From Burkholderia sp. BCC0322 (lineage in GTDB: Bacteria; Pseudomonadota; Gammaproteobacteria; Burkholderiales; Burkholderiaceae), in the NCBI RefSeq assembly GCF_902833045.1, contig NZ_CADFDU010000002.1:744001-808000 (forward strand): a DNA stretch of 64,000 nt, given 5' to 3'. Both the position numbers and the translations under genes were made by a program. This document shows, in pieces, positions 1-64,000 of this stretch. Under the pieces are notes generated by a model. The model worked only from the letters and a program-made list of their open reading frames with translations, was not told the origin of the DNA and did not search any database. Each line of letters starts with the position of its first letter. The stretch's first letter is position 1.

Positions 1-838
1 CGAGCAGGCCGGCGGACAGCATCGCGGTGATCACGGCGTGCAGCAGGCGCAGCTTCTCGAGATAGAGCAGGCTCTGCTGGCGCGCATCCATCTCGGCCTT
101 GACCGTCGCGCCGAAGCGTTTCTGTTCACGCAGCGTCATCCCGAACGCACGCACGAGCCCCATGTTGCCGATCACGTCGACGAGCTCGCCGTCGACCGCC
201 GCGGCCTTCGCCGCGAACGCGTGGTGGCGCGCGGAGCCGCGACCGGCCAGCTTGAACAGCACGACGGAGAGCACCGCGGAGCAGCCGAGCAGGCCGGCCG
301 CCATCATCGGATTGACGACGATGATCATCAGGATCGCGCCCATCACCGCGATGCACGGAGGCAGTACGTTCCACGCCATCGTGTTTTCCGACGTGTAGAC
401 GGCGTTCGACGTGGCCGTGATGCGGCTCGCGAGCGTGCCGGGCTGCTTTTCGGCGTAGTAGGTGGGCGAATGGCCGATCAGGTACTGGAACAGGTCGCGC
501 CGCAGGTCGCCGGTGACCGCGACGAACGTGTGCGCGGCGAACCAGCCACCGACGCGCCACAGCAGGTTGTCGGCGGCGATCAGCCCGACGAGCAGCGCGA
601 ATGCGCTCCACAGCGGGCCGGGGTGATGCCGCCCGGTCGCCAGCACGTCGATCAGGTGCTTGATCGCGTATTGCGAGCCGAGCGCGCAGCCGACGGCGGC
701 CAGCACGCTGCAGAGCACGATCAGGTGGGCGACGGGATGAAGCCGAATGTAGCGGAACAGGAACGCGATCGGCCGGTGCGCGTAGCTCGACAGCTTCGCG
801 TTATGGGCGTTGCGCTGGGCAGGGGTGAGAGATTCCAA
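1..838 (-). CDS. ABC exporter, transmembrane half (partial, C-terminus outside window)
   Basis: The reverse-strand frame reads from a TTG at 838 (LESLTPAQRNAHNAK...) and stays open to the window edge, giving about 279 residues. It begins with a cytosolic stretch, then hydrophobic segments such as VAHLIVLCSVLAAVGCALGS, LWSAFALLVGLIAADNLLW, IAVMGAILMIIVVNPMMAAG and LLGCSAVLSVVLF. Polar loops carry the features of a type I ABC exporter transmembrane domain (YYAEKQPGTLASRITATSNAVYT; VDGELVDVIGNMGLVRAFG). The family places an ATPase domain after this, which lies left of the window, so no Walker motifs are visible. MsbA-like lipid or drug export is possible, but the substrate cannot be told. The start is uncertain: ATT at 841 is adjacent and no strong RBS is seen. 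Confidence 0.8.
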   Translation of the reverse strand, partial: MESLTPAQRNAHNAKLSSYAHRPIAFLFRYIRLHPVAHLIVLCSVLAAVGCALGSQYAIKHLIDVLATGRHHPGPLWSAFALLVGLIAADNLLWRVGGWFAAHTFVAVTGDLRRDLFQYLIGHSPTYYAEKQPGTLASRITATSNAVYTSENTMAWNVLPPCIAVMGAILMIIVVNPMMAAGLLGCSAVLSVVLFKLAGRGSARHHAFAAKAAAVDGELVDVIGNMGLVRAFGMTLREQKRFGATVKAEMDARQQSLLYLEKLRLLHAVITAMLSAGLL

Positions 839-1401
839 AATATGCGTGCGGTGATTCGGTGATTGAGCGTGGCGGCTGGATCGCAGGCCGGCGGTCGCCC
901 GGACTGAATAATCCGGCATTGTAAACAAGGCCGCGTGTCGCGCTGCGCGAATCTTGCCTTGGCCGGGGGCTCGCGATCGATTTTGAGATAAAATCCGGCA
1001 TCCCGTCCTGCCTCATGTGCCGGAATCACGCTGCCGGCAGTCACGGGGGCAAGGAATGCCAAAAGGGCCTTCCACTCTAGAACGGACACCCAAGTCCGCG
1101 GGTTGCAAAGTGTTGCACCTTTGTAACAAAGTAAAGTGTTTGAAATGTTGTGCGCCGTATCGGGATTAACCCTAGATAATCGGCTCCGGGTTCGATTCCA
1201 GGTTTTTTACGAACCCCTGTCAACGGGTCTTCGTTTCAAACGTTCTATGCCTGTCGCGTCGCCGACGCTCCTTGAGCAGCGCGGGTTTGACGCCCCCGGC
1301 AGGCTGATTCGTCCGATCTTTGGACGACATGCATCCAGCCCGGACCGCCGGCAGGTTGCCGACCCATACCTGGTTTTTAGCCGAATTTTTAGGAGTTACG
1401 C
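839..1401. other. Divergent intergenic region, no gene seen
   Basis: This 563-bp stretch separates the divergently transcribed ABC exporter and glycosyltransferase genes. It is AT-richer than its surroundings. It holds a 13-bp near-palindrome CTTTGTAACAAAG at 1119-1131 and two GTTGCA repeats just before it. A GAGTT ribosome-binding-like stretch precedes the glycosyltransferase ATG. The short open frames here have no coding character. Confidence 0.6.
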
Positions 1402-2466
1402 ATGCGAATCGCCCAAATCGCTCCGTTGCACGAAGCGGTGCCCCCGAAACTGTACGGTGGTACCGAGCGAGTGGTGTCCTACCTCACCGAAGCACTTGTC
1501 GAGATGGGACACGACGTCACGCTCTTCGCGAGCGGCGATTCGCAAACCTCCGCGAAGCTCGAAGCGTGCTGGCCGCAGGCGCTGCGCCTCGACCCGACGA
1601 TCCGCGACGTGATGGCCCCGCACATGCTGCTCCTCGAGCAGGTGCGCCGCCGCGCGGAAGAGTTCGATGTCCTGCACTGCCACATCGACTACTACCCGTT
1701 CTCGCTGTTCTCGCGCCAGCCGGTCCCGCACCTGACGACGATGCACGGCCGTCTCGACCTGCCGGAACTGCAGCCGATCTTCAACGCATTCAGCGACGTG
1801 CCGGTCGTGTCGATCTCCGACAACCAGCGCATCCCGCTGCCGCAGGCGAACTGGCTGTCGACCGTCTACCACGGCCTGCCGGAAAACCTGCTGACGCCGA
1901 TCCCGAACGTGAAGCCGAGCTACCTCGCGTTCCTGGGCCGCATCTCGCCGGAGAAGCGCGTCGACACGGCGATCCGCATCGCCGAGCAGGCCGGCCTGCC
2001 GATCAAGATCGCCGCGAAGCTCGACAAGGCTGACCGCGCGTACTACGAAGAGAAGATCAAGCCGCTGTTCGCGCTGCCGCACGTCGAGTACATCGGCGAA
2101 ATCAGCGAGTCCGAAAAGACTGAATTCCTCGGCAACGCGCACGCGCTGCTGTTTCCGATCGACTGGCCGGAGCCCTTCGGCCTCGTGATGATCGAGGCGA
2201 TGGCTTGCGGTACGCCGGTGATCGCGTTCAAGCGCGGCTCGGTGCCGGAAGTGATCGACAACGGCGTGTCGGGCTTCGTCGTCGAAGACGAACTGTCGGC
2301 TGTTGCCGCGCTCAAGCGCCTCGACGCGCTGCCGCGCGAGCAGGTCCGCGCCGCGTTCGAAGCCCGCTTCTCGTCGAAGGTGATGGCACAGAACTACGTG
2401 AAGGGCTACGAGGAACTGCTGCGCCAAAAGCGTCGCACGGTGCTCCGCGAAGTCAACGCAAGCTGA
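1402..2466 (+). CDS. GT4-family glycosyltransferase
   Basis: A 354-residue GT-B fold glycosyltransferase of family GT4, expected to transfer a sugar from a nucleotide-sugar donor in the cytoplasm. The N-terminal Rossmann half opens with MRIAQIAPLHEAVPPKLYGG, containing the glycine-rich YGGTER turn near residue 18. The C-terminal half begins near residue 172 with YLAFLGRISPEKRVD. It carries the donor-site E-x7-E motif in EPFGLVMIEAMACGTPV (Glu257 and Glu265), followed by GSVPEVIDNGVSGF. ATG is preceded by AGGAGTTACGC. The gene stands alone and is followed by a GC-rich hairpin. The acceptor is not evident. The length fits the family. Confidence 0.9.
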   Translation: MRIAQIAPLHEAVPPKLYGGTERVVSYLTEALVEMGHDVTLFASGDSQTSAKLEACWPQALRLDPTIRDVMAPHMLLLEQVRRRAEEFDVLHCHIDYYPFSLFSRQPVPHLTTMHGRLDLPELQPIFNAFSDVPVVSISDNQRIPLPQANWLSTVYHGLPENLLTPIPNVKPSYLAFLGRISPEKRVDTAIRIAEQAGLPIKIAAKLDKADRAYYEEKIKPLFALPHVEYIGEISESEKTEFLGNAHALLFPIDWPEPFGLVMIEAMACGTPVIAFKRGSVPEVIDNGVSGFVVEDELSAVAALKRLDALPREQVRAAFEARFSSKVMAQNYVKGYEELLRQKRRTVLREVNAS

Positions 2467-2507
2467 TTGCGGGCCGCCGCCGCGCTGCGGCCGGCGGCTT
2501 GCCCTAG

Positions 2508-2536
2508 ACGCCCCGCCCGGGTTTCCGGCGGGGCGT
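2508..2536 (+). terminator. Hairpin after the GT4 gene
   Basis: ACGCCCCGCC pairs with GGCGGGGCGT across a 9-nt loop, giving a 10-bp GC stem about 40 bp after the stop. Only a short T stretch (TTGT) follows, so termination strength is uncertain. Confidence 0.55.
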
Positions 2537-2703
2537 TGTCACATCCACGGCGCGGATCTGTTGTATTCTCGCCGCGCCCGACGCCGCGAACGGCCCCCGA
2601 AGCGACCCGCCATGGCATCCGGCCGTCTGTCCAGACGGTAATGTCCCTATAATGGCCGTGCCGTGAAATCCGGCCCCGCACGAATATCCAGAGGAGAGCA
2701 GTC

Positions 2704-3510
2704 TTGGCGAGAACGAAATCCACGCGCGCAGCGCCGGCCCCCGGCGCCGGTGTGATCTTCGCGTTGCGTGCGATCGGTCTCGTGCTGCTCGCGCGCTGGC
2801 TGTTCTCGATGTCCCAGATGGGTTATCGCTCGTCGCTGTCGGCGATGGTGTCGTCGCCCTGGGCATTCGTCTACCTTCTGCTGATCTTCCTGCTGCTCGC
2901 GCTGCCGGGCGCCGTCGCGCGCGCCGAACGGCCGTTTCATCCGCTGCCGCAGTGGCTGCGCCAGGCGCTGCGCGTCTTTGCGCTGATCGGTTTCCTGTTC
3001 GCGGTCTGGTCGATCGGCATGTTCGTCTGGGTGGACGGCTGGCGCCTCGCGCTGCATGCGGTGACGGCGACCAACGGCTGGCTCGTTGCCGCACCGGCGC
3101 TTTATGCCGCGATCGTCTGGATCTGTCGCCCGCGGCCGCTATGGCGGACCAACGTGGCCGCCCGCCGCTTCGCGGTCGGCCGTTATGCGATTTCGCTCGA
3201 CATGCTGACGCGCACCGCGATCGTGTGGATGGAAAGCCGCAAGGTCGGCCAGTACGATGCGCGCGAACTGTCGGTGCGCTGGCCCGGCCAGGTGGCGCCT
3301 GCGGCAGGCGAGGGCGCATCGGACGCGCAGCCGGCAGTCGTGCCGCCGCGCCGCGGCAGCCTCTTCAACCGACCGAAGGTCGAACTGCTGTGGGATTCGC
3401 CGGCGGCCGTCGGCCATAACCGGCAGATCGTCATGCGTGCGCCGCTCGCGACCGAAGGCGACCGCGTCGCGGTGCTCGCGCTCGACGCCGCGCTCAAACA
3501 GATCGTCTGA
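2704..3510 (+). CDS. Hypothetical membrane protein
   Basis: A 268-residue protein of no recognised family, read from TTG 2704, which has a good upstream AGAGGAGAG box. The N-terminus is basic. There are four likely membrane segments: about 17-35, 57-75 (FVYLLLIFLLLALPGAV), 95-115 (VFALIGFLFAVWSIGMFVW) and 127-145 (GWLVAAPALYAAIVWI). A cytosolic C-terminal half follows, with a proline/alanine linker near residue 205-220 and a small folded-looking end (VELLWDSPAAVGHNRQIVMRAPLATEGDRVAVLALDAAL). The next gene starts 39 bp downstream on the same strand, so the two may be cotranscribed. The function is unknown. Confidence 0.75.
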   Translation: MARTKSTRAAPAPGAGVIFALRAIGLVLLARWLFSMSQMGYRSSLSAMVSSPWAFVYLLLIFLLLALPGAVARAERPFHPLPQWLRQALRVFALIGFLFAVWSIGMFVWVDGWRLALHAVTATNGWLVAAPALYAAIVWICRPRPLWRTNVAARRFAVGRYAISLDMLTRTAIVWMESRKVGQYDARELSVRWPGQVAPAAGEGASDAQPAVVPPRRGSLFNRPKVELLWDSPAAVGHNRQIVMRAPLATEGDRVAVLALDAALKQIV

Positions 3511-3549
3511 CAAGTCCCGCGCACGGCATGCGGGCGACAAGGAGGCGTG

Positions 3550-4014
3550 ATGATCGTCCGCTGGTTGCTGGCTGCCATTCACCTGAGCGCGTTCGGCGTC
3601 GCGTTTGCCGCGATCGCGGGGCGTAACCGCGCGTTGCGCCGGCTCATCGCGTCGGCGCAGGCGGCCGACTTGCCCGGTGTATTCAAGGCCGATGCCGCGT
3701 GGGGGCTGTCGGCGCTCGTGCTGATCGTGACGGGCCTGATGCGCGCGTTCGGCGGATTCGAGAAAGGCTCCGCGTACTACCTGCACGAACCGTTTTTTCA
3801 CCTGAAGATGACCGCGCTCGTGCTGATCCTGCTGCTCGAGGTCGTGCCGATGCTCGGGCTGATCCGGTGGCGCGGTGCCGCGCGGCGGCAGCAGATGCCC
3901 GATCTCGGCCGTGCGCGCACCTATGTGCGGATCGGCCATTGGCAGGCGGTGCTGGTGATCGTCATCGTGTTCGCCGCATCGGGGATGTCGCGGGGGATCG
4001 GGCTGGCCGGGTAG
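3550..4014 (+). CDS. DUF2214-like small membrane protein
   Basis: A 154-residue integral membrane protein with four hydrophobic segments: about 1-20, 50-65 (WGLSALVLIVTGLMRAF), 83-100 (HLKMTALVLILLLEVVPML) and 131-148 (WQAVLVIVIVFAASG). The pattern, with FGGFEKGSAYYLHEPFFHLKM between segments two and three, resembles the DUF2214 family, whose biochemical role is not established. ATG 3550 was preferred over the overlapping GTG 3547 because the GGAGG box at 3541-3545 sits too close to the GTG. It lies just behind the preceding membrane-protein gene and converges on gudD. Confidence 0.75.
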   Translation: MIVRWLLAAIHLSAFGVAFAAIAGRNRALRRLIASAQAADLPGVFKADAAWGLSALVLIVTGLMRAFGGFEKGSAYYLHEPFFHLKMTALVLILLLEVVPMLGLIRWRGAARRQQMPDLGRARTYVRIGHWQAVLVIVIVFAASGMSRGIGLAG

Positions 4015-4205
4015 GTGCGGCGGGGTAGGTATGGCCTAGACGAGGCCGGGCAGGCCGGCCATCGCTGCCACCACCTTCATCCCGATCCCGTTCGACCCAC
4101 GCAGCGTTTTTCGCCCGATACCCGTCATCGGCCCGGCCGCGGGCCGCATCGCTTCGCTCGGTTCCGGCTCGACCGGGCGATCCTGCCGCCCGGTCCGTCC
4201 CGTGC

Positions 4206-5558
4206 TCAGCGCACGAGGCAGGGGCGCTTGTTGTTGAAGGTCCACCCCGGAATCAGGTACTGCATCGCCGCCGCGTCGTCGCGGGCACCGAGCCCGTGCT
4301 GCTTGTACAGTTCGTGCGCGACCGCGACGGCATCCATGTCGATATCGATGCCGAGCCCCGGCCGCTTCGGCACCTCGACCAGCCCGTTTTCGATCTTCAG
4401 CGGTTCGCGCGTCAGCCGCTCGCCGTCCTGCCAGATCCAGTGCGTGTCGATCGCGGTGACCTGACCCGGCGCGGCGGCCGCGACGTGCGTGAACATCGCG
4501 AGCGACACGTCGAAGTGGTTGTTCGAATGCGAGCCCCACGTGAGGCCCCAGTCGCGGCACATCTGCGCGACGCGCACCGAACCCTGCATCGTCCAGAAGT
4601 GCGGATCGGCGAGCGGGATGTCGACGGCCTGCAACTGCACCGCGTGACCCATTTGCCGCCAGTCGGTCGCAATCATGTTGGTGGCCGTCGGCAGCCCCGT
4701 CGCGCGGCGGAATTCGGCCATCACCTCGCGGCCCGAGTAGCCGTTCTCCGCGCCGCACGGATCTTCCGCGTAGGCGAGCACGTGATGTTGGTCACGACAC
4801 AGCCGCACGGCCTCGTCGAGCGACCACGCGCCGTTCGGGTCGAGCGTCACGCGTGCGTCGGGGAAGCGCTCGGCGAGCGCCGTCACGGCCTCGATCTCGC
4901 TCGCGCCTTCGAATACGCCGCCCTTCAGCTTGAAGTCGTTGAAGCCGTAGCGCGCATGCGCGGCCTCGGCGAGCCGCACGACGGCCTCGGGCGTCAGCGC
5001 GGCTTCGTCGCGCACGCGCGTCCAGTCGTCGGTCGCGCCGCTGCCGTCGCGGTAGGCGAGCGCGGTCTTCGTGCGGTCGCCGACATAGAACAGGTAGCCG
5101 AGCATTTCGACACGCTCGCGTTGCTGGCCCTCGCCGAGCAGCGCGGCGACCGGCACGCCGAGATGCTGGCCGAGCAGGTCGAGCAGCGCGGCTTCGAGCG
5201 CGGTGACCGCGTGGATCGTCGTGCGCAGGTCGAAGGTCTGCAGCCCGCGGCCGCTCGCATCGCGATCGGCGAAGGTGCGCCGCACGTCGTTGAGCACGGC
5301 GTGGTAATTGCCGACCGGCTGGCCGACGACGAGCGCGCGCGCATCGTCGAGCGTGCGGCGGATGCTTTCGCCGCCCGGTACTTCACCGACGCCGGTCCGG
5401 CCCGCGCTGTCCTTCAGGATCACGAGGTTGCGGGTGAAGAACGGGCCGTGTGCGCCGCTCAGGTTGAGCAGCATGCTGTCGTGACCGGCGACCGGAATCG
5501 CTTGCAGGTCGACGATGCGCGGCGTGTCGTGGGAGGGCGAGGCAGTGACGGCGTTCAT
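4206..5558 (-). CDS. gudD: D-glucarate dehydratase
   Basis: A 450-residue enolase-superfamily enzyme expected to dehydrate D-glucarate (and L-idarate) to 5-keto-4-deoxy-D-glucarate in the cytoplasm. Superfamily catalytic elements are present in order: the KxK base pair in FKLKGG (Lys210, Lys212), metal ligands in DPNGAW (Asp240) and [14 protein letters not shown] (Glu266 region), an Asn in [10 protein letters not shown], and the HSN motif in [10 protein letters not shown] (His344, Asn346) diagnostic for glucarate dehydratase. ATG 5558 gives [15 protein letters not shown] and the usual family length. An upstream in-frame ATG would add a 64-residue Arg/Pro-rich tail with no family counterpart. 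It is divergent from a FadR-type regulator that probably controls it. Confidence 0.93.
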
Positions 5559-5810
5559 GGGCGGCGATGGCGAAAGGGTGGGCAATGCCGTGCGGCAAAA
5601 GCTTTGCCGCGCGCGGCGGGAGGTGCGATCATTCGACAACCGACATGCGCGGCACGCAAGCCCCGCAGGTCGACGCAACCCGGAACGGGGTGGGAGCGGC
5701 AACCGATCCAGCGTAGCGCAGAACGCGAACGCCGGCTGATCGTAAAGCATGGGACCGGGCGGCGCTGGAATGCACGCTTGAGTCGACAGGAGATCCGTGT
5801 TTCTATCATC

Positions 5811-5825
5811 AGTCGTCGGATGACT
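5811..5825. promoter_or_regulatory. Candidate GntR-family operator between gudD and its regulator
   Basis: The 15-bp imperfect palindrome AGTCGTCGGATGACT has 6 of 7 arm positions matching. It lies in the 358-bp divergent gap, 92 bp before the regulator start. Position and symmetry fit a GntR operator. It does not match the general FadR-subfamily consensus exactly, so the assignment is inference. Confidence 0.4.
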
Positions 5826-5916
5826 TGTGACGAAGTATAATGAATCATCGGCTTTCGCTCAAACCCCGCGTAAACCCTCGGCTCACATTACGATCATTCA
5901 AAAAGGAACCGGCCAC

Positions 5917-6678
5917 ATGTCCGTGCCTACGCTTCCCGCAGCGCCGCGCCGTCGCGCACGCAGCCTCGCACAAGATGTCGTCGACGCGCTGACCGCGCAG
6001 ATCGAAAACGGCACGCTGCGTCCCGGCGACAAGCTGCCGACCGAAACCGAAGTCATGGCGGCGCAGGGCGTGAGCCGGACGGTCGTGCGCGAGGCGATCT
6101 CGCGGATGCAGGCGAGCGGCCTCGTCGAGACGCGCCACGGCATCGGCAGCTTCGTGCTGGAGCCGTCGCGCCGCCAGACGCTCGGCATCGACCCGGCGAC
6201 GATCACGACGCTGCGCGACGTGCTCGCGGTGCTGGAACTGCGCATCAGCCTCGAGAGCGAATGTGCGAGCCTTGCCGCGCAGCGCGCGAACGATACCGAC
6301 CTGGCCGCGTTGCGGCGCGCGCTCGACGCAATTGCAACGGGGGCGGGCGGCGGCCGCGACACCGCACAGCTCGACTTTCAGTTCCACCTGCAGATCGCGC
6401 AGTCCACCGGCAACCGCTATTTCGTCGACATCATGACGCAGCTCGGCACGTCGATCATCCCGCGCACGCGCGTGAATTCGGCCCGCTTTGCCGGCGACGA
6501 TCTCGAGCGCTACGTCGGCCGGCTGAACCACGAGCACGAAGATATCTACGAGGCGATCGCGCGCCACGACCCGGAGGCCGCGCGCGCCGCGATGCGCACC
6601 CACCTCACCAACAGCCGCGAACGGCTGCGTCGCGCGCACGAGGCGGCCGAGGCCGAGCGCGACACGCAGGCCGGCTGA
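5917..6678 (+). CDS. FadR-subfamily GntR regulator, probable glucarate regulator
   Basis: A 253-residue transcription factor. An N-terminal winged helix-turn-helix (about residues 12-80) reads RSLAQDVVDALTAQIENGTLRPGDKLPTE, then VSRTVVREAISRMQASGLV and GIGSFV. An all-helical FCD ligand domain follows (about 95-225), with the acidic and His metal-site pattern in LDFQFHLQIAQSTGNRYF and LNHEHEDIYEAI. ATG 5917 has an AAAAGGAA box five to ten bases upstream. A longer frame from 5827 lacks one. The gene is divergent from gudD, which suggests control of glucarate use in response to the sugar acid. It converges with the livK-like gene. Confidence 0.85.
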   Translation: MSVPTLPAAPRRRARSLAQDVVDALTAQIENGTLRPGDKLPTETEVMAAQGVSRTVVREAISRMQASGLVETRHGIGSFVLEPSRRQTLGIDPATITTLRDVLAVLELRISLESECASLAAQRANDTDLAALRRALDAIATGAGGGRDTAQLDFQFHLQIAQSTGNRYFVDIMTQLGTSIIPRTRVNSARFAGDDLERYVGRLNHEHEDIYEAIARHDPEAARAAMRTHLTNSRERLRRAHEAAEAERDTQAG

Positions 6679-6814
6679 CGCGCCGGCGGTGCGGCCGGCG
6701 CGGCCGCTTGCCCGCTCGAATCCCCTTAACGTCAGTCGTCATACGAGATCGATGTCCCTTCATCGATCGCCGGGGCCGGGCGGCATTTCCGCCGCCGGCC
6801 GCCGGCACCGCCGA

Positions 6815-7963
6815 TCAGCCTCCCTTCGTCGTGATCGTCTTCCACGCGCCGCTCTTCACCTGGTACAGCGTCGACATCCCGCTCTTCAACGAGCCGTCGT
6901 TCGCGAACGAGATGCGGCCGGTGACGCCGTCGAAGTCGATCTTCTTCAGCGCCGGACGATAGACCTTCGGGTCGGTCGAGCCGGCCGCCTGCATCGCCTT
7001 GATCGCTGCCCACGCCGCGTCGTAGCCGAACTGCGCGTATGACAGCACGTCGACGCCGAAGCGCTTCTTGAAGCGTTGTTCGAAATCCTTCCCTTGCGGC
7101 AGCTCGTCGAGGGGCCGGCCGTATTCCCATGCCATCGCGCCTTCGGCGGCCGGGCCCGCGATCTTGATGAACTCGTTGTCCTTCACGCCGCCGCCGCCGA
7201 CGAACTGCGCGTTCAGCCCGAGCTGGCGCATCTGCTTGATGAAATTCGCGGCGAGTGAGTCGAGGCCGCCGAAGAAGATCAGGTCGGGGTTCTTGGCCTT
7301 CAGGCTCGTGATCTGCGCGCGGAAGTCGACCGCCTGATTGCTGGTGAATTCGCGGCCGACGATGTTCCCGCCGGCGGCCTTCACGGCCTTCTCGAACTCG
7401 TCGGCCTCGCCCTGGCCGAACGCGGTACGGTCGTCGATGATCGCGATGCGCTTCGCCTTCGTCACGTCGACCGCGTACTTGCCCGCGTTGCCGGCGTTCT
7501 GGCCGTCGGTTGCGATCACCATGAACATGTTCGCGAGCCCGCGCGCGGTGAGCGTCGGGTTGGTGGCGGCCGGATCGATCACCGGGACGCCGGCCTTGTC
7601 GTAGACGACCGACGCCGGAATCGTCGTCCCCGAGTTGAAGTGGCCGACCACGACCGACACGTTCTGGTCGACGAGCGCCTGCGCGGCCTGCACGCCGATG
7701 CGCGGGTCGGCCTGGTCGTCCTGCACGACTAGGTTGAAGTGCGCGGGCTTGCCGGCGATCTGCACCTTCTGCGCGGCGGCATCGTCGAGCGCAAGCTGCA
7801 CGCCGTTTTGCAGGTCCTTGCCGTAACCGGCGTTCACGCCCGTGAGCGGCGCGGCGAACCCGACTTTCACGTCGGTCATATCGGCGGCCTGGGCGGCCTG
7901 TTGCGAGAGGAGGGCAAGCGCGGATGCAATCGACACCGACAGCACGGAATGACGGAATTTCAT
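6815..7963 (-). CDS. Branched-chain amino acid ABC transporter, periplasmic binding protein
   Basis: A 382-residue type I periplasmic binding protein of the LivJ/LivK family. The signal peptide is MKFRHSVLSVSIASALALLSQQAAQA (cleavage after residue 26). It is followed by a Leu/Ile/Val-binding fold: VKVGFAAPLTGVNAGYGKDLQNG, the hinge region VGHFNSGTTIPASVVYDKAGVP, and AIIDDRTAFGQGEADEFEKAVKAAGG. ATG 7963 has AAGAGGAACAAC upstream. No permease or ATPase genes are adjacent, so it must work with unlinked LivHMGF-type components. The real ligand may be another amino acid or amide. Confidence 0.9.
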   Translation of the reverse strand: MKFRHSVLSVSIASALALLSQQAAQAADMTDVKVGFAAPLTGVNAGYGKDLQNGVQLALDDAAAQKVQIAGKPAHFNLVVQDDQADPRIGVQAAQALVDQNVSVVVGHFNSGTTIPASVVYDKAGVPVIDPAATNPTLTARGLANMFMVIATDGQNAGNAGKYAVDVTKAKRIAIIDDRTAFGQGEADEFEKAVKAAGGNIVGREFTSNQAVDFRAQITSLKAKNPDLIFFGGLDSLAANFIKQMRQLGLNAQFVGGGGVKDNEFIKIAGPAAEGAMAWEYGRPLDELPQGKDFEQRFKKRFGVDVLSYAQFGYDAAWAAIKAMQAAGSTDPKVYRPALKKIDFDGVTGRISFANDGSLKSGMSTLYQVKSGAWKTITTKGG

Positions 7964-8286
7964 GTTGTTCCTCTTGTTCGACATCTGCGAGTGAATACCG
8001 CATGCGCTCGGGCGGGCCGGACGCGTGCGACGGGCGGGCGGTTCGACCGCTTCTCGGAATCGGGCGGGGAGGTCGGCATCGTGATCCTCGGAAGATTCTC
8101 CCGTCAGGCTTTGTGAGGCGCCCCGACTGCCTCGATATATAGGTCGCCGATATGCCCGGGTCTTGGCAATTAGCCGCGCATTCGGTGCGGATTTGCGCAT
8201 AGCTTCCGCGCGTGCGGCGGCAGCCGGTATCGGGAGTTTCCCGTCGCGAACGGAGCGGGTGGAGAGGGGGAGCGAGGAGGAGGGAA
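7964..8286. other. Region upstream of the livK-like gene
   Basis: A non-coding stretch between the phospholipase C terminator hairpin and the livK-like start, both on the reverse strand. It must contain the promoter of the binding-protein gene. An AT-rich patch, TCGATATATAGG (8137-8148), is the only promoter-like spot I see. Confidence 0.4.
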
Positions 8287-8314
8287 GCGGCGCGGCCCGC
8301 CGGGGCCGCGCCGC
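8287..8314 (-). terminator. Strong hairpin behind phospholipase C
   Basis: A perfect 12-bp GC stem (GCGGCGCGGCCC with GGGCCGCGCCGC) has a 4-nt loop and lies 13 bp after the plc stop codon. It has no uridine tract on the reverse strand, only TTCCCTCC, so it may act as an RNA-stabilising end or need Rho. Confidence 0.6.
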
Positions 8315-8327
8315 GCACCGGACGCCG

Positions 8328-10472
8328 TCAGTCGGACAGTGCGTCCGATGCGGCTTCGGCATCGTCGTGCGAGGCGTGCGTGCGGATCAGCGGATCGCTG
8401 GTGCTCGGGCGGCCCGTCTCGACGTGGCCCGCGAAGCGGCGCAGGAAGCCGAGCAGCCGGCCGTCGCTGACGGTCAGGTCGTACCAGCCGTGGCTGCCGC
8501 GCAGATCCCAGTAGTCGTCGATCTGCTGGCCCGGCGCGAGGTCGAATGTGCGCGTACGGCCATGGCCGTACGCGTTCGTGACCCTGAGCCGCACGGCCTT
8601 GTGGCCGCGGTTCATCAGGCGCAGCGTGATGTTGCCGTTCGCGACGTCGTAGCCGTAGATCACCTCGGGGTTCACGTTCGCGCTGCCGACACCGGTCGCG
8701 AACGGGCCGCGGAAATGGCAGTAGAAGCCGTTCGGGCCGTACACGTCGAGGTCGTACAGGCCGAGCGACGCGGCGGCGCTCCACGTGTCGTCGAGCCGCT
8801 TGCCGGCTTCGACCGTATACGTCCACGGGCCGTCGAGACGGTTGCGCGACTGCACCTGGAACGCGGCGCCCGCCCGGCCAGTGTTCGCGAAGGTCAGCCG
8901 GAACAGGCCGTTCACCGATTCGACGCGGCCGTGCACGAACAGCTCGTACGGCAGCGCGCGCGCCGGCCGCAGCCCGGCCTCCTGCTTCGGCAGCTTCTGC
9001 AGCACCGGCGGCACCGGGATGTAGTCGGGGTGGCGCAGGCGGTCGGGCGGCGCGTAGCCGCTCGTGTCCGGCAGTGTCGGCCAGCCGGCGTCGGCCGTCG
9101 CGAAATCGAACGCGGCGGTCAGGTCGCCGCACACCGTGCGACGCCACGGCGAGATGTTGCCGGCCTTGACCGGATACTGCGCACCGAAGCGCGCTTCGAT
9201 GAATTGCAGCAGCGACGTGTGATCGAAGGTCTGCGAGCAGACCCAGCCGCCCTTCGTCCATGGCGACACGACGAGCATCGGCACGCGTGGACCGAGCCCG
9301 TACGGGCCGGCCATGTGCGATGCATCACCGGGGAATACCTCGTTGGTCGTCGCGACCGTCGACAGTCCGTTGTCGCGCGACTGCGGCGCGAACGGCGGCT
9401 GCACGTGGTCGAAGAAGCCATCGTTTTCGTCGTACGTGATGAAAAGGGCGGTCTTGCTCCATACCTCCGGATTCGACACGAGCGCCTTCAGCACCTGCTC
9501 GATGTACCACGCGCCGTAGTTCGCCGGCCAGTTCGGATGCTCGGAATACGCTTCCGGCGCGCAGATCCACGATACCTGCGGCAGCGTGCCGTTCTTCACG
9601 TCCTGCTGCAGCACGTCGAACAGCGTGCCGCCCGCGCTGATGTTGGTGCCGGTGCGCGCCTTGTCGTACAGCGGCGTGCCGGGCAGCGCGTTGCGGTACT
9701 GGTTGAAGTAGAGCAGCGAGTTGTCGCCGTAGTTGCCGATGTACGGGTTCTGCGTCCAGCCCCACGACCCGGCGGCGTTCAGGCCGGTGCCGATGTCCTG
9801 GTAGATCTTCCACGAGACGCCGGCGTTCTCCAGCACTTCCGGATAGGTCGTCCAGCCGTAGCCCGCTTCCTCGTTGCCGAGCACCGGGCCACCGCCCGTG
9901 CCGTCGTTGCCGACGTAGCCCGTCCACATGTAGTAGCGGTTCGGATCGGTCGAACTCGGGATCGCGCAGTGGTACGCGTCGCAGATCGTGAACGCGTCGG
10001 CGAGCTGGTAGTGGAACGGGATGTCGTCGCGCTTCAGGTACGCCATCGTCGTGGTGCCCTTGTTCGGCACCCACTGGTCGTAGCGGCCCTTGTTCCAGGC
10101 GGCGTGCATGTCCTGCCAGCCGTGCGGCAGGTCCTGCAGGAACTGCAGGCCGAGCTTGTCCGCGCCCGGATGGAATGGCAGCAGCTCGGCCGGGCCGACC
10201 GGCTGGTGGAACACCGACTTGCCGTTCGCGAGGCGCAGCGGGCGCGGATCACCAAAGCCGCGGACACCGCGCATCGTGCCGAAGTAGTGGTCGAACGAGC
10301 GGTTCTCCTGCATCAGGATCACGATGTGTTCGATATCGCGGATGGTGCCGGTGCGGCGGTTCGCGGGAATCGCAAGCGCATCGCGAATCACGGGCGGAAA
10401 CAGGTTCAGCGCGGCGGCGCCGGCGGTGCCGGCAGCGACGCGCAGGAAGTCACGACGGTTCGATCGGGTCAT
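8328..10472 (-). CDS. plcN: Tat-exported phospholipase C (phosphoesterase family)
   Basis: A 714-residue phosphocholine-type phospholipase C that cleaves phosphatidylcholine or sphingomyelin to a phosphorylated head group and diglyceride or ceramide. A twin-arginine signal SNRRDFLRVAAGTAGAAALN at residues 4-23 directs folded export. The catalytic phosphoesterase domain spans about 45-500: HIVILMQENRSFDHYFG holds the conserved metal/nucleophile region, with ITYDENDGFFDHV further on. Two C-terminal repeats of the phospholipase C-specific domain follow (about 525-610 and 620-700). ATG 10472 fits the Tat signal; an upstream in-frame start would bury it. Plc homologues act in phosphate scavenging or as secreted haemolysins. 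Which applies here is not shown. The symbol rests on similarity, and plcH-type activity cannot be excluded. Confidence 0.88.
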   Translation of the reverse strand: MTRSNRRDFLRVAAGTAGAAALNLFPPVIRDALAIPANRRTGTIRDIEHIVILMQENRSFDHYFGTMRGVRGFGDPRPLRLANGKSVFHQPVGPAELLPFHPGADKLGLQFLQDLPHGWQDMHAAWNKGRYDQWVPNKGTTTMAYLKRDDIPFHYQLADAFTICDAYHCAIPSSTDPNRYYMWTGYVGNDGTGGGPVLGNEEAGYGWTTYPEVLENAGVSWKIYQDIGTGLNAAGSWGWTQNPYIGNYGDNSLLYFNQYRNALPGTPLYDKARTGTNISAGGTLFDVLQQDVKNGTLPQVSWICAPEAYSEHPNWPANYGAWYIEQVLKALVSNPEVWSKTALFITYDENDGFFDHVQPPFAPQSRDNGLSTVATTNEVFPGDASHMAGPYGLGPRVPMLVVSPWTKGGWVCSQTFDHTSLLQFIEARFGAQYPVKAGNISPWRRTVCGDLTAAFDFATADAGWPTLPDTSGYAPPDRLRHPDYIPVPPVLQKLPKQEAGLRPARALPYELFVHGRVESVNGLFRLTFANTGRAGAAFQVQSRNRLDGPWTYTVEAGKRLDDTWSAAASLGLYDLDVYGPNGFYCHFRGPFATGVGSANVNPEVIYGYDVANGNITLRLMNRGHKAVRLRVTNAYGHGRTRTFDLAPGQQIDDYWDLRGSHGWYDLTVSDGRLLGFLRRFAGHVETGRPSTSDPLIRTHASHDDAEAASDALSD

Positions 10473-10745
10473 GGTCGTTATCGTGCGGTAAAGGGGGAGC
10501 CGATTGGCGGGACCTGCTGGAAGGGCGCGCCTGGGTCGCAGGATGCGGCTGCGTCGAGTCGTGCCGCCGCGAGCATAGCGAGGAATCGGTGTCATTCATG
10601 TGAAGTCCGGAAACGTTTGCATCCGCATCGAAGGGATCTCGAAGCAGCGTCGGGACACCTGTCGCCGGCGGTCGCGGTGCGGTGGTGGGAGGCTGGAAAG
10701 CGGCGCGGGATGCGCGCCGATGAAGCGGAGGGCGACGCCCGTGCG

Positions 10746-11606
10746 TCAGGCGTCAGTGACCCACGCACCGAACCATTCGCTCGGGCGCGCGATTTCGTCC
10801 TGCGCGGCGACCAGTTCGAGCTCGTAGCGGCGCGCATCGTAGGTGGCCTTCACGACCGCATGCACGGCCGCGAGCGTATGCTCGAACGCGGCGCGCACGG
10901 AGTCGCCGCGCAGCCGGCATGCGACGAAGATCGCGCTGGTCAGGTCGCCGACGCCGACCGGGTGGCGTGGAAACGCGTACAGCGGGCGCTGGCCGATCCA
11001 TGCTTCCGTTTCGGTGACGGCGAGCATGTTGAAACGATCGGCCGGGCTGTTGCGGTCGTGCAGGTGCTTGACCAGGATGATCTGCGGGCCGCGGCGGATC
11101 AGCGCGCGGCAGGCGTCGACGGCTTCGGCGACGGTTTCGATGCGCCGCCCGGCGAGCTTCTGCAGTTCGGTGTGGTTCGGCGACATGCCGTCCGCGAGCG
11201 CCGGCATCTCCTGGACGATGAATTCCTCGACGCCGGGCTCGGGCCGGATGCCGCCCGTCTGGCCCATCGCCGGATCGCAGAAGTACCACGCGTTCGGGTT
11301 CATCGCCTTCACCGAGCGGACGATCTCGACGGCCGCACGCGCCTGCGGCGGCGAGCCGAGGAAGCCGGACAGCACGGCGTCGCAGCGCTTGAGTGCGCCA
11401 ATCGCGGCGATGCCGTCGACGAGCTGCTCCATCTTCGCGGCATCGATCGCACTGCCGGCCCAGTGACCGTACTGCATGTGATTCGACAACTGGACGGTAT
11501 TGAGCGGCCAGACGTTGACACCGAGGCGCTGCATCGGGAACACGGCCGCACTGTTGCCGGCATGGCCGTAGATGACGTGCGACTGAATGCTGAGGACGTT
11601 TTTCAT
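10746..11606 (-). CDS. pdxY: Pyridoxal kinase
   Basis: A 286-residue ribokinase-superfamily enzyme that phosphorylates pyridoxal to pyridoxal 5-phosphate in the B6 salvage pathway. The start [30 protein letters not shown] is typical of PdxY. Further features are [11 protein letters not shown], the [10 protein letters not shown] substrate loop near residue 115, [12 protein letters not shown], and the C-terminal anion-hole/base region [16 protein letters not shown], where Asp near residue 223 (VGVGD) is the catalytic base. Length matches the family. It is divergent from the exported hydrolase gene, with 172 bp between starts. Confidence 0.93.
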
Positions 11607-11778
11607 GGGAAGCGCCTGCACGCGTTTCAGGGTCACGTCACACGATACCCGAGTTCGTCGCGCGCGCGTAAGTCGCGCGGCCCCGGAGTGTTGCGCGCCG
11701 TCGTCAGCGTGACCGCGTAGAATCGCGGGGCGCGGGCGGCCTGGCTGCCCGCGAGCGTCTCCAATCACCGTGATCGCC

Positions 11779-12840
11779 ATGCTTTCGATTCGCAAGATGT
11801 TGTTTGCCGCGCGCTCCGCCGTGCTCGGCGCGGGTGTCGCCGTCGCGTGCGCCATGCCTGCCATGGCCGCCGCCGCATTGCCCGCCGGCAACGACGGGCC
11901 CGTGTACGGCCCGCGCCTGGAAGGGTTCCCCTATCCGGCACCCGTGCATCTGTACACGTTCGTGTCGCAGCGCGAAACCCTCGAGATGGCCTATCTCGAC
12001 GTGCAGCCGGCACGCCCGAACGGCCGCACCGTCGTGCTGCTGCACGGGAAGAACTTCTGCGCGGCGACCTGGGAGGACACGATCGGCGTGCTGAGCCGTG
12101 CCGGCTATCGCGTGATCGCGCCGGACCAGATCGGCTTCTGCAAGTCGTCGAAGCCCGATCGCTATCAGTACAGCTTCCAGCAACTGGCGCGCAACACGCA
12201 CGCGCTGCTCGAATCGGTGGGGGTGAAGTCGGCGACGATCGTCGGCCACTCGACGGGCGGGATGCTCGCGATGCGCTACGCGCTGATGTATCCGAAGGCG
12301 ACCGACCAGCTCGTGCTCGTGAACCCGATCGGCCTCGAGGACTGGAAGGCGCTCGGCGTGCCGCCGCTGCCGGTCGACTACTGGTATGCACGCGAACTGA
12401 AGACCACGGCCGACGGCATCCGCCGCTACGAGCAGGGCACGTACTACGCGGGCAAGTGGTCGCCGTCGTACGAGCGCTGGGTGCAGATGCTGGCCGGGAT
12501 GTACCGTGGCGCGGGGCGCGACGCGGTCGCGTGGAACTCCGCGCTGATCTACGACATGATCCTCACGCAGCCGGTGGTCTATGAACTCGGCGCGATCCGC
12601 GTGCCGACGCTGCTGATGATCGGCGACAAGGACACGACCGCGATTGGCAAGGACGTCTCGCCGCCTGACGTGCATGCGAAGCTCGGCCGCTACCCGGAAC
12701 TCGCGAAGCGCACGCAGGCCGCGATCCCCGGCGCGCAGCTCGTCGAGTTCCCGGCGCTCGGGCACGCGCCGCAGATCCAGGACCCGGACGCGTTCCACAA
12801 GGCGCTGCTCGACGGGCTCGAGGCCGTGCACCCGCAGTGA
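11779..12840 (+). CDS. Exported alpha/beta hydrolase
   Basis: A 353-residue alpha/beta-hydrolase with a signal peptide ([31 protein letters not shown]), so probably periplasmic. The fold shows [18 protein letters not shown] (oxyanion HG), the nucleophile elbow GHSTGG (Ser near residue 165), an acid in [11 protein letters not shown] and the catalytic His in [13 protein letters not shown]. It is most like epoxide-hydrolase or esterase-type enzymes. The substrate cannot be inferred. ATG 11779 was chosen, though a GTG at 11770 is in frame and neither has a clear RBS. It converges with the luciferase-like gene after 36 bp. Confidence 0.85.
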
Positions 12841-12876
12841 TGCGGGGCCGGCCGCGGGCGGCCCGGGCGCGCGCCG

Positions 12877-13875
12877 TCAGCGCGTTTCGCTCGCGAGTTC
12901 GTCGCGGATCTGCGCGGTCAATTCGAACGAGCGCAGCCGTGCCGCGTGATCGTAGATCTGCGCGGTGACGATCAGTTCGTCGGCCCCCGTTTGCGCGATG
13001 CGGTCGCGCAGCTTGTCGCGCACCGTGTCGCGCGAGCCGACCGCCGCGAACGACAGCGAATGCGCGACGGTCGCGAGTTCCAGCTCGTTGGCCTCGAGCA
13101 CGTCGACCGGCGGCGGCAGCTTGCCCGGCGTGCCGCGTCGCAGATTGATGAACTGCTGCTGCAGCGACGTGAACAGGCGCCGCGCCTCGTCGTCGGTATC
13201 GGCGACGAACACGTTGACGCCGACCATCGCATGCGGCTTCGGCCATGCGGCCGACGGCCGGTACTGCGCACGATAGATCTCGAGCGCGCGCATCAGGTAA
13301 TCCGGCGCGAAGTGCGACGCGAACGCGAACGGCAGCCCGAGCATCGCGGCGAGCTGGGCGCTGAACAGGCTCGAGCCGAGCAGCCACACGGGCACGTCGA
13401 GCCCTGCGCCGGGCACTGCGCGCACGCGCTGGCCGGGCACGGGCTCCGCGAAGTAGCGCTGCAGCTCGGCGACATCATCCGGAAACGAGTCGGCGCTGCC
13501 GATCAGGTCGCGGCGCAGCGCGCGCGACGTGGTCTGGTCGGTGCCGGGCGCGCGGCCGAGGCCGAGATCGATGCGTCCCGGATACAGCGACGCGAGCGTG
13601 CCGAACTGCTCGGCAATGACGAGTGGTGCGTGATTCGGCAGCATGATGCCACCCGACCCGACCCGGATCGTTTGCGTGGCGCCCGCGACGTGGCCGATCA
13701 CGACGGCCGTTGCCGCGCTCGCGATGCCGGGCATGTTGTGATGCTCGGCGAGCCAGTAGCGCTGGTAACCCCAACGTTCCGCATGCTGCGCGAGATCGAC
13801 GGTGTTGCGAAATGCCTGGGAGGCGTCGGCGCCGGCCGGAATGGGGGCGAGGTCGAGTACGGAAAACGGAGTCAT
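12877..13875 (-). CDS. Luciferase-like (LLM class) flavin-dependent oxidoreductase
   Basis: A 332-residue TIM-barrel protein of the bacterial luciferase-like monooxygenase family, group with MsnO8/YhbW-type members. The N-terminus is [22 protein letters not shown]. It is followed by [17 protein letters not shown], a canonical LLM signature, then [43 protein letters not shown]. The flavin (FMN) and a reduced-flavin partner are expected from the family; no reductase gene is nearby. ATG 13875 gives the usual N-terminus, while a longer frame adds 12 residues without support. Confidence 0.9.
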
Positions 13876-14514
13876 CGGTTGGCCTTCGAACGGGGGAGCG
13901 GGGTGATGCACTTACGCAACAAATGCCGAGGATTTTGCCAAAGGGCACCGGAATGTGCTGGGAGCGGCCCGATACCCATGCGCCTTTCAGGGATGCAGGG
14001 TCGACTTGGGTGATCGTTGCAAAAATCAATCTAATCGCCGATTAATCACCAATCTTTACGGCGATTGAATGTGAATCCGCATCGACATACAAATTTGCAC
14101 GAAACGTTTGATTTTCAATACTGCAATACGCCTGCAAACCGCTTACGTTAACGTGAACACGGGTGTGCGCAAATGGTTCGCCGACTGCGCAGCTTTGCCG
14201 GAATTGCACCAGTCCGTTTCTCGTAGTGCCGAGCGCGGGGTGCCGCGGGCTGCTAAAATCCGGCGCCTGCCCATGTTGTGCCGAAGGTAGCCATACGAGT
14301 CTTCCCGTATCCCGTCCGGGTGTCGCGCGGAGATGCGCCACGCGAAGCCGGGCATGGCCATACCCGAAGGATGGGTCGGGCCTCCCTCACATACAGACGC
14401 TGCTGGAACAAGGAGTCGGGTCGTGCCCGCGTTCGTCGTTGTCGGAATACCGAATCACGCTCAATCATGCTCAGGCGTTCTCCATGGCGTTAAGGTCGCC
14501 GGGAGGCGTCGCGC
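13876..14514. other. 639-bp non-coding gap before the hopanoid operon
   Basis: No convincing gene. The first third is unusually AT-rich and contains AATCGCC...GGCGATT arms (about 14033-14066) and a 10-bp palindrome ACGTTAACGT at 14145-14154. The rest is a GC-rich leader up to the hpnI ribosome site. Promoters for the oxidoreductase and hpnI must lie here. Confidence 0.5.
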
Positions 14515-15690
14515 ATGACGGCAACCGCAACGATGCTCGACTGGCTCCTGATCGTCTTCACGCTGGCCGCGGCCGGCTATGCGCTCGTCGCCGCGTTCGC
14601 GCCGCGGCCGCGTACGCCGCGCACGGCCATGCGCGACGGCTTCGAGCCGGTCAGCGTGCTCAAGCCGCTGTGCGGCGCGGAGCCGCACCTGTACGAAAAC
14701 CTCGCGACGTTCTGCGAGCAGCGCCATCCGCGTTATGAAGTGCTGTTCGGCGTCGCGTCGGCGGCCGATCCGGCCATTGCCGTGGTCGAACGGCTGCGCG
14801 CCGATTATCCCGAGTGCGACATCACGCTCGTGGTCGATGCGCGCGTGCACGGCAAGAACCTGAAGGTCGCCAACCTGATCAACCTCGCCGAGCGCGCGAA
14901 GTACGGCCGCATCGTGATCGCGGACAGCGACATCGCGGTGAGGCCCGACTATCTGGAGCGCGTGACGGCGCCGCTCGCCGACGTGTCGGTGGGGGTCGTC
15001 ACGTGCCTGTATCATGCGCGCAGCGTCGGCGGGTTCTGGACGCGCATCGGCGCGCAGTTCGTCGACGCCTGGTTCGCGCCGTCGGTCCGGATCACGCACC
15101 TTGGCCGCTCGAGCCGCTTCGGCTTCGGCGCGACGCTCGCGCTGACGCGCGACACGCTCGACCGGATCGGCGGCTTTCCCGTGCTGAAGGACGAACTGGC
15201 CGACGATTTCTGGCTGGCCGAGTTGCCGCGCCGCCTCGGGCGGCGCACGGTGCTGTCGGAGGTCGAGGTTGCGACCGACGTGATCGAACCGTCGTTCGGG
15301 CCGCTGTGGCACCGCGAAACGCGCTGGCTGCGCACGATCCGTTCGCTGAACCCGGCCGGCTTCACGTTCCTGTTCATTACGTTTACCGTGCCGTGGCTCG
15401 CGATCGGCGCGGCGCTCGCGCTGCGCCTCGACGGAACCTTCGCCGGTTCGCTGGCGGGCTGGGCGGCCGTGGTGGGCACGTTCGGGCGGCTCGTGCTGCA
15501 CGCGCGCGGCGAGGACGGCTGGCTCGCGTTCTGGCGCGACCTGCCGCTCGTCGCGGTGCGCGACACGCTGCTCGCGCTCGAATGGCTCGCGGCCGCGTTC
15601 GGCACGCACGTCGTATGGCGCGGCGCGCGGATGACGGTCGTCGGCGGCGAACGCGCGACGGCGGCAGTGGAAGCAGTGGACGGCCGCTAG
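14515..15690 (+). CDS. hpnI: Hopanoid biosynthesis glycosyltransferase HpnI
   Basis: A 391-residue membrane-anchored GT2 enzyme of the ceramide-glucosyltransferase type. In hopanoid producers HpnI adds N-acetylglucosamine to bacteriohopanetetrol, giving the precursor of BHT-glucosamine and cyclitol ethers. One membrane segment lies at residues 8-28. The catalytic domain has EPVSVLKPLCGAEPHLYENL, the DSD metal site in VIADSDIAV (137-139), the ADDF acid pair (229-232) and an (E)TRW motif in HRETRWLRTIR. Two or three C-terminal membrane helices follow. ATG 14515 has GGGAGG eight bases upstream. It is the first gene of hpnIJKL. Confidence 0.93.
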   Translation: MTATATMLDWLLIVFTLAAAGYALVAAFAPRPRTPRTAMRDGFEPVSVLKPLCGAEPHLYENLATFCEQRHPRYEVLFGVASAADPAIAVVERLRADYPECDITLVVDARVHGKNLKVANLINLAERAKYGRIVIADSDIAVRPDYLERVTAPLADVSVGVVTCLYHARSVGGFWTRIGAQFVDAWFAPSVRITHLGRSSRFGFGATLALTRDTLDRIGGFPVLKDELADDFWLAELPRRLGRRTVLSEVEVATDVIEPSFGPLWHRETRWLRTIRSLNPAGFTFLFITFTVPWLAIGAALALRLDGTFAGSLAGWAAVVGTFGRLVLHARGEDGWLAFWRDLPLVAVRDTLLALEWLAAAFGTHVVWRGARMTVVGGERATAAVEAVDGR

Positions 15691-15847
15691 GGCCGTTCCG
15701 ACCGAACCCGGCCCGAGGGCCGAGACGCGCTGCGCGGCGAGGCCGCGCGGCGCGACATGACAGAGAGGCGGGCGCCGGCACGGCGGCCCGCGGTTTTTTG
15801 ACTGAATCGTTGTGACGAATCGAACTATGCAGGCTACCGGAGCATTC

Positions 15848-17269
15848 ATGAAAACGCTGTTCTTGCAGGCCCCTTCGTATGACGGCTTCGACGGCGGAGC
15901 CGGCTCGCGCTATCAGGCGAAGCGCGAAATCCGTTCCTTCTGGTACCCGACGTGGCTTGCGCAGCCGGCCGCGCTCGTGCCGGGCAGCCGCGTCGTCGAC
16001 GCACCGGCCGACGGCCTGTCGGTCGAGGAAACGTTGAAGATCGCGAACGACTACGACCTCGTGATCATCCACACGAGCACGCCGTCGTTTCCGACCGACG
16101 CGATGTTCGCGCAGGACCTGAAGAAGATGAAGCCGTCGATGCTGGTCGGCATGGTGGGCGCGAAGGTGATGGTCGATCCGCACAACTCGCTCACGGCGAG
16201 CGAGGCAATCGACTTCGTGTGCCGCGAGGAATTCGACTACACCTGCAAGGAAATCGCCGAAGGCAAGCCGTTCCCCGATATCAAGGGCTTGAGCTGGCGT
16301 GCGAAGGACGGCTCGATCGAGCACAACGAAGCGCGTCCGATCCTCGAGAACATGGACGAGCTGCCGTTCGTCGCGCCCGTCTACAAGCGCGACCTGAAGA
16401 TCGACAATTACTTCATCGGCTACCTCAACTATCCGTACGTGTCGATCTACACGGGCCGCGGCTGCAAGTCGCGCTGCACGTTCTGCCTGTGGCCGCAGAC
16501 GGTCAGCGGCCATCGCTACCGCACGCGCTCGGTCGAGAACGTGCTCGCGGAAGCGAAGTGGATTCGCGACAACATGCCGGAAGTGAAGGAACTGATGTTC
16601 GACGACGACACCTTCACCGACGACCTGCCGCGCGCCGAAGCCATCGCCATCGGCCTGGGCAAGCTTGGCATGACGTGGTCGTGCAACGCGAAGGCGAACG
16701 TGCCGTACAAGACGCTCAAGGTCATGAAGGAAAACGGCCTGCGCCTGCTGCTGGTCGGCTTCGAATCCGGCGACGACCAGATCCTCGTGAACATCAAGAA
16801 GGGCGTGCGCACCGATTTCGCGCGCCGCTTCAGCGCGGACTGCAAGAAGCTCGGCATCAAGATCCACGGCACCTTCATCCTCGGCCTGCCGGGCGAGACG
16901 CAGGAAACCATCAAGAAGACGATCGAGTACGCGAAGGAAATCAATCCGCACACGATCCAGGTGTCGCTCGCCGCGCCGTATCCGGGCACGACGCTCTACA
17001 AGCAGGCCGTGGAAAACGGCTGGATGGAAGAGAACAAGACCATCAACCTGGTGAGCAAGGAAGGCGTGCAGCTCGCGGCGATCGGCTATGCGCACCTGTC
17101 GCGCGACGAGATCTATCACCATCTCGAGCAGTTCTATCGCCAGTTCTACTTCCGTCCGTCGAAGATCTGGGAGATCGTCCGCGAGATGCTGACGAGCTGG
17201 GACATGATGAAGCGCCGCCTGCGCGAAGGCGTCGAGTTCTTCCGCTTCCTGCGCGCACACGAGGCCTGA
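15848..17269 (+). CDS. hpnJ: Hopanoid biosynthesis radical SAM protein HpnJ
   Basis: A 473-residue radical SAM enzyme. In hopanoid pathways HpnJ is associated with converting the glucosamine head group to a cyclitol ether. The N-terminal half is a B12-binding-like domain (about 55-145, VIIHTSTPSFPTDAM). The 4Fe-4S cluster motif is CKSRCTFC (Cys206, Cys210, Cys213), followed by a SAM-barrel region with MFDDDTFTDD, LLLVGFESGDDQ and GTFILGLPGETQETIKKT. ATG 15848 has CCGGAGC upstream; a longer frame from 15812 adds 12 residues without support. It lies 157 bp after hpnI and 3 bp before hpnK. Confidence 0.93.
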   Translation: MKTLFLQAPSYDGFDGGAGSRYQAKREIRSFWYPTWLAQPAALVPGSRVVDAPADGLSVEETLKIANDYDLVIIHTSTPSFPTDAMFAQDLKKMKPSMLVGMVGAKVMVDPHNSLTASEAIDFVCREEFDYTCKEIAEGKPFPDIKGLSWRAKDGSIEHNEARPILENMDELPFVAPVYKRDLKIDNYFIGYLNYPYVSIYTGRGCKSRCTFCLWPQTVSGHRYRTRSVENVLAEAKWIRDNMPEVKELMFDDDTFTDDLPRAEAIAIGLGKLGMTWSCNAKANVPYKTLKVMKENGLRLLLVGFESGDDQILVNIKKGVRTDFARRFSADCKKLGIKIHGTFILGLPGETQETIKKTIEYAKEINPHTIQVSLAAPYPGTTLYKQAVENGWMEENKTINLVSKEGVQLAAIGYAHLSRDEIYHHLEQFYRQFYFRPSKIWEIVREMLTSWDMMKRRLREGVEFFRFLRAHEA

Positions 17270-17272
17270 TTC

Positions 17273-18157
17273 GTGGCGACGCAGCGGGCGGCGCGGGCGC
17301 TGATCTTCACCGCGGACGACTTCGGGCTGCACCCGCGCGTCAACGCGGCGGTCGAGCGCGCGCACCGCGACGGCGTGCTGAACGCCGCCAGCCTGATGGT
17401 CGGCGCGCCCGCCGCGGCCGATGCGATCGAGCGTGCGCGGCGACTGCCGTCGCTCGCGGTCGGCCTGCATCTCGTCCTCGCGGACGGGCCGGCCACGCTG
17501 CCCGCGCATGAGATTTCCGCGCTCGTCGGCCCCGACGGGCGCTTCGGCGATGCGATGGCGAAGGACGGCTGCCGCTTCTTCTTCCTGCCGCACGTGCGGG
17601 CGCAGCTGCGCCGCGAGATTCGCGCGCAGTTCGACGCGTTCGCGGCGAGCGGCCTGCCGCTCGACCACGTGAACGCGCACAAGCATTTCCACCTGCATCC
17701 GACCGTGCTGTCGATGATCATCGAGATCGGTCGCGACTACGGGCTGCGCGCGGTGCGGCTGCCGTACGAGACGAGCGCGCCCGCGCTGCTCAAGCCGTGG
17801 ATCGCGCTCGTGCGCGCGCGGCTCGACCGCGCGGGGCTCGCGCACAACGACTACGTGGTCGGGATCGAACATACGGGCGCGATGGACGAGGCTGTGCTGC
17901 TCGACGCGCTGGCCAAGCTGCCGCCGGGTGTCGGCGAGATCTACTGCCATCCGGCCGAAGCCGGCGACGGCCCGATCACGCCGACGATGGCCGGCTACCG
18001 TCCGGTGGACGAACTCGACGCGCTGCTGTCGCCGCGCGTCGCGGCCGCGCTGAAGGCCGCGGGCGTCGCGACCGGCGGTTTTGCCGACGTGTTCGGCCAG
18101 CCCGCGGCACGGCGCGGCGCACAAGCGTCGCGTGCACCGGGGGCGCAGCCGTCATGA
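17273..18157 (+). CDS. hpnK: Hopanoid-associated deacetylase HpnK (YdjC/ChbG family)
   Basis: A 294-residue YdjC-like carbohydrate deacetylase, expected to remove the acetyl group from N-acetylglucosaminyl bacteriohopanetetrol made by HpnI. Visible metal and catalytic features are TADDFGLHP (Asp15, Asp16), GLHLVL, and VNAHKHFHLHP, which supplies metal-binding histidines. IYCHPAEAGD near the C-terminus is the other conserved His. The GTG start at 17273 follows the hpnJ stop by 3 bp. The stop overlaps the hpnL start (ATGA), indicating translational coupling. Confidence 0.92.
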   Translation: MATQRAARALIFTADDFGLHPRVNAAVERAHRDGVLNAASLMVGAPAAADAIERARRLPSLAVGLHLVLADGPATLPAHEISALVGPDGRFGDAMAKDGCRFFFLPHVRAQLRREIRAQFDAFAASGLPLDHVNAHKHFHLHPTVLSMIIEIGRDYGLRAVRLPYETSAPALLKPWIALVRARLDRAGLAHNDYVVGIEHTGAMDEAVLLDALAKLPPGVGEIYCHPAEAGDGPITPTMAGYRPVDELDALLSPRVAAALKAAGVATGGFADVFGQPAARRGAQASRAPGAQPS

Positions 18158-19197
18158 CCAAGTGGATCAAATGGCTCGGCTGGCCGCTCGGCATCGGCAT
18201 CCTGCTCGCGCTGGGGCTGCACGAAGGTATCGGCGACGTGTCGCAGATGCTCGCGCGCGCCGGTTACGCGCTGCTGTGGCTCGTGCCGTTCCATGCGCTG
18301 CCGCTGCTGCTCGATGCGTATGCGTGGCACTTGCTGCTCGACAAGCGCTCGTCGCTGCCGTTCCTGTGGTGGATTGCCACGGTCCGCGAAGCGGTGAACC
18401 GGCTGCTGCCGGTGGTCGGGATCGGCGGCGAGTTGGTCGGCATCCGGCTTGCGCGCTGGCAGGTGCCCGACGCGAGCCGTGTGACGGCATCGGTGATCGT
18501 CGAGGTGCTCGTGACGATCGTCGTCCAGTATGCGTTCGCGGCGCTCGGCCTCGTGCTGCTTCTTGCGACGACGGACAACATGGGCGGCGGCACGATCGGC
18601 CTCGCGCTGTTGCTCACGCTGCCGCTGCCGGTGCTCGGCGTCGTGCTGATGCGTCGCGGCGGCATCTTCCATGCGATCGAGCGTTTCGCGGGCCGCCTGC
18701 TCGGCGATTCGCACCGGCTGCTGCAGGGTGTCGACGGCAAGCGGCTCGATGCCGACATCGATGGGCTGATGTCGCGCACGGGCCTGCTGTTCAGCGCATT
18801 CTTCTGGCAACTGGCCGGCTATGTGCTCGGCGCGCTCGAGATCTACTGGGCGCTCGCGCTCCTCGGCCATCCGGTGTCGATCGGCGGCGCGATCGCGATC
18901 GAGGCGATGACGCAGGCCGTGCGCCATGCGGCGTTCATGGTGCCGGGCGGCCTCGGCGTGCAGGAGGCGACCGTCGTGCTGCTCGCGCAGATGTTCGGCG
19001 TCGACCGCGAGACGGCGCTGTCGCTCGCGCTGGTCAAGCGCGGCCGCGAGGTGCTGTTCGGCTGCCTGGCGCTCGGTTCGTGGCAGCTTGCCGAACTCGT
19101 GCGCACGCGGCGTCGCATCGGTGCGCCGCAGGCCGTGCCGCGCGCGTCGCAAGCGACGAGCCGCGTGGCCGAGACCGAAACCGAAACGATGCATTAA
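18154..19197 (+). CDS. hpnL: Hopanoid-associated integral membrane protein HpnL
   Basis: A 347-residue multispanning protein of the UPF0104/lysylphosphatidylglycerol-synthase-TM family. HpnL is a putative lipid flippase-like partner of hopanoid synthesis. About eight membrane helices are visible, including IGILLALGLHEGIGDV, ALLWLVPFHALPLLLDAYAW, ASVIVEVLVTIVVQYAFAAL and VSIGGAIAIEAMTQAVRHAAFMVPGGLGVQEATVVLLAQ (family signature PGGLGVQE). It starts inside the hpnK stop codon. The low-complexity C-terminus (residues 330-347) ends 2 bp before a terminator, so hpnIJKL is probably one transcript. Confidence 0.92.
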   Translation: MTKWIKWLGWPLGIGILLALGLHEGIGDVSQMLARAGYALLWLVPFHALPLLLDAYAWHLLLDKRSSLPFLWWIATVREAVNRLLPVVGIGGELVGIRLARWQVPDASRVTASVIVEVLVTIVVQYAFAALGLVLLLATTDNMGGGTIGLALLLTLPLPVLGVVLMRRGGIFHAIERFAGRLLGDSHRLLQGVDGKRLDADIDGLMSRTGLLFSAFFWQLAGYVLGALEIYWALALLGHPVSIGGAIAIEAMTQAVRHAAFMVPGGLGVQEATVVLLAQMFGVDRETALSLALVKRGREVLFGCLALGSWQLAELVRTRRRIGAPQAVPRASQATSRVAETETETMH

Positions 19198-19199
19198 CA

Positions 19200-19231
19200 C
19201 GAGACGGGCCGCGCGCCCGTCTCGCGCTTTT
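19200..19231 (+). terminator. Terminator of the hpnIJKL operon
   Basis: A 10-bp stem CGAGACGGGC/GCCCGTCTCG around a 5-nt loop is followed by CGCTTTT, starting 3 bp after the hpnL stop. Confidence 0.75.
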
Positions 19232-19283
19232 GGCGTCGCGCGGGTATCCTTGGCGCGTGTTTTCTCGACGCGCATTTCTTCCG

Positions 19284-19841
19284 ATGAATTTCCGTTTCCG
19301 GCTGCTTCCCGTCACGATGCTGGCCGCCGCGCTGGCGCTGACCGGCTGCGACGACAAGCAAGGCAACCTCGACGTGCAACGTATCAGGGACTTCTTCAAC
19401 GCGATCAAGCCCGCGCCGCTGCTGCTGAAGGGGCTGAAGGTCGGCGAATCGACCGAGGCCGACGTGCGCGGCACGATGGGCAAGCCCGAGACCGAGCGCG
19501 ACTTCACCGACGGCTCGAAGCGTCTCGAATACCCGCGCGGCCCGATGGGGAACCAGACATGGTTCGTCGATCTCGATGCGAACGGCCGCTATACGGGCGC
19601 GACGCAGGTGCTGACCGCCGAGAATTTCGCGAAGGTGCGCCCGGGGATGAACGAGGACGAAGTGCGGCGCCTGCTCGGCAAGCCCGGCGACATCGCGCAG
19701 TATCCGCTCAAGCCCGAGACGGTCTGGAGCTGGCGCTGGCTCGAGGACGGCGTCAACACCGACGCATTCTTCAACGTCCATTTCGGCCCGGATGGGCTTG
19801 TCTATACGACTTCGCGCTCCGACATCCTGAAGGGGCGGTAA
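19284..19841 (+). CDS. BamE/SmpA-like outer-membrane lipoprotein
   Basis: A 185-residue lipoprotein. The signal peptide MNFRFRLLPVTMLAAALALTGC has the lipobox LTGC, with Cys22 as the lipidation site. There are two SmpA/BamE-like repeats: LKVGESTEADVRGTMGKPETERDF (about 55-78) and VRPGMNEDEVRRLLGKPGDIAQY (about 117-140). Each has the G-[M/E]-x-E-x-[E/D]-V-R-x-x-[L/M]-GKP pattern of BamE. The length is greater than E. coli BamE, so it may be a paralogue rather than the Bam-complex subunit. ATG 19284 was chosen; a GTG at 19258 is in frame. It follows the hpn terminator and is probably a separate unit. Confidence 0.8.
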   Translation: MNFRFRLLPVTMLAAALALTGCDDKQGNLDVQRIRDFFNAIKPAPLLLKGLKVGESTEADVRGTMGKPETERDFTDGSKRLEYPRGPMGNQTWFVDLDANGRYTGATQVLTAENFAKVRPGMNEDEVRRLLGKPGDIAQYPLKPETVWSWRWLEDGVNTDAFFNVHFGPDGLVYTTSRSDILKGR

Positions 19842-19901
19842 CTGCAGCCGCAGCCCGCTTCGGCGCTATATCGAAAAAGCGACCGGAAAATTGCAAAAAG
19901 T

Positions 19902-19945
19902 CCGCTTCCCTGCCCGTTATCCGGTTGTCAGGGAGCGGCTTTTTT
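19902..19945 (+). terminator. Rho-independent terminator after the BamE-like gene
   Basis: CCGCTTCCCTG pairs with CAGGGAGCGG (one bulged T), followed by CTTTTTT at 19939-19945. An A-run before the stem could let it also stop reverse transcription. Confidence 0.75.
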
Positions 19946-19991
19946 CCTTTTGAAACAGGGTTGTAGGCCGTAGTTGTAAATGGTGGAGCGG

Positions 19992-20010
19992 ATTGCTGCG
20001 ACGCAGCAAT
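19992..20010. promoter_or_regulatory. Perfect 19-bp palindrome upstream of aotQ
   Basis: ATTGCTGCGACGCAGCAAT has 9-bp perfect arms around a central A, 108 bp before the aotQ start. It may be an operator or a leader hairpin. I do not recognise it as a known site. Confidence 0.4.
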
Positions 20011-20117
20011 CGCATGCAAGGTGATTTGAGACAATCAATTTCGCTTGCGACTATCCGCGTCAGCCCGGCGCGGGACAGGCATACGCGTCGGCATCCATTC
20101 CAACTCTGGAGACGCGC

Positions 20118-20807
20118 GTGTTCCTATACGGCTTTGGTCCCGTCCTCTGGGCCGGCACCGTGCAGACCATCGAGCTGTCGGTGCTGTCGCTCGCCACTGC
20201 GGTGGCGCTGGGGCTGATCGGCGCGGTGGCGAAGCTGTCGCACAACCGGGTGCTGCGAGCGATCGCGACCGGTTATACGACGCTGATCCGCTCGGTGCCC
20301 GATCTCGTCCTGATGCTGCTGTTGTTCTACAGCATCCAGATCTGGCTGAACCAGTTCACCGACTTCGTCGGCTGGGACCAGATCGACATCGACCCGTTCG
20401 TGGCCGGCGTGCTGACGCTCGGCTTCATCTACGGTGCGTACTTCACCGAGACGTTCCGCGGCGCGTTCCTGTCGGTGCCGCGCGGCCAGCTCGAAGCCGG
20501 TGCGGCTTACGGGATGAGCGGCGCGCGCGTGTTCGCGCGGATCATGTTTCCGCAGATGATGCGCTTTGCATTGCCCGGGATCGGGAACAACTGGCAGGTG
20601 CTCGTGAAGGCCACCGCGCTGGTGTCGATCATCGGCCTGGCGGACGTCGTGAAGGCCGCTCAGGACGCCGGCAAGAGCACGTTCAACATGTTCTTCTTCA
20701 TCCTCGTCGCGGCGCTGATCTATCTCGCGATCACGACCGTTTCCAACCTCGTGCTGATCCAGCTCGAGAAGCGATATTCCATGGGCGTGCGGCACGCAGA
20801 ACTATGA
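20118..20807 (+). CDS. aotQ: Basic amino acid ABC transporter permease, HisQ/AotQ type
   Basis: A 229-residue polar amino acid permease (BPD_transp_1). It forms a heterodimeric membrane channel with the next gene product for arginine, ornithine, lysine or histidine uptake. The N-terminal helix [27 protein letters not shown] is typical of this class. The EAA loop is [24 protein letters not shown], near residues 132-155, and contacts the ATPase. The GTG start at 20118 has CTGGAGACG upstream. Its stop overlaps the next ATG. The arginine assignment comes from the linked argR and ast genes. Confidence 0.9.
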
Positions 20808-21517
20808 TCGAGATCCTTCAGGAATTCGGCCAGGCGTTCCTTTACTGGGACGGCCAGCGCCTCTCCGGCCTCGCGGTGACGCTGTGGCTGCTCGTCGCGT
20901 CGATTTCGCTCGGCTTCGTATGCGCGGTGCCGCTCGCGGTTGCGCGCGTGTCGAGGAACAAATGGGTGTCGACGCCGGTGCGGTTCTACACGTACGTATT
21001 CCGCGGCACGCCGCTCTACGTGCAGTTGCTGCTGCTGTACACGGGCATGTACAGCCTCGAGTTCGTGCGTTCGCACTCGCTGCTCGACGCGTTCTTCCGC
21101 AGCGGCTTCAACTGCGCGATTCTCGCGTTCGCGCTGAACACCTGTGCGTACACGACGGAGATCTTCGCGGGGGCGATCCGCGCGATTCCGCACGGCGAGG
21201 TCGAGGCCGCGCGCGCATACGGGATGTCGCCGTTCACGATGTACCGCCGTGTGATCCTGCCGTCGGCGCTGCGCCGCGCGCTGCCGCTGTACAGCAACGA
21301 GGTGATCCTGATGCTGCACGCGACGACCGTTGCGTTCACGGCGACCGTGCCCGACATCCTGAAGGTCGCGCGCGACGCGAATTCCGCGACCTACATGGCG
21401 TTCCAGTCGTTCGGAATCGCCGCGCTGATCTATCTTGCGGTATCGTTCGCACTCGTCGCGGCGTTTCGCCGCGCGGAGCGCCACTGGCTTGCGTATCTCG
21501 CGGCCGCCCGTCATTGA
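20804..21517 (+). CDS. aotM: Basic amino acid ABC transporter permease, HisM/AotM type
   Basis: A 237-residue second permease of the importer, with the signature helix [31 protein letters not shown] and [16 protein letters not shown]. The ATPase-coupling EAA loop is [27 protein letters not shown] (about 132-158). The start overlaps the aotQ stop by ATGA, indicating translational coupling, and aotP begins 20 bp after the stop. Confidence 0.9.
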
Positions 21518-21537
21518 ATCACTTCGAGGAGAGCCAG

Positions 21538-22338
21538 TTGGCCGAGATCACTCAAACGAGCGCTGCCGCTTCCGTCAAGCTTGCGGCGATCGACATTCAC
21601 AAGCGCTACGGTGACAACGAAGTGCTCAAGGGCGTATCGCTGAACGCGAAGGCCGGTGACGTCATCAGCATCATCGGCGCGAGCGGCTCGGGCAAGAGCA
21701 CGTTCCTGCGCTGCATCAATTTTCTCGAACGGCCGAATGCGGGGCAGATCGTCGTCGACGGCGAGACCGTGCGCACGAAGGCCGACCGCGCCGGCGCGCT
21801 CGAAGTTGCCGATCACAAGCAACTGCAGCGCATTCGCACGAAGCTTGCGATGGTGTTCCAGCACTTCAACCTCTGGGCGCACATGAACGTGCTCGAGAAC
21901 GTGATGGAAGCGCCGGTGCACGTGCTCGGCATTTCGAAGAAGGAAGCCGAGGAGCGTGCACGCGCGTATCTCGAGAAAGTCGGCCTCGCGCCGCGCGTCG
22001 AGAAGCAGTATCCGTCGCACCTGTCGGGCGGCCAGCAGCAGCGCGTCGCGATTGCGCGCGCGCTGGCGATGCATCCGGACGTGATGCTGTTCGACGAGCC
22101 GACGTCGGCACTCGACCCGGAGCTGGTGGGGGAAGTGCTGAAGGTGATGCAGAAGCTCGCCGAGGAAGGCCGCACGATGATCGTCGTCACGCACGAGATG
22201 GGTTTCGCGCGCAACGTGTCGAATCACGTGATGTTCCTGCATCAGGGGCGGACCGAGGAAGAGGGCGATCCGAAGGAAGTGCTGGTGCGCCCGCAGAGCG
22301 AGCGGCTCAAGCAGTTCCTGTCGGGCAGTCTCAAGTAA
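21538..22338 (+). CDS. aotP: Basic amino acid ABC transporter ATPase, HisP/AotP type
   Basis: A 266-residue ABC ATPase. Walker A is GASGSGKST (residues 47-55), the Q-loop is [12 protein letters not shown], the signature is LSGGQQQR, Walker B is [12 protein letters not shown], and the switch His is VVTHEMGF. The 12-residue insertion after Walker A ([21 protein letters not shown]) is typical of HisP-like proteins. The start is a TTG at 21538 with GAGGAGAG upstream; no ATG fits. It is the third gene of aotQMP-argR. Confidence 0.92.
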
Positions 22339-22360
22339 CGCGACAGGGCAGGTTTCAACC

Positions 22361-23398
22361 GTGGTACCGGTGTCTCGTCCCGCAGGCGCCACCCGCACGA
22401 CGCAGGTGGCGATCGTTGCATTGCCGCCCGTGTCGATGTCGGGCGTGGGTCCGATCGTCGATGCGTTGAACCTCGCGAACGAGATCGACGGGCGGCTGCT
22501 GTATCGCTGGCAGGTGTGTTCGTGGGACGGGCGGCCCGTGACGCTCGCGGGCGGCGCGCAATGGCATGCCGATGCGGCGTTCAACGATGCGATCGCGTGC
22601 GACTGGCTGATCGTCGTGTCCGAGCGGTTCCAGCAGTTCGCCGATTACCGGCTGTTTCTCGCGAGTCTTGCGCGGGTCGGGCAGCGCACGCCGGTCGTGA
22701 CCGGCATTCACCACGGCGTGTGGTGGCTGGCGATGGCCGGGCAGCTTTCCGGGTATCGCGTGAGCGTGAACTGGGAAACGTATCAGCAGTTCGCCGAGCA
22801 GTTCGAGCGCTCGATCGTCACGCAGCAGATCTTCGAGATCGATCGGGATCGCGCGACGTGCGCGGGTGGGCAGGCTACCGTGGATTTCATGCTGGCCATG
22901 ATTGGCCGGGAACATGGGCCCGATCTCGGTGAGCGGATTGCCGATGCGCTGGGTGCGGGGACGTTGAGGAGTGGCGAGGAACGTCAGCGGATTCCTTTCG
23001 TGACCGCGCCTGGCGAGCGGCATCCGCGGTTGAACGATGCGTTGCTGCTCATGGAAGCCAATATCGAGGATCCCCTGACTACCGATGAGATCGCCGAACT
23101 CGTCGGCGTGTCGAGGCGGCAGCTCGAAAGGCTCTTTCGACAGTATCTCGGGGCGATGCCCTCGAAGTATTACCTCAATCTTCGGTTGCTCAAGGCCAGG
23201 ACGCAGTTGCAGCGCACGAGCAAATCGGTCGTGCAGGTCAGTCTTGCCTGTGGGTTTTCCTCTGCTGCGCATTTTTCCAATGCCTATCGGGAGCGGTTCG
23301 GCGTGACGCCGCGCGAGGACCGGCGGGCGTGGCTCGAAAAGCAGACCGGGGGGGAGCCTCGCGGGGGCGCGTTGGTTGAGCGAGAGGGGAAGGATTGA
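22361..23398 (+). CDS. argR: AraC-family regulator with GATase-like domain, ArgR type
   Basis: A 345-residue GlxA-type regulator. An amidotransferase-like ligand domain lies at about 14-195 and lacks an obvious catalytic Cys triad. A C-terminal double helix-turn-helix lies at about 225-325 (DEIAELVGVSRRQLERLFRQYLG; SVVQVSLACGFSSAAHFSNAYRERFGVTPRED). In Pseudomonas the same kind of protein, ArgR, is the last gene of the aot operon and activates aot and the arginine succinyltransferase genes. The identical neighbourhood here supports that role. The symbol follows the Pseudomonas usage and is unrelated to E. coli ArgR. Start GTG 22361, 22 bp after aotP. Confidence 0.85.
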   Translation: MVPVSRPAGATRTTQVAIVALPPVSMSGVGPIVDALNLANEIDGRLLYRWQVCSWDGRPVTLAGGAQWHADAAFNDAIACDWLIVVSERFQQFADYRLFLASLARVGQRTPVVTGIHHGVWWLAMAGQLSGYRVSVNWETYQQFAEQFERSIVTQQIFEIDRDRATCAGGQATVDFMLAMIGREHGPDLGERIADALGAGTLRSGEERQRIPFVTAPGERHPRLNDALLLMEANIEDPLTTDEIAELVGVSRRQLERLFRQYLGAMPSKYYLNLRLLKARTQLQRTSKSVVQVSLACGFSSAAHFSNAYRERFGVTPREDRRAWLEKQTGGEPRGGALVEREGKD

Positions 23399-23483
23399 TT
23401 CGTGGTTTCGTGGTTTGCTTGCGGTTTTCGTGAAGTGCCTGTGATCGTGTCGGTCTATTAGCGTCGCCCCTGCGCGGGGCGGC

Positions 23484-23519
23484 GGTTACTTTTCTTTGTC
23501 TTGCCAAAGAAAAGTAACC
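23484..23519. terminator. Terminator-like hairpin in the left arm
   Basis: GGTTACTTTTCTTTG and CAAAGAAAAGTAACC form a 15-bp perfect stem around a 6-nt loop. It lies 86 bp past the argR stop and could end the aot-argR transcript, although it lacks a long T tract after the stem. Confidence 0.5.
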
Positions 23520-24133
23520 AAAAGAAAGGCGCTGTGAAAACGCATGACTTCCCGGTGCCGTGGTCACCAGAGTGGCCCTCGCCTAAGTGTCCGCGCCAGT
23601 CAGGAAGCCGGAGTGGTTCGAGCAATGGTTCCGACACCACTCACCACCCAACCGAGCGGTATACCGCCCGCAAGCTCCGCCCTCGCTTCGCTCGGCCGAC
23701 AGGTACACACCCCCTCAAGCAGCACAATCGGAATATCACCCCAAACCCGATACGTGCGCGGTCCTCGCCTCTCGCCGCAGAAAAAGAGGGACGTACTCAC
23801 CAACACGGAAACACTCGCCCTCATAGCGCAGTTGAGCAGCGATAACAGGCAACCGGCCCGGTCGCACGAGTGATGTGAATGGTCAGAATATCGGACCCGG
23901 CGTGCTGCGCGGGCGGAAGCACATGAGTGCCAGCCACGCGACTGAGGCACCTTGCAGCCGAGCGAAGCGAGGATGGAGCTTGCGGGCGGTATACCGCTCC
24001 GTTGGGTGGCGAGTGGTGTCGGAACCATTGCTCGAACCACTCCGGCTTCCTGACTGGCGCGGACACTTAGGCGAGGGCCACTCTGGTGACCATGGCACCG
24101 GGAAGTCATGCGTTTTCACAGCGCCTTTCTTTT

Positions 24134-24169
24134 GGTTACTTTTCTTTGGCAAGACAAAGAAAAGTAACC
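24134..24169. terminator. Mirror hairpin in the right arm
   Basis: This is the exact reverse-complement copy of the 36-base hairpin in the left arm. A transcript crossing both arms could instead fold into one 287-bp duplex. Confidence 0.5.
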
Positions 24170-24333
24170 GCCGCCCCGCGCAGGGGCGACGCTAATAGAC
24201 CGATACGATCACAGGCACTTCACGAAAACCGCAAGCAAACCACCCAAAACCCCCCCAAAAAAACGAGACACGAAAACACGCCCCCCCCGCCGGGAGGGCA
24301 AAATAAAGCGACCTATCCGCTTCCGATAGAACC

Positions 24334-24349
24334 CGTCGCAATTCCGCAA
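24334..24349 (+). promoter_or_regulatory. Candidate ArgR half-site before astC
   Basis: CGTCGCAATTCCGCAA matches the Pseudomonas ArgR half-site TGTCGC-N8-AA at all but the first base. It sits 69-84 bp before the astC start. A very similar element precedes aotJ. Inference only. Confidence 0.4.
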
Positions 24350-24417
24350 GACGCTTGCGTCACCCTTACCTAAACTTGATCCTGTTGAACCCTCTTACGA
24401 AACCGAAAGGAACGACC

Positions 24418-25650
24418 ATGACGACCTCGACCGTGACCCGCCAGACATTCGATGAAGTGATGGTGCCGGTATTTTCCCCCGCGCCGTTCGTGCCGGATCG
24501 CGCAGAGGGCTCCCGCGTGTGGGACACGGCCGGCCGCGAATACATCGATTTCGCGTGCGGTATCGCCGTGACGTCGCTCGGCCACGGCCACCCGGAACTG
24601 CTGAAAGTCCTGGACGAACAAGGCCGCAAGCTCTGGCACATCGGCAACGGTTACACGAACGAGCCGGTGCTACGCCTCGCAAAGCGCCTCGAATCGCTGA
24701 CCTTCGCCGACCGCGCATTCTTCGCGAACTCGGGCGCGGAAGCGAACGAAGCCGCACTGAAGCTCGCTCGCCGGGTCGCATTCGATCGCCACGGCGCCGA
24801 TAAAGCCGAAATCATCTCGTTCGTCCAGTCGTTCCACGGCCGCACGTTCTTCACGGTCAGCGTCGGCGGCCAGCCGAAGTACTCGGAAGGCTTCGGCCCC
24901 GTGCCGGCCGGCATCAAGCACCTCCCGTACAACGACATCGAAGCCGCGAAGGCCGCGATCGGCCCGCAAACCTGCGCGGTGATCGTCGAGCCCGTACAGG
25001 GCGAAGGCGGCGTGATCCCGGCCGATCCGGCCTTCCTGAAGGCGCTGCGCGAAGCCTGCGACGCCAACGACGCACTGCTGATTTTCGACGAAGTGCAAAC
25101 GGGCGTCGGCCGCACGGGCCAGTTCTACGCTTACATGGATACCGGCGTCACGCCGGACATCCTGACGACCGCGAAGGCGCTCGGCAACGGCTTCCCGATT
25201 GGCGCGATGCTGACGACGAACGAACTGGCCGCGCACTTCAAGGTCGGCGTGCACGGCACGACGTACGGCGGCAACCCGCTCGCATCGGCAATCGCCGACA
25301 AGGTCGTCGAACTGATCGGCGACCCGGCACTGCTCGAAGGCGTGCGCGAACGCAGCGTGCGCCTGAAGGGCGCGCTCGAACGCATCAACGCGCGCTTCGG
25401 CATCTTCAAGGACGTGCGCGGCAAGGGCCTGCTCGTCGGCGCCGAACTCACCGCCGCCTTCGACGGCCGCGCGAAGGACTTCGTCACCGCGGCAGCAGAG
25501 AACGGCCTGATCATGCTGATCGCCGGCCCGAACGTGCTGCGCTTCGTCCCGTCGCTGGTGATCCCGTTCGACCTGCTCGACGAAGGCATGAAGCGCTTCG
25601 AGAAGGCAGTCGAACAAGTGCTCGCCGCCCAGGAAGCCACCGCGCGCTGA
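24418..25650 (+). CDS. astC: Succinylornithine transaminase (acetylornithine aminotransferase type)
   Basis: A 410-residue class III PLP aminotransferase, third step of the arginine succinyltransferase pathway. It moves the amino group of N2-succinylornithine to 2-oxoglutarate, giving succinylglutamate semialdehyde. Visible features are [14 protein letters not shown] (cofactor phosphate site, about 105-118), [30 protein letters not shown] (Asp224) and [16 protein letters not shown], with the Schiff-base Lys253. ATG 24418 has AAAGGAACGACC upstream; an upstream in-frame ATG adds 21 unsupported residues. It is the first gene of the ast cluster and may also serve biosynthetic acetylornithine. Confidence 0.93.
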
Positions 25651-25680
25651 TCGGCGCATCCATCGCAGACAGGAACGACG

Positions 25681-26729
25681 ATGCTATTTGTTCGCCCCGG
25701 CAAACTCACGGATCTCGATGCGCTCGCGCACATGGCGCGCACCGCGCAGCCGGTCCTGCACTCGCTGCCGCACGACCGCGCGGCGCTCGAGGCGCGCGTG
25801 GCGCTCTCCGAGGATTCGTTTCGCGCGGACGTCGACTTCGCCGGCGAGGAGTTCTACCTCTTCGTGCTCGAGGATTCGTCGACCGGCAAGCTGCTCGGCA
25901 CGGCGAGCATCGTGGCCGCGGCCGGCTACTCGGAACCGTTCTACGCATTCCGAAACGACGCGCTGATCCACGCGTCGCGCGAGCTGCACGTGAACCGCAA
26001 GATCCACGCGCTCACGATGTCGCACGAGCTGACCGGCAAGAGCCGGCTGGCGGGCTTCTACGTTGATCCGTCGCTGCGCGGCGACGCGGCCGCGCACCTG
26101 ATCTCGCGTGCGCGGATGATGTACATCGCCGCGAACCGCCGCCGCTTCACGCCGGAAGTGTTCACGCTGCTGCTCGGCGTGAGCGACGGCAACGGCGCAT
26201 CGCCGTTCTGGGAAGCGGTGGGCCGCAAGTTCTTCGGCCGCAACTTCACCGACGTCGACATCGCGTCGGGCGGCCGCAGCCGTACCTTCATCGCGGAAGT
26301 GATGCCGGCGTATCCGCTCTACGTGCCGCTGCTGCCGGAAGCCGCGCAGCGCGTACTCGGCGAGCCGAACGAATCGGCGCTGCTCGCGTACGACATCCAT
26401 CTCGAGGAAGGCTTCGAGCCCGACCGCTTCGTCGACATCTTCGACGCGGGCCCGGTGCTGACCGCGCAGGTCGATCGCACCGCGTGCGTGAAGCACGGCG
26501 CCGAGCGCATCGTGCGCGAGGCCGCTCACCAGCAGGGCGATGTCGCATACATGGTGTCGACGGGCAGCGGCGAATCGTTCCGCTGCGTGCTGGCCGACCT
26601 GCCGGCCGATGCGGGTGACGCGCCGCTGGCCGGCGACGTGCGCGCGGCGCTCGATGTGAAGGATGGCGATGTCGTGCGCTGCGTGCCGCTGCATCGCCGC
26701 GACGATGAAGATTTGAAGGGAGACGCAGC

Positions 26730-26733
<4 letters not shown>
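25681..26733 (+). CDS. aruF: Arginine N-succinyltransferase, alpha subunit
   Basis: A 350-residue AstA-family acyltransferase. With the next gene product it should form the heteromeric enzyme that transfers succinyl from succinyl-CoA to the alpha amino group of arginine (and ornithine), the first AST step. Family features are MLFVRPGKLTDLDALAHMA, EPFYAFRNDALIHASRELHVN, LTGKSRLAGFYVDPSLRGDAAAHLISRARMMYIA and GASPFWEAVGRKFF, ending near VDIFDAGPVLTAQVDR. It overlaps aruG by ATGA. The tandem pair is a Pseudomonas/Burkholderia-type duplication; enterobacteria have a single AstA. Confidence 0.92.
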
Positions 26734-29232
<2,499 letters not shown>

Positions 29233-29246
29233 TCGAGGGAACGACG

Positions 29247-30587
29247 ATGAACGCACAAGAAGCCAATTTCGACGGGCTCGTCGGCCCGACCCACAACTAC
29301 GCCGGGCTGTCGTTCGGCAACGTGGCGTCGCTCAACAACGAAAAGTCGGCCGCGAACCCGAAGGCCGCGGCGAAGCAGGGGCTGCGCAAGATGAAGCAGC
29401 TCGCGGATCTCGGCTTCGCGCAAGGCGTGCTGCCGCCGCAGGAGCGGCCGTCGCTGCGCCTCTTGCGCGAGCTCGGCTTCTCGGGCAAGGACGCGGACGT
29501 GATCGCGAAGGCCGCGAAGCAGGCGCCCGAACTGCTCGCCGCGGCGAGCTCGGCGTCGGCGATGTGGACCGCGAACGCGGCCACCGTCAGCCCGTCGGCC
29601 GATACGAGCGATGGCCGCGTGCACTTCACGCCGGCGAACCTGTGCAGCAAGCTGCATCGCGCGATCGAGCACGAAGCGACGCGCCGCACGCTGTCGACGT
29701 TGTTCGCCGATCCCGCGCACTTCGCGGTGCATGAGGCGCTGACCGGCACGCCGGCGCTGGGCGACGAAGGCGCGGCGAACCACACGCGCTTCTGCGCCGA
29801 ATACGGCAAGCCGGGCATCGAGTTCTTCGTGTACGGTCGCGCGGAATATCGCCGCGGCCCCGAGCCGAAGCGCTTCCCGGCACGCCAGACCTTCGAGGCG
29901 AGCCGCGCGGTCGCGCATCGCCACGGGCTCGCCGAAGAAGCGACGGTCTACGCGCAGCAGGATCCGGACGTGATCGACGCGGGCGTGTTCCACAACGACG
30001 TGATTTCGGTCGGCAACCGCGACACGCTGTTCACGCACGAGCGCGCGTTCGTCAACAAGCAGGCGATCTACGACACGCTGACCGCCGCGCTCGACGCACG
30101 CGGCGCGCGCCTGAACGTGATCGAGGTGCCGGAGGCCGCCGTGAGCGTGAACGACGCGGTGACGTCGTATCTGTTCAACAGCCAGCTGCTGTCGCGCGCG
30201 GACGGCTCGCAGGTGCTCGTCGTGCCGCAGGAGTGCCGCGAGAACGGGAACGTCGCGGCCTATCTCGACGAACTCGCGGCCGGCAACGGCCCGATTCGCG
30301 ACGTGCTCGTGTTCGATCTGCGCGAAAGCATGAAGAACGGCGGCGGCCCGGCGTGCCTGCGCCTGCGCGTCGTGCTGAACGAAGCGGAACGGGCGGCCGT
30401 CACGTCGAACGTGTGGATCAACGACACGCTGTTCGCGTCGCTCGACACCTGGATCGACCGGCACTATCGCGATCGCCTCGCACCGGAAGACCTCGCCGAT
30501 CCGGCGCTGCTCGACGAGTCGCGCACGGCGCTCGACGAGCTCACGCAGATCCTGCGCGTCGGTTCGCTGTATGACTTCCAGCGCTGA
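29247..30587 (+). CDS. astB: N-succinylarginine dihydrolase
   Basis: A 446-residue amidinotransferase-fold enzyme, second AST step: N2-succinylarginine is hydrolysed to N2-succinylornithine, CO2 and two ammonia. The start [22 protein letters not shown] is diagnostic. The catalytic triad is visible as Glu174 (LGDEGAANH), His249 ([10 protein letters not shown]) and Cys370 ([12 protein letters not shown]), with one- to five-residue shifts from the E. coli enzyme. ATG 29247 has GAGGGAACG upstream. The stop lies within the start of astE, which overlaps by 17 bp. Confidence 0.94.
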
Positions 30588-31641
30588 TGCCCGTATGGCC
30601 GCCGCGCTGCTCGACGACTTCCTCGCGTTCACGCTGACCGGTGGCGCGCCGTCCGCAACGGACGGTACCTGCGCAGCCGGTGCCGTGCGCTGGCAATGGC
30701 TCGGCGACGGGCTGCTCGCGCTCGAACCGGTGGCGGCCGGGGCCGCCGGCACGGCGCGCGCGAGCGTGCTCGTGTCGGCCGGCGTGCACGGCGACGAGAC
30801 GGCGCCGATCGAGCTGCTGTCGATACTCGTGCGCGATCTCGCGTCGGGGGCGCTGCCGCTCGCGTGCCGGCTGCTCGTCGTGCTCGGCAACGTGCCGGCG
30901 ATGCGCGCCGGCGAACGCTATCTCGACGACGATCTGAACCGCCTGTTCAGCGGCCGTCACGCGCAGGTGCCCGCCAGCCGTGAAGCGCCGCGTGCCATGC
31001 AGCTCGAGGCCGTTGCCGCCGCGTTCTTCGCGGCCGCGCTGGCCGGCGCCGCGCGCTGGCACATCGACATGCACACGGCGATTCGCGCATCGGTGTTCGA
31101 GCAGTTCGCGCTGCTGCCGCACACGGGCATGCCGCCGACGCGCACGATGTTCGAATGGCTCGGCGACGCGCAGATCGCGGCCGTGCTGCTGCATACCGCG
31201 AAGGGCAACACGTATTCGCATTTCACGGCCGAGCACTGCGGCGCGCTCGCGTGCACGCTGGAACTCGGCAAAGTGCGCCCGTTCGGCCAGAACGACCTGA
31301 CGCGCTTCGCGCCGGCCGACCGCGCGGTACGCCAGCTCGTGTCGGGTGCCGCTCGCGAGGTTGGCGCTCGGGGCGGCCATCCATCGTTGCCGCGCGTCTT
31401 CACGGTGATCGACCAGATCACGAAGCAGAGCGACGCGTTCGAGCTGTTCGTGGCGGCCGACGTCGCGAACTTCACCGCGTTTGCTCGCGGCACGGTGCTC
31501 GCGCAGGACGGCGACTACCGCTACACGGTGAAGCACGACGAGGAGCGCATCGTGTTCCCGAACCCGACGGTGAAGCCGGGCTTGCGCGCGGGCCTGCTCG
31601 TCATCGACACGACCCGCGAGACGGTCGCGGCGCTCGTCTGA
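30571..31641 (+). CDS. astE: Succinylglutamate desuccinylase
   Basis: A 356-residue zinc carboxypeptidase-like enzyme, last AST step: N-succinylglutamate to glutamate and succinate. Zinc ligands are His73 and Glu76 in [11 protein letters not shown] and His168 in [10 protein letters not shown]. The likely catalytic Glu231 is in [12 protein letters not shown]. The remaining C-terminal domain (about 265-356) is the beta-rich AstE/ASTE domain. It overlaps astB by 17 bp, consistent with coupling, and closes the operon. Homologues are somewhat shorter, and a slightly later start cannot be excluded. Confidence 0.92.
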
Positions 31642-31996
31642 CGGGGACCGATTGCGCGTGGCCGCGGCGACCCGCGGCCCGCGCATCGCCCTGCAACCAT
31701 TCCCTTTTTGAGATGACGCCCGCACGCCGCACCGACGGCCCGCGCGTTGCGCTTGCGTATTTGCGACATCGTCTTGCAAGTTCGACGGGCCGCCCGGCTG
31801 ACGTCGGCGCCCGCAGCGCAGCATCGCGTGTCGGTGGCTGCTTTGCCATGCCGGGCCGCGCGGATTGGTACAATCGCGGCCTTGCGGCTGTTGCGCCGCA
31901 TCACGGCGCGGCGGCAGCATTGCCGTGGTCATCCGACCCTGCAATGATGCATGCGCCCGTAGTTCCGGAACATTCGAGTATCGAGGAGAACACCTG
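31642..31996. other. Gap between astE and aotJ with a candidate ArgR half-site
   Basis: A 355-bp non-coding stretch. On the reverse strand at 31753-31768 it holds TGTCGC-N8-AA (TGTCGCAAATACGCAA), an exact match to the Pseudomonas ArgR half-site pattern. It closely resembles the site before astC. No second half-site is clear. The aotJ promoter is probably here, so aotJ may be expressed on its own. Confidence 0.45.
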
Positions 31997-32791
31997 ATGA
32001 AGTTGGATTGGCGTAAAGTGGCCGCGCATGCGGTGGTGGCGGCATCGGCCGTGGCGGCAGGCAGCGCGATGGCAGCGGATCTGAAAGAGATCCGTTTCGG
32101 CGTCGAAGCCTCGTACGCGCCGTTCGAATACAAGACGCCCGACGGCAAGCTGACCGGCTTCGACATCGACATCGGCAACGCGGTGTGCGCGAAGCTGAAG
32201 ACGAAGTGCGTGTGGGTCGAGAACGACTTCGACGGTCTGATCCCGGCGCTGCAGGCGCGCAAGTTCGACGCGATCAATTCGGACATGACGATCACCGACC
32301 AGCGCAAGCACGCGATCGCGTTCACCGATGCGATCTACACGATCCCGAACCAGCTGATCGCGAAGCAGGGCAGCGGCCTGCTGCCGACCCCGCAATCGCT
32401 GAAGGGCAAGCGCGTCGGCGTGCTGCAGGGCACGATCCAGGAAGCGTACGCGAAGAAGAAGTGGGCGCCGGTAGGCGTCGAAGTCGTGCCGTACCAGACG
32501 CAGGATCTGGCCTACGCCGACCTGAAGTCGGGCCGTCTCGACGCGACGTTCCAGGACGCGGAAGCCGGTTCGAAGGGCTTCCTGGCGAAGCCGCAAGGGC
32601 AGGGCTTCGCGTTCGCGGGCGGTACCGTGAGCGATGCCGAGATCCTCGGCTCGGGCGTCGGTTTCGGCCTGCGCAAGAACGACGCGGCGCTGAAGACCGC
32701 GCTCGATCAGGCGCTGAAGGAGCTGAAGGCCGACGGCACGATCGACAACCTCGCGAAGAAGTACTTCAGCGTGCCCGTGACGCTCAAGTAA
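31997..32791 (+). CDS. aotJ: Arginine/lysine/ornithine periplasmic binding protein
   Basis: A 264-residue type II periplasmic binding protein (SBP_bac_3). The signal peptide MKLDWRKVAAHAVVAASAVAAGSAMA is cleaved before ADLKEIRFGVEASYAPFEYK. Ligand-site elements follow the LAO/HisJ family: ASYAPFEYKTPDGKLTGFDIDIGNAVC, NSDMTITDQRKHAIAFTDAIY and GVLQGTIQEAY. It should deliver arginine or ornithine to AotQMP, encoded upstream of the ast operon and so separated from its permease by about 9 kb. RBS GAGGAGAAC. A strong terminator follows. Confidence 0.9.
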   Translation: MKLDWRKVAAHAVVAASAVAAGSAMAADLKEIRFGVEASYAPFEYKTPDGKLTGFDIDIGNAVCAKLKTKCVWVENDFDGLIPALQARKFDAINSDMTITDQRKHAIAFTDAIYTIPNQLIAKQGSGLLPTPQSLKGKRVGVLQGTIQEAYAKKKWAPVGVEVVPYQTQDLAYADLKSGRLDATFQDAEAGSKGFLAKPQGQGFAFAGGTVSDAEILGSGVGFGLRKNDAALKTALDQALKELKADGTIDNLAKKYFSVPVTLK

Positions 32792-32817
32792 GCGTTGCGT
32801 TCGATCGCACGATGCAA

Positions 32818-32847
32818 GCAAACCGGCCGCTGATGCGGCCGGTTTGC
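32818..32847. terminator. Bidirectional terminator after aotJ
   Basis: A 13-bp perfect stem GCAAACCGGCCGC/GCGGCCGGTTTGC with a 4-nt loop is followed by TTT on the forward strand. It lies between convergent aotJ and the HDOD gene. Confidence 0.8.
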
Positions 32848-32909
32848 TTTGGGAGGCGAGAAACGGTGGGAAGCGGCGGGAATCGGCGCGGCAGCGGCCG
32901 GCGGCCGCG

Positions 32910-34409
32910 TCAGGCCGGAAAGAACCGGCCCAGTTCGCGCGCGAGCTCGTTGAGCACGCTCATCTCCTGCTGCGTGATCTTGCGTGCAGGCTGCGCGCCG
33001 GCCCAGTCGCCGTACAGCAGCGCAACGGTCGTCGTGCCGACGCGCACGGGCAGCAGCACGAACGCGCGCGAGTCGCCGAATGCGTCGAGATACCACGCGG
33101 GCAGGCGCTTGCGCATCTTCGGCTCCTGCGCCTGCTCGATGAAGATGCCGACCGAGTTCGAGATCGCGAGATGAAACACGTCCGGCTCGAAGCGCTCGTC
33201 GAAGCGCAGCCGGTCGAGCGTCGTATCGACGCCGGGGCCGAAGCCGAGGCGCGCGGCGAACATGCCGTCGTCGTGACGCACGAACATCACGGTGCGCGTG
33301 AACGCGAGGCCGGCCAGCAGGCTTTCCGATGCGAGCGCGAGCACCGGCGTCAGCACGTGCTCGGACGGCAGCGCACGCAGGTCCGCGAGGCCGGCTTCGA
33401 GGCACGCCTCGGGCGCGGCCTGTGCACGCGCGATCGCATCGGCGTTCGCGCGCAGCTCGACGATCTCGCGCATCACGGTGTCGCTCGCTTCCTCGCGCGC
33501 GAGCCGCTCGGCGATCTCGACCAGCGCGTCGGCTTCCATGTCGAGTTCCGCGCCATAGTGCTGCGCGAGCGCCGCGATGCGCGCGTCGCGCTGCGGGCTC
33601 GCGGGCATCACGAGCGCGCCCGCGACGTCGGTCGAGCAGCGGCTGATCGCGCGCAGCCAGCGCACGCGGGCGGCCGGGCCGTCATCGCTCGCATGGCCCG
33701 TAGCGTGGTCGTGATCTTCGTTGCCGAACGCGTCGGTGCGGGCCACGTGGTCGTGGTCGGCCATCCCCGCGCGGATCACGTCGGGCAACCGCCAGCGCGC
33801 GGCCGCCTCGAGCCCGATCTCGTCGAAGCCGACGCCGAGCACATCGATGCAGGCGGCCGCTTCGTCGCCGTTCAGCTCGGCCGCGCGGCGGCGGATCCGG
33901 TCCCATTCGCTGTCGAGATAGCAGACCACGAGCAGCTTGCCGACCTGGCGCATCAGCGTACAGACGACGGCTTCCTCGCCCGCGCGCAGCTCGGCGCGCT
34001 CGGTGAGCTTGCGCGCGACGCAGCCGGACAGCAGCGCGCGGTTCAGTTCGAGCTTCGCGTCGATGCGGCGCGGCGTACTGTGGTGGAAATGGTCGACGAG
34101 CTTGAGCCCGACGACCAGGTGGCCGACGGCGTCCATGCCGAGCACCATCAGTGCGCGGGTCACGGTGGTGATGTTGCCGCCGAACGCCATGTACATCGCG
34201 GAGTTCGCGAGCCGCAGCACTTTCTGCGTGAGCGCGAAGTCCGACAGCACGACGCGCACGAGCGCGGTGAAGTCGAGGTCGTCGTTCTTCATCGCGGCCA
34301 TCGTCGCGCGCAGCGATTCCGACAGCAGCGGGAAATCGCCCCGTTCGTTCATCCGGGCCCACAGCTTGTCGAGCAATGCGGTGCGGGGCAAGTGTTCGGT
34401 GATTGACAT
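32910..34409 (-). CDS. HDOD-domain signalling protein
   Basis: A 499-residue cytoplasmic protein with an HDOD domain at about residues 20-215 (MKNDDLDFTALVRVVLSDFALTQKVLRLANSAMYM... LMVLGMDAVGHLVV). HDOD is a degenerate HD-type fold without the metal-binding HD pair, generally regulatory. The C-terminal half (about 330-499) looks like a GAF-type sensor domain: TRTVMFVRHDDGMFAARLGFGPGVD, then LLPVRVGTTTVALLYGDW. A His/Asp-rich loop (DHDHVARTDAFGNEDHDHATGHASDD, about 228-253) is unusual and could bind metal. It lies 25 bp behind the GGDEF/EAL gene in the same direction, so the two are probably an operon. Confidence 0.85.
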   Translation of the reverse strand: MSITEHLPRTALLDKLWARMNERGDFPLLSESLRATMAAMKNDDLDFTALVRVVLSDFALTQKVLRLANSAMYMAFGGNITTVTRALMVLGMDAVGHLVVGLKLVDHFHHSTPRRIDAKLELNRALLSGCVARKLTERAELRAGEEAVVCTLMRQVGKLLVVCYLDSEWDRIRRRAAELNGDEAAACIDVLGVGFDEIGLEAAARWRLPDVIRAGMADHDHVARTDAFGNEDHDHATGHASDDGPAARVRWLRAISRCSTDVAGALVMPASPQRDARIAALAQHYGAELDMEADALVEIAERLAREEASDTVMREIVELRANADAIARAQAAPEACLEAGLADLRALPSEHVLTPVLALASESLLAGLAFTRTVMFVRHDDGMFAARLGFGPGVDTTLDRLRFDERFEPDVFHLAISNSVGIFIEQAQEPKMRKRLPAWYLDAFGDSRAFVLLPVRVGTTTVALLYGDWAGAQPARKITQQEMSVLNELARELGRFFPA

Positions 34410-34434
34410 ACGGATCTGTCCGGTTCGCCGCGCG

Positions 34435-36270
34435 TCAGGCGGCGGCGTGCAGGTGCAGTTGCTGCGCCTCGAAGCGCCGCGCGAGCTCCTCGGACGGCAG
34501 CGCCTGGCAGACGAGCCAGCCCTGGATATGGTTGCAGCCCATCTCCGTCAGCAATTCGCGCTGCGCCTCGGTCTCGACGCCTTCCGCGACGAGCTCGAGA
34601 TCGAGCGTCTGCGCGAGGCCGACCACCGCCGACACGATCGCGCGGTCGTTGCGCGAGGTCAGCAGGTTCTCGACGAAGCTGCGGTCGATCTTCAGCTTCG
34701 CGAGCGGGAAGCGCTGCAGATACGCGAGGCTTGAATAGCCGGTGCCGAAATCGTCGATCGCGAAGCGGATGCCGAGATCGGTCAGTTCCTCGAGCAGCCC
34801 CTTTGCCTGCGCGGGATCGTGCATCAGCAGGCTTTCGGTGATCTCGAGCACGATGCGGCGCGGGTCGATGCCCGTCAGCGCGATCGCCTCGCGCACGCTC
34901 TGCGTGAAGCGCGGGTCGCGAAACTGCTGCGGCGACACGTTGACCGCCACGTACTGCAGCGCGAGCCCCTGGCGGTCCCAGGCGACGAGCTGCATGCACG
35001 CGGCCTTGAGCACCCAGTTGCCGAGATAGTTGATCAGGCCGATCGATTCGGCGAGCGGAATGAAGGTCGCCGGCGGCACGAGGCCGTGCACCGGATGGCG
35101 CCAGCGGATCAGTGCCTCGACGCCGACCACCGCGCCCGACTGGCTGCGCGTGATCGGCTGGAAATGGAGCGAAAACTCGCCGTTGCGCACGCCGTCGTAC
35201 AGGTCGGCTTCGAGCTTCAGCCGTTCGGCGTCGGCCGGATCGTCGACGGGCGCGTGGAATGCGAGCGCGTTGCCGCCCGACGCCTTCGCCTGTGCGAGCG
35301 CGTGGTCGGCGCGGCGCAGCAGCGGGCTGTGGTGCTGCGCGCGATGGGGCGCCGAGCGCTCGTCAGGGTAGAGCGCGATGCCGATGCTCGCGGACAGGTG
35401 CACGGTCTGCCCCTGGTACACGTAGGGCTCGCGCACCGCGGCCTGCAGCCGGCGTGCGAGTGCGTCCGCCGCGTTGCTCGCCTGCGTGCGGTCCGGTGCG
35501 CCGAGCACGACCGCGAACTTGTCGCTCGCGACGCGCGCGAGCTGCTCGTTCGGCGTGACGAGCGCCTTCAGCCGCTGCGCGGTCTCGCGCAGCAGCGTGT
35601 CGCCCGCGTCATAGCCGAGCGCACGGTTGATCCGCTGGTAGTCGTCGAGGTCGAGCAGCAGCAGCGCCGCACAGGTGCCGTCCCCGTCTGCGGTCTGCTG
35701 CGCGCGCATCAGCGCGGGCACGAGCGCGGACAGGTTGCCGAGCCCCGTCATCGGGTCGTGGTGCATTTCGTAAGTCAGGCGCGCCTCGAGCGCGCGCCAC
35801 GACGACACGTCGAACGCCGCGATCGCGAACCCGTCGACCCCGTGATGGCGGCTCTTGAACGCACGGATCTCGACGTCCAGCGGGTAGGTGAGCGACTTGA
35901 CGATGCACATCGTCGCCTTCTCGACCTGGCCGGAACGCGCGGCGCGCGCAAGCAGGCCTTCGAGCGCCGCGGTATCCTGTTCGGCGATCAGGTCGCGCAG
36001 CGTCAGCGTGTGCAGGTAGTCGCGGTGGTAGCCGATGAAGCGCAGGCTCGCGTCGGATACGTACAGAAAGCGCAGTTCGCGGTCGACATGGGCGAGGAAA
36101 TCCACCGTGCCGACCGTCTGTTCCAGCCAGTCGCGCACGGAGTCGTCGCGTCGCGGCGTGCCGGCGCGCGCGGGCATCAGCGCGCCGCCCGACCAGGCGA
36201 AGCGGCGCAGCGTATGCAAGGCGCTGCGCCAGGAGCCCTTGCGTGACGTCTGTTTCCTGTTGGCTTCCAT
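34435..36270 (-). CDS. PAS-GGDEF-EAL protein with degenerate GGDEF
   Basis: A 611-residue cyclic-di-GMP protein. A PAS-like domain lies at about 50-160 (VDFLAHVDRELRFLYVSDASLRFIGYHRDYL), a GGDEF domain at 170-335 and an EAL domain at 350-600. The GGDEF motif is ASDKF (248-252), which should abolish diguanylate cyclase activity. EAL catalytic residues look intact: Glu385 in VEALIRW, Asn444, Glu476 in LEITES, Asp506-Asp507 in IDDFGTGYSS, Lys527 in LKIDRS, and Glu563 in VAEGVET. It is therefore probably a phosphodiesterase, with the GGDEF part perhaps binding GTP. No membrane segment or signal peptide is seen. ATG 36270 was preferred over an upstream in-frame start. It precedes the HDOD gene. 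Confidence 0.9.
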   Translation of the reverse strand: MEANRKQTSRKGSWRSALHTLRRFAWSGGALMPARAGTPRRDDSVRDWLEQTVGTVDFLAHVDRELRFLYVSDASLRFIGYHRDYLHTLTLRDLIAEQDTAALEGLLARAARSGQVEKATMCIVKSLTYPLDVEIRAFKSRHHGVDGFAIAAFDVSSWRALEARLTYEMHHDPMTGLGNLSALVPALMRAQQTADGDGTCAALLLLDLDDYQRINRALGYDAGDTLLRETAQRLKALVTPNEQLARVASDKFAVVLGAPDRTQASNAADALARRLQAAVREPYVYQGQTVHLSASIGIALYPDERSAPHRAQHHSPLLRRADHALAQAKASGGNALAFHAPVDDPADAERLKLEADLYDGVRNGEFSLHFQPITRSQSGAVVGVEALIRWRHPVHGLVPPATFIPLAESIGLINYLGNWVLKAACMQLVAWDRQGLALQYVAVNVSPQQFRDPRFTQSVREAIALTGIDPRRIVLEITESLLMHDPAQAKGLLEELTDLGIRFAIDDFGTGYSSLAYLQRFPLAKLKIDRSFVENLLTSRNDRAIVSAVVGLAQTLDLELVAEGVETEAQRELLTEMGCNHIQGWLVCQALPSEELARRFEAQQLHLHAAA

Positions 36271-36456
36271 GTTTCTCGCTGACGTGAAGGGCTGGAACCG
36301 GTTGTCCGGAAGGAATAACGGCAGACTGTGCGGAATCTTTAACGGACCGGCCGCGGATGGCATGGCCGCTGGACCGGATCGGTCACGCGGGTGTTCGACA
36401 GCCGAACGCCGGCGAGGTCTACTTTGAGGCTGACTTTATAAGAAATGAGGACGCAG

Positions 36457-37008
36457 ATGAAGCGAAAACTGTTGCTGGGCGCCGCCGTGGCGGCGCTGGT
36501 GGCCGGCCATGCGCTGGTGGCGCAGGCGGAATTGAAGCCGGGTGCCGCGGCGCCCGATTTCACGACGCAGGCGTCGCTGGGCGGCAAGACTTACACGTAC
36601 TCGCTCGCGGACGCGCTGAAGCAGGGGCCGGTCGTCCTGTATTTCTACCCGGCCGCGTTCACGAAGGGCTGCACGATCGAGGCGCACGCGTTCGCGGACG
36701 CAGTGGATCGCTACAAGGCCTACGGCGCGACGGTGATCGGCGTATCGGCCGACAAGATCGACACGCTGACGAAGTTCTCGGTGAGCGAGTGCCGGAGCAA
36801 GTTCCCGGTCGCGGCCGATCCGGACGCGAAGATCATCCGGGAATACGACGCGAAGCTGCCGGCGATCGACCGGGCGAATCGCGTGTCCTACGTGATTTCG
36901 CCGGAAGGGAAGATTCTCTACGAATACACGAGCATGTCGCCCGACAAGCACGTCGAGAACACGCTCGCCGCCGTGAAGGCGTGGGCCGACGCGCATCCGA
37001 AGCAGTAA
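36457..37008 (+). CDS. Exported peroxiredoxin (AhpC/TSA family)
   Basis: A 183-residue thiol peroxidase with a signal peptide (MKRKLLLGAAVAALVAGHALVAQA, residues 1-24), so likely periplasmic, unlike most peroxiredoxins. The active site YFYPAAFTKGCTIEAHAFAD has the peroxidatic Cys72 with Thr69. A second Cys112 (SVSECRSKF) may be the resolving cysteine. The thioredoxin fold continues with GVSADKIDTL and SYVISPEGKILYEYTS. ATG 36457 has a GAGG box; an ATG at 36445 is also in frame. It is divergent from the EAL gene and converges on the NAD(P)-binding gene. Confidence 0.88.
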   Translation: MKRKLLLGAAVAALVAGHALVAQAELKPGAAAPDFTTQASLGGKTYTYSLADALKQGPVVLYFYPAAFTKGCTIEAHAFADAVDRYKAYGATVIGVSADKIDTLTKFSVSECRSKFPVAADPDAKIIREYDAKLPAIDRANRVSYVISPEGKILYEYTSMSPDKHVENTLAAVKAWADAHPKQ

Positions 37009-37026
37009 GCGGGCGCCCCGCGCGCC

Positions 37027-37053
37027 CCGGCGGCCCGTCGTGCGGGCCGCCGG
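37027..37053. terminator. GC hairpin between convergent genes
   Basis: CCGGCGGCCCG/CGGGCCGCCGG forms an 11-bp stem with a 5-nt loop between the peroxiredoxin and NAD(P)-binding genes. There is no T tract, so the mechanism is uncertain. Confidence 0.55.
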
Positions 37054-37095
37054 TACGGATCGACGCGCCGCCGCGCGGCGGCGCGGGCGAGACCG

Positions 37096-37725
37096 CTAGG
37101 CGCGCAATGCCTGCTCGATCGGCACGCTGCCGCCGACGAAGCCGACGATCTTGCGCGAGATGCCGAGCTTGATCGCCTCGATCGCGGCCCAGGCCACATC
37201 CTGGCGCGACACGGGCGGGGCGCCTTCGAACCACGCGTCGGTCAGCGCGATCTTGCCGACGCCGGGGCCGTCCGCGAGCGGGCCGGGGCGCAGGATCACG
37301 TAGTCGACGCCCGACGCGATCACGCGCTCGTCGCCTTCGCGCTTCATCTGCGAATAGTGGCGCAGCGCGTCCGGGCCGAGTTCGGGCCGGTACGCGGACA
37401 GCGAGCTGATCACGACGAGCTTCTGCGCGTTGTAAGCCAGCGCGTATTCGGCCGCGCGGGCGACCGCATCGCGGTCGACCTGCTCCTCTTCGGCCGCGCC
37501 TTCCGATTCGGCCGAACCGGCCGCGTAGATCACGTGCGAGATGCCCTGGAATGCGTGCGAGAAATCGTTCGTCAGATCGGCCTCGACTACCCGCGCGCCC
37601 GCCAGCGCATAGCCGTGCCGGCGCACGAGCGCCGTGACCTCGAACTCCGGCTGCTTGAGCAGCAGATCCGCGCAGGCCTGGCCCGTTCTACCGGTCGCGC
37701 CAATCAGCAGTACCTTCGTCGTCAT
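37096..37725 (-). CDS. NAD(P)H-binding atypical short-chain reductase
   Basis: A 209-residue Rossmann protein of the NAD(P)H-binding (NmrA/SDR_a5-like) group. The nucleotide loop is LLIGATGRTGQACADLL near residue 6-22. Later motifs are VIYAAGSAESEG, VVISSLSAYRPELGPDALRHYSQMKREGDERV (a YxxxK-like motif) and VDYVILRPGPLADGPGVG. ATG 37725 has AAGGAGCGG upstream, deciding it against a start nine codons earlier. The substrate is unknown; such proteins often act as redox-responsive enzymes or epimerase-like dehydratases. Confidence 0.85.
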   Translation of the reverse strand: MTTKVLLIGATGRTGQACADLLLKQPEFEVTALVRRHGYALAGARVVEADLTNDFSHAFQGISHVIYAAGSAESEGAAEEEQVDRDAVARAAEYALAYNAQKLVVISSLSAYRPELGPDALRHYSQMKREGDERVIASGVDYVILRPGPLADGPGVGKIALTDAWFEGAPPVSRQDVAWAAIEAIKLGISRKIVGFVGGSVPIEQALRA

Positions 37726-38022
37726 GAAACCGCTCCTTGCTCGATGCGTCATCCTTCCAGATAGGGACGGACGACCGATAACTCAAGTGTAATGTCGATT
37801 CGCCGCCGCGGCGGGTGTGTATTAAGGGGCGTACCGCCCGCGCGTGCTCGCCGCGGCTGCCCGGCGCGGGCATGCGATCCGCCGCGGCGCGACCGGCACC
37901 GGCATTCCGGCCGCCATTCGTTCACGCCGATGCGGGAATGACGCGCCGACCGGCTATCATGTGCGCGATGCATTTTTCGCCGATACGTCATACAACGCGT
38001 CGGCCCACCGGTTGGAGTACAC

Positions 38023-39465
38023 ATGGCATTACCCCTGGACAACGTCAGCATGGCCGTGTTCTGCGACTTCGAGAACGTCGCGCTCGGCGTGCGCGACGCG
38101 AAGTACGAGAAATTCGACATCCAGCCCGTGCTGGAGCGCTTGCTGCTGAAGGGCAGCATCGTCGTGAAGAAGGCCTATTGCGACTGGGATCGCTACAAGG
38201 GCTTCAAGGCATCGATGCACGAGGCGAGCTTCGAGCTGATCGAGATTCCGCACGTGCGCCAGTCGGGCAAGAATTCGGCCGACATCCGGCTCGTCGTGGA
38301 CGCGCTCGACCTCTGCTACACCAAGTCGCACGTCGATACGTTCGTGATCATCAGCGGCGATTCGGATTTCTCGCCGCTCGTGTCGAAGCTGCGCGAGAAC
38401 GCGAAGAAAGTGATCGGGGTCGGCGTGAAGAATTCGACGTCGGACCTGCTGGTCGCGAACTGCGACGAATTCATCTTCTACGACGATCTGGTGCGCGAGC
38501 AGCAGCGCGCGCTCGCGAAGCGCGAACAGCAGCGCACGGGCAACAGCGGCGTGAAGCGGCCCGACGAGCCGTCGCGCAAGCACGAGATGGACGCGCGCAA
38601 GGCCCAGGCGATCGCGCTGGCGGTCGAGACGTTCGACGCGCTCGCGTCGGAGCGCGACGACGTCGGCAAGATCTGGGCGTCGGTGCTCAAGAGCGCGATC
38701 AAGCGCCGCAAGCCGGATTTCAACGAGTCGTACTACGGGTTCCGCGCGTTCGGTAACCTGCTCGAAGAAGCGCAGGCGCGCGGCCTGCTCGAAGTGGGGC
38801 GCGACGACAAGTCGGGCGCGTTCGTGTCGCGGGCCCGCCAGCAGGCGGCCGCGGAGCACGCGGCGCCGGCCGGTGACGGCGGCGCCCCGAACCATGGCGC
38901 ACACCAAGGCACGCACCACGGGTCGCGCGCGGCGGAGCCGGCGCGGCCCGGGCGCGAGCCGCGGCGTCGCGAGCAGCGGGCGGAGGCGGTCGTGCATGAA
39001 CCCGCGCAGGTCGACGCGGAAGAGGCGGCGACGACCGAAGCGGTCGAAGCGCTGGAAGTGGCCGAGGTGCACGGCGACGCGAAGGATGGCCGCAAGCGTG
39101 CACGCAAGAGCACGGCGAAGAAGACCGCCGCGAAGAAGGGCGCTGCCGCGAAGCGCGCCGGCCGCCAGGCGGCCGGGAAGCCGGACGACGCCGGGCATGG
39201 CGCGGCGAAGCACGAAGGCGACAAGCACGAAGGCGACAAACACGCGCATGGCAAGCAGGCGGACGAGACGCATCGTGACGCGGAGCAGCGCGACGAGTGG
39301 CACGTTGCGGTGACGCACGCCGAGCCGGTGGTCGGCGATCCCGGCGGCGAGGTCGCTGCCGCGCCGGCCGAGGCGCCCGCCGAAGCCAAATCGAAGAAAC
39401 CCGCCCGCAAGGCGGCGGCGCCGCGCGCGCGGCGCCCGCGCAAGACGGCGGCAGCGGCCGAGTAA
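38023..39465 (+). CDS. NYN-domain (LabA/DUF88) protein with OST-HTH domain and histone-like basic tail
   Basis: A 480-residue protein in three parts. Residues 8-155 are a NYN/PIN-like nuclease domain with the acidic set FCDFENVA (Asp15, Glu17), DIRLVVDAL (Asp93) and ISGDSDFSPLV (Asp113, Asp115), typical of RNA-cleaving enzymes. Residues 195-268 look like an OST-HTH (LOTUS) RNA-binding domain (VGKIWASVLKSAIKRRKPDFNESYYGFRAFGNLLEEAQARGLLEV). The last 200 residues are low complexity and rich in Ala, Lys, His and Glu. They include AKKTAAKKGAAAKRAG (365-380), like histone H1, and HEGDK repeats (397-406). RNA turnover is inferred; targets are unknown. Confidence 0.88.
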   Translation: MALPLDNVSMAVFCDFENVALGVRDAKYEKFDIQPVLERLLLKGSIVVKKAYCDWDRYKGFKASMHEASFELIEIPHVRQSGKNSADIRLVVDALDLCYTKSHVDTFVIISGDSDFSPLVSKLRENAKKVIGVGVKNSTSDLLVANCDEFIFYDDLVREQQRALAKREQQRTGNSGVKRPDEPSRKHEMDARKAQAIALAVETFDALASERDDVGKIWASVLKSAIKRRKPDFNESYYGFRAFGNLLEEAQARGLLEVGRDDKSGAFVSRARQQAAAEHAAPAGDGGAPNHGAHQGTHHGSRAAEPARPGREPRRREQRAEAVVHEPAQVDAEEAATTEAVEALEVAEVHGDAKDGRKRARKSTAKKTAAKKGAAAKRAGRQAAGKPDDAGHGAAKHEGDKHEGDKHAHGKQADETHRDAEQRDEWHVAVTHAEPVVGDPGGEVAAAPAEAPAEAKSKKPARKAAAPRARRPRKTAAAAE

Positions 39466-39570
39466 TGGTCGAGTAATGGCCGCCGGCCTCGGGTGTCGTC
39501 CGCAACAGGTCGACGCCCGGGCAAGGCCGGCCCCCCATAGCGGCCGGCGCAATGCCGGCCCGCAGCCGCA

Positions 39571-39954
39571 CTAGCCGTTCAGCACATAAGGCTGCGTCAT
39601 CACTTCGAGGAAGTGGCCGTCCGGATCGTCGAAGTACACGCCGCGGCCGCCGTTGTGGCGGTAGATGTCATCGGGTTGCCGCTTCGCCGGATCGGCCCAG
39701 TGCGGCAGCCCGCGCTCGCGAATCCGCGCGAGCACGCGATCGAAGCCTGCTTCGTCGAGCAGGAACGCGTAATGCTGCGACGCGATCTCTCCCGACCGTT
39801 CATAAAAATCGAGCGACACGCCGTTGCCGAGCGGGACGACCAGCATCGCGCCGAACGGCGTCGGCGGCGGCAATTCCAGAAGCTCGGTGAGGAAGCGGCT
39901 CGACGCGCGTTTGTCGCGGCACCAGACGATCGTATGGTTGAGCTGGACGTTCAT
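39571..39954 (-). CDS. VOC-family (glyoxalase/bleomycin-resistance fold) protein
   Basis: A 127-residue vicinal-oxygen-chelate protein with two paired beta-alpha-beta-beta-beta modules. It begins MNVQLNHTIVWCRDKRASSRFLTELLEL and ends with GRGVYFDDPDGHFLEVMT. Candidate metal ligands are His7, His75-region and Glu near residue 118, as in dioxygenases and glyoxalases. ATG 39954 fits the family start; an in-frame extension of 30 residues does not. The substrate is unknown. A GGCCGGC/GCCGGCC hairpin at 39542-39560 lies between it and the convergent NYN gene. Confidence 0.88.
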   Translation of the reverse strand: MNVQLNHTIVWCRDKRASSRFLTELLELPPPTPFGAMLVVPLGNGVSLDFYERSGEIASQHYAFLLDEAGFDRVLARIRERGLPHWADPAKRQPDDIYRHNGGRGVYFDDPDGHFLEVMTQPYVLNG

Positions 39955-40027
39955 GGTGTGTCCCCGTGCAGGGCCCCGCGGTGGGCATGGACTCACGATA
40001 GCCGATCGTCGCAGCGGTTCAAGCGCG

Positions 40028-40054
40028 AAAAAACGGCCGCACAACGGGCGGCCG
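40028..40054 (-). terminator. Rho-independent terminator of the RND efflux operon
   Basis: On the reverse strand, CGGCCGC/GCGGCCG around a 7-nt loop is followed by six T. It begins 7 bp after the last stop of the operon. Confidence 0.85.
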
Positions 40055-40060
40055 CTTTCA

Positions 40061-43000
40061 TCACTCCCCGGCGACCGCCGGCCCGCCCGGATTCGCGCGG
40101 CGGTTGCGCCGCTTCTCGGCCCACACGCGCAGCCGGTCCATGTACAGGTAGACGACCGGCGTCGTATAGAGCGTCAGCACCTGCGACACGATCAGGCCGC
40201 CGGCGATCGCGATCCCGAGCGGCGCACGCAGCTCGGCGCCGTCGCCGTTGCCGAACGCGAGCGGCAGCGCACCGAGCAGCGCGGCCATCGTCGTCATCAT
40301 GATCGGGCGGAAGCGCAGCAGGCACGCCTCGTGGATCGCGTCGAACGACGACTTCCGGTGGTTGCGCGTCTGGTCGATCGCGAAGTCGACCATCATGATC
40401 GCGTTCTTCTTCACGATACCGATCAGCAGGATCACGCCGATCAGCGCGATGATGCTGAACTCGGTCTTGAACAGCAGCAGCGCGAGCAGTGCGCCGACGC
40501 CGGCCGACGGCAGCGTCGACAGGATCGTGATCGGGTGGATGTAGCTCTCGTACAGGATCCCGAGCACGATATAGACGGCCAGCAGCGCGGCGAGGATCAG
40601 GATCGGCTGGTCGTTCGTCGACTGCTGGAACGCCTGCGCGGTGCCCTGGAAGCTGCCGACGATGGTCGGCGGGACGCCGACCTGCGCCATCGTCTGGTAG
40701 ATCACCTGGGTCGCCTGCGACAGCGACACGCCGGGCGGCAGGTTGAACGAGATCGTCGTCGCGACGAACAGCCCCTGGTGGTTGACCGACAGCGGCGTCG
40801 TGCTCGGCCCGAACGTCGCGATCGCCGACAGCGGAATCATCGTCGACTTCGACGTCGACACCGACGCACCCGACGACGCGCTCGACTTGCCGCTCGCCGC
40901 GATCGAGTTGAGCGCCAGGTTGCGCGCGGAATCGGACGCGATCGCCGCGGCACTCTGCGTGCCCGTGCCGGCGCTCGACGTGCCGGCGGACGTCGCGACG
41001 TAGGTGCCGGCCGCCGCGTTGGTGGTCTGCGAACCGTTCGCGCTGCCGCCCGACGTGCTGATCCACACCTGGTTCAGCATCTCGGGGCTCTGCCAGTACT
41101 TCGGCGCGACTTCCATCACGACGTGGTACTGGTTCAGCGGGTTGTAGATCGTCGAGACCTGGCGCTGGCCGAACGCGTCGTACAGCGTGTTGTCGATCTG
41201 CGCGGGCTTGATGCCGAACCGCGCGGCCGTCGCGCGGTCGATCGTCACCATCGCCTCGAGGCCGCCTTGCTGCTGGTCCGAGTTCACGTCGGTCAGCTCG
41301 GGGCGTTTCTGCAGCGCCTCGGTCAGGATCGGCCCCCACTTGTACAGGTCGGCGCTCGAATCGCCGAGCAGCGTGAACTGGTACTGCGCGTTGCTCTGCC
41401 GGCCGCCGACGCGGATGTCCTGCGCGGCCTGCAGGAACGTGCGCGCACCCGCGACGTCCGCCAGCGGCGGGCGCAACTGCTGGATCACCTGGTCGGCCGA
41501 CAGCTTGCGCTCGGTGCGGTCCTTCAGCGTGACGAACATGAAGCCGGAGTTGGTCTGCGTGCCGCCGGTGAAGCCCGCGACGCTCTTCACGTTCGGGTTC
41601 GCCTGCACGATCCGCATCATCTCGGAGAACTTCAGCTTCATCGCCTGGAACGACGTCGACTGGTCGGCCTGGATGCCGCCGATCATCAGCCCGGTGTCCT
41701 GCTGCGGGAAGAAGCCCTTCGGCACGACGATGTACAGGTAGACGTTCAGCCCGATCGTCGCGAACAGGGTCAGCAGGATCAGCAGCGGCCGGCGCAGCGC
41801 CCACGACAACGAGCGTTCGTAGCCGCGCTGCATGCGGCTGAAACAACGTTCCAGGAAGCGCCCGAAGCGGCCTTCGCTTTGCGGGTCGTGCGACTCGGGC
41901 AGCAGACGCGCGCACATCATCGGCGTGACCGTGAGCGACACCGCGAGCGACACGGCGATCGCGAGCGACAGCGTCAGTGCGAATTCGCGGAACAGCCGCC
42001 CGACGATGCCGCCCATCAGCAGGATCGGGAGGAACACCGCGACGAGCGAGATGCTCATCGACAGCACCGTGAAGCCGACCTCGCGCGCGCCGTCGAACGC
42101 GGCCTGCATGCGCGACTTGCCGTTCTCGATGTGCCGCGAGATGTTCTCGAGCACGACGATCGCATCGTCGACGACGAAGCCGGTCGCGACGATCAGCGCC
42201 ATCAGCGACAGGTTGTCGATCGAGAAGCCGAGCAGGTACATCGCGCCGAACGTGCCGATGATCGAGATCGGTACCGCGACGCTCGGGATCAGCGTCGCGC
42301 GCCAGTTGCGCAGGAACAGGAACACGACCATCACGACGAGGCTGACCGCGATCAGCAGCGTGTGCTCGGTGTCCTTCAGCGACGCGCGAATGGTGGTCGA
42401 ACGGTCGAGCACGGGCGTGACCGTGATGTCGGCCGGCAGCGACGCGGTGAGCTGCGGCAGCGCCGCGCGCACGCGGTCGATCGTGTCGATGATGTTCGCG
42501 CCGGGCGAGCGGTAGAGGATCACGAGCACCGCGCGCTTGCCGTTCGACAGCCCGAGGTTGCGCAGGTCCTCGACGGAATCGACGACGTCGGACAGGTCGG
42601 ACAGCCGCACGGCCGCGCCGTTGCGGTACGCGACGACGAGGTCGCGGTATTGCGACGCGCTGGAGGCCTGGTCGTTCGTATAGAGCTGGTAGCGCTGCGG
42701 GCCGAATTCGATCGCGCCCTTCGGCGCGTTGGCGTTCGCGGACGCGAGCGCGGCGCGCACGTCCTCGAGGCCGATCCCGTAATGGAACAGCGCCTGCGGT
42801 TCGAGCTCGACGCGCACGGCCGGGTTCGCGGAACCGCTCACCGAGACCTGGCCGATCCCGTCGATCTGCGACAGCGACTGCTGCAGCACCGTCGACGCGG
42901 CGTCGTACAGCTTCGCGGGCGACGAGGTCTCCGACGTCAGCGACACGATCATGATCGGCGAGTCGGCCGGGTTGACCTTGCGGTAGGTCGGGTTGCTCTT

Positions 43001-43369
43001 CAGCGCGGCGGGCAGGTCGGCGCGCGCCGCGTTGATCGCGGCCTGCACGTCGCGAGCGGCGCCGTCGATGTCGCGGTTCAGGCCGAACTGCAGGATGATC
43101 CGCGCATTGCCGACCGTGCTCGTCGACGTCATTTCGGACACGTCGGCGATCGAGCCGAGATGCCGTTCGAGCGGGCTCGTCACGCTGGTCGCGACGGTCT
43201 CGGGGCTTGCGCCCGGCAGCGACGCCTGCACCGAGATGGTCGGGAAGTCGACCTGCGGCAGCGGCGACACCGGCAGCTTGATGAACGCGAACAGGCCCGC
43301 GAGCGCGACGCCGATCGCGAGCAGCGTCGTCGCGACAGGGCGGGTGATGAAGGGACGCGACAGGTTCAT
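40061..43369 (-). CDS. mdtC: RND multidrug efflux pump, inner-membrane subunit (MdtC type)
   Basis: A 1102-residue proton-driven HAE1-type RND pump, twelve membrane helices with two large periplasmic loops. The N-terminus [25 protein letters not shown], the helix-4 region [17 protein letters not shown] (proton-relay Asp pair) and the C-terminal [18 protein letters not shown] are family features. It should pair with the next pump subunit in a hetero-trimer with the fusion protein. It is longer than its partner by 65 residues, because of a Ser/Ala/Thr/Gly-rich insertion at about residues 769-843 in the second periplasmic loop. The gap after mdtB is 3 bp. The symbol is by paired-pump architecture; the substrates are unknown. 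Confidence 0.88.
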
Positions 43370-43372
43370 CGC

Positions 43373-46300
43373 TTACGCATCCGTGCGCGTGTCGGCACCG
43401 GGGCCGTGGCGTTCGAACCAGCCGCGCACGCGGCGCGCGAGCGAGTCGAAGCCGAGATAGATCACGGGCGTCGTGAACAGCGTCAGTACCTGCGACACGA
43501 TCAGGCCGCCGGCGATCGCGATCCCGAGCGGTTGGCGCAGCTCGGAGCCCGCGCCGGAGCCGACGATCAGCGGCACCGCGCCGAGCAGCGCGGCGAGCGT
43601 CGTCATCAGGATCGGCCGGAAGCGCAGCAGGCACGCCTGGTAAATCGCCTCGCGCGGCGGCTTGCCTTCGACGCGCTCGGCCTCGAGCGCGAAGTCGATC
43701 ATCATGATCGCGTTCTTCTTCACGATGCCGATCAGCAGCACGATGCCGATGATCCCGATGATGTCGAGATCGTGCCCGGTGATCATCAGCGCGAGCAGCG
43801 CGCCGACACCGGCCGACGGCAGCGTCGACAGGATCGTGATCGGGTGGATGTAGCTCTCGTACAGCACGCCCAGCACGATGTACATCGTGACGACGGCAGC
43901 GAGAATCAGGAACAGCTGGTTCGACAGCGATGCCTGGAACGCGAGCGCCGCGCCCTGGAAGCGCGTCTGGAACGACGCGGGCAGGTTGATGTCCTTCTCG
44001 GCCGCGTCGATCGCCTTGACGGCTTCGCCGAGCGACGCGCCGGCCGCGAGGTTGAACGAGATCGTCGTCGACGGGAACTGCGACAGGTGCGCGACCAGCA
44101 GCGGCGACGGCCGCTCGTGGAACGACGCGATCGACGACAGCGGCACCTGGCCGCCGCCCGCCGACGGCAGGTAGATGTCGTTCAGCGATTGCGCGTAGTG
44201 CTGCTCCTTCGGCTCGGACTCGAGAATCACGCGGTACTGGTTCGACTGCGTGAAGATCGTCGATACGATGCGCTGGCCGAACGCGTCGTACAGCGCGTTG
44301 TCGACGGTCGCCGGCGTGATGCCGAAGCGCGCGGCGCTTGCGCGGTCGATCTCGATGTAGACGGACTGGCCGCTGCTCTGCAGGTCGGTCGCGACGTCGG
44401 CGAGCGACGGCTCCTGCTGCAGCCGCGCGACGAGCTTCGGCACCCAGGTCGCGAATTCTTCCGCGTTCGGGCTCGTCAGCATGAACTGGTACTGCGTCGG
44501 GCTGACGGTCGAGTCGATCGTCAGGTCCTGCACCGACTGCATGAACAGCGAGATGCCGGTGATGTTGGCGACGCGGTGCTGCAGGTCGCGGATGATCTGC
44601 GCAGCCGTCTCGGAGCGGTCGTCGCGCGCCTTCAGGTTGATCAGCATCCGGCCGCTGTTCAGCGTGATGTTGCTGCCGTCGACGCCGATGAACGACGTCA
44701 GGCTGTCGACATTCGGATCCTTCAGGATCTCGGCCGCGAGCGCCTGCTGGCGTTCGGCCATCGCGCCGTACGAGATCGACTGCGGGGCCTGCGTGATCGC
44801 CTGGATCACGCCCGTATCCTGCGCGGGGAAGAAGCCCTTCGGCACGTAGACGTACAGCAGCCCGGTCAGCACGAGCGTCAGCACCGCGACGACGAGCGTC
44901 GAGCCCTGGCGGTTCAGCACCCATTCGAGCGCGACTCCGTAGCGCGCGATCACCCAGTCGATCGCCCGGTGCACGCGCGCCTCGAAGCGATGGCTCTCGG
45001 GCGGCGGCGAATGGCGCAGCAGCTTCGCGCACATCATCGGCACGAGCGTGAGCGACACGATCGCCGAGATCACGATCGTCACCGCGAGCGTGATCGCGAA
45101 TTCGTGGAAGAGGCGCCCGACCACGTCGCCCATGAACAGCAGCGGGATCAGCACCGCGATCAACGACACCGTCAGCGAGATGATCGTGAAGCCGATCTGC
45201 TTCGAGCCCTTCAGCGCGGCCTCGAGCCCTGTTTCGCCTTCCTCGACGTAGCGCGCGATGTTCTCGATCATCACGATCGCATCGTCGACCACGAAGCCGG
45301 TCGCGATGGTGAGCGCCATCAACGACAGGTTGTTCAGCGAGAAGCCGGCCATGTACATCACCGCGAGCGTGCCGATCAGCGACAGCGGCACCGACAGGCT
45401 CGGGATGATCGTCGCGTAGATGTTCGCGAGGAACAGGTACATCACGATCACGACCAGCGCGACCGCGAGCAGCAGCTCGAACTGCACGTCGCGCACGGCG
45501 GCGCGGATCATCGTCGTGCGGTCGGTGACGATCTGCACGTCGAGCGCGGCCGGCAGCGTTTCCTGCAGCTTCGGCAGCTGCGCCTTGATCGCGTCGACCG
45601 TCTGGATCACGTTCGCGCCCGGCTGGCGCTGCACGTTCAGGATGATCGCGGGCTCCTTGTTCACCCACGCGCCGAGCTTGGTGTTTTCCGAACCGGCGAC
45701 GACCGTCGCGACGTCGGTGAGCATCACCGGGCGGCCGTTCTTGTACGCGACGACCGCGCTGTTGTACTGGTCGGCGCTCGTGAGCTGGTCGTTCGCGTTG
45801 ATCGTGTACGCACGCGTCGGACCGTCGAAGTTGCCCTTCGGCGTGTTGACGTTCAGGTTCGAGATCGTCGTGCGCAGGTCGTCGAGGTTCATCCCGTATT
45901 GCGCGAGTGCGGTCGGGTTCGCCTGGATGCGCACGGCCGGCCGGTTGCCGCCCGACAGGCTGACGAGGCCGACGCCCGCGATCTGCGAAATCTTCATCGC
46001 GAGGCGTGTGTCGGCGAGATCCTGCACCTGCGTGAGCGGCAGCGTCTTCGATGTGACGGCGAGCGTGATCACCGGCGCGTCGGCCGGGTTGACCTTCGCG
46101 TAGATCGGCGGGGCAGGGAGGTCGGACGGCAGCAGGTTGCCGGCCGCGTTGATCGCGGCCTGCACTTCCTGTTCGGCGATGTCGAGCGGCAGGTCGAGCG
46201 AGAACTGCAGCGTGATCACGGACGAGCCGGCCGAGCTTTGCGACGACATCTGGTTCAGCGACGGCATCTGGCCGAACTGCCGTTCGAGCGGGGCGGTGAC

Positions 46301-46486
46301 CGACGAGGTCATCACCTCCGGGCTCGCGCCCGGGTAGAAGGTCTGGACCTGGATCGTCGGATAGTCGACTTCCGGCAGCGCGGCGAGCGGCAGGAAGCGC
46401 AGCGCGACAAGACCGGCCAGCATGATCGCCGCCATCAGGAGGGCGGTGCCGACCGGCCGGAGAATGAAGATGCGGGATGGATTCAT
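43373..46486 (-). CDS. mdtB: RND multidrug efflux pump, inner-membrane subunit (MdtB type)
   Basis: A 1037-residue RND pump of normal length, with [58 protein letters not shown] (helix 4 with the Asp pair), and [24 protein letters not shown]. Two related but distinct RND subunits in one operon are the hallmark of MdtABC-like systems, where MdtB and MdtC form a hetero-trimer. It follows mdtA by 15 bp and precedes mdtC by 3 bp. Confidence 0.9.
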
Positions 46487-46501
46487 CGAGCGGCCCGAGC
46501 G

Positions 46502-47872
46502 TTACTGGGCCGCGGGGGCCGCTGCCTGCGACGCGCCGTGCTTGTGTCCGCCGCGATGGCCGCCGGCATCCGATGCGCCCGACGCCGCGCCGGCGCCGCG
46601 CGCGCCCGACGCGCCTTTCGGCTTGTCGGCCGGGATCGAGATCTTCGCGCCCTCGCGCAGGCGGTCGGAGCCGTCGGTCACCACGCGCTCGCCGAGCGAG
46701 ACGCCGCTGACGATGCTCGTGCGCTCGCCGTCGACCGGGCCGATCGTGACCTTGCGCACCGTCACCGTGTTGTCGGGTTTCACGACGTAGACGAACTGGC
46801 CGATCGAGCCGGTCAGCACCGCGGACGTCGGCACGATCGTCGCGTTGCGCAGCACGTCGACGAGCAGGCGCGTGTTCACGAACTGATTCGGAAACAGCAT
46901 GCCTTCCTTGTTGTCGAAGTTCGCGCGCAGCTTGACCGTGCCCGTGCTCGTGTCGATCTGGTTGTCGAGCGTCGCGAGCGAGCCCGTCTCGAGCGGCACC
47001 GTGTTGTTGCGGTTGTACGCGGTGACCGACAGCTTCTGGCCTGCGTTCACCTGCTTGAGGATCTGCGGCAGGTTGTCTTCCGACGTCGTGAAGATCACGC
47101 TCATCGGCTGCAATTGCGTGATCACGACGATGCCGTTGCTGTCGCCCGGCGTCACGTAGTTGCCGGGGTCGACCTGGCGCAGGCCGACGCGGCCCGACAC
47201 CGGCGCGGTGATGCGCGCATACGTGAGGTTCAGCTTCGCGGAATCGATCGCGGCCTGGTCGGTCTTCACCGCGCCTTCGTACTGCTTGACGAGTGACGCC
47301 TGCGTATCGACGGTCTGCGACGCGATCGAGTCCTGCGACAGCAGCGTCTGGTAGCGCTTCAGGTCGAGGCGGGCCGTCGCGAGCAGTGCCGCGTCGCGCG
47401 CATGCGTGCCTTCGGCGTTCTCGAGCGCCACCTGATACGGGCGCGGGTCGATCTGAGCGAGCACGTCGCCCTTCTTGACGATCTGGCCTTCCTGGAACGA
47501 GACCGACTGCAGGTAGCCCGACAACTGCGTCTTGACCGTCACGTTCGCGAGCGGCGTGACGGTGCCGAGCGCGGACAACACGATCGGCATTTCGCCCTGC
47601 GTCACGGTCGCGACCTGCACGGGCTGCGCAATGTTCGCCATCGCGGCGGGGCCGCCGCGGCCGCGGTGGCCGCCGGCACCACCGGCCGCGCTTGCGCCCG
47701 CGCCGCTCGCCGCCGTGCCGGCCGCCGGCGTGCGGTTCCACGGATGCCACCAGAGCAGGCCGCCGATGACGACGACCGCGAGCGCCCCGGCCATCAGCGT
47801 GCCGCGCGGGCGCCGCGCGGCGGGGGACGCGGGGTCTTTCGAAGGAGGCGTGGGTTTTTGTTCGTTATCCAT
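46502..47872 (-). CDS. mdtA: RND efflux periplasmic fusion protein (MdtA type)
   Basis: A 456-residue membrane-fusion protein. A membrane anchor lies at about 25-42 (GTLMAGALAVVVIGGLLWW), followed by a Gly/Ala-rich linker. Then come the barrel-sandwich and lipoyl halves (VTVKTQLSGYLQSVSFQEGQIVKKGDVLAQIDPRPYQ, YARITAPVSGRVGLRQVDPGNYV), with the coiled-coil hairpin between them. The tail is rich in Gly, Ala and His. There is no lipobox; it is anchored by the N-terminal helix. It is the first gene of the operon. No outer-membrane factor gene is nearby, so TolC or an OprM-like channel must come from elsewhere. Confidence 0.9.
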   Translation of the reverse strand: MDNEQKPTPPSKDPASPAARRPRGTLMAGALAVVVIGGLLWWHPWNRTPAAGTAASGAGASAAGGAGGHRGRGGPAAMANIAQPVQVATVTQGEMPIVLSALGTVTPLANVTVKTQLSGYLQSVSFQEGQIVKKGDVLAQIDPRPYQVALENAEGTHARDAALLATARLDLKRYQTLLSQDSIASQTVDTQASLVKQYEGAVKTDQAAIDSAKLNLTYARITAPVSGRVGLRQVDPGNYVTPGDSNGIVVITQLQPMSVIFTTSEDNLPQILKQVNAGQKLSVTAYNRNNTVPLETGSLATLDNQIDTSTGTVKLRANFDNKEGMLFPNQFVNTRLLVDVLRNATIVPTSAVLTGSIGQFVYVVKPDNTVTVRKVTIGPVDGERTSIVSGVSLGERVVTDGSDRLREGAKISIPADKPKGASGARGAGAASGASDAGGHRGGHKHGASQAAAPAAQ

Positions 47873-48125
47873 CGTGATCTGTCAGGAAGACGGCGCGGCA
47901 TGCCGGAAATCGGACTGCTGGGCTGCGCGTGGGCGAGCGGTGCCGGGAGGGGGCGCCCGGCTCGGTCCGGGCCCCCGCCGGTCTGCGCGGGAAAAGAGCG
48001 GTGCGCGCCGCGAGTGCGGCGCGACGATGGGCATGATCCTACGTCCCGTCCCCGTTACAGTCCAGTGGCCAATCTTTCATCGGGTTACGGTCGTTACAGA
48101 ACGCGACAGGACGATGACGAAACGA

Positions 48126-48950
48126 TTACACGCTGATGCGCCGGGCCGGCGCGCCGCCGATTTCGCGGGTGATTTTCGCGATGCATTCGTGCAGCGCGGG
48201 CACCACGTGTTCATGCAGCCATTCGGGCGGGCACTGGTGCGACGCGCCACCGCAATTCACCGAATAGCGCTGGCCCGACGGGCCGACGAAACCGGCCGCG
48301 ACGGCATTCAGGCCCTCGCGCCATTCGCCGATCGCGATCGCGTGGCCGTCGCGCATCGCGTCGTCCAGTGCGGGGTTCAGGCGGGCGGACACATGCGGCC
48401 AGTCGTCGCCTGCCGTGGTGCGCAGCGACTCGAGCAGCAGGCGGCGTTCGTCGTCCTCGAGTGCGGCGAGATACGCGCGGCCTACCGCGGTGCGCGCGAT
48501 GTCCATCCGCGAGCCGATTTCGAGGCGCGTGACGAGCACGGCCGAGCGTGGCCGGATCACGTCGATCGCGACCATGTCGAGCCGGTCGCGCACCGCGAGG
48601 TGCACGGACAGCGACGTGCGTTCGGCCGGCTCGATCATGAACGGCCGCGAACGCGCGCGGATGTCGAAGTTGCGCAGGAAGCCGTGGCTCAGTTCGAGGA
48701 CCGATGCAGTGAGCACGAAGCGCTCGCTGTCGGGCAACTGGAACAGGAAGCCGGCGCTGACGAGCGTCGCGGTGATGCGCGAGACGGTCGGCTTCGGGAT
48801 GCCGGTCAGTTCGGTCAGCTCGCGGTTGCTGACGGGCGCATCGGCCGCCGCGATGCGACGCAGGACGGCAAGGCCGCGGGCGAGGGCGGTGATCTCGTCG
48901 GGCGAGGATTCACGGTCCCGCGACGCGGGAGGGGTTACAGTTGTCGACAC
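48126..48950 (-). CDS. IclR-family transcriptional regulator
   Basis: A 274-residue regulator. The winged helix-turn-helix at about 20-85 reads LARGLAVLRRIAAADAPVSNRELTELTGIPKPTVSRITATLVSAGFL. The IclR effector domain at about 90-262 has MDIARTAVGRAYLAAL and AAGFVGPSGQRYSVNCGG. The start is GTG 48950. The product may control the efflux genes 253 bp downstream in the same direction, or metabolic genes elsewhere; there is no catabolic operon next to it. The upstream region holds a 9-bp inverted repeat (GGGTGAACC/GGTTCACCC at 49031-49070) that could be its own operator. Confidence 0.88.
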   Translation of the reverse strand: MSTTVTPPASRDRESSPDEITALARGLAVLRRIAAADAPVSNRELTELTGIPKPTVSRITATLVSAGFLFQLPDSERFVLTASVLELSHGFLRNFDIRARSRPFMIEPAERTSLSVHLAVRDRLDMVAIDVIRPRSAVLVTRLEIGSRMDIARTAVGRAYLAALEDDERRLLLESLRTTAGDDWPHVSARLNPALDDAMRDGHAIAIGEWREGLNAVAAGFVGPSGQRYSVNCGGASHQCPPEWLHEHVVPALHECIAKITREIGGAPARRISV

Positions 48951-49030
48951 GAGGGATTCTCTCTAATTCCGAAACTCGATTTCAATTTTGTTGGTATTGT
49001 AGGACTATTGTCAAAGGATGCATATTCCGA

Positions 49031-49070
49031 GGGTGAACCGTTCATGGGATGAGATTTTACGGGTTCACCC
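49031..49070. promoter_or_regulatory. Inverted repeat upstream of iclR-type gene
   Basis: GGGTGAACC at 49031-49039 and GGTTCACCC at 49062-49070 are perfect 9-bp arms separated by 22 bases, 81 bp ahead of the regulator start. It may be an operator or a leader hairpin. Confidence 0.4.
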
Positions 49071-49136
49071 TTGGTTTATTAGGAAAACGCTCAAATGAGT
49101 GTTGCCAGAAAGTGCATGAACCGGTGCAAATACCGC

Positions 49137-49165
49137 TTGACTTGTCGGGCGGAAACGGAAAGAAT
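49137..49165 (+). promoter_or_regulatory. Candidate sigma-70 promoter for a small RNA
   Basis: TTGACT (49137-49142) and AAGAAT (49160-49165) are separated by 17 bases, the ideal spacing. The matches to consensus are 5 of 6 and 4 of 6. Transcription would start near 49171, directly before a stable hairpin. Confidence 0.5.
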
Positions 49166-49170
49166 GTCTC

Positions 49171-49268
49171 ACGTTTTCGAAACATCGTTTCAAGAGTTTA
49201 ACCGGCGACGATGTTTCGCGCAGTCTCTCAGGTTCTAGCACGGCCCTCGGAATGGCTAGAACTTTTTT
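49171..49268 (+). ncRNA. Candidate small RNA, about 100 nt
   Basis: No reading frame of coding character lies here on the forward strand. The predicted transcript begins with a perfect 11-bp stem, CGAAACATCGT (49178-49188) with ACGATGTTTCG (49208-49218), around a 19-nt loop. A single-stranded segment follows, then a terminator stem GTTCTAGC (49232-49239)/GCTAGAAC (49255-49262) and six T. Together with the promoter-like pair just upstream, this is the classic layout of an independent sRNA. I do not recognise it as 6S, tmRNA or a known riboswitch. Targets are unknown. Confidence 0.55.
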
Positions 49269-49269
49269 A

Positions 49270-49298
49270 GCGCCACGGTCTCCGTGGCGCTTTTTTTT
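49270..49298 (+). terminator. Second, stronger rho-independent terminator in tandem
   Basis: GCGCCACGG/CCGTGGCGC (9 bp, 3-nt loop) is followed by eight T, directly after the sRNA terminator. Two forward terminators in a row with no upstream gene on that strand argue for a strong, otherwise unannotated transcript. Confidence 0.85.
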
Positions 49299-49421
49299 GC
49301 CCGTCTTTCCGCTCGTCCGCCCGGACGCGTCAGGCCCGTATTATCCCCCGATCGTCGAAACCCCCTGTTTGAACGCAGGCGGGGGCTGTTTGCGCGCGCG
49401 CCTTGCGTGATTCGCATGCAC

Positions 49422-49455
49422 AAAAAAAGCGCGATGCCCGCACGGGGCATCGCGC
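49422..49455 (-). terminator. Rho-independent terminator of the phoX gene
   Basis: On the reverse strand, GCGCGATGCCC/GGGCATCGCGC (11 bp, 5-nt loop) is followed by seven T, about 90 bp after the phoX stop. Confidence 0.88.
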
Positions 49456-49542
49456 ATCAAACGGCGTGGAGCGCCGACGAATGAACGGTGATGAAGAAAG
49501 GGCGGGCCCGGCCGGGAGGCAGGCCCTCCTCGCGTGGCCCGG

Positions 49543-51504
49543 TCAGGCCTTCGCGAGCTTGATGCCGGTCTGCTCGGCCGTCAGGTAGCCGACGCTGGCA
49601 CCGAAGCGGTCCTTGAAGTTCGCGCGCACGAGCGGATCGAGCGTCGGCTTGACCTTGTCGTGCAGCGGCGATTCCCAGTCGCCCGCGTGCTGGAAGTTGC
49701 TCATGATGTACGTCCAGCCGTTGATCTCGTCGACCGCGTGCAGGCCCGTCGATTCGGCGCCGGCCGGGCACGACAGCACGCGTACCAGCGACTTCGTGTC
49801 GACGTTGTAGGCCCACAGGAAGTTGTTCACGTGCATGCCGGAGTCTTCGCCGATGAAGAGCGTGCGCAGCTTTTCGGAGAACTTCAGGTTGTCGGGGTTC
49901 GCGATCTTGTCCGGGTTCGCGAGGTTGCCGAGCCCGTCGGCCGCGGCGAGATCCTCGCCGACGAGCGCGGCCGGCGCGCCCATGTCGACCGGCACCCATT
50001 CGCTGTCGATCGCGCTGCCCGTCGTGTCGCGCTGGCCGCCCTTCAGGTTCAGCGCGTAGACGGCGCCCGCGGCGATCTTCTTGTCGACCGCGACGTCGCG
50101 CGACACCGCGTTGCCCTTGACCATCGACGTCTCGATCCGCGACATCGCCGTGTAGACGATCTTGTCCTTCGCGTTCACGGTCGTGCCTTCGAGCTTCGTG
50201 AACGCCATGCTGCCGCCGAGCAGCGCCGCGTAGCGGTGCGTCTCGAGGAACGCGGCCGCCTTTTCCATCCCCGGCTTCACGCGCATCCAGTTGAACTTGC
50301 CGCCGAAGTGGATCTTCGTGTAGCTCGCGTCGTTCGGGTCGGTGGTCGTCAGGTCCATGATGTCCGACGCCTTCAGCGTGTTCGCGAGTGCTTCGATCTC
50401 GCTGCTCGTCGCGTGGCCGATCCGGATCCACGTCAGCGTCGCGGTGCCCGCGCCGGCGGACGACGTCTGCGTCCACTTCGCGACGTAAAGCGTGCCGGCC
50501 GACAGGTCGGCCGCCTTGTCGGCGACGAACATGAACAGGCCGCCGTTGGTTGCGTCGTCACCCATCATCACGGTGCGCTGGTCCGGCATCACCTGGATCA
50601 GCTCGTGCGAGATGCGGCCCAGGCAGTAGTGCTTCTTCACGGTGCCGGTGCCGTCCGGATTCACGGTGATCTCGGGCAGGTGGCCGTAGTGGTAGGGGTT
50701 CGCCTTCGTCTCGTCGCCGAACGTGTTCTTGCTGAACGCCTTGAACTGCGCGTCGGTCGCGGCCTTCGTCGCGTCCGGCTCGTACTCCTCGCTCGACAGG
50801 TGCGTGCCCCACGGCGACAGGCTCGCGCCGCACGTGATCCACAGGCCGTGCGCCTTCGACGTGTCGACGTTGTGGTACTTGACGACCTTCAGCGCGCCGG
50901 TGGCGGGATCCTGGTCGAGCGTGAGCACCGCGATCGGCGACGGCAACTGGCCGTACTGCGATGCGCTGGCCTGGTCGCGCGTCGTGTATTCGAACTGCAC
51001 GACCGCGAACACCGTGTTGCCCTTCACACCGGGCACGTTCGCATTCTTCAGCGTGAGCAGCGAACTGCCGTCCGGGCAGTCGGAATAGAACTGGCGCTCC
51101 TTGCCGGCTACCGAGCGATCGATGATCGGCTGGTTGTTGATGTCGTAGTAGCCGCCCGCGAGCGTCGTGCCGCCCTTGCCGTCCGGCACCAGGTCGCCGG
51201 TCACGAAGAACGGCCGGTACGCGAGCTTGAAGTTGCGCGACGAGCCGTCCGAGAACGACACCGACAGCGTCGAGCCGACCGTCGTCGTGGCCATCGCGGC
51301 CGCGTTGTCGAGCGTGGGGGCGGCCATCGCCGAGAACGTCGCCGACGTGTACGCGGCGGCGACCGGGGCCGGCGTCGACGCAGGATCGTCGCCGCCGCAA
51401 CCCGTCAGCAGGGCCGGCAGCGCGAGGCCGGAAAGGGGAAGCATCGGCGCGCCGGCGAGGATCTTCAGGGCCTGACGACGGGAAGCATTGGGCAACGCGG
51501 GCAT
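49543..51504 (-). CDS. phoX: PhoX-family (DUF839) exported alkaline phosphatase
   Basis: A 653-residue beta-propeller phosphatase, expected to release phosphate from organic monoesters in the periplasm using calcium and iron. The N-terminus has a Tat-like SRRQALKIL motif, then a hydrophobic run and a lipobox-like LLTGC near residue 36, so it may be a Tat-exported lipoprotein. The PhoX body includes LSSEEYEPDATK, YHYGHLPEITVNPDGTGTVKKHYCLGR, RTVMMGDDATNGGLFMFVADK and FIGEDSGMHVNNFLWAYN, where acidic and Cys ligands are conserved. ATG 51504 exposes the signal. No Pho box could be confirmed by eye. It shares an intergenic space with amt. Confidence 0.85.
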   Translation of the reverse strand: MPALPNASRRQALKILAGAPMLPLSGLALPALLTGCGGDDPASTPAPVAAAYTSATFSAMAAPTLDNAAAMATTTVGSTLSVSFSDGSSRNFKLAYRPFFVTGDLVPDGKGGTTLAGGYYDINNQPIIDRSVAGKERQFYSDCPDGSSLLTLKNANVPGVKGNTVFAVVQFEYTTRDQASASQYGQLPSPIAVLTLDQDPATGALKVVKYHNVDTSKAHGLWITCGASLSPWGTHLSSEEYEPDATKAATDAQFKAFSKNTFGDETKANPYHYGHLPEITVNPDGTGTVKKHYCLGRISHELIQVMPDQRTVMMGDDATNGGLFMFVADKAADLSAGTLYVAKWTQTSSAGAGTATLTWIRIGHATSSEIEALANTLKASDIMDLTTTDPNDASYTKIHFGGKFNWMRVKPGMEKAAAFLETHRYAALLGGSMAFTKLEGTTVNAKDKIVYTAMSRIETSMVKGNAVSRDVAVDKKIAAGAVYALNLKGGQRDTTGSAIDSEWVPVDMGAPAALVGEDLAAADGLGNLANPDKIANPDNLKFSEKLRTLFIGEDSGMHVNNFLWAYNVDTKSLVRVLSCPAGAESTGLHAVDEINGWTYIMSNFQHAGDWESPLHDKVKPTLDPLVRANFKDRFGASVGYLTAEQTGIKLAKA

Positions 51505-51663
51505 GTGGAGTCCAGTTTCAGTTGTTGGAAGAATGGCCTTCGCGAAGCAGGCGACTGACAAGCTCCGCGAAGGCAAATTGAAAACTGGACGGAAGTGTAG
51601 GGGTGCTAGATGAAAGTTTTTTGAATTGAAAACGTAATGACGTGCCGGGCGTGCGCCAGGCGC

Positions 51664-52857
51664 TCAATCGCGCTCGGGCGTGGCCGAAATGCGGTGGATC
51701 GACAGGTCCGCGCCGTCGAATTCGGCTTCGCGGTCGAGACGCAGCCCGACAGTCGCTTTCAGTGCGCCGTAGACGAGCGTGCCGCCGGTGGTTGCGATCA
51801 CGATGCCGCCGAGCGTGCCGACGAGCTGCGACATGAACGCCACGCCGCCGAGACCGCCGAGTGCGGGCAGGCCGAACACGCCGGCCGCGAGGCCGCCGAG
51901 CGCGCCGCACATGCCGTGCAGCGGCCACACGCCGAGCACGTCGTCGATGCGCCACTTGTTCTGCACGCAGGTGAACATCGCGACGAACAGTGCGCCGGCC
52001 GCGGCGCCCGTCACGAGCGCGCCGATCGGGTGCATCACGTCGGAGCCCGCGCACACCGCCACGAGGCCCGCGAGCGGCCCGTTGTACGTGAAGCCGGGGT
52101 CGTTGCGGCCGGCCATCCACGCGGCGAGCGTGCCGCCGACCATCGCCATCAGCGAGTTCACCGCGACGAGGCCGCTGATCTTGTCGAGCGTCTGCGCGCT
52201 CATCACGTTGAAGCCGAACCAGCCGACCGCGAGCACCCACGCGCCGAGCGCGAGGAACGGGATGTTCGACGGCGGGTGCGCGGCGATCCGGCCGTCCTTC
52301 GCATAGCGGCCGTGGCGCGCGCCGAGCAGCAGCACGGCCGGCAGCGCGACCCAGCCGCCGAACGCATGCACGACGACCGAGCCCGCGAAATCGTGGAACG
52401 GCGCACCGAACGCGTGCGTGAGCCAGGCCTGCACGCCGAAGCGTTCGTTCCATGCGATCCCTTCGAAGAACGGATAGATGAAGCCGACGATGATCAGCGT
52501 CGCGACGAGCTGCGGATTGAACTTCGCACGCTCGGCGATACCGCCGGACACGATTGCGGGGATCGCCGCCGCGAAGGTCAGCAGGAAGAAGAAGCGCACG
52601 AGCGCGTAGCCGCTGTGCTGCGACAGCGTGCCGATGTCGTCGAAGAACTCGACGCCGTACGCGATCGTGTAGCCGATGAAGAAATACGCGAGCGTCGACA
52701 CCGAGAAGTCGACCAGGATCTTCACGAGCGCGTTGACCTGGTTCTTCTTGCGGACCGTGCCGAGTTCGAGAAATGCAAAACCCGCGTGCATCGCGAGCAC
52801 CATGACGGCGCCGATCAACAGGAACAGTGTGTCGACGCCGGATTTCAGACCAACCAT
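51664..52857 (-). CDS. amt: Ammonium transporter (Amt/MEP/Rh family)
   Basis: A 397-residue channel with eleven membrane helices that conducts ammonium or ammonia. The twin-His pore residues are His164 (DFAGSVVVHAFGG) and His314 (VWPLHGMCGALGG), with the conserved Asp156 next to the first. The family signature GGIAERAKFNPQLVATLIIVGFIYPFFEGIAW is present. There is no cleavable signal peptide. No glnK lies beside it, unlike many amtB operons, so PII control would be by unlinked protein. I looked for a sigma-54 promoter upstream and found no convincing one. Confidence 0.93.
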   Translation of the reverse strand: MVGLKSGVDTLFLLIGAVMVLAMHAGFAFLELGTVRKKNQVNALVKILVDFSVSTLAYFFIGYTIAYGVEFFDDIGTLSQHSGYALVRFFFLLTFAAAIPAIVSGGIAERAKFNPQLVATLIIVGFIYPFFEGIAWNERFGVQAWLTHAFGAPFHDFAGSVVVHAFGGWVALPAVLLLGARHGRYAKDGRIAAHPPSNIPFLALGAWVLAVGWFGFNVMSAQTLDKISGLVAVNSLMAMVGGTLAAWMAGRNDPGFTYNGPLAGLVAVCAGSDVMHPIGALVTGAAAGALFVAMFTCVQNKWRIDDVLGVWPLHGMCGALGGLAAGVFGLPALGGLGGVAFMSQLVGTLGGIVIATTGGTLVYGALKATVGLRLDREAEFDGADLSIHRISATPERD

Positions 52858-53122
52858 ACCGTGGCTTCCTTGCGCAAAAAACGGGCAAGGAACGCAAGTA
52901 TCGAGCCAACTTGGTGAACGGCTGCGTGGAGTTGGTGCCGCAACGCCGCGTGGTGCGGCATTCCGGTGAATCCGTGCACGGGAAGGGGGCGCGACTGGCC
53001 CGAGCCCGGCGTGACGGCGGATGCACGCGTGTGGTGCGGCGCGTGCGGAACTGGTGCGCGCGATGTGGCGATTGGTGCGGCGTGGTGCGCGACGGGGCGC
53101 CGCTGCGCACCGTCGCGGCGCG

Positions 53123-53458
53123 TCAGTGGCGCGGGAACAGCAGGGGCGGCCGGCGCAGCCGCAGCGCGCATGCGAACCAGTATGCGGCGACGGTTGTCAG
53201 CCCGAGCGCGGCAAACGCGAGCGCGGCGAAGCCCGCAAGCGACTGGCCGTCGGCGGTAGGGCCGAGGATGCCTTCCGCGACGATCAGCGCGGCCGTCCAG
53301 AAACCGATCACGGCCTGCGTGAGCAGGCGCGCGGACGCGACGCGGCGCGGGCGCCCGCATTCGGCCAGGCGGCGCGCCGACGGCGGGCGCAGGCACAGGA
53401 ACAGGGTGGCGGCGAGCACGGCGGCCAGGGCGATGAACCAGTCGACGAGGAAATCCAT
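53123..53458 (-). CDS. Small hypothetical membrane protein
   Basis: 111 residues from ATG 53458, with three hydrophobic segments (about 4-22, 45-62 and 76-96) separated by basic loops. It ends in RRPPLLFPRH. A longer frame from 54061 passes through the opposite-strand lipoprotein gene and is not credible. No RBS is clear, and no family is recognised. The reverse-strand gene lies 265 bp upstream of amt, whose start it does not overlap. Confidence 0.5.
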   Translation of the reverse strand: MDFLVDWFIALAAVLAATLFLCLRPPSARRLAECGRPRRVASARLLTQAVIGFWTAALIVAEGILGPTADGQSLAGFAALAFAALGLTTVAAYWFACALRLRRPPLLFPRH

Positions 53459-53651
53459 GAGAAAAAGGGGGCACGTCCAAAGAGGATTGAAGCGTGTCCA
53501 CTTTAGTGTCCTCGCGTGTGCGATTGAATCAGACGAGTCCGAAATTGAAAGCCATTTTAAATAACGGAGTGCGATTGGCCCTGTTCCACAGGCGGTATCA
53601 TCGACGTCGGTCCAACCACGAGGCCGCGCGACGCGCGGCCGGAGATTGCTG

Positions 53652-54080
53652 ATGAACATGAAGACATCGCGCGCGCGTCGCGTGCCCGGATCCGTACTGA
53701 CGGCCGTGGCTGCCGTTGCGCTGCTGTTGCTCGCGGGCTGCGAGAAGTCCGGTGCGCCGGTCACGCAACCCGATACGGCCGCGAGCGCGGCCGCCGATGC
53801 CGCGAACAACGCGGCCAAGGCGCTCGACCAGGTGGCGAGCACCGTCAACCAGCAGATCAACGCCGCGAAGGCCGGCATCGCGTCCGCGGCGTCGGCCGTG
53901 CCGCCGCTGTCCGCGAGCGGCCTCGCATCCGCCGCGCAGGCGCAGATCGACGCGGCCGCGTCCGCGGTCGTCGCGCATGCGGCTTCCGAGGCCGGCGCGA
54001 AGATCGCAGAAGCCGGCAAGAAGCTCCAGCAGTGGAGCCAGCAGAATACGTCGGGCGCCAAGCCCGCGAGCGGCGAGTGA
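53652..54080 (+). CDS. Alanine-rich lipoprotein
   Basis: A 142-residue lipoprotein. The signal peptide MNMKTSRARRVPGSVLTAVAAVALLLLAGC carries the lipobox LLAGC (Cys30). The mature part is one long Ala-rich helix with Lys, Gln and Asp at intervals (residues 45-120), likely an amphipathic coil resembling Lpp-type or apolipoprotein-like helices. ATG 53652 has GGAGATTGC upstream; ATG 53658 is also possible. No partner is evident, and it precedes the Rrf2 operator. Confidence 0.75.
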   Translation: MNMKTSRARRVPGSVLTAVAAVALLLLAGCEKSGAPVTQPDTAASAAADAANNAAKALDQVASTVNQQINAAKAGIASAASAVPPLSASGLASAAQAQIDAAASAVVAHAASEAGAKIAEAGKKLQQWSQQNTSGAKPASGE

Positions 54081-54103
54081 CGCGGGCTTGCATGATCCGC
54101 GAA

Positions 54104-54124
54104 ATGTAATTATAGTGGTTACAT
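54104..54124. promoter_or_regulatory. Operator of the Rrf2-type regulator (copy 1)
   Basis: ATGTAA-N9-TTACAT (21 bp) lies 47 bp before the Rrf2 start. An identical ATGTAA-N9-TTACAT lies ahead of the downstream NAD(P)-binding gene. Confidence 0.65.
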
Positions 54125-54170
54125 ATGTCGCCGGCCGCGGGATGGGCCGGCGTCGTCAGGTGAGTCAGGA

Positions 54171-54602
54171 ATGAATACCAGCAGCCGGTTTGCATTTGCC
54201 GTCCACGTGCTTGCTTTGCTGTCGATGCAGGAAGGTGTGCCGCTGTCGTCCGATATCATCGCGGGCAGCGTGAACACGAATCCGGCGCTGATCCGCCGGT
54301 TGCTGTCGATGCTGGCAGCCGCGGGGCTGACCACGTCGCAGCTCGGCGCGGGCGGCGGTGCGCTGCTGGCGCGCGAGCCCGGCGCGATCACGCTGCTCGA
54401 CGTGTATCGCGCGGTCGACGAAGCGCAACTGTTCGCGCTGCACCGCGAGGCACCGAACCCCGCGTGTCTCGTCGGACGGCATATCCAGGGCGCGCTGATC
54501 GGCTATATTGGTGATGCGCAGCGTGCGATGGAAGCGTCGCTCGCCACGCGTACGCTGGCGGACGTCACGGCCGACGTGCTGGATCTGGAGCAGCGCACGT
54601 GA
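54171..54602 (+). CDS. Rrf2-family transcriptional regulator
   Basis: A 143-residue winged helix-turn-helix regulator (SSRFAFAVHVLALLSMQEGVPLSSDIIAGSVNTNPALIRRLLSMLAAAGLTTSQLGAGGGALLAR). Only one Cys (Cys99, NPACLVGRH) is present, so it lacks the three-Cys [2Fe-2S] set of IscR and NsrR and is closer to YwnA or other thiol- or ligand-sensing members. ATG 54171 follows AGTCAGGA. It likely represses itself and the next gene through the paired 21-bp operators. Confidence 0.85.
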   Translation: MNTSSRFAFAVHVLALLSMQEGVPLSSDIIAGSVNTNPALIRRLLSMLAAAGLTTSQLGAGGGALLAREPGAITLLDVYRAVDEAQLFALHREAPNPACLVGRHIQGALIGYIGDAQRAMEASLATRTLADVTADVLDLEQRT

Positions 54603-54715
54603 CATGCGGCGGGCGCCGGCGCGTAACCGGCGGCAGGCAGGGCAGGAAGCCGGGCGGCGCGAGAGGCGCGACGACCGGCGCAACGGGGGATTTGCCCCAT
54701 TTTTTTCGATCTTAT

Positions 54716-54736
54716 ATGTAATCATGACGATTACAT
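54716..54736. promoter_or_regulatory. Operator of the Rrf2-type regulator (copy 2)
   Basis: ATGTAA-N9-TTACAT, here extended to a 9-bp-armed palindrome (TATGTAATC/GATTACATA, 54715-54737), lies 24 bp before the NAD(P)-binding gene start. Same spacing as copy 1. Confidence 0.7.
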
Positions 54737-54759
54737 ATTTTTCTTACTGGAGAATCGAT

Positions 54760-55401
54760 ATGACGCAACGTACCTTGAATATCGCGCTGTTCGGCGCCAC
54801 CGGCATGATTGGCTCGCGCATCGCCGCGGAAGCCGCACGACGGGGCCATCGCGTGACCGCGCTGTCGCGCAATCCCGGCACGGCCGTCGACGGCATCACC
54901 GCGAAGGCGGCCGACCTGTTCGACGCGGCCAGCATCGCGGCAGCGCTGCCGGGCCATGACGTCGTCGCGAGCGCGTACGGTCCGAAGCAGGACGAGGCGT
55001 CGAAGGTCGTCGCGGCCGTGAAGGCGCTGGTCGCCGGTACGCGTCAGGCGGGGCTGAAGCGGCTCGTCGTGGTGGGCGGTGCCGGTTCGCTCGAAGTCGC
55101 ACCCGGCAAGCAGCTCGTCGACAGCGAAGGTTTCCCGGAAGCGTACAAGGCGGTCGCGCTCGCACACCGCGACGCACTCGATTACCTGAAGACGGTCGTC
55201 GATCTCGACTGGACGTTCTTCGCGCCGGCCGCGCTGATCGCCCCGGGTGAACGCACGGGTACGTTCCGCACGGGCGTCGGCAAGCTGATCGCGGACGAGC
55301 AAGGCAACAGCAAGATCTCGGCGGAAGACTACGCGATCGCGTTCGTCGACGCGCTCGAGCAAGACAGCTTCGTGCGCGAGATCGCGACGGTCGCGTATTG
55401 A
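54760..55401 (+). CDS. NAD(P)H-binding protein of the NmrA/SDR_a5 group
   Basis: A 213-residue Rossmann protein with LNIALFGATGMIGSRIAAEAARRGH (glycine-rich nucleotide loop, residues 10-20), VVASAYGPKQDEASKVV, KRLVVVGGAGSLEVAPG and DWTFFAPAALIAPGERTG. The group contains quinone-reductase-like and redox-responsive proteins; the substrate is unknown. ATG 54760 has ACTGGAGAATC upstream. Its shared operator with the Rrf2 gene makes it the probable target of that regulator, a common pairing for YwnA-like factors. Confidence 0.85.
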   Translation: MTQRTLNIALFGATGMIGSRIAAEAARRGHRVTALSRNPGTAVDGITAKAADLFDAASIAAALPGHDVVASAYGPKQDEASKVVAAVKALVAGTRQAGLKRLVVVGGAGSLEVAPGKQLVDSEGFPEAYKAVALAHRDALDYLKTVVDLDWTFFAPAALIAPGERTGTFRTGVGKLIADEQGNSKISAEDYAIAFVDALEQDSFVREIATVAY

Positions 55402-55648
55402 GCGGTGCGCGGGCCAGTGGCGCGTGGGCGCCGGGCTGGCCGCGACGCGCAGGAACGCCAGGCGATTCCACCTTGACGGGCGGGATCGCCTGTTTCATTT
55501 GGCGCGTGCCGTGTGCCGGCGGATTCGCTCGCGTCGCGCGCGCACCGGATCGGTATTTATACCGGTCGACGCGGTGAGGTGGTTTTCATATTGTTCCCCG
55601 TTGTGCAGGATGAATAGAATAAATTTCTATCTACGAGGGACTGGAGAA

Positions 55649-56119
55649 ATGGACGCCATCGATCGCAAGCTGCTCGAGCTGTTGCAGTCGGATGCCACGC
55701 TGCCGATCGCGGAACTGGCACAGCGCGTGAACCTGTCGCAGACGCCGTGCTGGAAGCGCGTGCAGCGGCTCAAGGAAACCGGCGCGATTCGCGCGCAGGT
55801 TGCACTGTGCGATCCGCGCAAGCTCGGGGTCGGCACGACCGTGTTCGTCGCGATCCGCACGAACCAGCACACCGAGGAATGGGCGCAGCGTTTCACGCAG
55901 GCCGTGCGCGACATGCCGGAAGTGGTCGAGGTATACCGGATGAGCGGCGAAACCGATTACCTGCTGCGCGTCGTGGTGGCCGGCATCGACGATTACGACC
56001 GCCTCTACAAGCAGCTGATTCGCGCGGTGCCGCTGTTTGACGTGAGCTCGTCGTTCGCGATGGAGCAGATCAAGTATTCGACCGCGCTGCCCGTGCGCGA
56101 TCTTGCCGAGCCCGCATAA
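55649..56119 (+). CDS. Lrp/AsnC-family transcriptional regulator
   Basis: A 156-residue regulator. The helix-turn-helix at about 4-60 reads MDAIDRKLLELLQSDATLPIAELAQRVNLSQTPCWKRVQRLKETGAI. A RAM ligand domain follows at about 70-145 (TTVFVAIRTNQHTEEWAQRFTQAVRDMPEVVEVYRMSGETDYLLRVVV). ATG 55649 has GGAGAA upstream. It probably senses an amino acid and binds as an oligomer. Its targets are not shown; it is followed by a GC-rich hairpin (CGCGGGC/GCCCGCG, 56150-56172) before the convergent fbpC. Confidence 0.88.
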   Translation: MDAIDRKLLELLQSDATLPIAELAQRVNLSQTPCWKRVQRLKETGAIRAQVALCDPRKLGVGTTVFVAIRTNQHTEEWAQRFTQAVRDMPEVVEVYRMSGETDYLLRVVVAGIDDYDRLYKQLIRAVPLFDVSSSFAMEQIKYSTALPVRDLAEPA

Positions 56120-56174
56120 CGCGGCAACGAAACGCGGCAATGAAACGACGCGGGCGCGCATCGTGCCCGCGGGT

Positions 56175-56948
56175 TCAGCGGCCGCGCGCCAGTGCGCGTG
56201 CGCGTTCGTCGGCCAGCGCGTCGCGGCGCACGAAATCCGTGACGAACGGGCTGGCCGGATGGTGATGCAGCGCGTACGGCGTATCCCATTGCGCGAGCCG
56301 GCCGTCCTTCATCACGCCGATCCGGTCGGCAATGGCAAATGCTTCGGCCTGGTTGTGCGTGACGAGGATCGCGGTGTGGCCCGTGCGTTTCAGGATGTCG
56401 CGCAGCTCGAACGCGAGCCGCTCGCGCGTATCGACGTCGAGATTCGAGAACGGCTCGTCGAGCAGCAGCAGCTCCGGCGACGGCGCGAGCGCACGCGCGA
56501 GTGCAACACGCTGTTGCTGGCCGCCCGACAGTTCATGCGGATAGGCGTTGCCGGAATCGGCGAGGCCGACCAGTTCGAGCATCTCCGCGACACGCATGCG
56601 CCGTTCGTTCTTCGGCATCCGCCGCAACCCGAATGCGACGTTGTCTGCCGCGCTCAGGTGCGGGAACAGCGCGTAATCCTGGAACATCATGCCGATGCGG
56701 CGCCGTTCGGGCGGCACGTCGAGCGACGGCGCCGCGACGGGTGCGCCGTCCAGCACGATGCGTCCCATGCGCACCGGTTCGAAGCCGGCGATCGCGCGCA
56801 GCACGGTGGTCTTGCCGCAGCCCGACGCGCCGAGCAGGCAGCCGATGTCGCCGCGCGGCAGCGCGAGGCTCAGCCCGTCGACCACGGTGCGGCGTCCGTG
56901 CGGCGTATCGTAGGCGAGGCAGAGGTCGTCGAGTTCAAGCAGGTTCAC
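56175..56948 (-). CDS. fbpC: Ferric iron ABC transporter ATPase (FbpC type)
   Basis: A 257-residue ABC ATPase. Walker A is GASGCGKTT (40-48), the Q-loop is GMMFQDYALFPHL, the signature is LSGGQQQR, Walker B is LLLLDEPFSNLD, and the H-loop is LVTHNQ. It resembles FbpC/PotA-type importers. The C-terminus is shorter than in full-length members, which carry an extra TOBE/OB regulatory domain of about 100 residues. It is the last gene of fbpABC, 4 bp behind fbpB. Confidence 0.9.
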   Translation of the reverse strand: MNLLELDDLCLAYDTPHGRRTVVDGLSLALPRGDIGCLLGASGCGKTTVLRAIAGFEPVRMGRIVLDGAPVAAPSLDVPPERRRIGMMFQDYALFPHLSAADNVAFGLRRMPKNERRMRVAEMLELVGLADSGNAYPHELSGGQQQRVALARALAPSPELLLLDEPFSNLDVDTRERLAFELRDILKRTGHTAILVTHNQAEAFAIADRIGVMKDGRLAQWDTPYALHHHPASPFVTDFVRRDALADERARALARGR

Positions 56949-56952
56949 GGTG

Positions 56953-58641
56953 TCAGGCTCCGATCTTGTGGCGGGTGCGGGCGAGCAGGATCACGGGCAC
57001 GAGCCCGGCCAGCACGATCGCGAGCGCGGCGACCGCGCCTTCCTCGTAGGTGCCGCGCGCGGCTTCCGCATACAGCCAGGTCGCGAGCGTGTCGAAGTTC
57101 AGGGGGCGCAGCAGCAACGTCGCCGGCAATTCCTTCATCGCGTCGACGAACACCAGCAGCGCGCTCGTCGTGAGCGCGGGCCGCAGCAGCGGCAGGTGCA
57201 CGCGGCGCAGCGTGCCGCCGGCCGTCTCGCCTAGCGAGCGCGCCGCGTGTTCGAGCGACGGCGGGATGCGCGCGAGGCCGGCTTCGATGCTGCCGGCCGG
57301 GATCGCGAGAAAGCGCACGGTATAGGCGATCACGAGCGCGGCCGCCGAACCCATCAGCAGCAGTCCGTCGCGGCCGAGTGCCGCGCCGAACAGCCGGTCG
57401 GCCGCGGCGAACGGGATCAGCAGGCCGATCGCGAGCACGGTGCCCGGCACCGCATAGCCGAGGCTCGCGATTCTCGCGCACACGCGGGCCGGCCCTGCAC
57501 GGGCGCTGTCGCGTTGCGCGCGCGCGGCCCAGGCGACGACGAGCCCGCATGCGAGCGTCGCGGCGGTGGCGGCGGTGGCGATCGTCAACGTGTTCGCGAG
57601 CCCGGTCATCAGTTGTCCGGATACGCCGCCGACCAGATGCAACCGCTTGGCCGTCTCGACCACGAGGTACGCGGCCGGCGCGCCGAAGCCGAGCAGCACG
57701 GGCAGCCAGCCGAGCACGGCGGCGCTGAATGCGGCCGTGCCCGTCAGGCGGCGCGGGGCGATCGGCCGCATGCGTCGGCCATGCGCATAGCGCTGGCGAC
57801 GGCGTCCGTAGCGTTCGAGCACGATCATGCCGACGACGATCGCGAGCATCGCGAGCGCGATCTGCGCGGCGCCGGCGAGGTCGGAGCGCGTGATCCATGT
57901 CGTGTAGACGGACACGGTCAGCGTCTGAACGCCGAGAAACTCCGACGCGCCGATATCGTTCAGCGTTTCGAGCAGCGCGAGGCTCACGCCGACCGCGATC
58001 GCGGGCCGCGCGAGTGGCACGACGACGCGCCAGAAGGTGGCGATGCGTCCCGCGCCGAGCGTGCGCGCGGCTTCGAGCAGGCTCGCGGACTGCGTGACGA
58101 ACATCGCGCGCGTGCTCAGGTACACATAGGGATACAGCACGAAGCCGAGCACGAAGATCGCGCCCGGCAGCGAGCGCAGGTCGGGCAGGCGGAACTGGCG
58201 TGGGCTGTCGAAGCCGAGCAGCCAGCGGACCGCGCCCTGCACGGGGCCGATCGGGTGCAGCAGGTCGAGATACGCGAACGCGACGATGTAGGTGGGAACC
58301 GCGAGCGGCAGCAGCAGCGCCCACGTCAGTATCCGGCGGCCGGGAAAGTCGTACGCGGTGACGAGCCACGCGCAGCCCGTGCCGACGATCGACACGATCG
58401 CGCCGACGCCCGCAAGCAGCAGCAACGTATTGACGAGCGCCTGCGGCAGCACGAATTCGGCGAGATGCCGCCAGTGCGCGAGATCGGCGTCGAACGCGGC
58501 GGCCACGAGCACCGCGAGCGGCGCCGCGACCGCCGCCGCGATCGCCAGCGCCGCGATCAGCCACAGGCTGCCCGCGCGTGGCCTTGGGCGCGGCCGGCAT
58601 GACTGGCCGCGCGCGCCGGCGGACGATGCGTCAGTTGTCAA
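56953..58641 (-). CDS. fbpB: Ferric iron ABC transporter permease (FbpB type)
   Basis: A 562-residue double permease: two BPD_transp_1 halves fused in one chain, about twelve membrane helices, as expected for FbpB/SfuB. The first EAA loop is EAARTLGAGRIATFWRVVVPLARP (about residue 185-210) and the second is EHAARSLGETAGGTLRRVHLPLLRP near 470. The TTG start at 58641 overlaps the fbpA stop by 11 bp, indicating coupling. Confidence 0.9.
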   Translation of the reverse strand: MTTDASSAGARGQSCRPRPRPRAGSLWLIAALAIAAAVAAPLAVLVAAAFDADLAHWRHLAEFVLPQALVNTLLLLAGVGAIVSIVGTGCAWLVTAYDFPGRRILTWALLLPLAVPTYIVAFAYLDLLHPIGPVQGAVRWLLGFDSPRQFRLPDLRSLPGAIFVLGFVLYPYVYLSTRAMFVTQSASLLEAARTLGAGRIATFWRVVVPLARPAIAVGVSLALLETLNDIGASEFLGVQTLTVSVYTTWITRSDLAGAAQIALAMLAIVVGMIVLERYGRRRQRYAHGRRMRPIAPRRLTGTAAFSAAVLGWLPVLLGFGAPAAYLVVETAKRLHLVGGVSGQLMTGLANTLTIATAATAATLACGLVVAWAARAQRDSARAGPARVCARIASLGYAVPGTVLAIGLLIPFAAADRLFGAALGRDGLLLMGSAAALVIAYTVRFLAIPAGSIEAGLARIPPSLEHAARSLGETAGGTLRRVHLPLLRPALTTSALLVFVDAMKELPATLLLRPLNFDTLATWLYAEAARGTYEEGAVAALAIVLAGLVPVILLARTRHKIGA

Positions 58642-59674
58642 AGCCGACCTTGTCGACGTGCTGGCTTGCCTGCTTGCGATGCTTCGCGATGTCCGTCAGC
58701 GGCAACGGATCGATCTTCAGCGTGCCGAAGCTTGCGATCACCGGGTCGAGCTTCACGTTCGCGCGCACCGGGTATTCGTAGTTCGCCTGCGCATACAGCG
58801 CCTGCGCTTCCGGCGACACGAGGTATTCGAGTAGCTTCACTGCGTTGGCCTTGTGCGGCGCGTGTTTCGCGACCGTCGCGCCGCTGATGTTCACGTGCGT
58901 GCCGCCGCTCTTCGCGTTCGCGAACGTCGGCCGCACGACCTTGATCGCGTCGCCCCATTTCCGCGCATCGCTACCGGGCTCGGCATTTTTCATGTGACCG
59001 ACGTAGTACGCGTTCGCGAGGCCGACGTCGCAGATGCCGCCGAGGATGTCGCGTGCGACGTCGCGGTCGCCGCCCGTCGCCTTGCGCGCGAGGTTCGCCT
59101 TCACGCCGCGCAGCCACTTCTCGGTCGTCGCTTCGCCGTCGTGCGCGATCATCGCGGCGACGAGCGCCGTGTTGTACGGATGCTGGCCCGAGCGGATGCA
59201 GACCTTGCCCTTCCATTTCGGATCGGCGAGATCCTCGTAGCGGAACGCATCGACCTTCAGGTCCTTCTCGACGTACAGCACGCGGTCGCGCAGCGACAGC
59301 GCGTACCAGTCGCCGTTCGCGCCGCGCAGGTTCGCGGGAATCGCGTCGTCGAGCGCCTTGGAGCGCACCGGCTGCGTGAGCCCGCCGTCGACGAGATCGA
59401 GCAGGTTGCCGACGTCGACCGTCATCAGCACGTCGGCCGGCGACTGCGCGCCTTCCGCCTTCACGCGCTCGAGCAGGCCGTCCTTCACGAACACCGTGTT
59501 GACCTTGACGCCGCTCTGTTTCGTGAAGGCGTCGATGAGCGGCTGGATCAGCTTCGGCTCGCGGGTGGTGTACAGGCTCACTTCCTCGGCCGCATGGGCC
59601 AGCGGCGCGAATGCGGCCGCGGCAAGGGCGAGGGCGCCGGCGAGCGGCAGCAGGCGGGTGCGCGTGTTCGACAT
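58631..59674 (-). CDS. fbpA: Ferric iron periplasmic binding protein (FbpA type)
   Basis: A 347-residue periplasmic ferric-binding protein with signal peptide MSNTRTRLLPLAGALALAAAAFAPLAHA (cleaved before AEEVSLYTTREPKL). The body shows KVNTVFVKDGLLERVKAEG, VCIRSGQHPYNTALVAAMI, GICDVGLANAYYVGHM and LYAQANYEYPVRANVKLDPV. The Tyr pair in NAYYVG is the conserved iron-binding motif of this family. It is the first gene of fbpABC, ahead of which lies a Fur-like box, so iron repression is likely. Confidence 0.9.
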   Translation of the reverse strand: MSNTRTRLLPLAGALALAAAAFAPLAHAAEEVSLYTTREPKLIQPLIDAFTKQSGVKVNTVFVKDGLLERVKAEGAQSPADVLMTVDVGNLLDLVDGGLTQPVRSKALDDAIPANLRGANGDWYALSLRDRVLYVEKDLKVDAFRYEDLADPKWKGKVCIRSGQHPYNTALVAAMIAHDGEATTEKWLRGVKANLARKATGGDRDVARDILGGICDVGLANAYYVGHMKNAEPGSDARKWGDAIKVVRPTFANAKSGGTHVNISGATVAKHAPHKANAVKLLEYLVSPEAQALYAQANYEYPVRANVKLDPVIASFGTLKIDPLPLTDIAKHRKQASQHVDKVGFDN

Positions 59675-59782
59675 GAAGACTCCGGTGGGGCAGGCGGACG
59701 AAGGGAGCGTTCCGGGGCGCGCCTGCCGCCCGAGCGATCCGGAACATTACAAAATGAAAGACTCCGGATTCTAGATCGAAAT

Positions 59783-59801
59783 GGGAATGATTATCAAATG
59801 A
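59783..59801 (-). promoter_or_regulatory. Fur-like box upstream of fbpA
   Basis: On the reverse strand the core GATAATCATT matches the central part of the Fur consensus GATAATGATAATCATTATC (7 bp of the middle repeat perfect, 4 of 6 in the last arm, first arm poor). It lies about 110 bp before fbpA and also about 120 bp before the divergent small membrane-protein gene. Confidence 0.65.
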
Positions 59802-59917
59802 AAGCGTGCGGCGGGCGACGGGAAAGGGCGGGGCAGGGATCGGAAACGGGACGTCGCGGCGGTGGCGCAAGCGCGTAGAATGCCCGCTTCGATGAATTTG
59901 ACGGAGTCGCCCCGACC

Positions 59918-60079
59918 ATGAACGATCAGCGCAAGAAGAACCCTGTCCGCAACGTGAGCATCCTGATCGTCGTGGCCGTGCTGCTCGTGATCGGGACGAT
60001 CCTGTACAACGCGATTTCGCAGAAGCACGCGTACGACGAGGCCCATCCGGCCGAGGCCGCGAGCGCGGCTTCGCACTGA
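59918..60079 (+). CDS. Small single-pass membrane protein, 53 residues
   Basis: The frame reads MNDQRKKNPVRNVSILIVV... and stops at 60079. It has a basic N-terminus (residues 5-11), one hydrophobic helix at about 13-30 (VSILIVVAVLLVIGTILYN), then a His/Ala-rich tail ending AEAASAASH. An ACGGAG box lies about eleven bases upstream. A 9-bp hairpin 9 bp after the stop supports transcription. It is divergent from fbpA across the Fur-like box. No family is recognised. The organisation suggests a real small protein, but only ribosome profiling could confirm it. Confidence 0.6.
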   Translation: MNDQRKKNPVRNVSILIVVAVLLVIGTILYNAISQKHAYDEAHPAEAASAASH

Positions 60080-60087
60080 CGTGCCGA

Positions 60088-60109
60088 TGCGCGGCCGGCG
60101 GGCCGCGCA
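60088..60109 (+). terminator. Hairpin after the small membrane-protein gene
   Basis: TGCGCGGCC/GGCCGCGCA with a 4-nt loop (9-bp stem), 9 bp after the stop. It has no T tract. Confidence 0.5.
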
Positions 60110-60226
60110 CGCAGGGGGCATGTGAAGGGGATGAGTGCCCGGCCGTTGGCGCGGTAGATCTCGCGCGGAGCCGGGAGAGAAGCGGGCACCGGAACCGGCG
60201 CGCCGCATACGCAGGTCAGTCGTGCG

Positions 60227-61594
60227 TCAACGTGACGCAGGTGCGAACTTCGGGCGGATCCGTGCGTAGAACACGACCGCGAGCAGCGCGAGCCAGGCCG
60301 CGCCGACATACAGCGCGACGCGCGTGTCCTCGAACCAGCCGAGCATCACGATCACGAAGCCCATGAACGCGATCGTCAGTGCCGGTGCGACCGGCCACAG
60401 CGGCACCTTGAACTTCAGCGCCGCGACGTCGGCGCTCGACAGCCGGCGGCGCATCGCGACCTGCGACAGCAGGATCATCAGCCACACCCACACGGTGGCG
60501 AACGTCGCGATCGCCGCGACCATCAGGAATACGTCCTTCGGCATCAGGTAGTTGAGCAGCACGCCGACGAGCAGCGCGACCGCCATCACGAGCACCGTGA
60601 CCCACGGCACGCCGTGCCGCGACGTCGTCATCAGCACGCGCGGCGCCTGGCCCTGGCGCGCCATCCCGAACATCATCCGGCCCGCGCCGAAGATGTCGCT
60701 GTTGATCGCGGAGATCGCCGCGCTGATCACCACCAGGTTGAGGATCGTCGCGGCCGACTTCACGCCGAGCGCCGAGAAGATCTGCACGAACGGGCTGCCG
60801 TCGCCGCCGACACCCGTCCACGGGCTGATCGACATCAGGACGACCATCGTCAGCACGTAGAACAGCAGGATGCGCGCCGGCACCGCGTTGATCGCGCGCG
60901 GAATCACGCGCTCCGGATCCTTTGCCTCGCCGGCGCTCATGCCGATCACCTCGATCCCGCCGTACGCGAAGATCACGACCGACAGCGACGCGATCAGCCC
61001 GCCGACGCCGTTCGGCAGGAAGCCGCCATGGTTCCACAGGTTCGCGAACGTCGGCACGTCGGCCGAGTGGCCGAAGTGCATGCCGGTCAGCAGGATCGCG
61101 ACGCCGCCGCCGATCATCGCGACGATCGCGCCGACCTTGATGATCGACAGCCAGAACTCGAGTTCGCCGAACACCTTCACGTGGCACAGGTTCAGCCCGC
61201 AGATGATCGCGACAACGCCGAGCACCCAGATCCATTGGGGGACATCCGGAAACCAGAAACCCATGTAGATGCCGAACGCGGTGATGTCGGCGATCGCGAC
61301 GATCACCATTTCGAGCGTGTAGGTCCAGCCGGTGACGAATCCGGCGAACGGGCCGAGGTTCTCGGTCGCGTAGTGGCCGAAGGAGCCGGCGACGGGTTCG
61401 CGCACGGCCATCTCGCCGAGCGCACGCATCACCATGTAGACGGCCGCGCCGCCCAGGATGTACGCCAGGATCACGGCCGGGCCCGCGAGCTGGATCGCGG
61501 ACGCCGAACCGTAGAACAGGCCCGTGCCGATCGCCGAACCCAGCGCGAGAAAGCGGATGTGCCGCGCGCTCAGGTGGCGCTGCAAGTTTTTCAT
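60227..61594 (-). CDS. Amino acid permease, ProY/HutT-like
   Basis: A 455-residue APC-superfamily permease with twelve helices, closely resembling E. coli ProY (family signature [12 protein letters not shown] near residue 20; [15 protein letters not shown] near 225-240; [35 protein letters not shown]). It probably imports proline or histidine by proton symport. The HutC-type palindrome 57 bp upstream points to histidine or urocanate use (HutT role). No hut genes are in the window. A normal-length protein with a clear ATG at 61594. Confidence 0.85.
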
Positions 61595-61650
61595 CGTGTC
61601 TCCGATATCGTTATGCGACGGACCGGGCGAGCGGGGCCGGTCCGATTGGC

Positions 61651-61672
61651 TTAAGTTGTATATACAACTTAA
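61651..61672. promoter_or_regulatory. HutC-type GntR operator (22-bp perfect palindrome)
   Basis: The arms TTAAGTTGTAT and ATACAACTTAA meet without a gap. The centre GTATATAC fits the HutC-subfamily pattern GT-N-TA-N-AC. It lies 57 bp upstream of the permease start, likely over its promoter. Confidence 0.7.
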
Positions 61673-61885
61673 ATGTGAACGAATGATAACAAGCCGGGCC
61701 CGGTGACCGGAATCGGGTATTCCCTGACTGGCGTGGCGGACGCAATAGGGGACTCGGCGGTCGCGCTTCGAGGGCGCAGGCCGCGTGGAATGGGCGGGTC
61801 ATGGTTCGGGGATCGCTGAATCGGGGAGCGCCGGGAGCCGATCCGCGGCGTGCGCGGGCGGGCCACCGGCGAGGTAAAGCCGCGG

Positions 61886-64000
61886 TCAGGCGGGCAGGCG
61901 GATCACGCTCGCATCCTTGCGGATCAGCAGCGACGACGCGAGCATCTGCTTGCACTGGTGCGCGAGCACCTTCAGGTCGTGCGTGAGCTCGGCACCCACC
62001 GCGTCGGATTTCTCCGCGGACACGACCATCGCGTCGAGGTCGCGCGTGATCTGCTTCGACGCGTCGAGCTGATCGGCGGGCGGCGGCTCGCCGGCCTCGG
62101 CCTTCTCGAGATTCTCGAGCACCGCGGCCAGGCCGCGATGCAGCGCGTCGTCGTGGAGGATGCTGCCGTCGGCCGCGCAGGCCGTGCGGATCAGCGGCGC
62201 GGCGGCCGTGATCTGCGCGCCGAGCACGTGCGTCTGCACCAGCAGGTCGTTCAGTTCGGGCACGAAGCGCTGGTGCGCCTTCGGCTCGATCATCATCCGC
62301 TGGAACGCCTGACCGAGATTCGCGAACGCGATGTGCACGTCCTTGCGCGCGAGGCGGTAGCGGTAGTCGTCGTCGAGCGTCGTGGCCGGTGTCTCGATGG
62401 CCGCGGCGACGACCGGCACGACGGCCGCGCCGTCGGCGGCCGGCACCGGCGGCGGCGACATGCCGCGCCCGGCGCGCCACACAGCCTCGAAATACTTGCG
62501 GGTGGCGGTGAGCATGTCGGCGACCTGCTTGCCCATCAGCCGGTATTCCCAGTACGGGAACAGCCGGCTCGCGGCGATCGCGATCATGCAGCCGACCACC
62601 GTGTCGATCGCGCGCTCGCCGATGATCCGCATGCTGCCCGGCGCGAGCAGGTGGAACATCAGCAGCACGTACGATGACGTGAACACGACGCTCGCCGCGT
62701 AGTTGAACAGCAGCAGGCTGTAGCTCATCACCATCGACCCGAACATGATCGCGATCAGCAGGTGCGGCTCCTTCACCGTGTAGATCAGCGCGATGCTCGC
62801 CGCGCAGCCGATCAGCGTGCCGATGATCCGCTGCGCGTTGCGCTGCTTGGTGAGCGAGTAGCCGGGCTTCAGGATGATGATGGTCGTCATCACGATCCAG
62901 TATGCATTCGTGAGCGGCAGCAGCCGGCCGAGCCAGAACCCGACCGCCACCGCGATCGTCACGCGCAGCGCGTGGCGGAAGCTCGGCGAGCGCATGTTCA
63001 GGTTCGAGAAGATCAGCAGCGGCGACATCCGGCGACGCTGCAGGAAGCGCGTGAGCGCCTTGTCGATCTTCAATTCGGTCTGCTGCGGATCGGCGTGGCC
63101 CGACAGGTTGCGGCGCATCCGCTCGATCAGGCGCGTCGCGCTCCAGATCCGCCGGAACGTGGCGAGCACGGCCGCATACGCTTCCGCGTTGGTGGCCGGG
63201 AAGTTCTTCTTGCGCATCAGCTCGATCTCGTACTCGATCGCGCGCAGCTCGGCCTTCACGCTGATCCGCGAATGCGGTGCGCGGTTCTCGAGCACCGCGA
63301 GGCCGATCTCCTCGAGATCGGCGGCCGCCTTGCGGATCAGGTCGCGGTAGAAAATGATCAGATCGGAGCCGCCGAACGTATTGCGCACCAGCGGGTAGTC
63401 GGTGTGCGCGCCGACGAACAGCTCGTGCAGGTCGACGCTGTTGATGAACAGGTTGTACATCGTCGTGCGGCCGGGGTCGAGTTTGCCGCGCCGCAGCTTC
63501 GGCAGGTTGCGCAGCACGATGTCGCGCGCGGTTTCCTGCGTCTCGACCGCGGTGATCTGCTTCGCGACGAGATTGCGGTAGCACTCGTCGAGATCGGCAT
63601 CGAGATCGTAGAACTGCGCGCGCGCGAGCAGGTAGTCGGCGCACGCGAACAGGCTCTCGGCGAGCGCCTGCTGCTCGATCCGGCGCGCCTGCCATTGCGA
63701 CACGAGCGTGGCCCAGTACGTGTACCAGAGGCCGCCCGCGAGAATCCAGCCGGCGTTGACGAACGCCTGCAGCGGCGTGAACTTCTCCTCGAGCGTCATC
63801 ACCATCATGAACAGCGTGGCGAAGCTGATCTGCGGCCAGCGGTTGCCGTAGACGACGATCAGCGACAGCACGAAGGTGAGCGGCACGATGGTGAGCCACA
63901 GCACGAAGATGTTCGGTGTCGCGAGGCCGGTTGCGAGCGCGGCCAGAAAACCGATCACGCTGCAAGCGAGCATTTCGTTGTGCTTGTACTTGAGCGGGCC
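61886..64000 (-). CDS. FUSC-family inner-membrane protein (partial, N-terminus outside window)
   Basis: The frame is open to the window edge, giving about 704 residues of the C-terminal part. Two groups of hydrophobic segments are visible: near the window edge (MLACSVIGFLAALATGLATP, FVLWLTIVPLTFVLSLIVVYG) and in the second half (LRVTIAVAVGFWLGRLLPLTNAYWIVMTTIIILKPGYSLTKQRNAQRIIGTLIGC). The latter is the FUSC signature of aromatic-acid exporters and YccS-like proteins. A long cytosolic stretch lies between and after them. Aromatic acid efflux is possible; the substrate is not known. ATG 63973 is internal because GPLKYKHNE precedes it in frame. Confidence 0.85.
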   Translation of the reverse strand, partial: GPLKYKHNEMLACSVIGFLAALATGLATPNIFVLWLTIVPLTFVLSLIVVYGNRWPQISFATLFMMVMTLEEKFTPLQAFVNAGWILAGGLWYTYWATLVSQWQARRIEQQALAESLFACADYLLARAQFYDLDADLDECYRNLVAKQITAVETQETARDIVLRNLPKLRRGKLDPGRTTMYNLFINSVDLHELFVGAHTDYPLVRNTFGGSDLIIFYRDLIRKAAADLEEIGLAVLENRAPHSRISVKAELRAIEYEIELMRKKNFPATNAEAYAAVLATFRRIWSATRLIERMRRNLSGHADPQQTELKIDKALTRFLQRRRMSPLLIFSNLNMRSPSFRHALRVTIAVAVGFWLGRLLPLTNAYWIVMTTIIILKPGYSLTKQRNAQRIIGTLIGCAASIALIYTVKEPHLLIAIMFGSMVMSYSLLLFNYAASVVFTSSYVLLMFHLLAPGSMRIIGERAIDTVVGCMIAIAASRLFPYWEYRLMGKQVADMLTATRKYFEAVWRAGRGMSPPPVPAADGAAVVPVVAAAIETPATTLDDDYRYRLARKDVHIAFANLGQAFQRMMIEPKAHQRFVPELNDLLVQTHVLGAQITAAAPLIRTACAADGSILHDDALHRGLAAVLENLEKAEAGEPPPADQLDASKQITRDLDAMVVSAEKSDAVGAELTHDLKVLAHQCKQMLASSLLIRKDASVIRLPA

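Follow-up and report, generated by a model that had tools for sequence, protein, structure and literature searches.

The element on the forward strand between the iclR and phoX genes of Burkholderia sp. BCC0322 is, judged from its sequence, the chromosomal gene of an already known small RNA (sRNA), ncS54. Considered as a whole, the locus is probably best explained as an ncS54 gene that is controlled by the adjacent IclR-family regulator, encodes a base-pairing sRNA, and has additional copies elsewhere that are independent of IclR. The earlier note on this DNA, which proposed a candidate sRNA here, is confirmed in its observation and partly supported in its interpretation.

Identity and layout of the sRNA gene

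An Rfam search of the whole window (the entire 64,000-nucleotide stretch analyzed), as suggested in the earlier note, matched RF02871 (ncS54, “Burkholderia sRNA 54”) at 49221 to 49298 on the forward strand with 110.5 bits, compared with a gathering cut-off of 43. In the sections of Sass et al. (2017; PMC5688073) that deal with it, ncS54 is a 128-nt transcript from chromosome 1 of B. cenocepacia J2315 with its own start site, an MFE of −48.0 and a z score of −4.3, and its detection as more than one Northern band is put down to an alternative start. The stretch from 49171 to 49298 is also 128 nt long, lies behind a TTGACT-17-AAGAAT pair, ends in T8, and has an MFE of −48.6 (z, −4.34; none of 500 dinucleotide shuffles was as low); folding of its 5′ part alone (49171 to 49220) is weak (z, −1.69; 31 of 500 shuffles). 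Given this length and the near-identical folding statistics, a 5′ end at 49171, as first proposed, fits the published ncS54, provided that the 3′ end is at 49298. Judged by the full-length model match, equal length, and similar folding statistics, the two are the same gene. The model match and the published transcript thus bear out the prediction that an sRNA is made here from a promoter of its own.

Features of the locus (window coordinates, strand) are as follows.
46502..47872, minus: MdtA/MuxA-type RND efflux adaptor, the neighbor that is retained when iclR is lost
48126..48950, minus: IclR-family regulator (Pfam HTH_IclR and IclR_C above cut-off)
48971..48983, no strand: predicted operator O1 at the iclR promoter, GAAACTCGATTTC, one base past the iclR −10
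48985..49014, minus: iclR promoter TTGACA-18-CAAAAT (promoter scan)
49137..49165, plus: ncS54 promoter TTGACT-17-AAGAAT (sequence and promoter scan)
49171..49298, plus: ncS54 sRNA, 128 nt (length and folding statistics as for the J2315 transcript; 3′ end at the last T of T8)
49179..49191, no strand: palindromic predicted operator O2, GAAACATCGTTTC, +9 to +21 of ncS54
49205..49217, no strand: second, weaker operator-like copy, GCGACGATGTTTC (identical to GAAACGATGTTTC at 11 of 13 positions)
49221..49298, plus: RF02871 match (full model, positions 1 to 79)
49221..49229, plus: tail CAGUCUCUC, unpaired in the MFE structure, probable pairing region
49230..49264, plus: core hairpin SL2, with loop ACGGCCCUCGGAAUG at 49240 to 49254 (covariation)
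49263..49268, plus: U6 separating the two hairpins, possibly an Hfq site (function suggested by the sequence)
49269..49298, plus: intrinsic terminator SL3 with U8 (terminator scan, inverted repeat)
49429..49455, minus: terminator-like hairpin of the PhoX gene (terminator scan)
49543..51576, minus: PhoX-family gene (PF05787, family match), convergent neighbor

Both neighbors, iclR and phoX, are on the minus strand, and the promoter pair is at 49137 to 49165, both as first described. Across the 801 bp scanned, promoter-like sites exceeded expectation (3 found, 0.3 expected), while terminator-like sites were not above chance (2 found, 1.3 expected), and the first stem-loop was not listed by the scan. 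Among 31 aligned Burkholderia sequences, the window included, there is a steep increase in conservation at 49220 and a steep drop after 49298; 49220 to 49298 is almost invariant and the promoter highly conserved, but the flanks are not. In other genera, 25 of 26 main loci have TTGACN-17-NANAAT ahead of the core, the exception (L104) having TTGACN-17-GAAGAT. For the IclR-family protein, the best NCBIfam model was that of PcaR/PcaU/PobR (TIGR02431), at 110 bits, below its cut-off of 284.75.

Related sRNA families were not recovered. Double-hairpin RNA (RF02278) gave no match in the window, nor at an E value of up to 1 within 48900 to 49500, and ncS25 (RF02869) and mmgR/suhB (RF00519), which share the hairpin-plus-terminator layout of ncS54, scored 24.2 and 19.5 bits, below their cut-offs of 46 and 41. 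The double-hairpin RNAs ncS03, ncS05, ncS27, and ncS62, as described in the parts of the literature consulted, resemble ncS54 in having two hairpins, CU-rich unpaired stretches, and several copies per genome; ncS54 differs in its single invariant loop hairpin, variable terminator, and plasmid copies. Elsewhere in the window, a 295-nt inverted repeat (23410 to 23704 and 23949 to 24243; 97% complementary) overlaps both matches to RF02421 (Bp1_684 “sRNA”), one on each strand; because of this overlap, what RF02421 marks may be a repeat element instead of, or in addition to, an sRNA gene.

The conserved core of the RNA

On comparative grounds, the functional part of ncS54 is the last ∼78 nt, comprising a UCUCUC tail, a covarying hairpin with a constant GCCCUCGGA loop, U6, and a terminator with U8. 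The stem of SL2 has compensatory changes in 8 of 10 pairs, is far above slid versions, and was matched by none of 500 shuffles. Tail UCUC is invariant in all 30 aligned cores, as are loop bases GCCC.CGGA, the latter partly by selection, since the core finder required a CCC[TC]CGG loop and a UCUCAG-like tail; loop invariance is therefore weaker evidence than stem covariation. The alignment held 30 of 45 distinct core strings, leaving out seven main-copy variants that differ only in their starting or trailing bases and loci L054, L062, L110, L114, L116, L118, L132, and L135. Odd loops occur in L110, L114, L116, and L118, the last three retaining only CCCUCGGA, and more diverged copies (e.g., L045, L046, L048, L051, and L059 to L061) lie outside both the core finder and the second-copy counts. 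An ATG in the SL2 loop is absent from other cores, and a small peptide was rejected.

Two tandem terminators had been proposed, and both stem-loops, with their T6 and T8 tracts, are present. The first, however, does not hold as a terminator: the comparisons indicate that it is a conserved functional hairpin with compensated pairs, and that the second (stem-loop 49269 to 49291, its T8 reaching 49298) is a terminator free to change in sequence. Of 95 distinct tails, 90 continue past the core into a hairpin and U tract of varying sequence (26% of shuffles), with 35 different 5′ arms. The 3′ end would accordingly be at the second U tract, 49298, instead of near 49268, and the RNA 128 nt rather than about 100 nt long. 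The unpaired conserved region and terminal U tract are the features of an Hfq-dependent base-pairing sRNA, to which class ncS54 may belong.

The 5′ inverted repeat as a predicted operator

Upstream of the core, 49178 to 49188 and 49208 to 49218 form a perfect 11-bp inverted repeat, the left arm of which is a palindrome, GRAAYNNNRTTYC, that is also present at the adjacent iclR promoter. Most of the stem consists of this palindrome, O2, and the weaker copy GCGACGATGTTTC. We consider 49178 to 49218 better read as operator DNA, a predicted site for the adjacent IclR-family regulator, than as the structured RNA body that the repeat had been taken for. That it is a functional RNA stem is quite unlikely: the repeat is perfect in the window, its pairing exceeds that of slid versions (88% versus at most 53% of cells), and one compensated pair occurs in three sequences, but this is the only one of 11 pairs changed on both sides, and 120 of 500 shuffles were as well paired. 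The covariation proposed as a check thus gave no support for the stem as an RNA structure. Moreover, the distance from the −10 to the core ranges from ∼60 to ∼270 nt between loci, with differing sequence, and the left arm forms by itself a palindrome of the type found at the iclR promoter. In other genera, the palindrome, where present, directly follows TTGACN-17-NANAAT, and the leader that continues to the core differs between loci in both length and sequence (the leader alignment held 22 of 25 distinct leaders, the other three being alike in the aligned stretch).

IclR-family operators, such as the KdgR box, are palindromes of GAAAC-type half-sites adjoining the −10/+1 region, and the site predicted here resembles them in both half-site and position. 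The pattern GAAAYNNNRTTTC occurs in the 64 kb only at O1 and O2 (0.08 sites expected). Genome-wide it was found 33, 17, 13, and 29 times in G001, G028, G141, and G107 (reversed pattern, 4, 1, 3, and 3 times); because the palindrome is not unique, other proteins may use similar sites, and IclR-type sites of other regulators probably exist in the genome. A promoter followed by the operator occurs once in G001, at the ncS54 locus. A separate inverted repeat, GGGTGAACC...GGGTTCACCC, lies upstream of the iclR promoter (49022 to 49079) and is found with three or fewer mismatches in 44 of 144 loci.

Probable control of ncS54 by the adjacent regulator

The operator is retained near the sRNA promoter where iclR is retained, which argues that IclR probably controls ncS54 through the predicted site. 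It was present in 42 of 43 Burkholderia loci (shuffled expectation, 0.42; the miss, L025, has one mismatch), in 22 of 23 loci of other genera with iclR (expectation, 0.17; the miss is L098), and in none of three without iclR (expectation, 0.03). In a named set of 80 loci (of at least 120 stretches; species overlap with the other-genus set, namely Paraburkholderia ginsengisoli, Caballeronia concitans, and Trinickia terrae), an operator lies within 230 nt in 63 of 66 loci with iclR and in none of six without intact iclR; eight were untestable. Two of the three misses (L163 and L194) have an operator at −273, and the third (L207) has one mismatch. A scripted pattern found the promoter in five of the six loci without intact iclR, and the sixth (Mycetohabitans, L224) has TTGACT-17-GAAGAT. 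Only fragments of iclR are left in L157 and L213; L157, L160, and L213 retain relatives of the operator that differ at one position, and there are few loci without intact iclR.

On a tree of the efflux adaptor (MFP) covering 56 of the 80 loci, the presence of iclR requires four changes. Fifty rows have iclR and the operator (L163 and L194 being scored by hand as operator bearing because of the site at −273), five have neither, and one has iclR only; all five iclR-less rows lack the operator. Trinickia symbiotica and two Paraburkholderia lineages are nested within iclR-bearing groups, and Mycetohabitans, on a long branch, is placed uncertainly. The loss of regulator and operator in parallel lends good comparative support to control of ncS54 by the adjacent IclR. 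A palindrome common to the regulator gene and a target promoter, kept only with the regulator, is the pattern of an IclR-controlled promoter, with L098 and L207 as exceptions.

From the position of the site next to the −10/+1 region, we infer that the action of IclR on ncS54 would be repression. The published rise in ncS54 in J2315, just 3.1-fold in biofilms and 2.0-fold on starvation in the sections of PMC5688073 concerned, does not by itself point to strong repression. The discussion in that study states that what controls sRNA accumulation is unknown, and its ncS54 sections contain no IclR operator, plasmid copies, or validated target. A literature search combining IclR, sRNA, operator, Burkholderia, and divergent transcription found no paper.

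Conservation and spread

Absence of conservation outside the strain, which the earlier note, with regard to the stem, held would speak against the candidate, was not seen for the sRNA as a whole: ncS54 scored over the cut-off in all 65 genomes of the genus Burkholderia. A 44-nt core model also found all 65 (16 with two or more copies) and all 58 genomes of a second genus, taken as Paraburkholderia (33 with two or more copies, up to nine). In samples with stricter filters, 5 of the 399 genomes taken across the order matched the core model, as did 4 of the 398 taken across the phylum; the Rfam model was matched in 83 of 200 genomes and 6 of 25 genera of the family at E values of up to 1e-5. One of the five matches over the order is in another family (G433), a lone core-like match of 41.8 bits outside the Burkholderia clade (L141, ∼1500 to 1550).

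The core, with its UCUCUC tail and GCCCUCGGA loop, recurs in the extra copies. At E values of up to 1, it was found in 26 plasmid records (14 Burkholderia, nine Paraburkholderia, two Pseudomonas, and one Caballeronia). Of these records, 20 were fetched and examined, and 17 of the 20 loci exceed the Rfam ncS54 cut-off, including one from Pseudomonas aeruginosa; L068, L133, and L136 fall below. Plasmid and genome counts overlap in at least NZ_CP020740.1, which is also the second-copy contig of G022, and second copies on one plasmid type are related rather than independent. The plasmid backbones are of integrase/Lar/DUF1173, MOBP traJ, and MOBF types, and the neighbors of chromosomal extra copies are diverse. 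Phage carriage was rejected: there were five phage records at E values of up to 10 and two at up to 1, all partial matches, and an exact pattern had no match in viral_contigs.

The operator is absent from all 42 distinct second copies. In 20 of the 42, the best −10-like hexamer ends 8 to 10 nt before CTCAGG, and in 14 there is no such hexamer; 17% of the upstream regions reach at least 8 of 12, compared with 4% of shuffles. Because of the hexamer at this spacing, at least part of the second copies would start their RNA at the core (UCUCUCAGG), and transcription of plasmid copies may likewise be expected from the −10-like hexamers. The extra copies look like sRNA copies freed from IclR, and those on chromosomes and plasmids are most likely IclR-independent mimics with the same partners.

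Several copies have distinctive surroundings. An ncS54-like core on a P. aeruginosa plasmid (NZ_CP077972.1; L062, 4001 to 4043) lies near traJ/icmT genes, a layout like that on Burkholderia vietnamiensis pBVIE04 and Paraburkholderia pEMT1 and pBN4. A Paraburkholderia second copy (L118, 3004 to 4562) is ∼300 bp from a convergent porin gene, with which a link is possible. The surroundings of a further ncS54-like copy (NZ_LR699556.1; L069, 2329 to 3445) contain fragments of group II introns and a HEARO RNA accompanied by an iscB gene.

Proposed mode of action and alternatives

We propose the following. A conserved sigma-70-type promoter would drive the 128-nt RNA, and the divergent IclR-family regulator would bind a palindrome just past the ncS54 −10, like the one at its own promoter, and so control both ncS54 and iclR, most simply by repression. 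On leaving the DNA, perhaps in response to an aromatic effector (as kinship with PcaR/PobR may indicate), IclR would allow ncS54 to be made. The RNA, probably with Hfq, would then use its CU-rich tail and its C-rich loop to pair with distant mRNAs at their purine-rich ribosome-binding sites, and the extra copies, which keep tail, loop, and terminator but not the operator, would act as mimics on the same partners. Pairing with the starts of the neighboring genes iclR, mdtA-like, and phoX, placed by tblastn, gave null results for the tail (mean z, −0.38, −0.31, and −0.08, respectively) and the loop (−0.20, 0.12, and −0.77) in 66, 44, and 8 loci. As a conserved target, GAGAG(A) before iclR was rejected: all 43 Burkholderia loci have it (as GAGAGA in 40), but none of the 23 loci of other genera does.

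Instead of base pairing, ncS54 might titrate a protein such as CsrA through its loop GGA, which is invariant in the 30 aligned cores, and multicopy plasmid occurrence would suit a decoy. Known CsrA sponges, however, have several GGA motifs each, in hairpin loops, whereas the 128 nt from 49171 to 49298 contain one, and the invariant part is wider than GGA; we therefore regard titration as improbable. The plasmid and second copies, for their part, are unlikely to be unrelated terminators or decayed relics without function, even though their terminators differ, their contexts are diverse, and a third of the 42 are without a candidate −10, since most of the plasmid loci (17 of 20) pass the ncS54 cut-off, stem changes are compensated, and tail and loop are kept. 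That the element has no regulatory RNA function and is just a terminator, or an insulator separating convergent from divergent genes, is barely credible. The hairpin with U8 is terminator-like and terminator counts are near chance, but the unpaired bases are invariant, the stem covaries, many genomes have more than one copy, and the ncS54 sections of PMC5688073 report that the transcript starts at a site of its own and mention Northern bands for it. A pairing sRNA with IclR-independent copies thus remains the reading that we prefer.

We further advance, tentatively, that ncS54 may be the chromosomal founder of a dispersed family of RNA regulators, whose 78-nt core would have been taken up repeatedly without the operator and would set the ncS54 regulon of the host from a plasmid; this covers conjugative and other plasmids, additional chromosomal sites within the Burkholderia clade, and plasmids in P. 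aeruginosa. Plasmid-encoded sRNAs (e.g., those of pNDM-HK; PMC5880898) are comparable as sRNA genes on plasmids; the present copies differ in being homologues of a host core sRNA without its operator. Among the matches listed on plasmid-borne or mimic sRNAs in Burkholderia (with subscription literature outside the search), titles and abstracts do not contain ncS54 copies.

Implications

The comparison narrows the functional RNA to one tail and one loop, and the adjacent IclR, which does not appear in the ncS54 sections of PMC5688073, is a directly testable regulator. As a caution, what looks like an RNA stem in an inverted repeat close to a start site may instead be operator DNA. Plasmids carry the ncS54 core without the operator; if the founder reading is true, this would be control of the host from the plasmid at the RNA level by a copied host sRNA, bypassing the host's own regulator.
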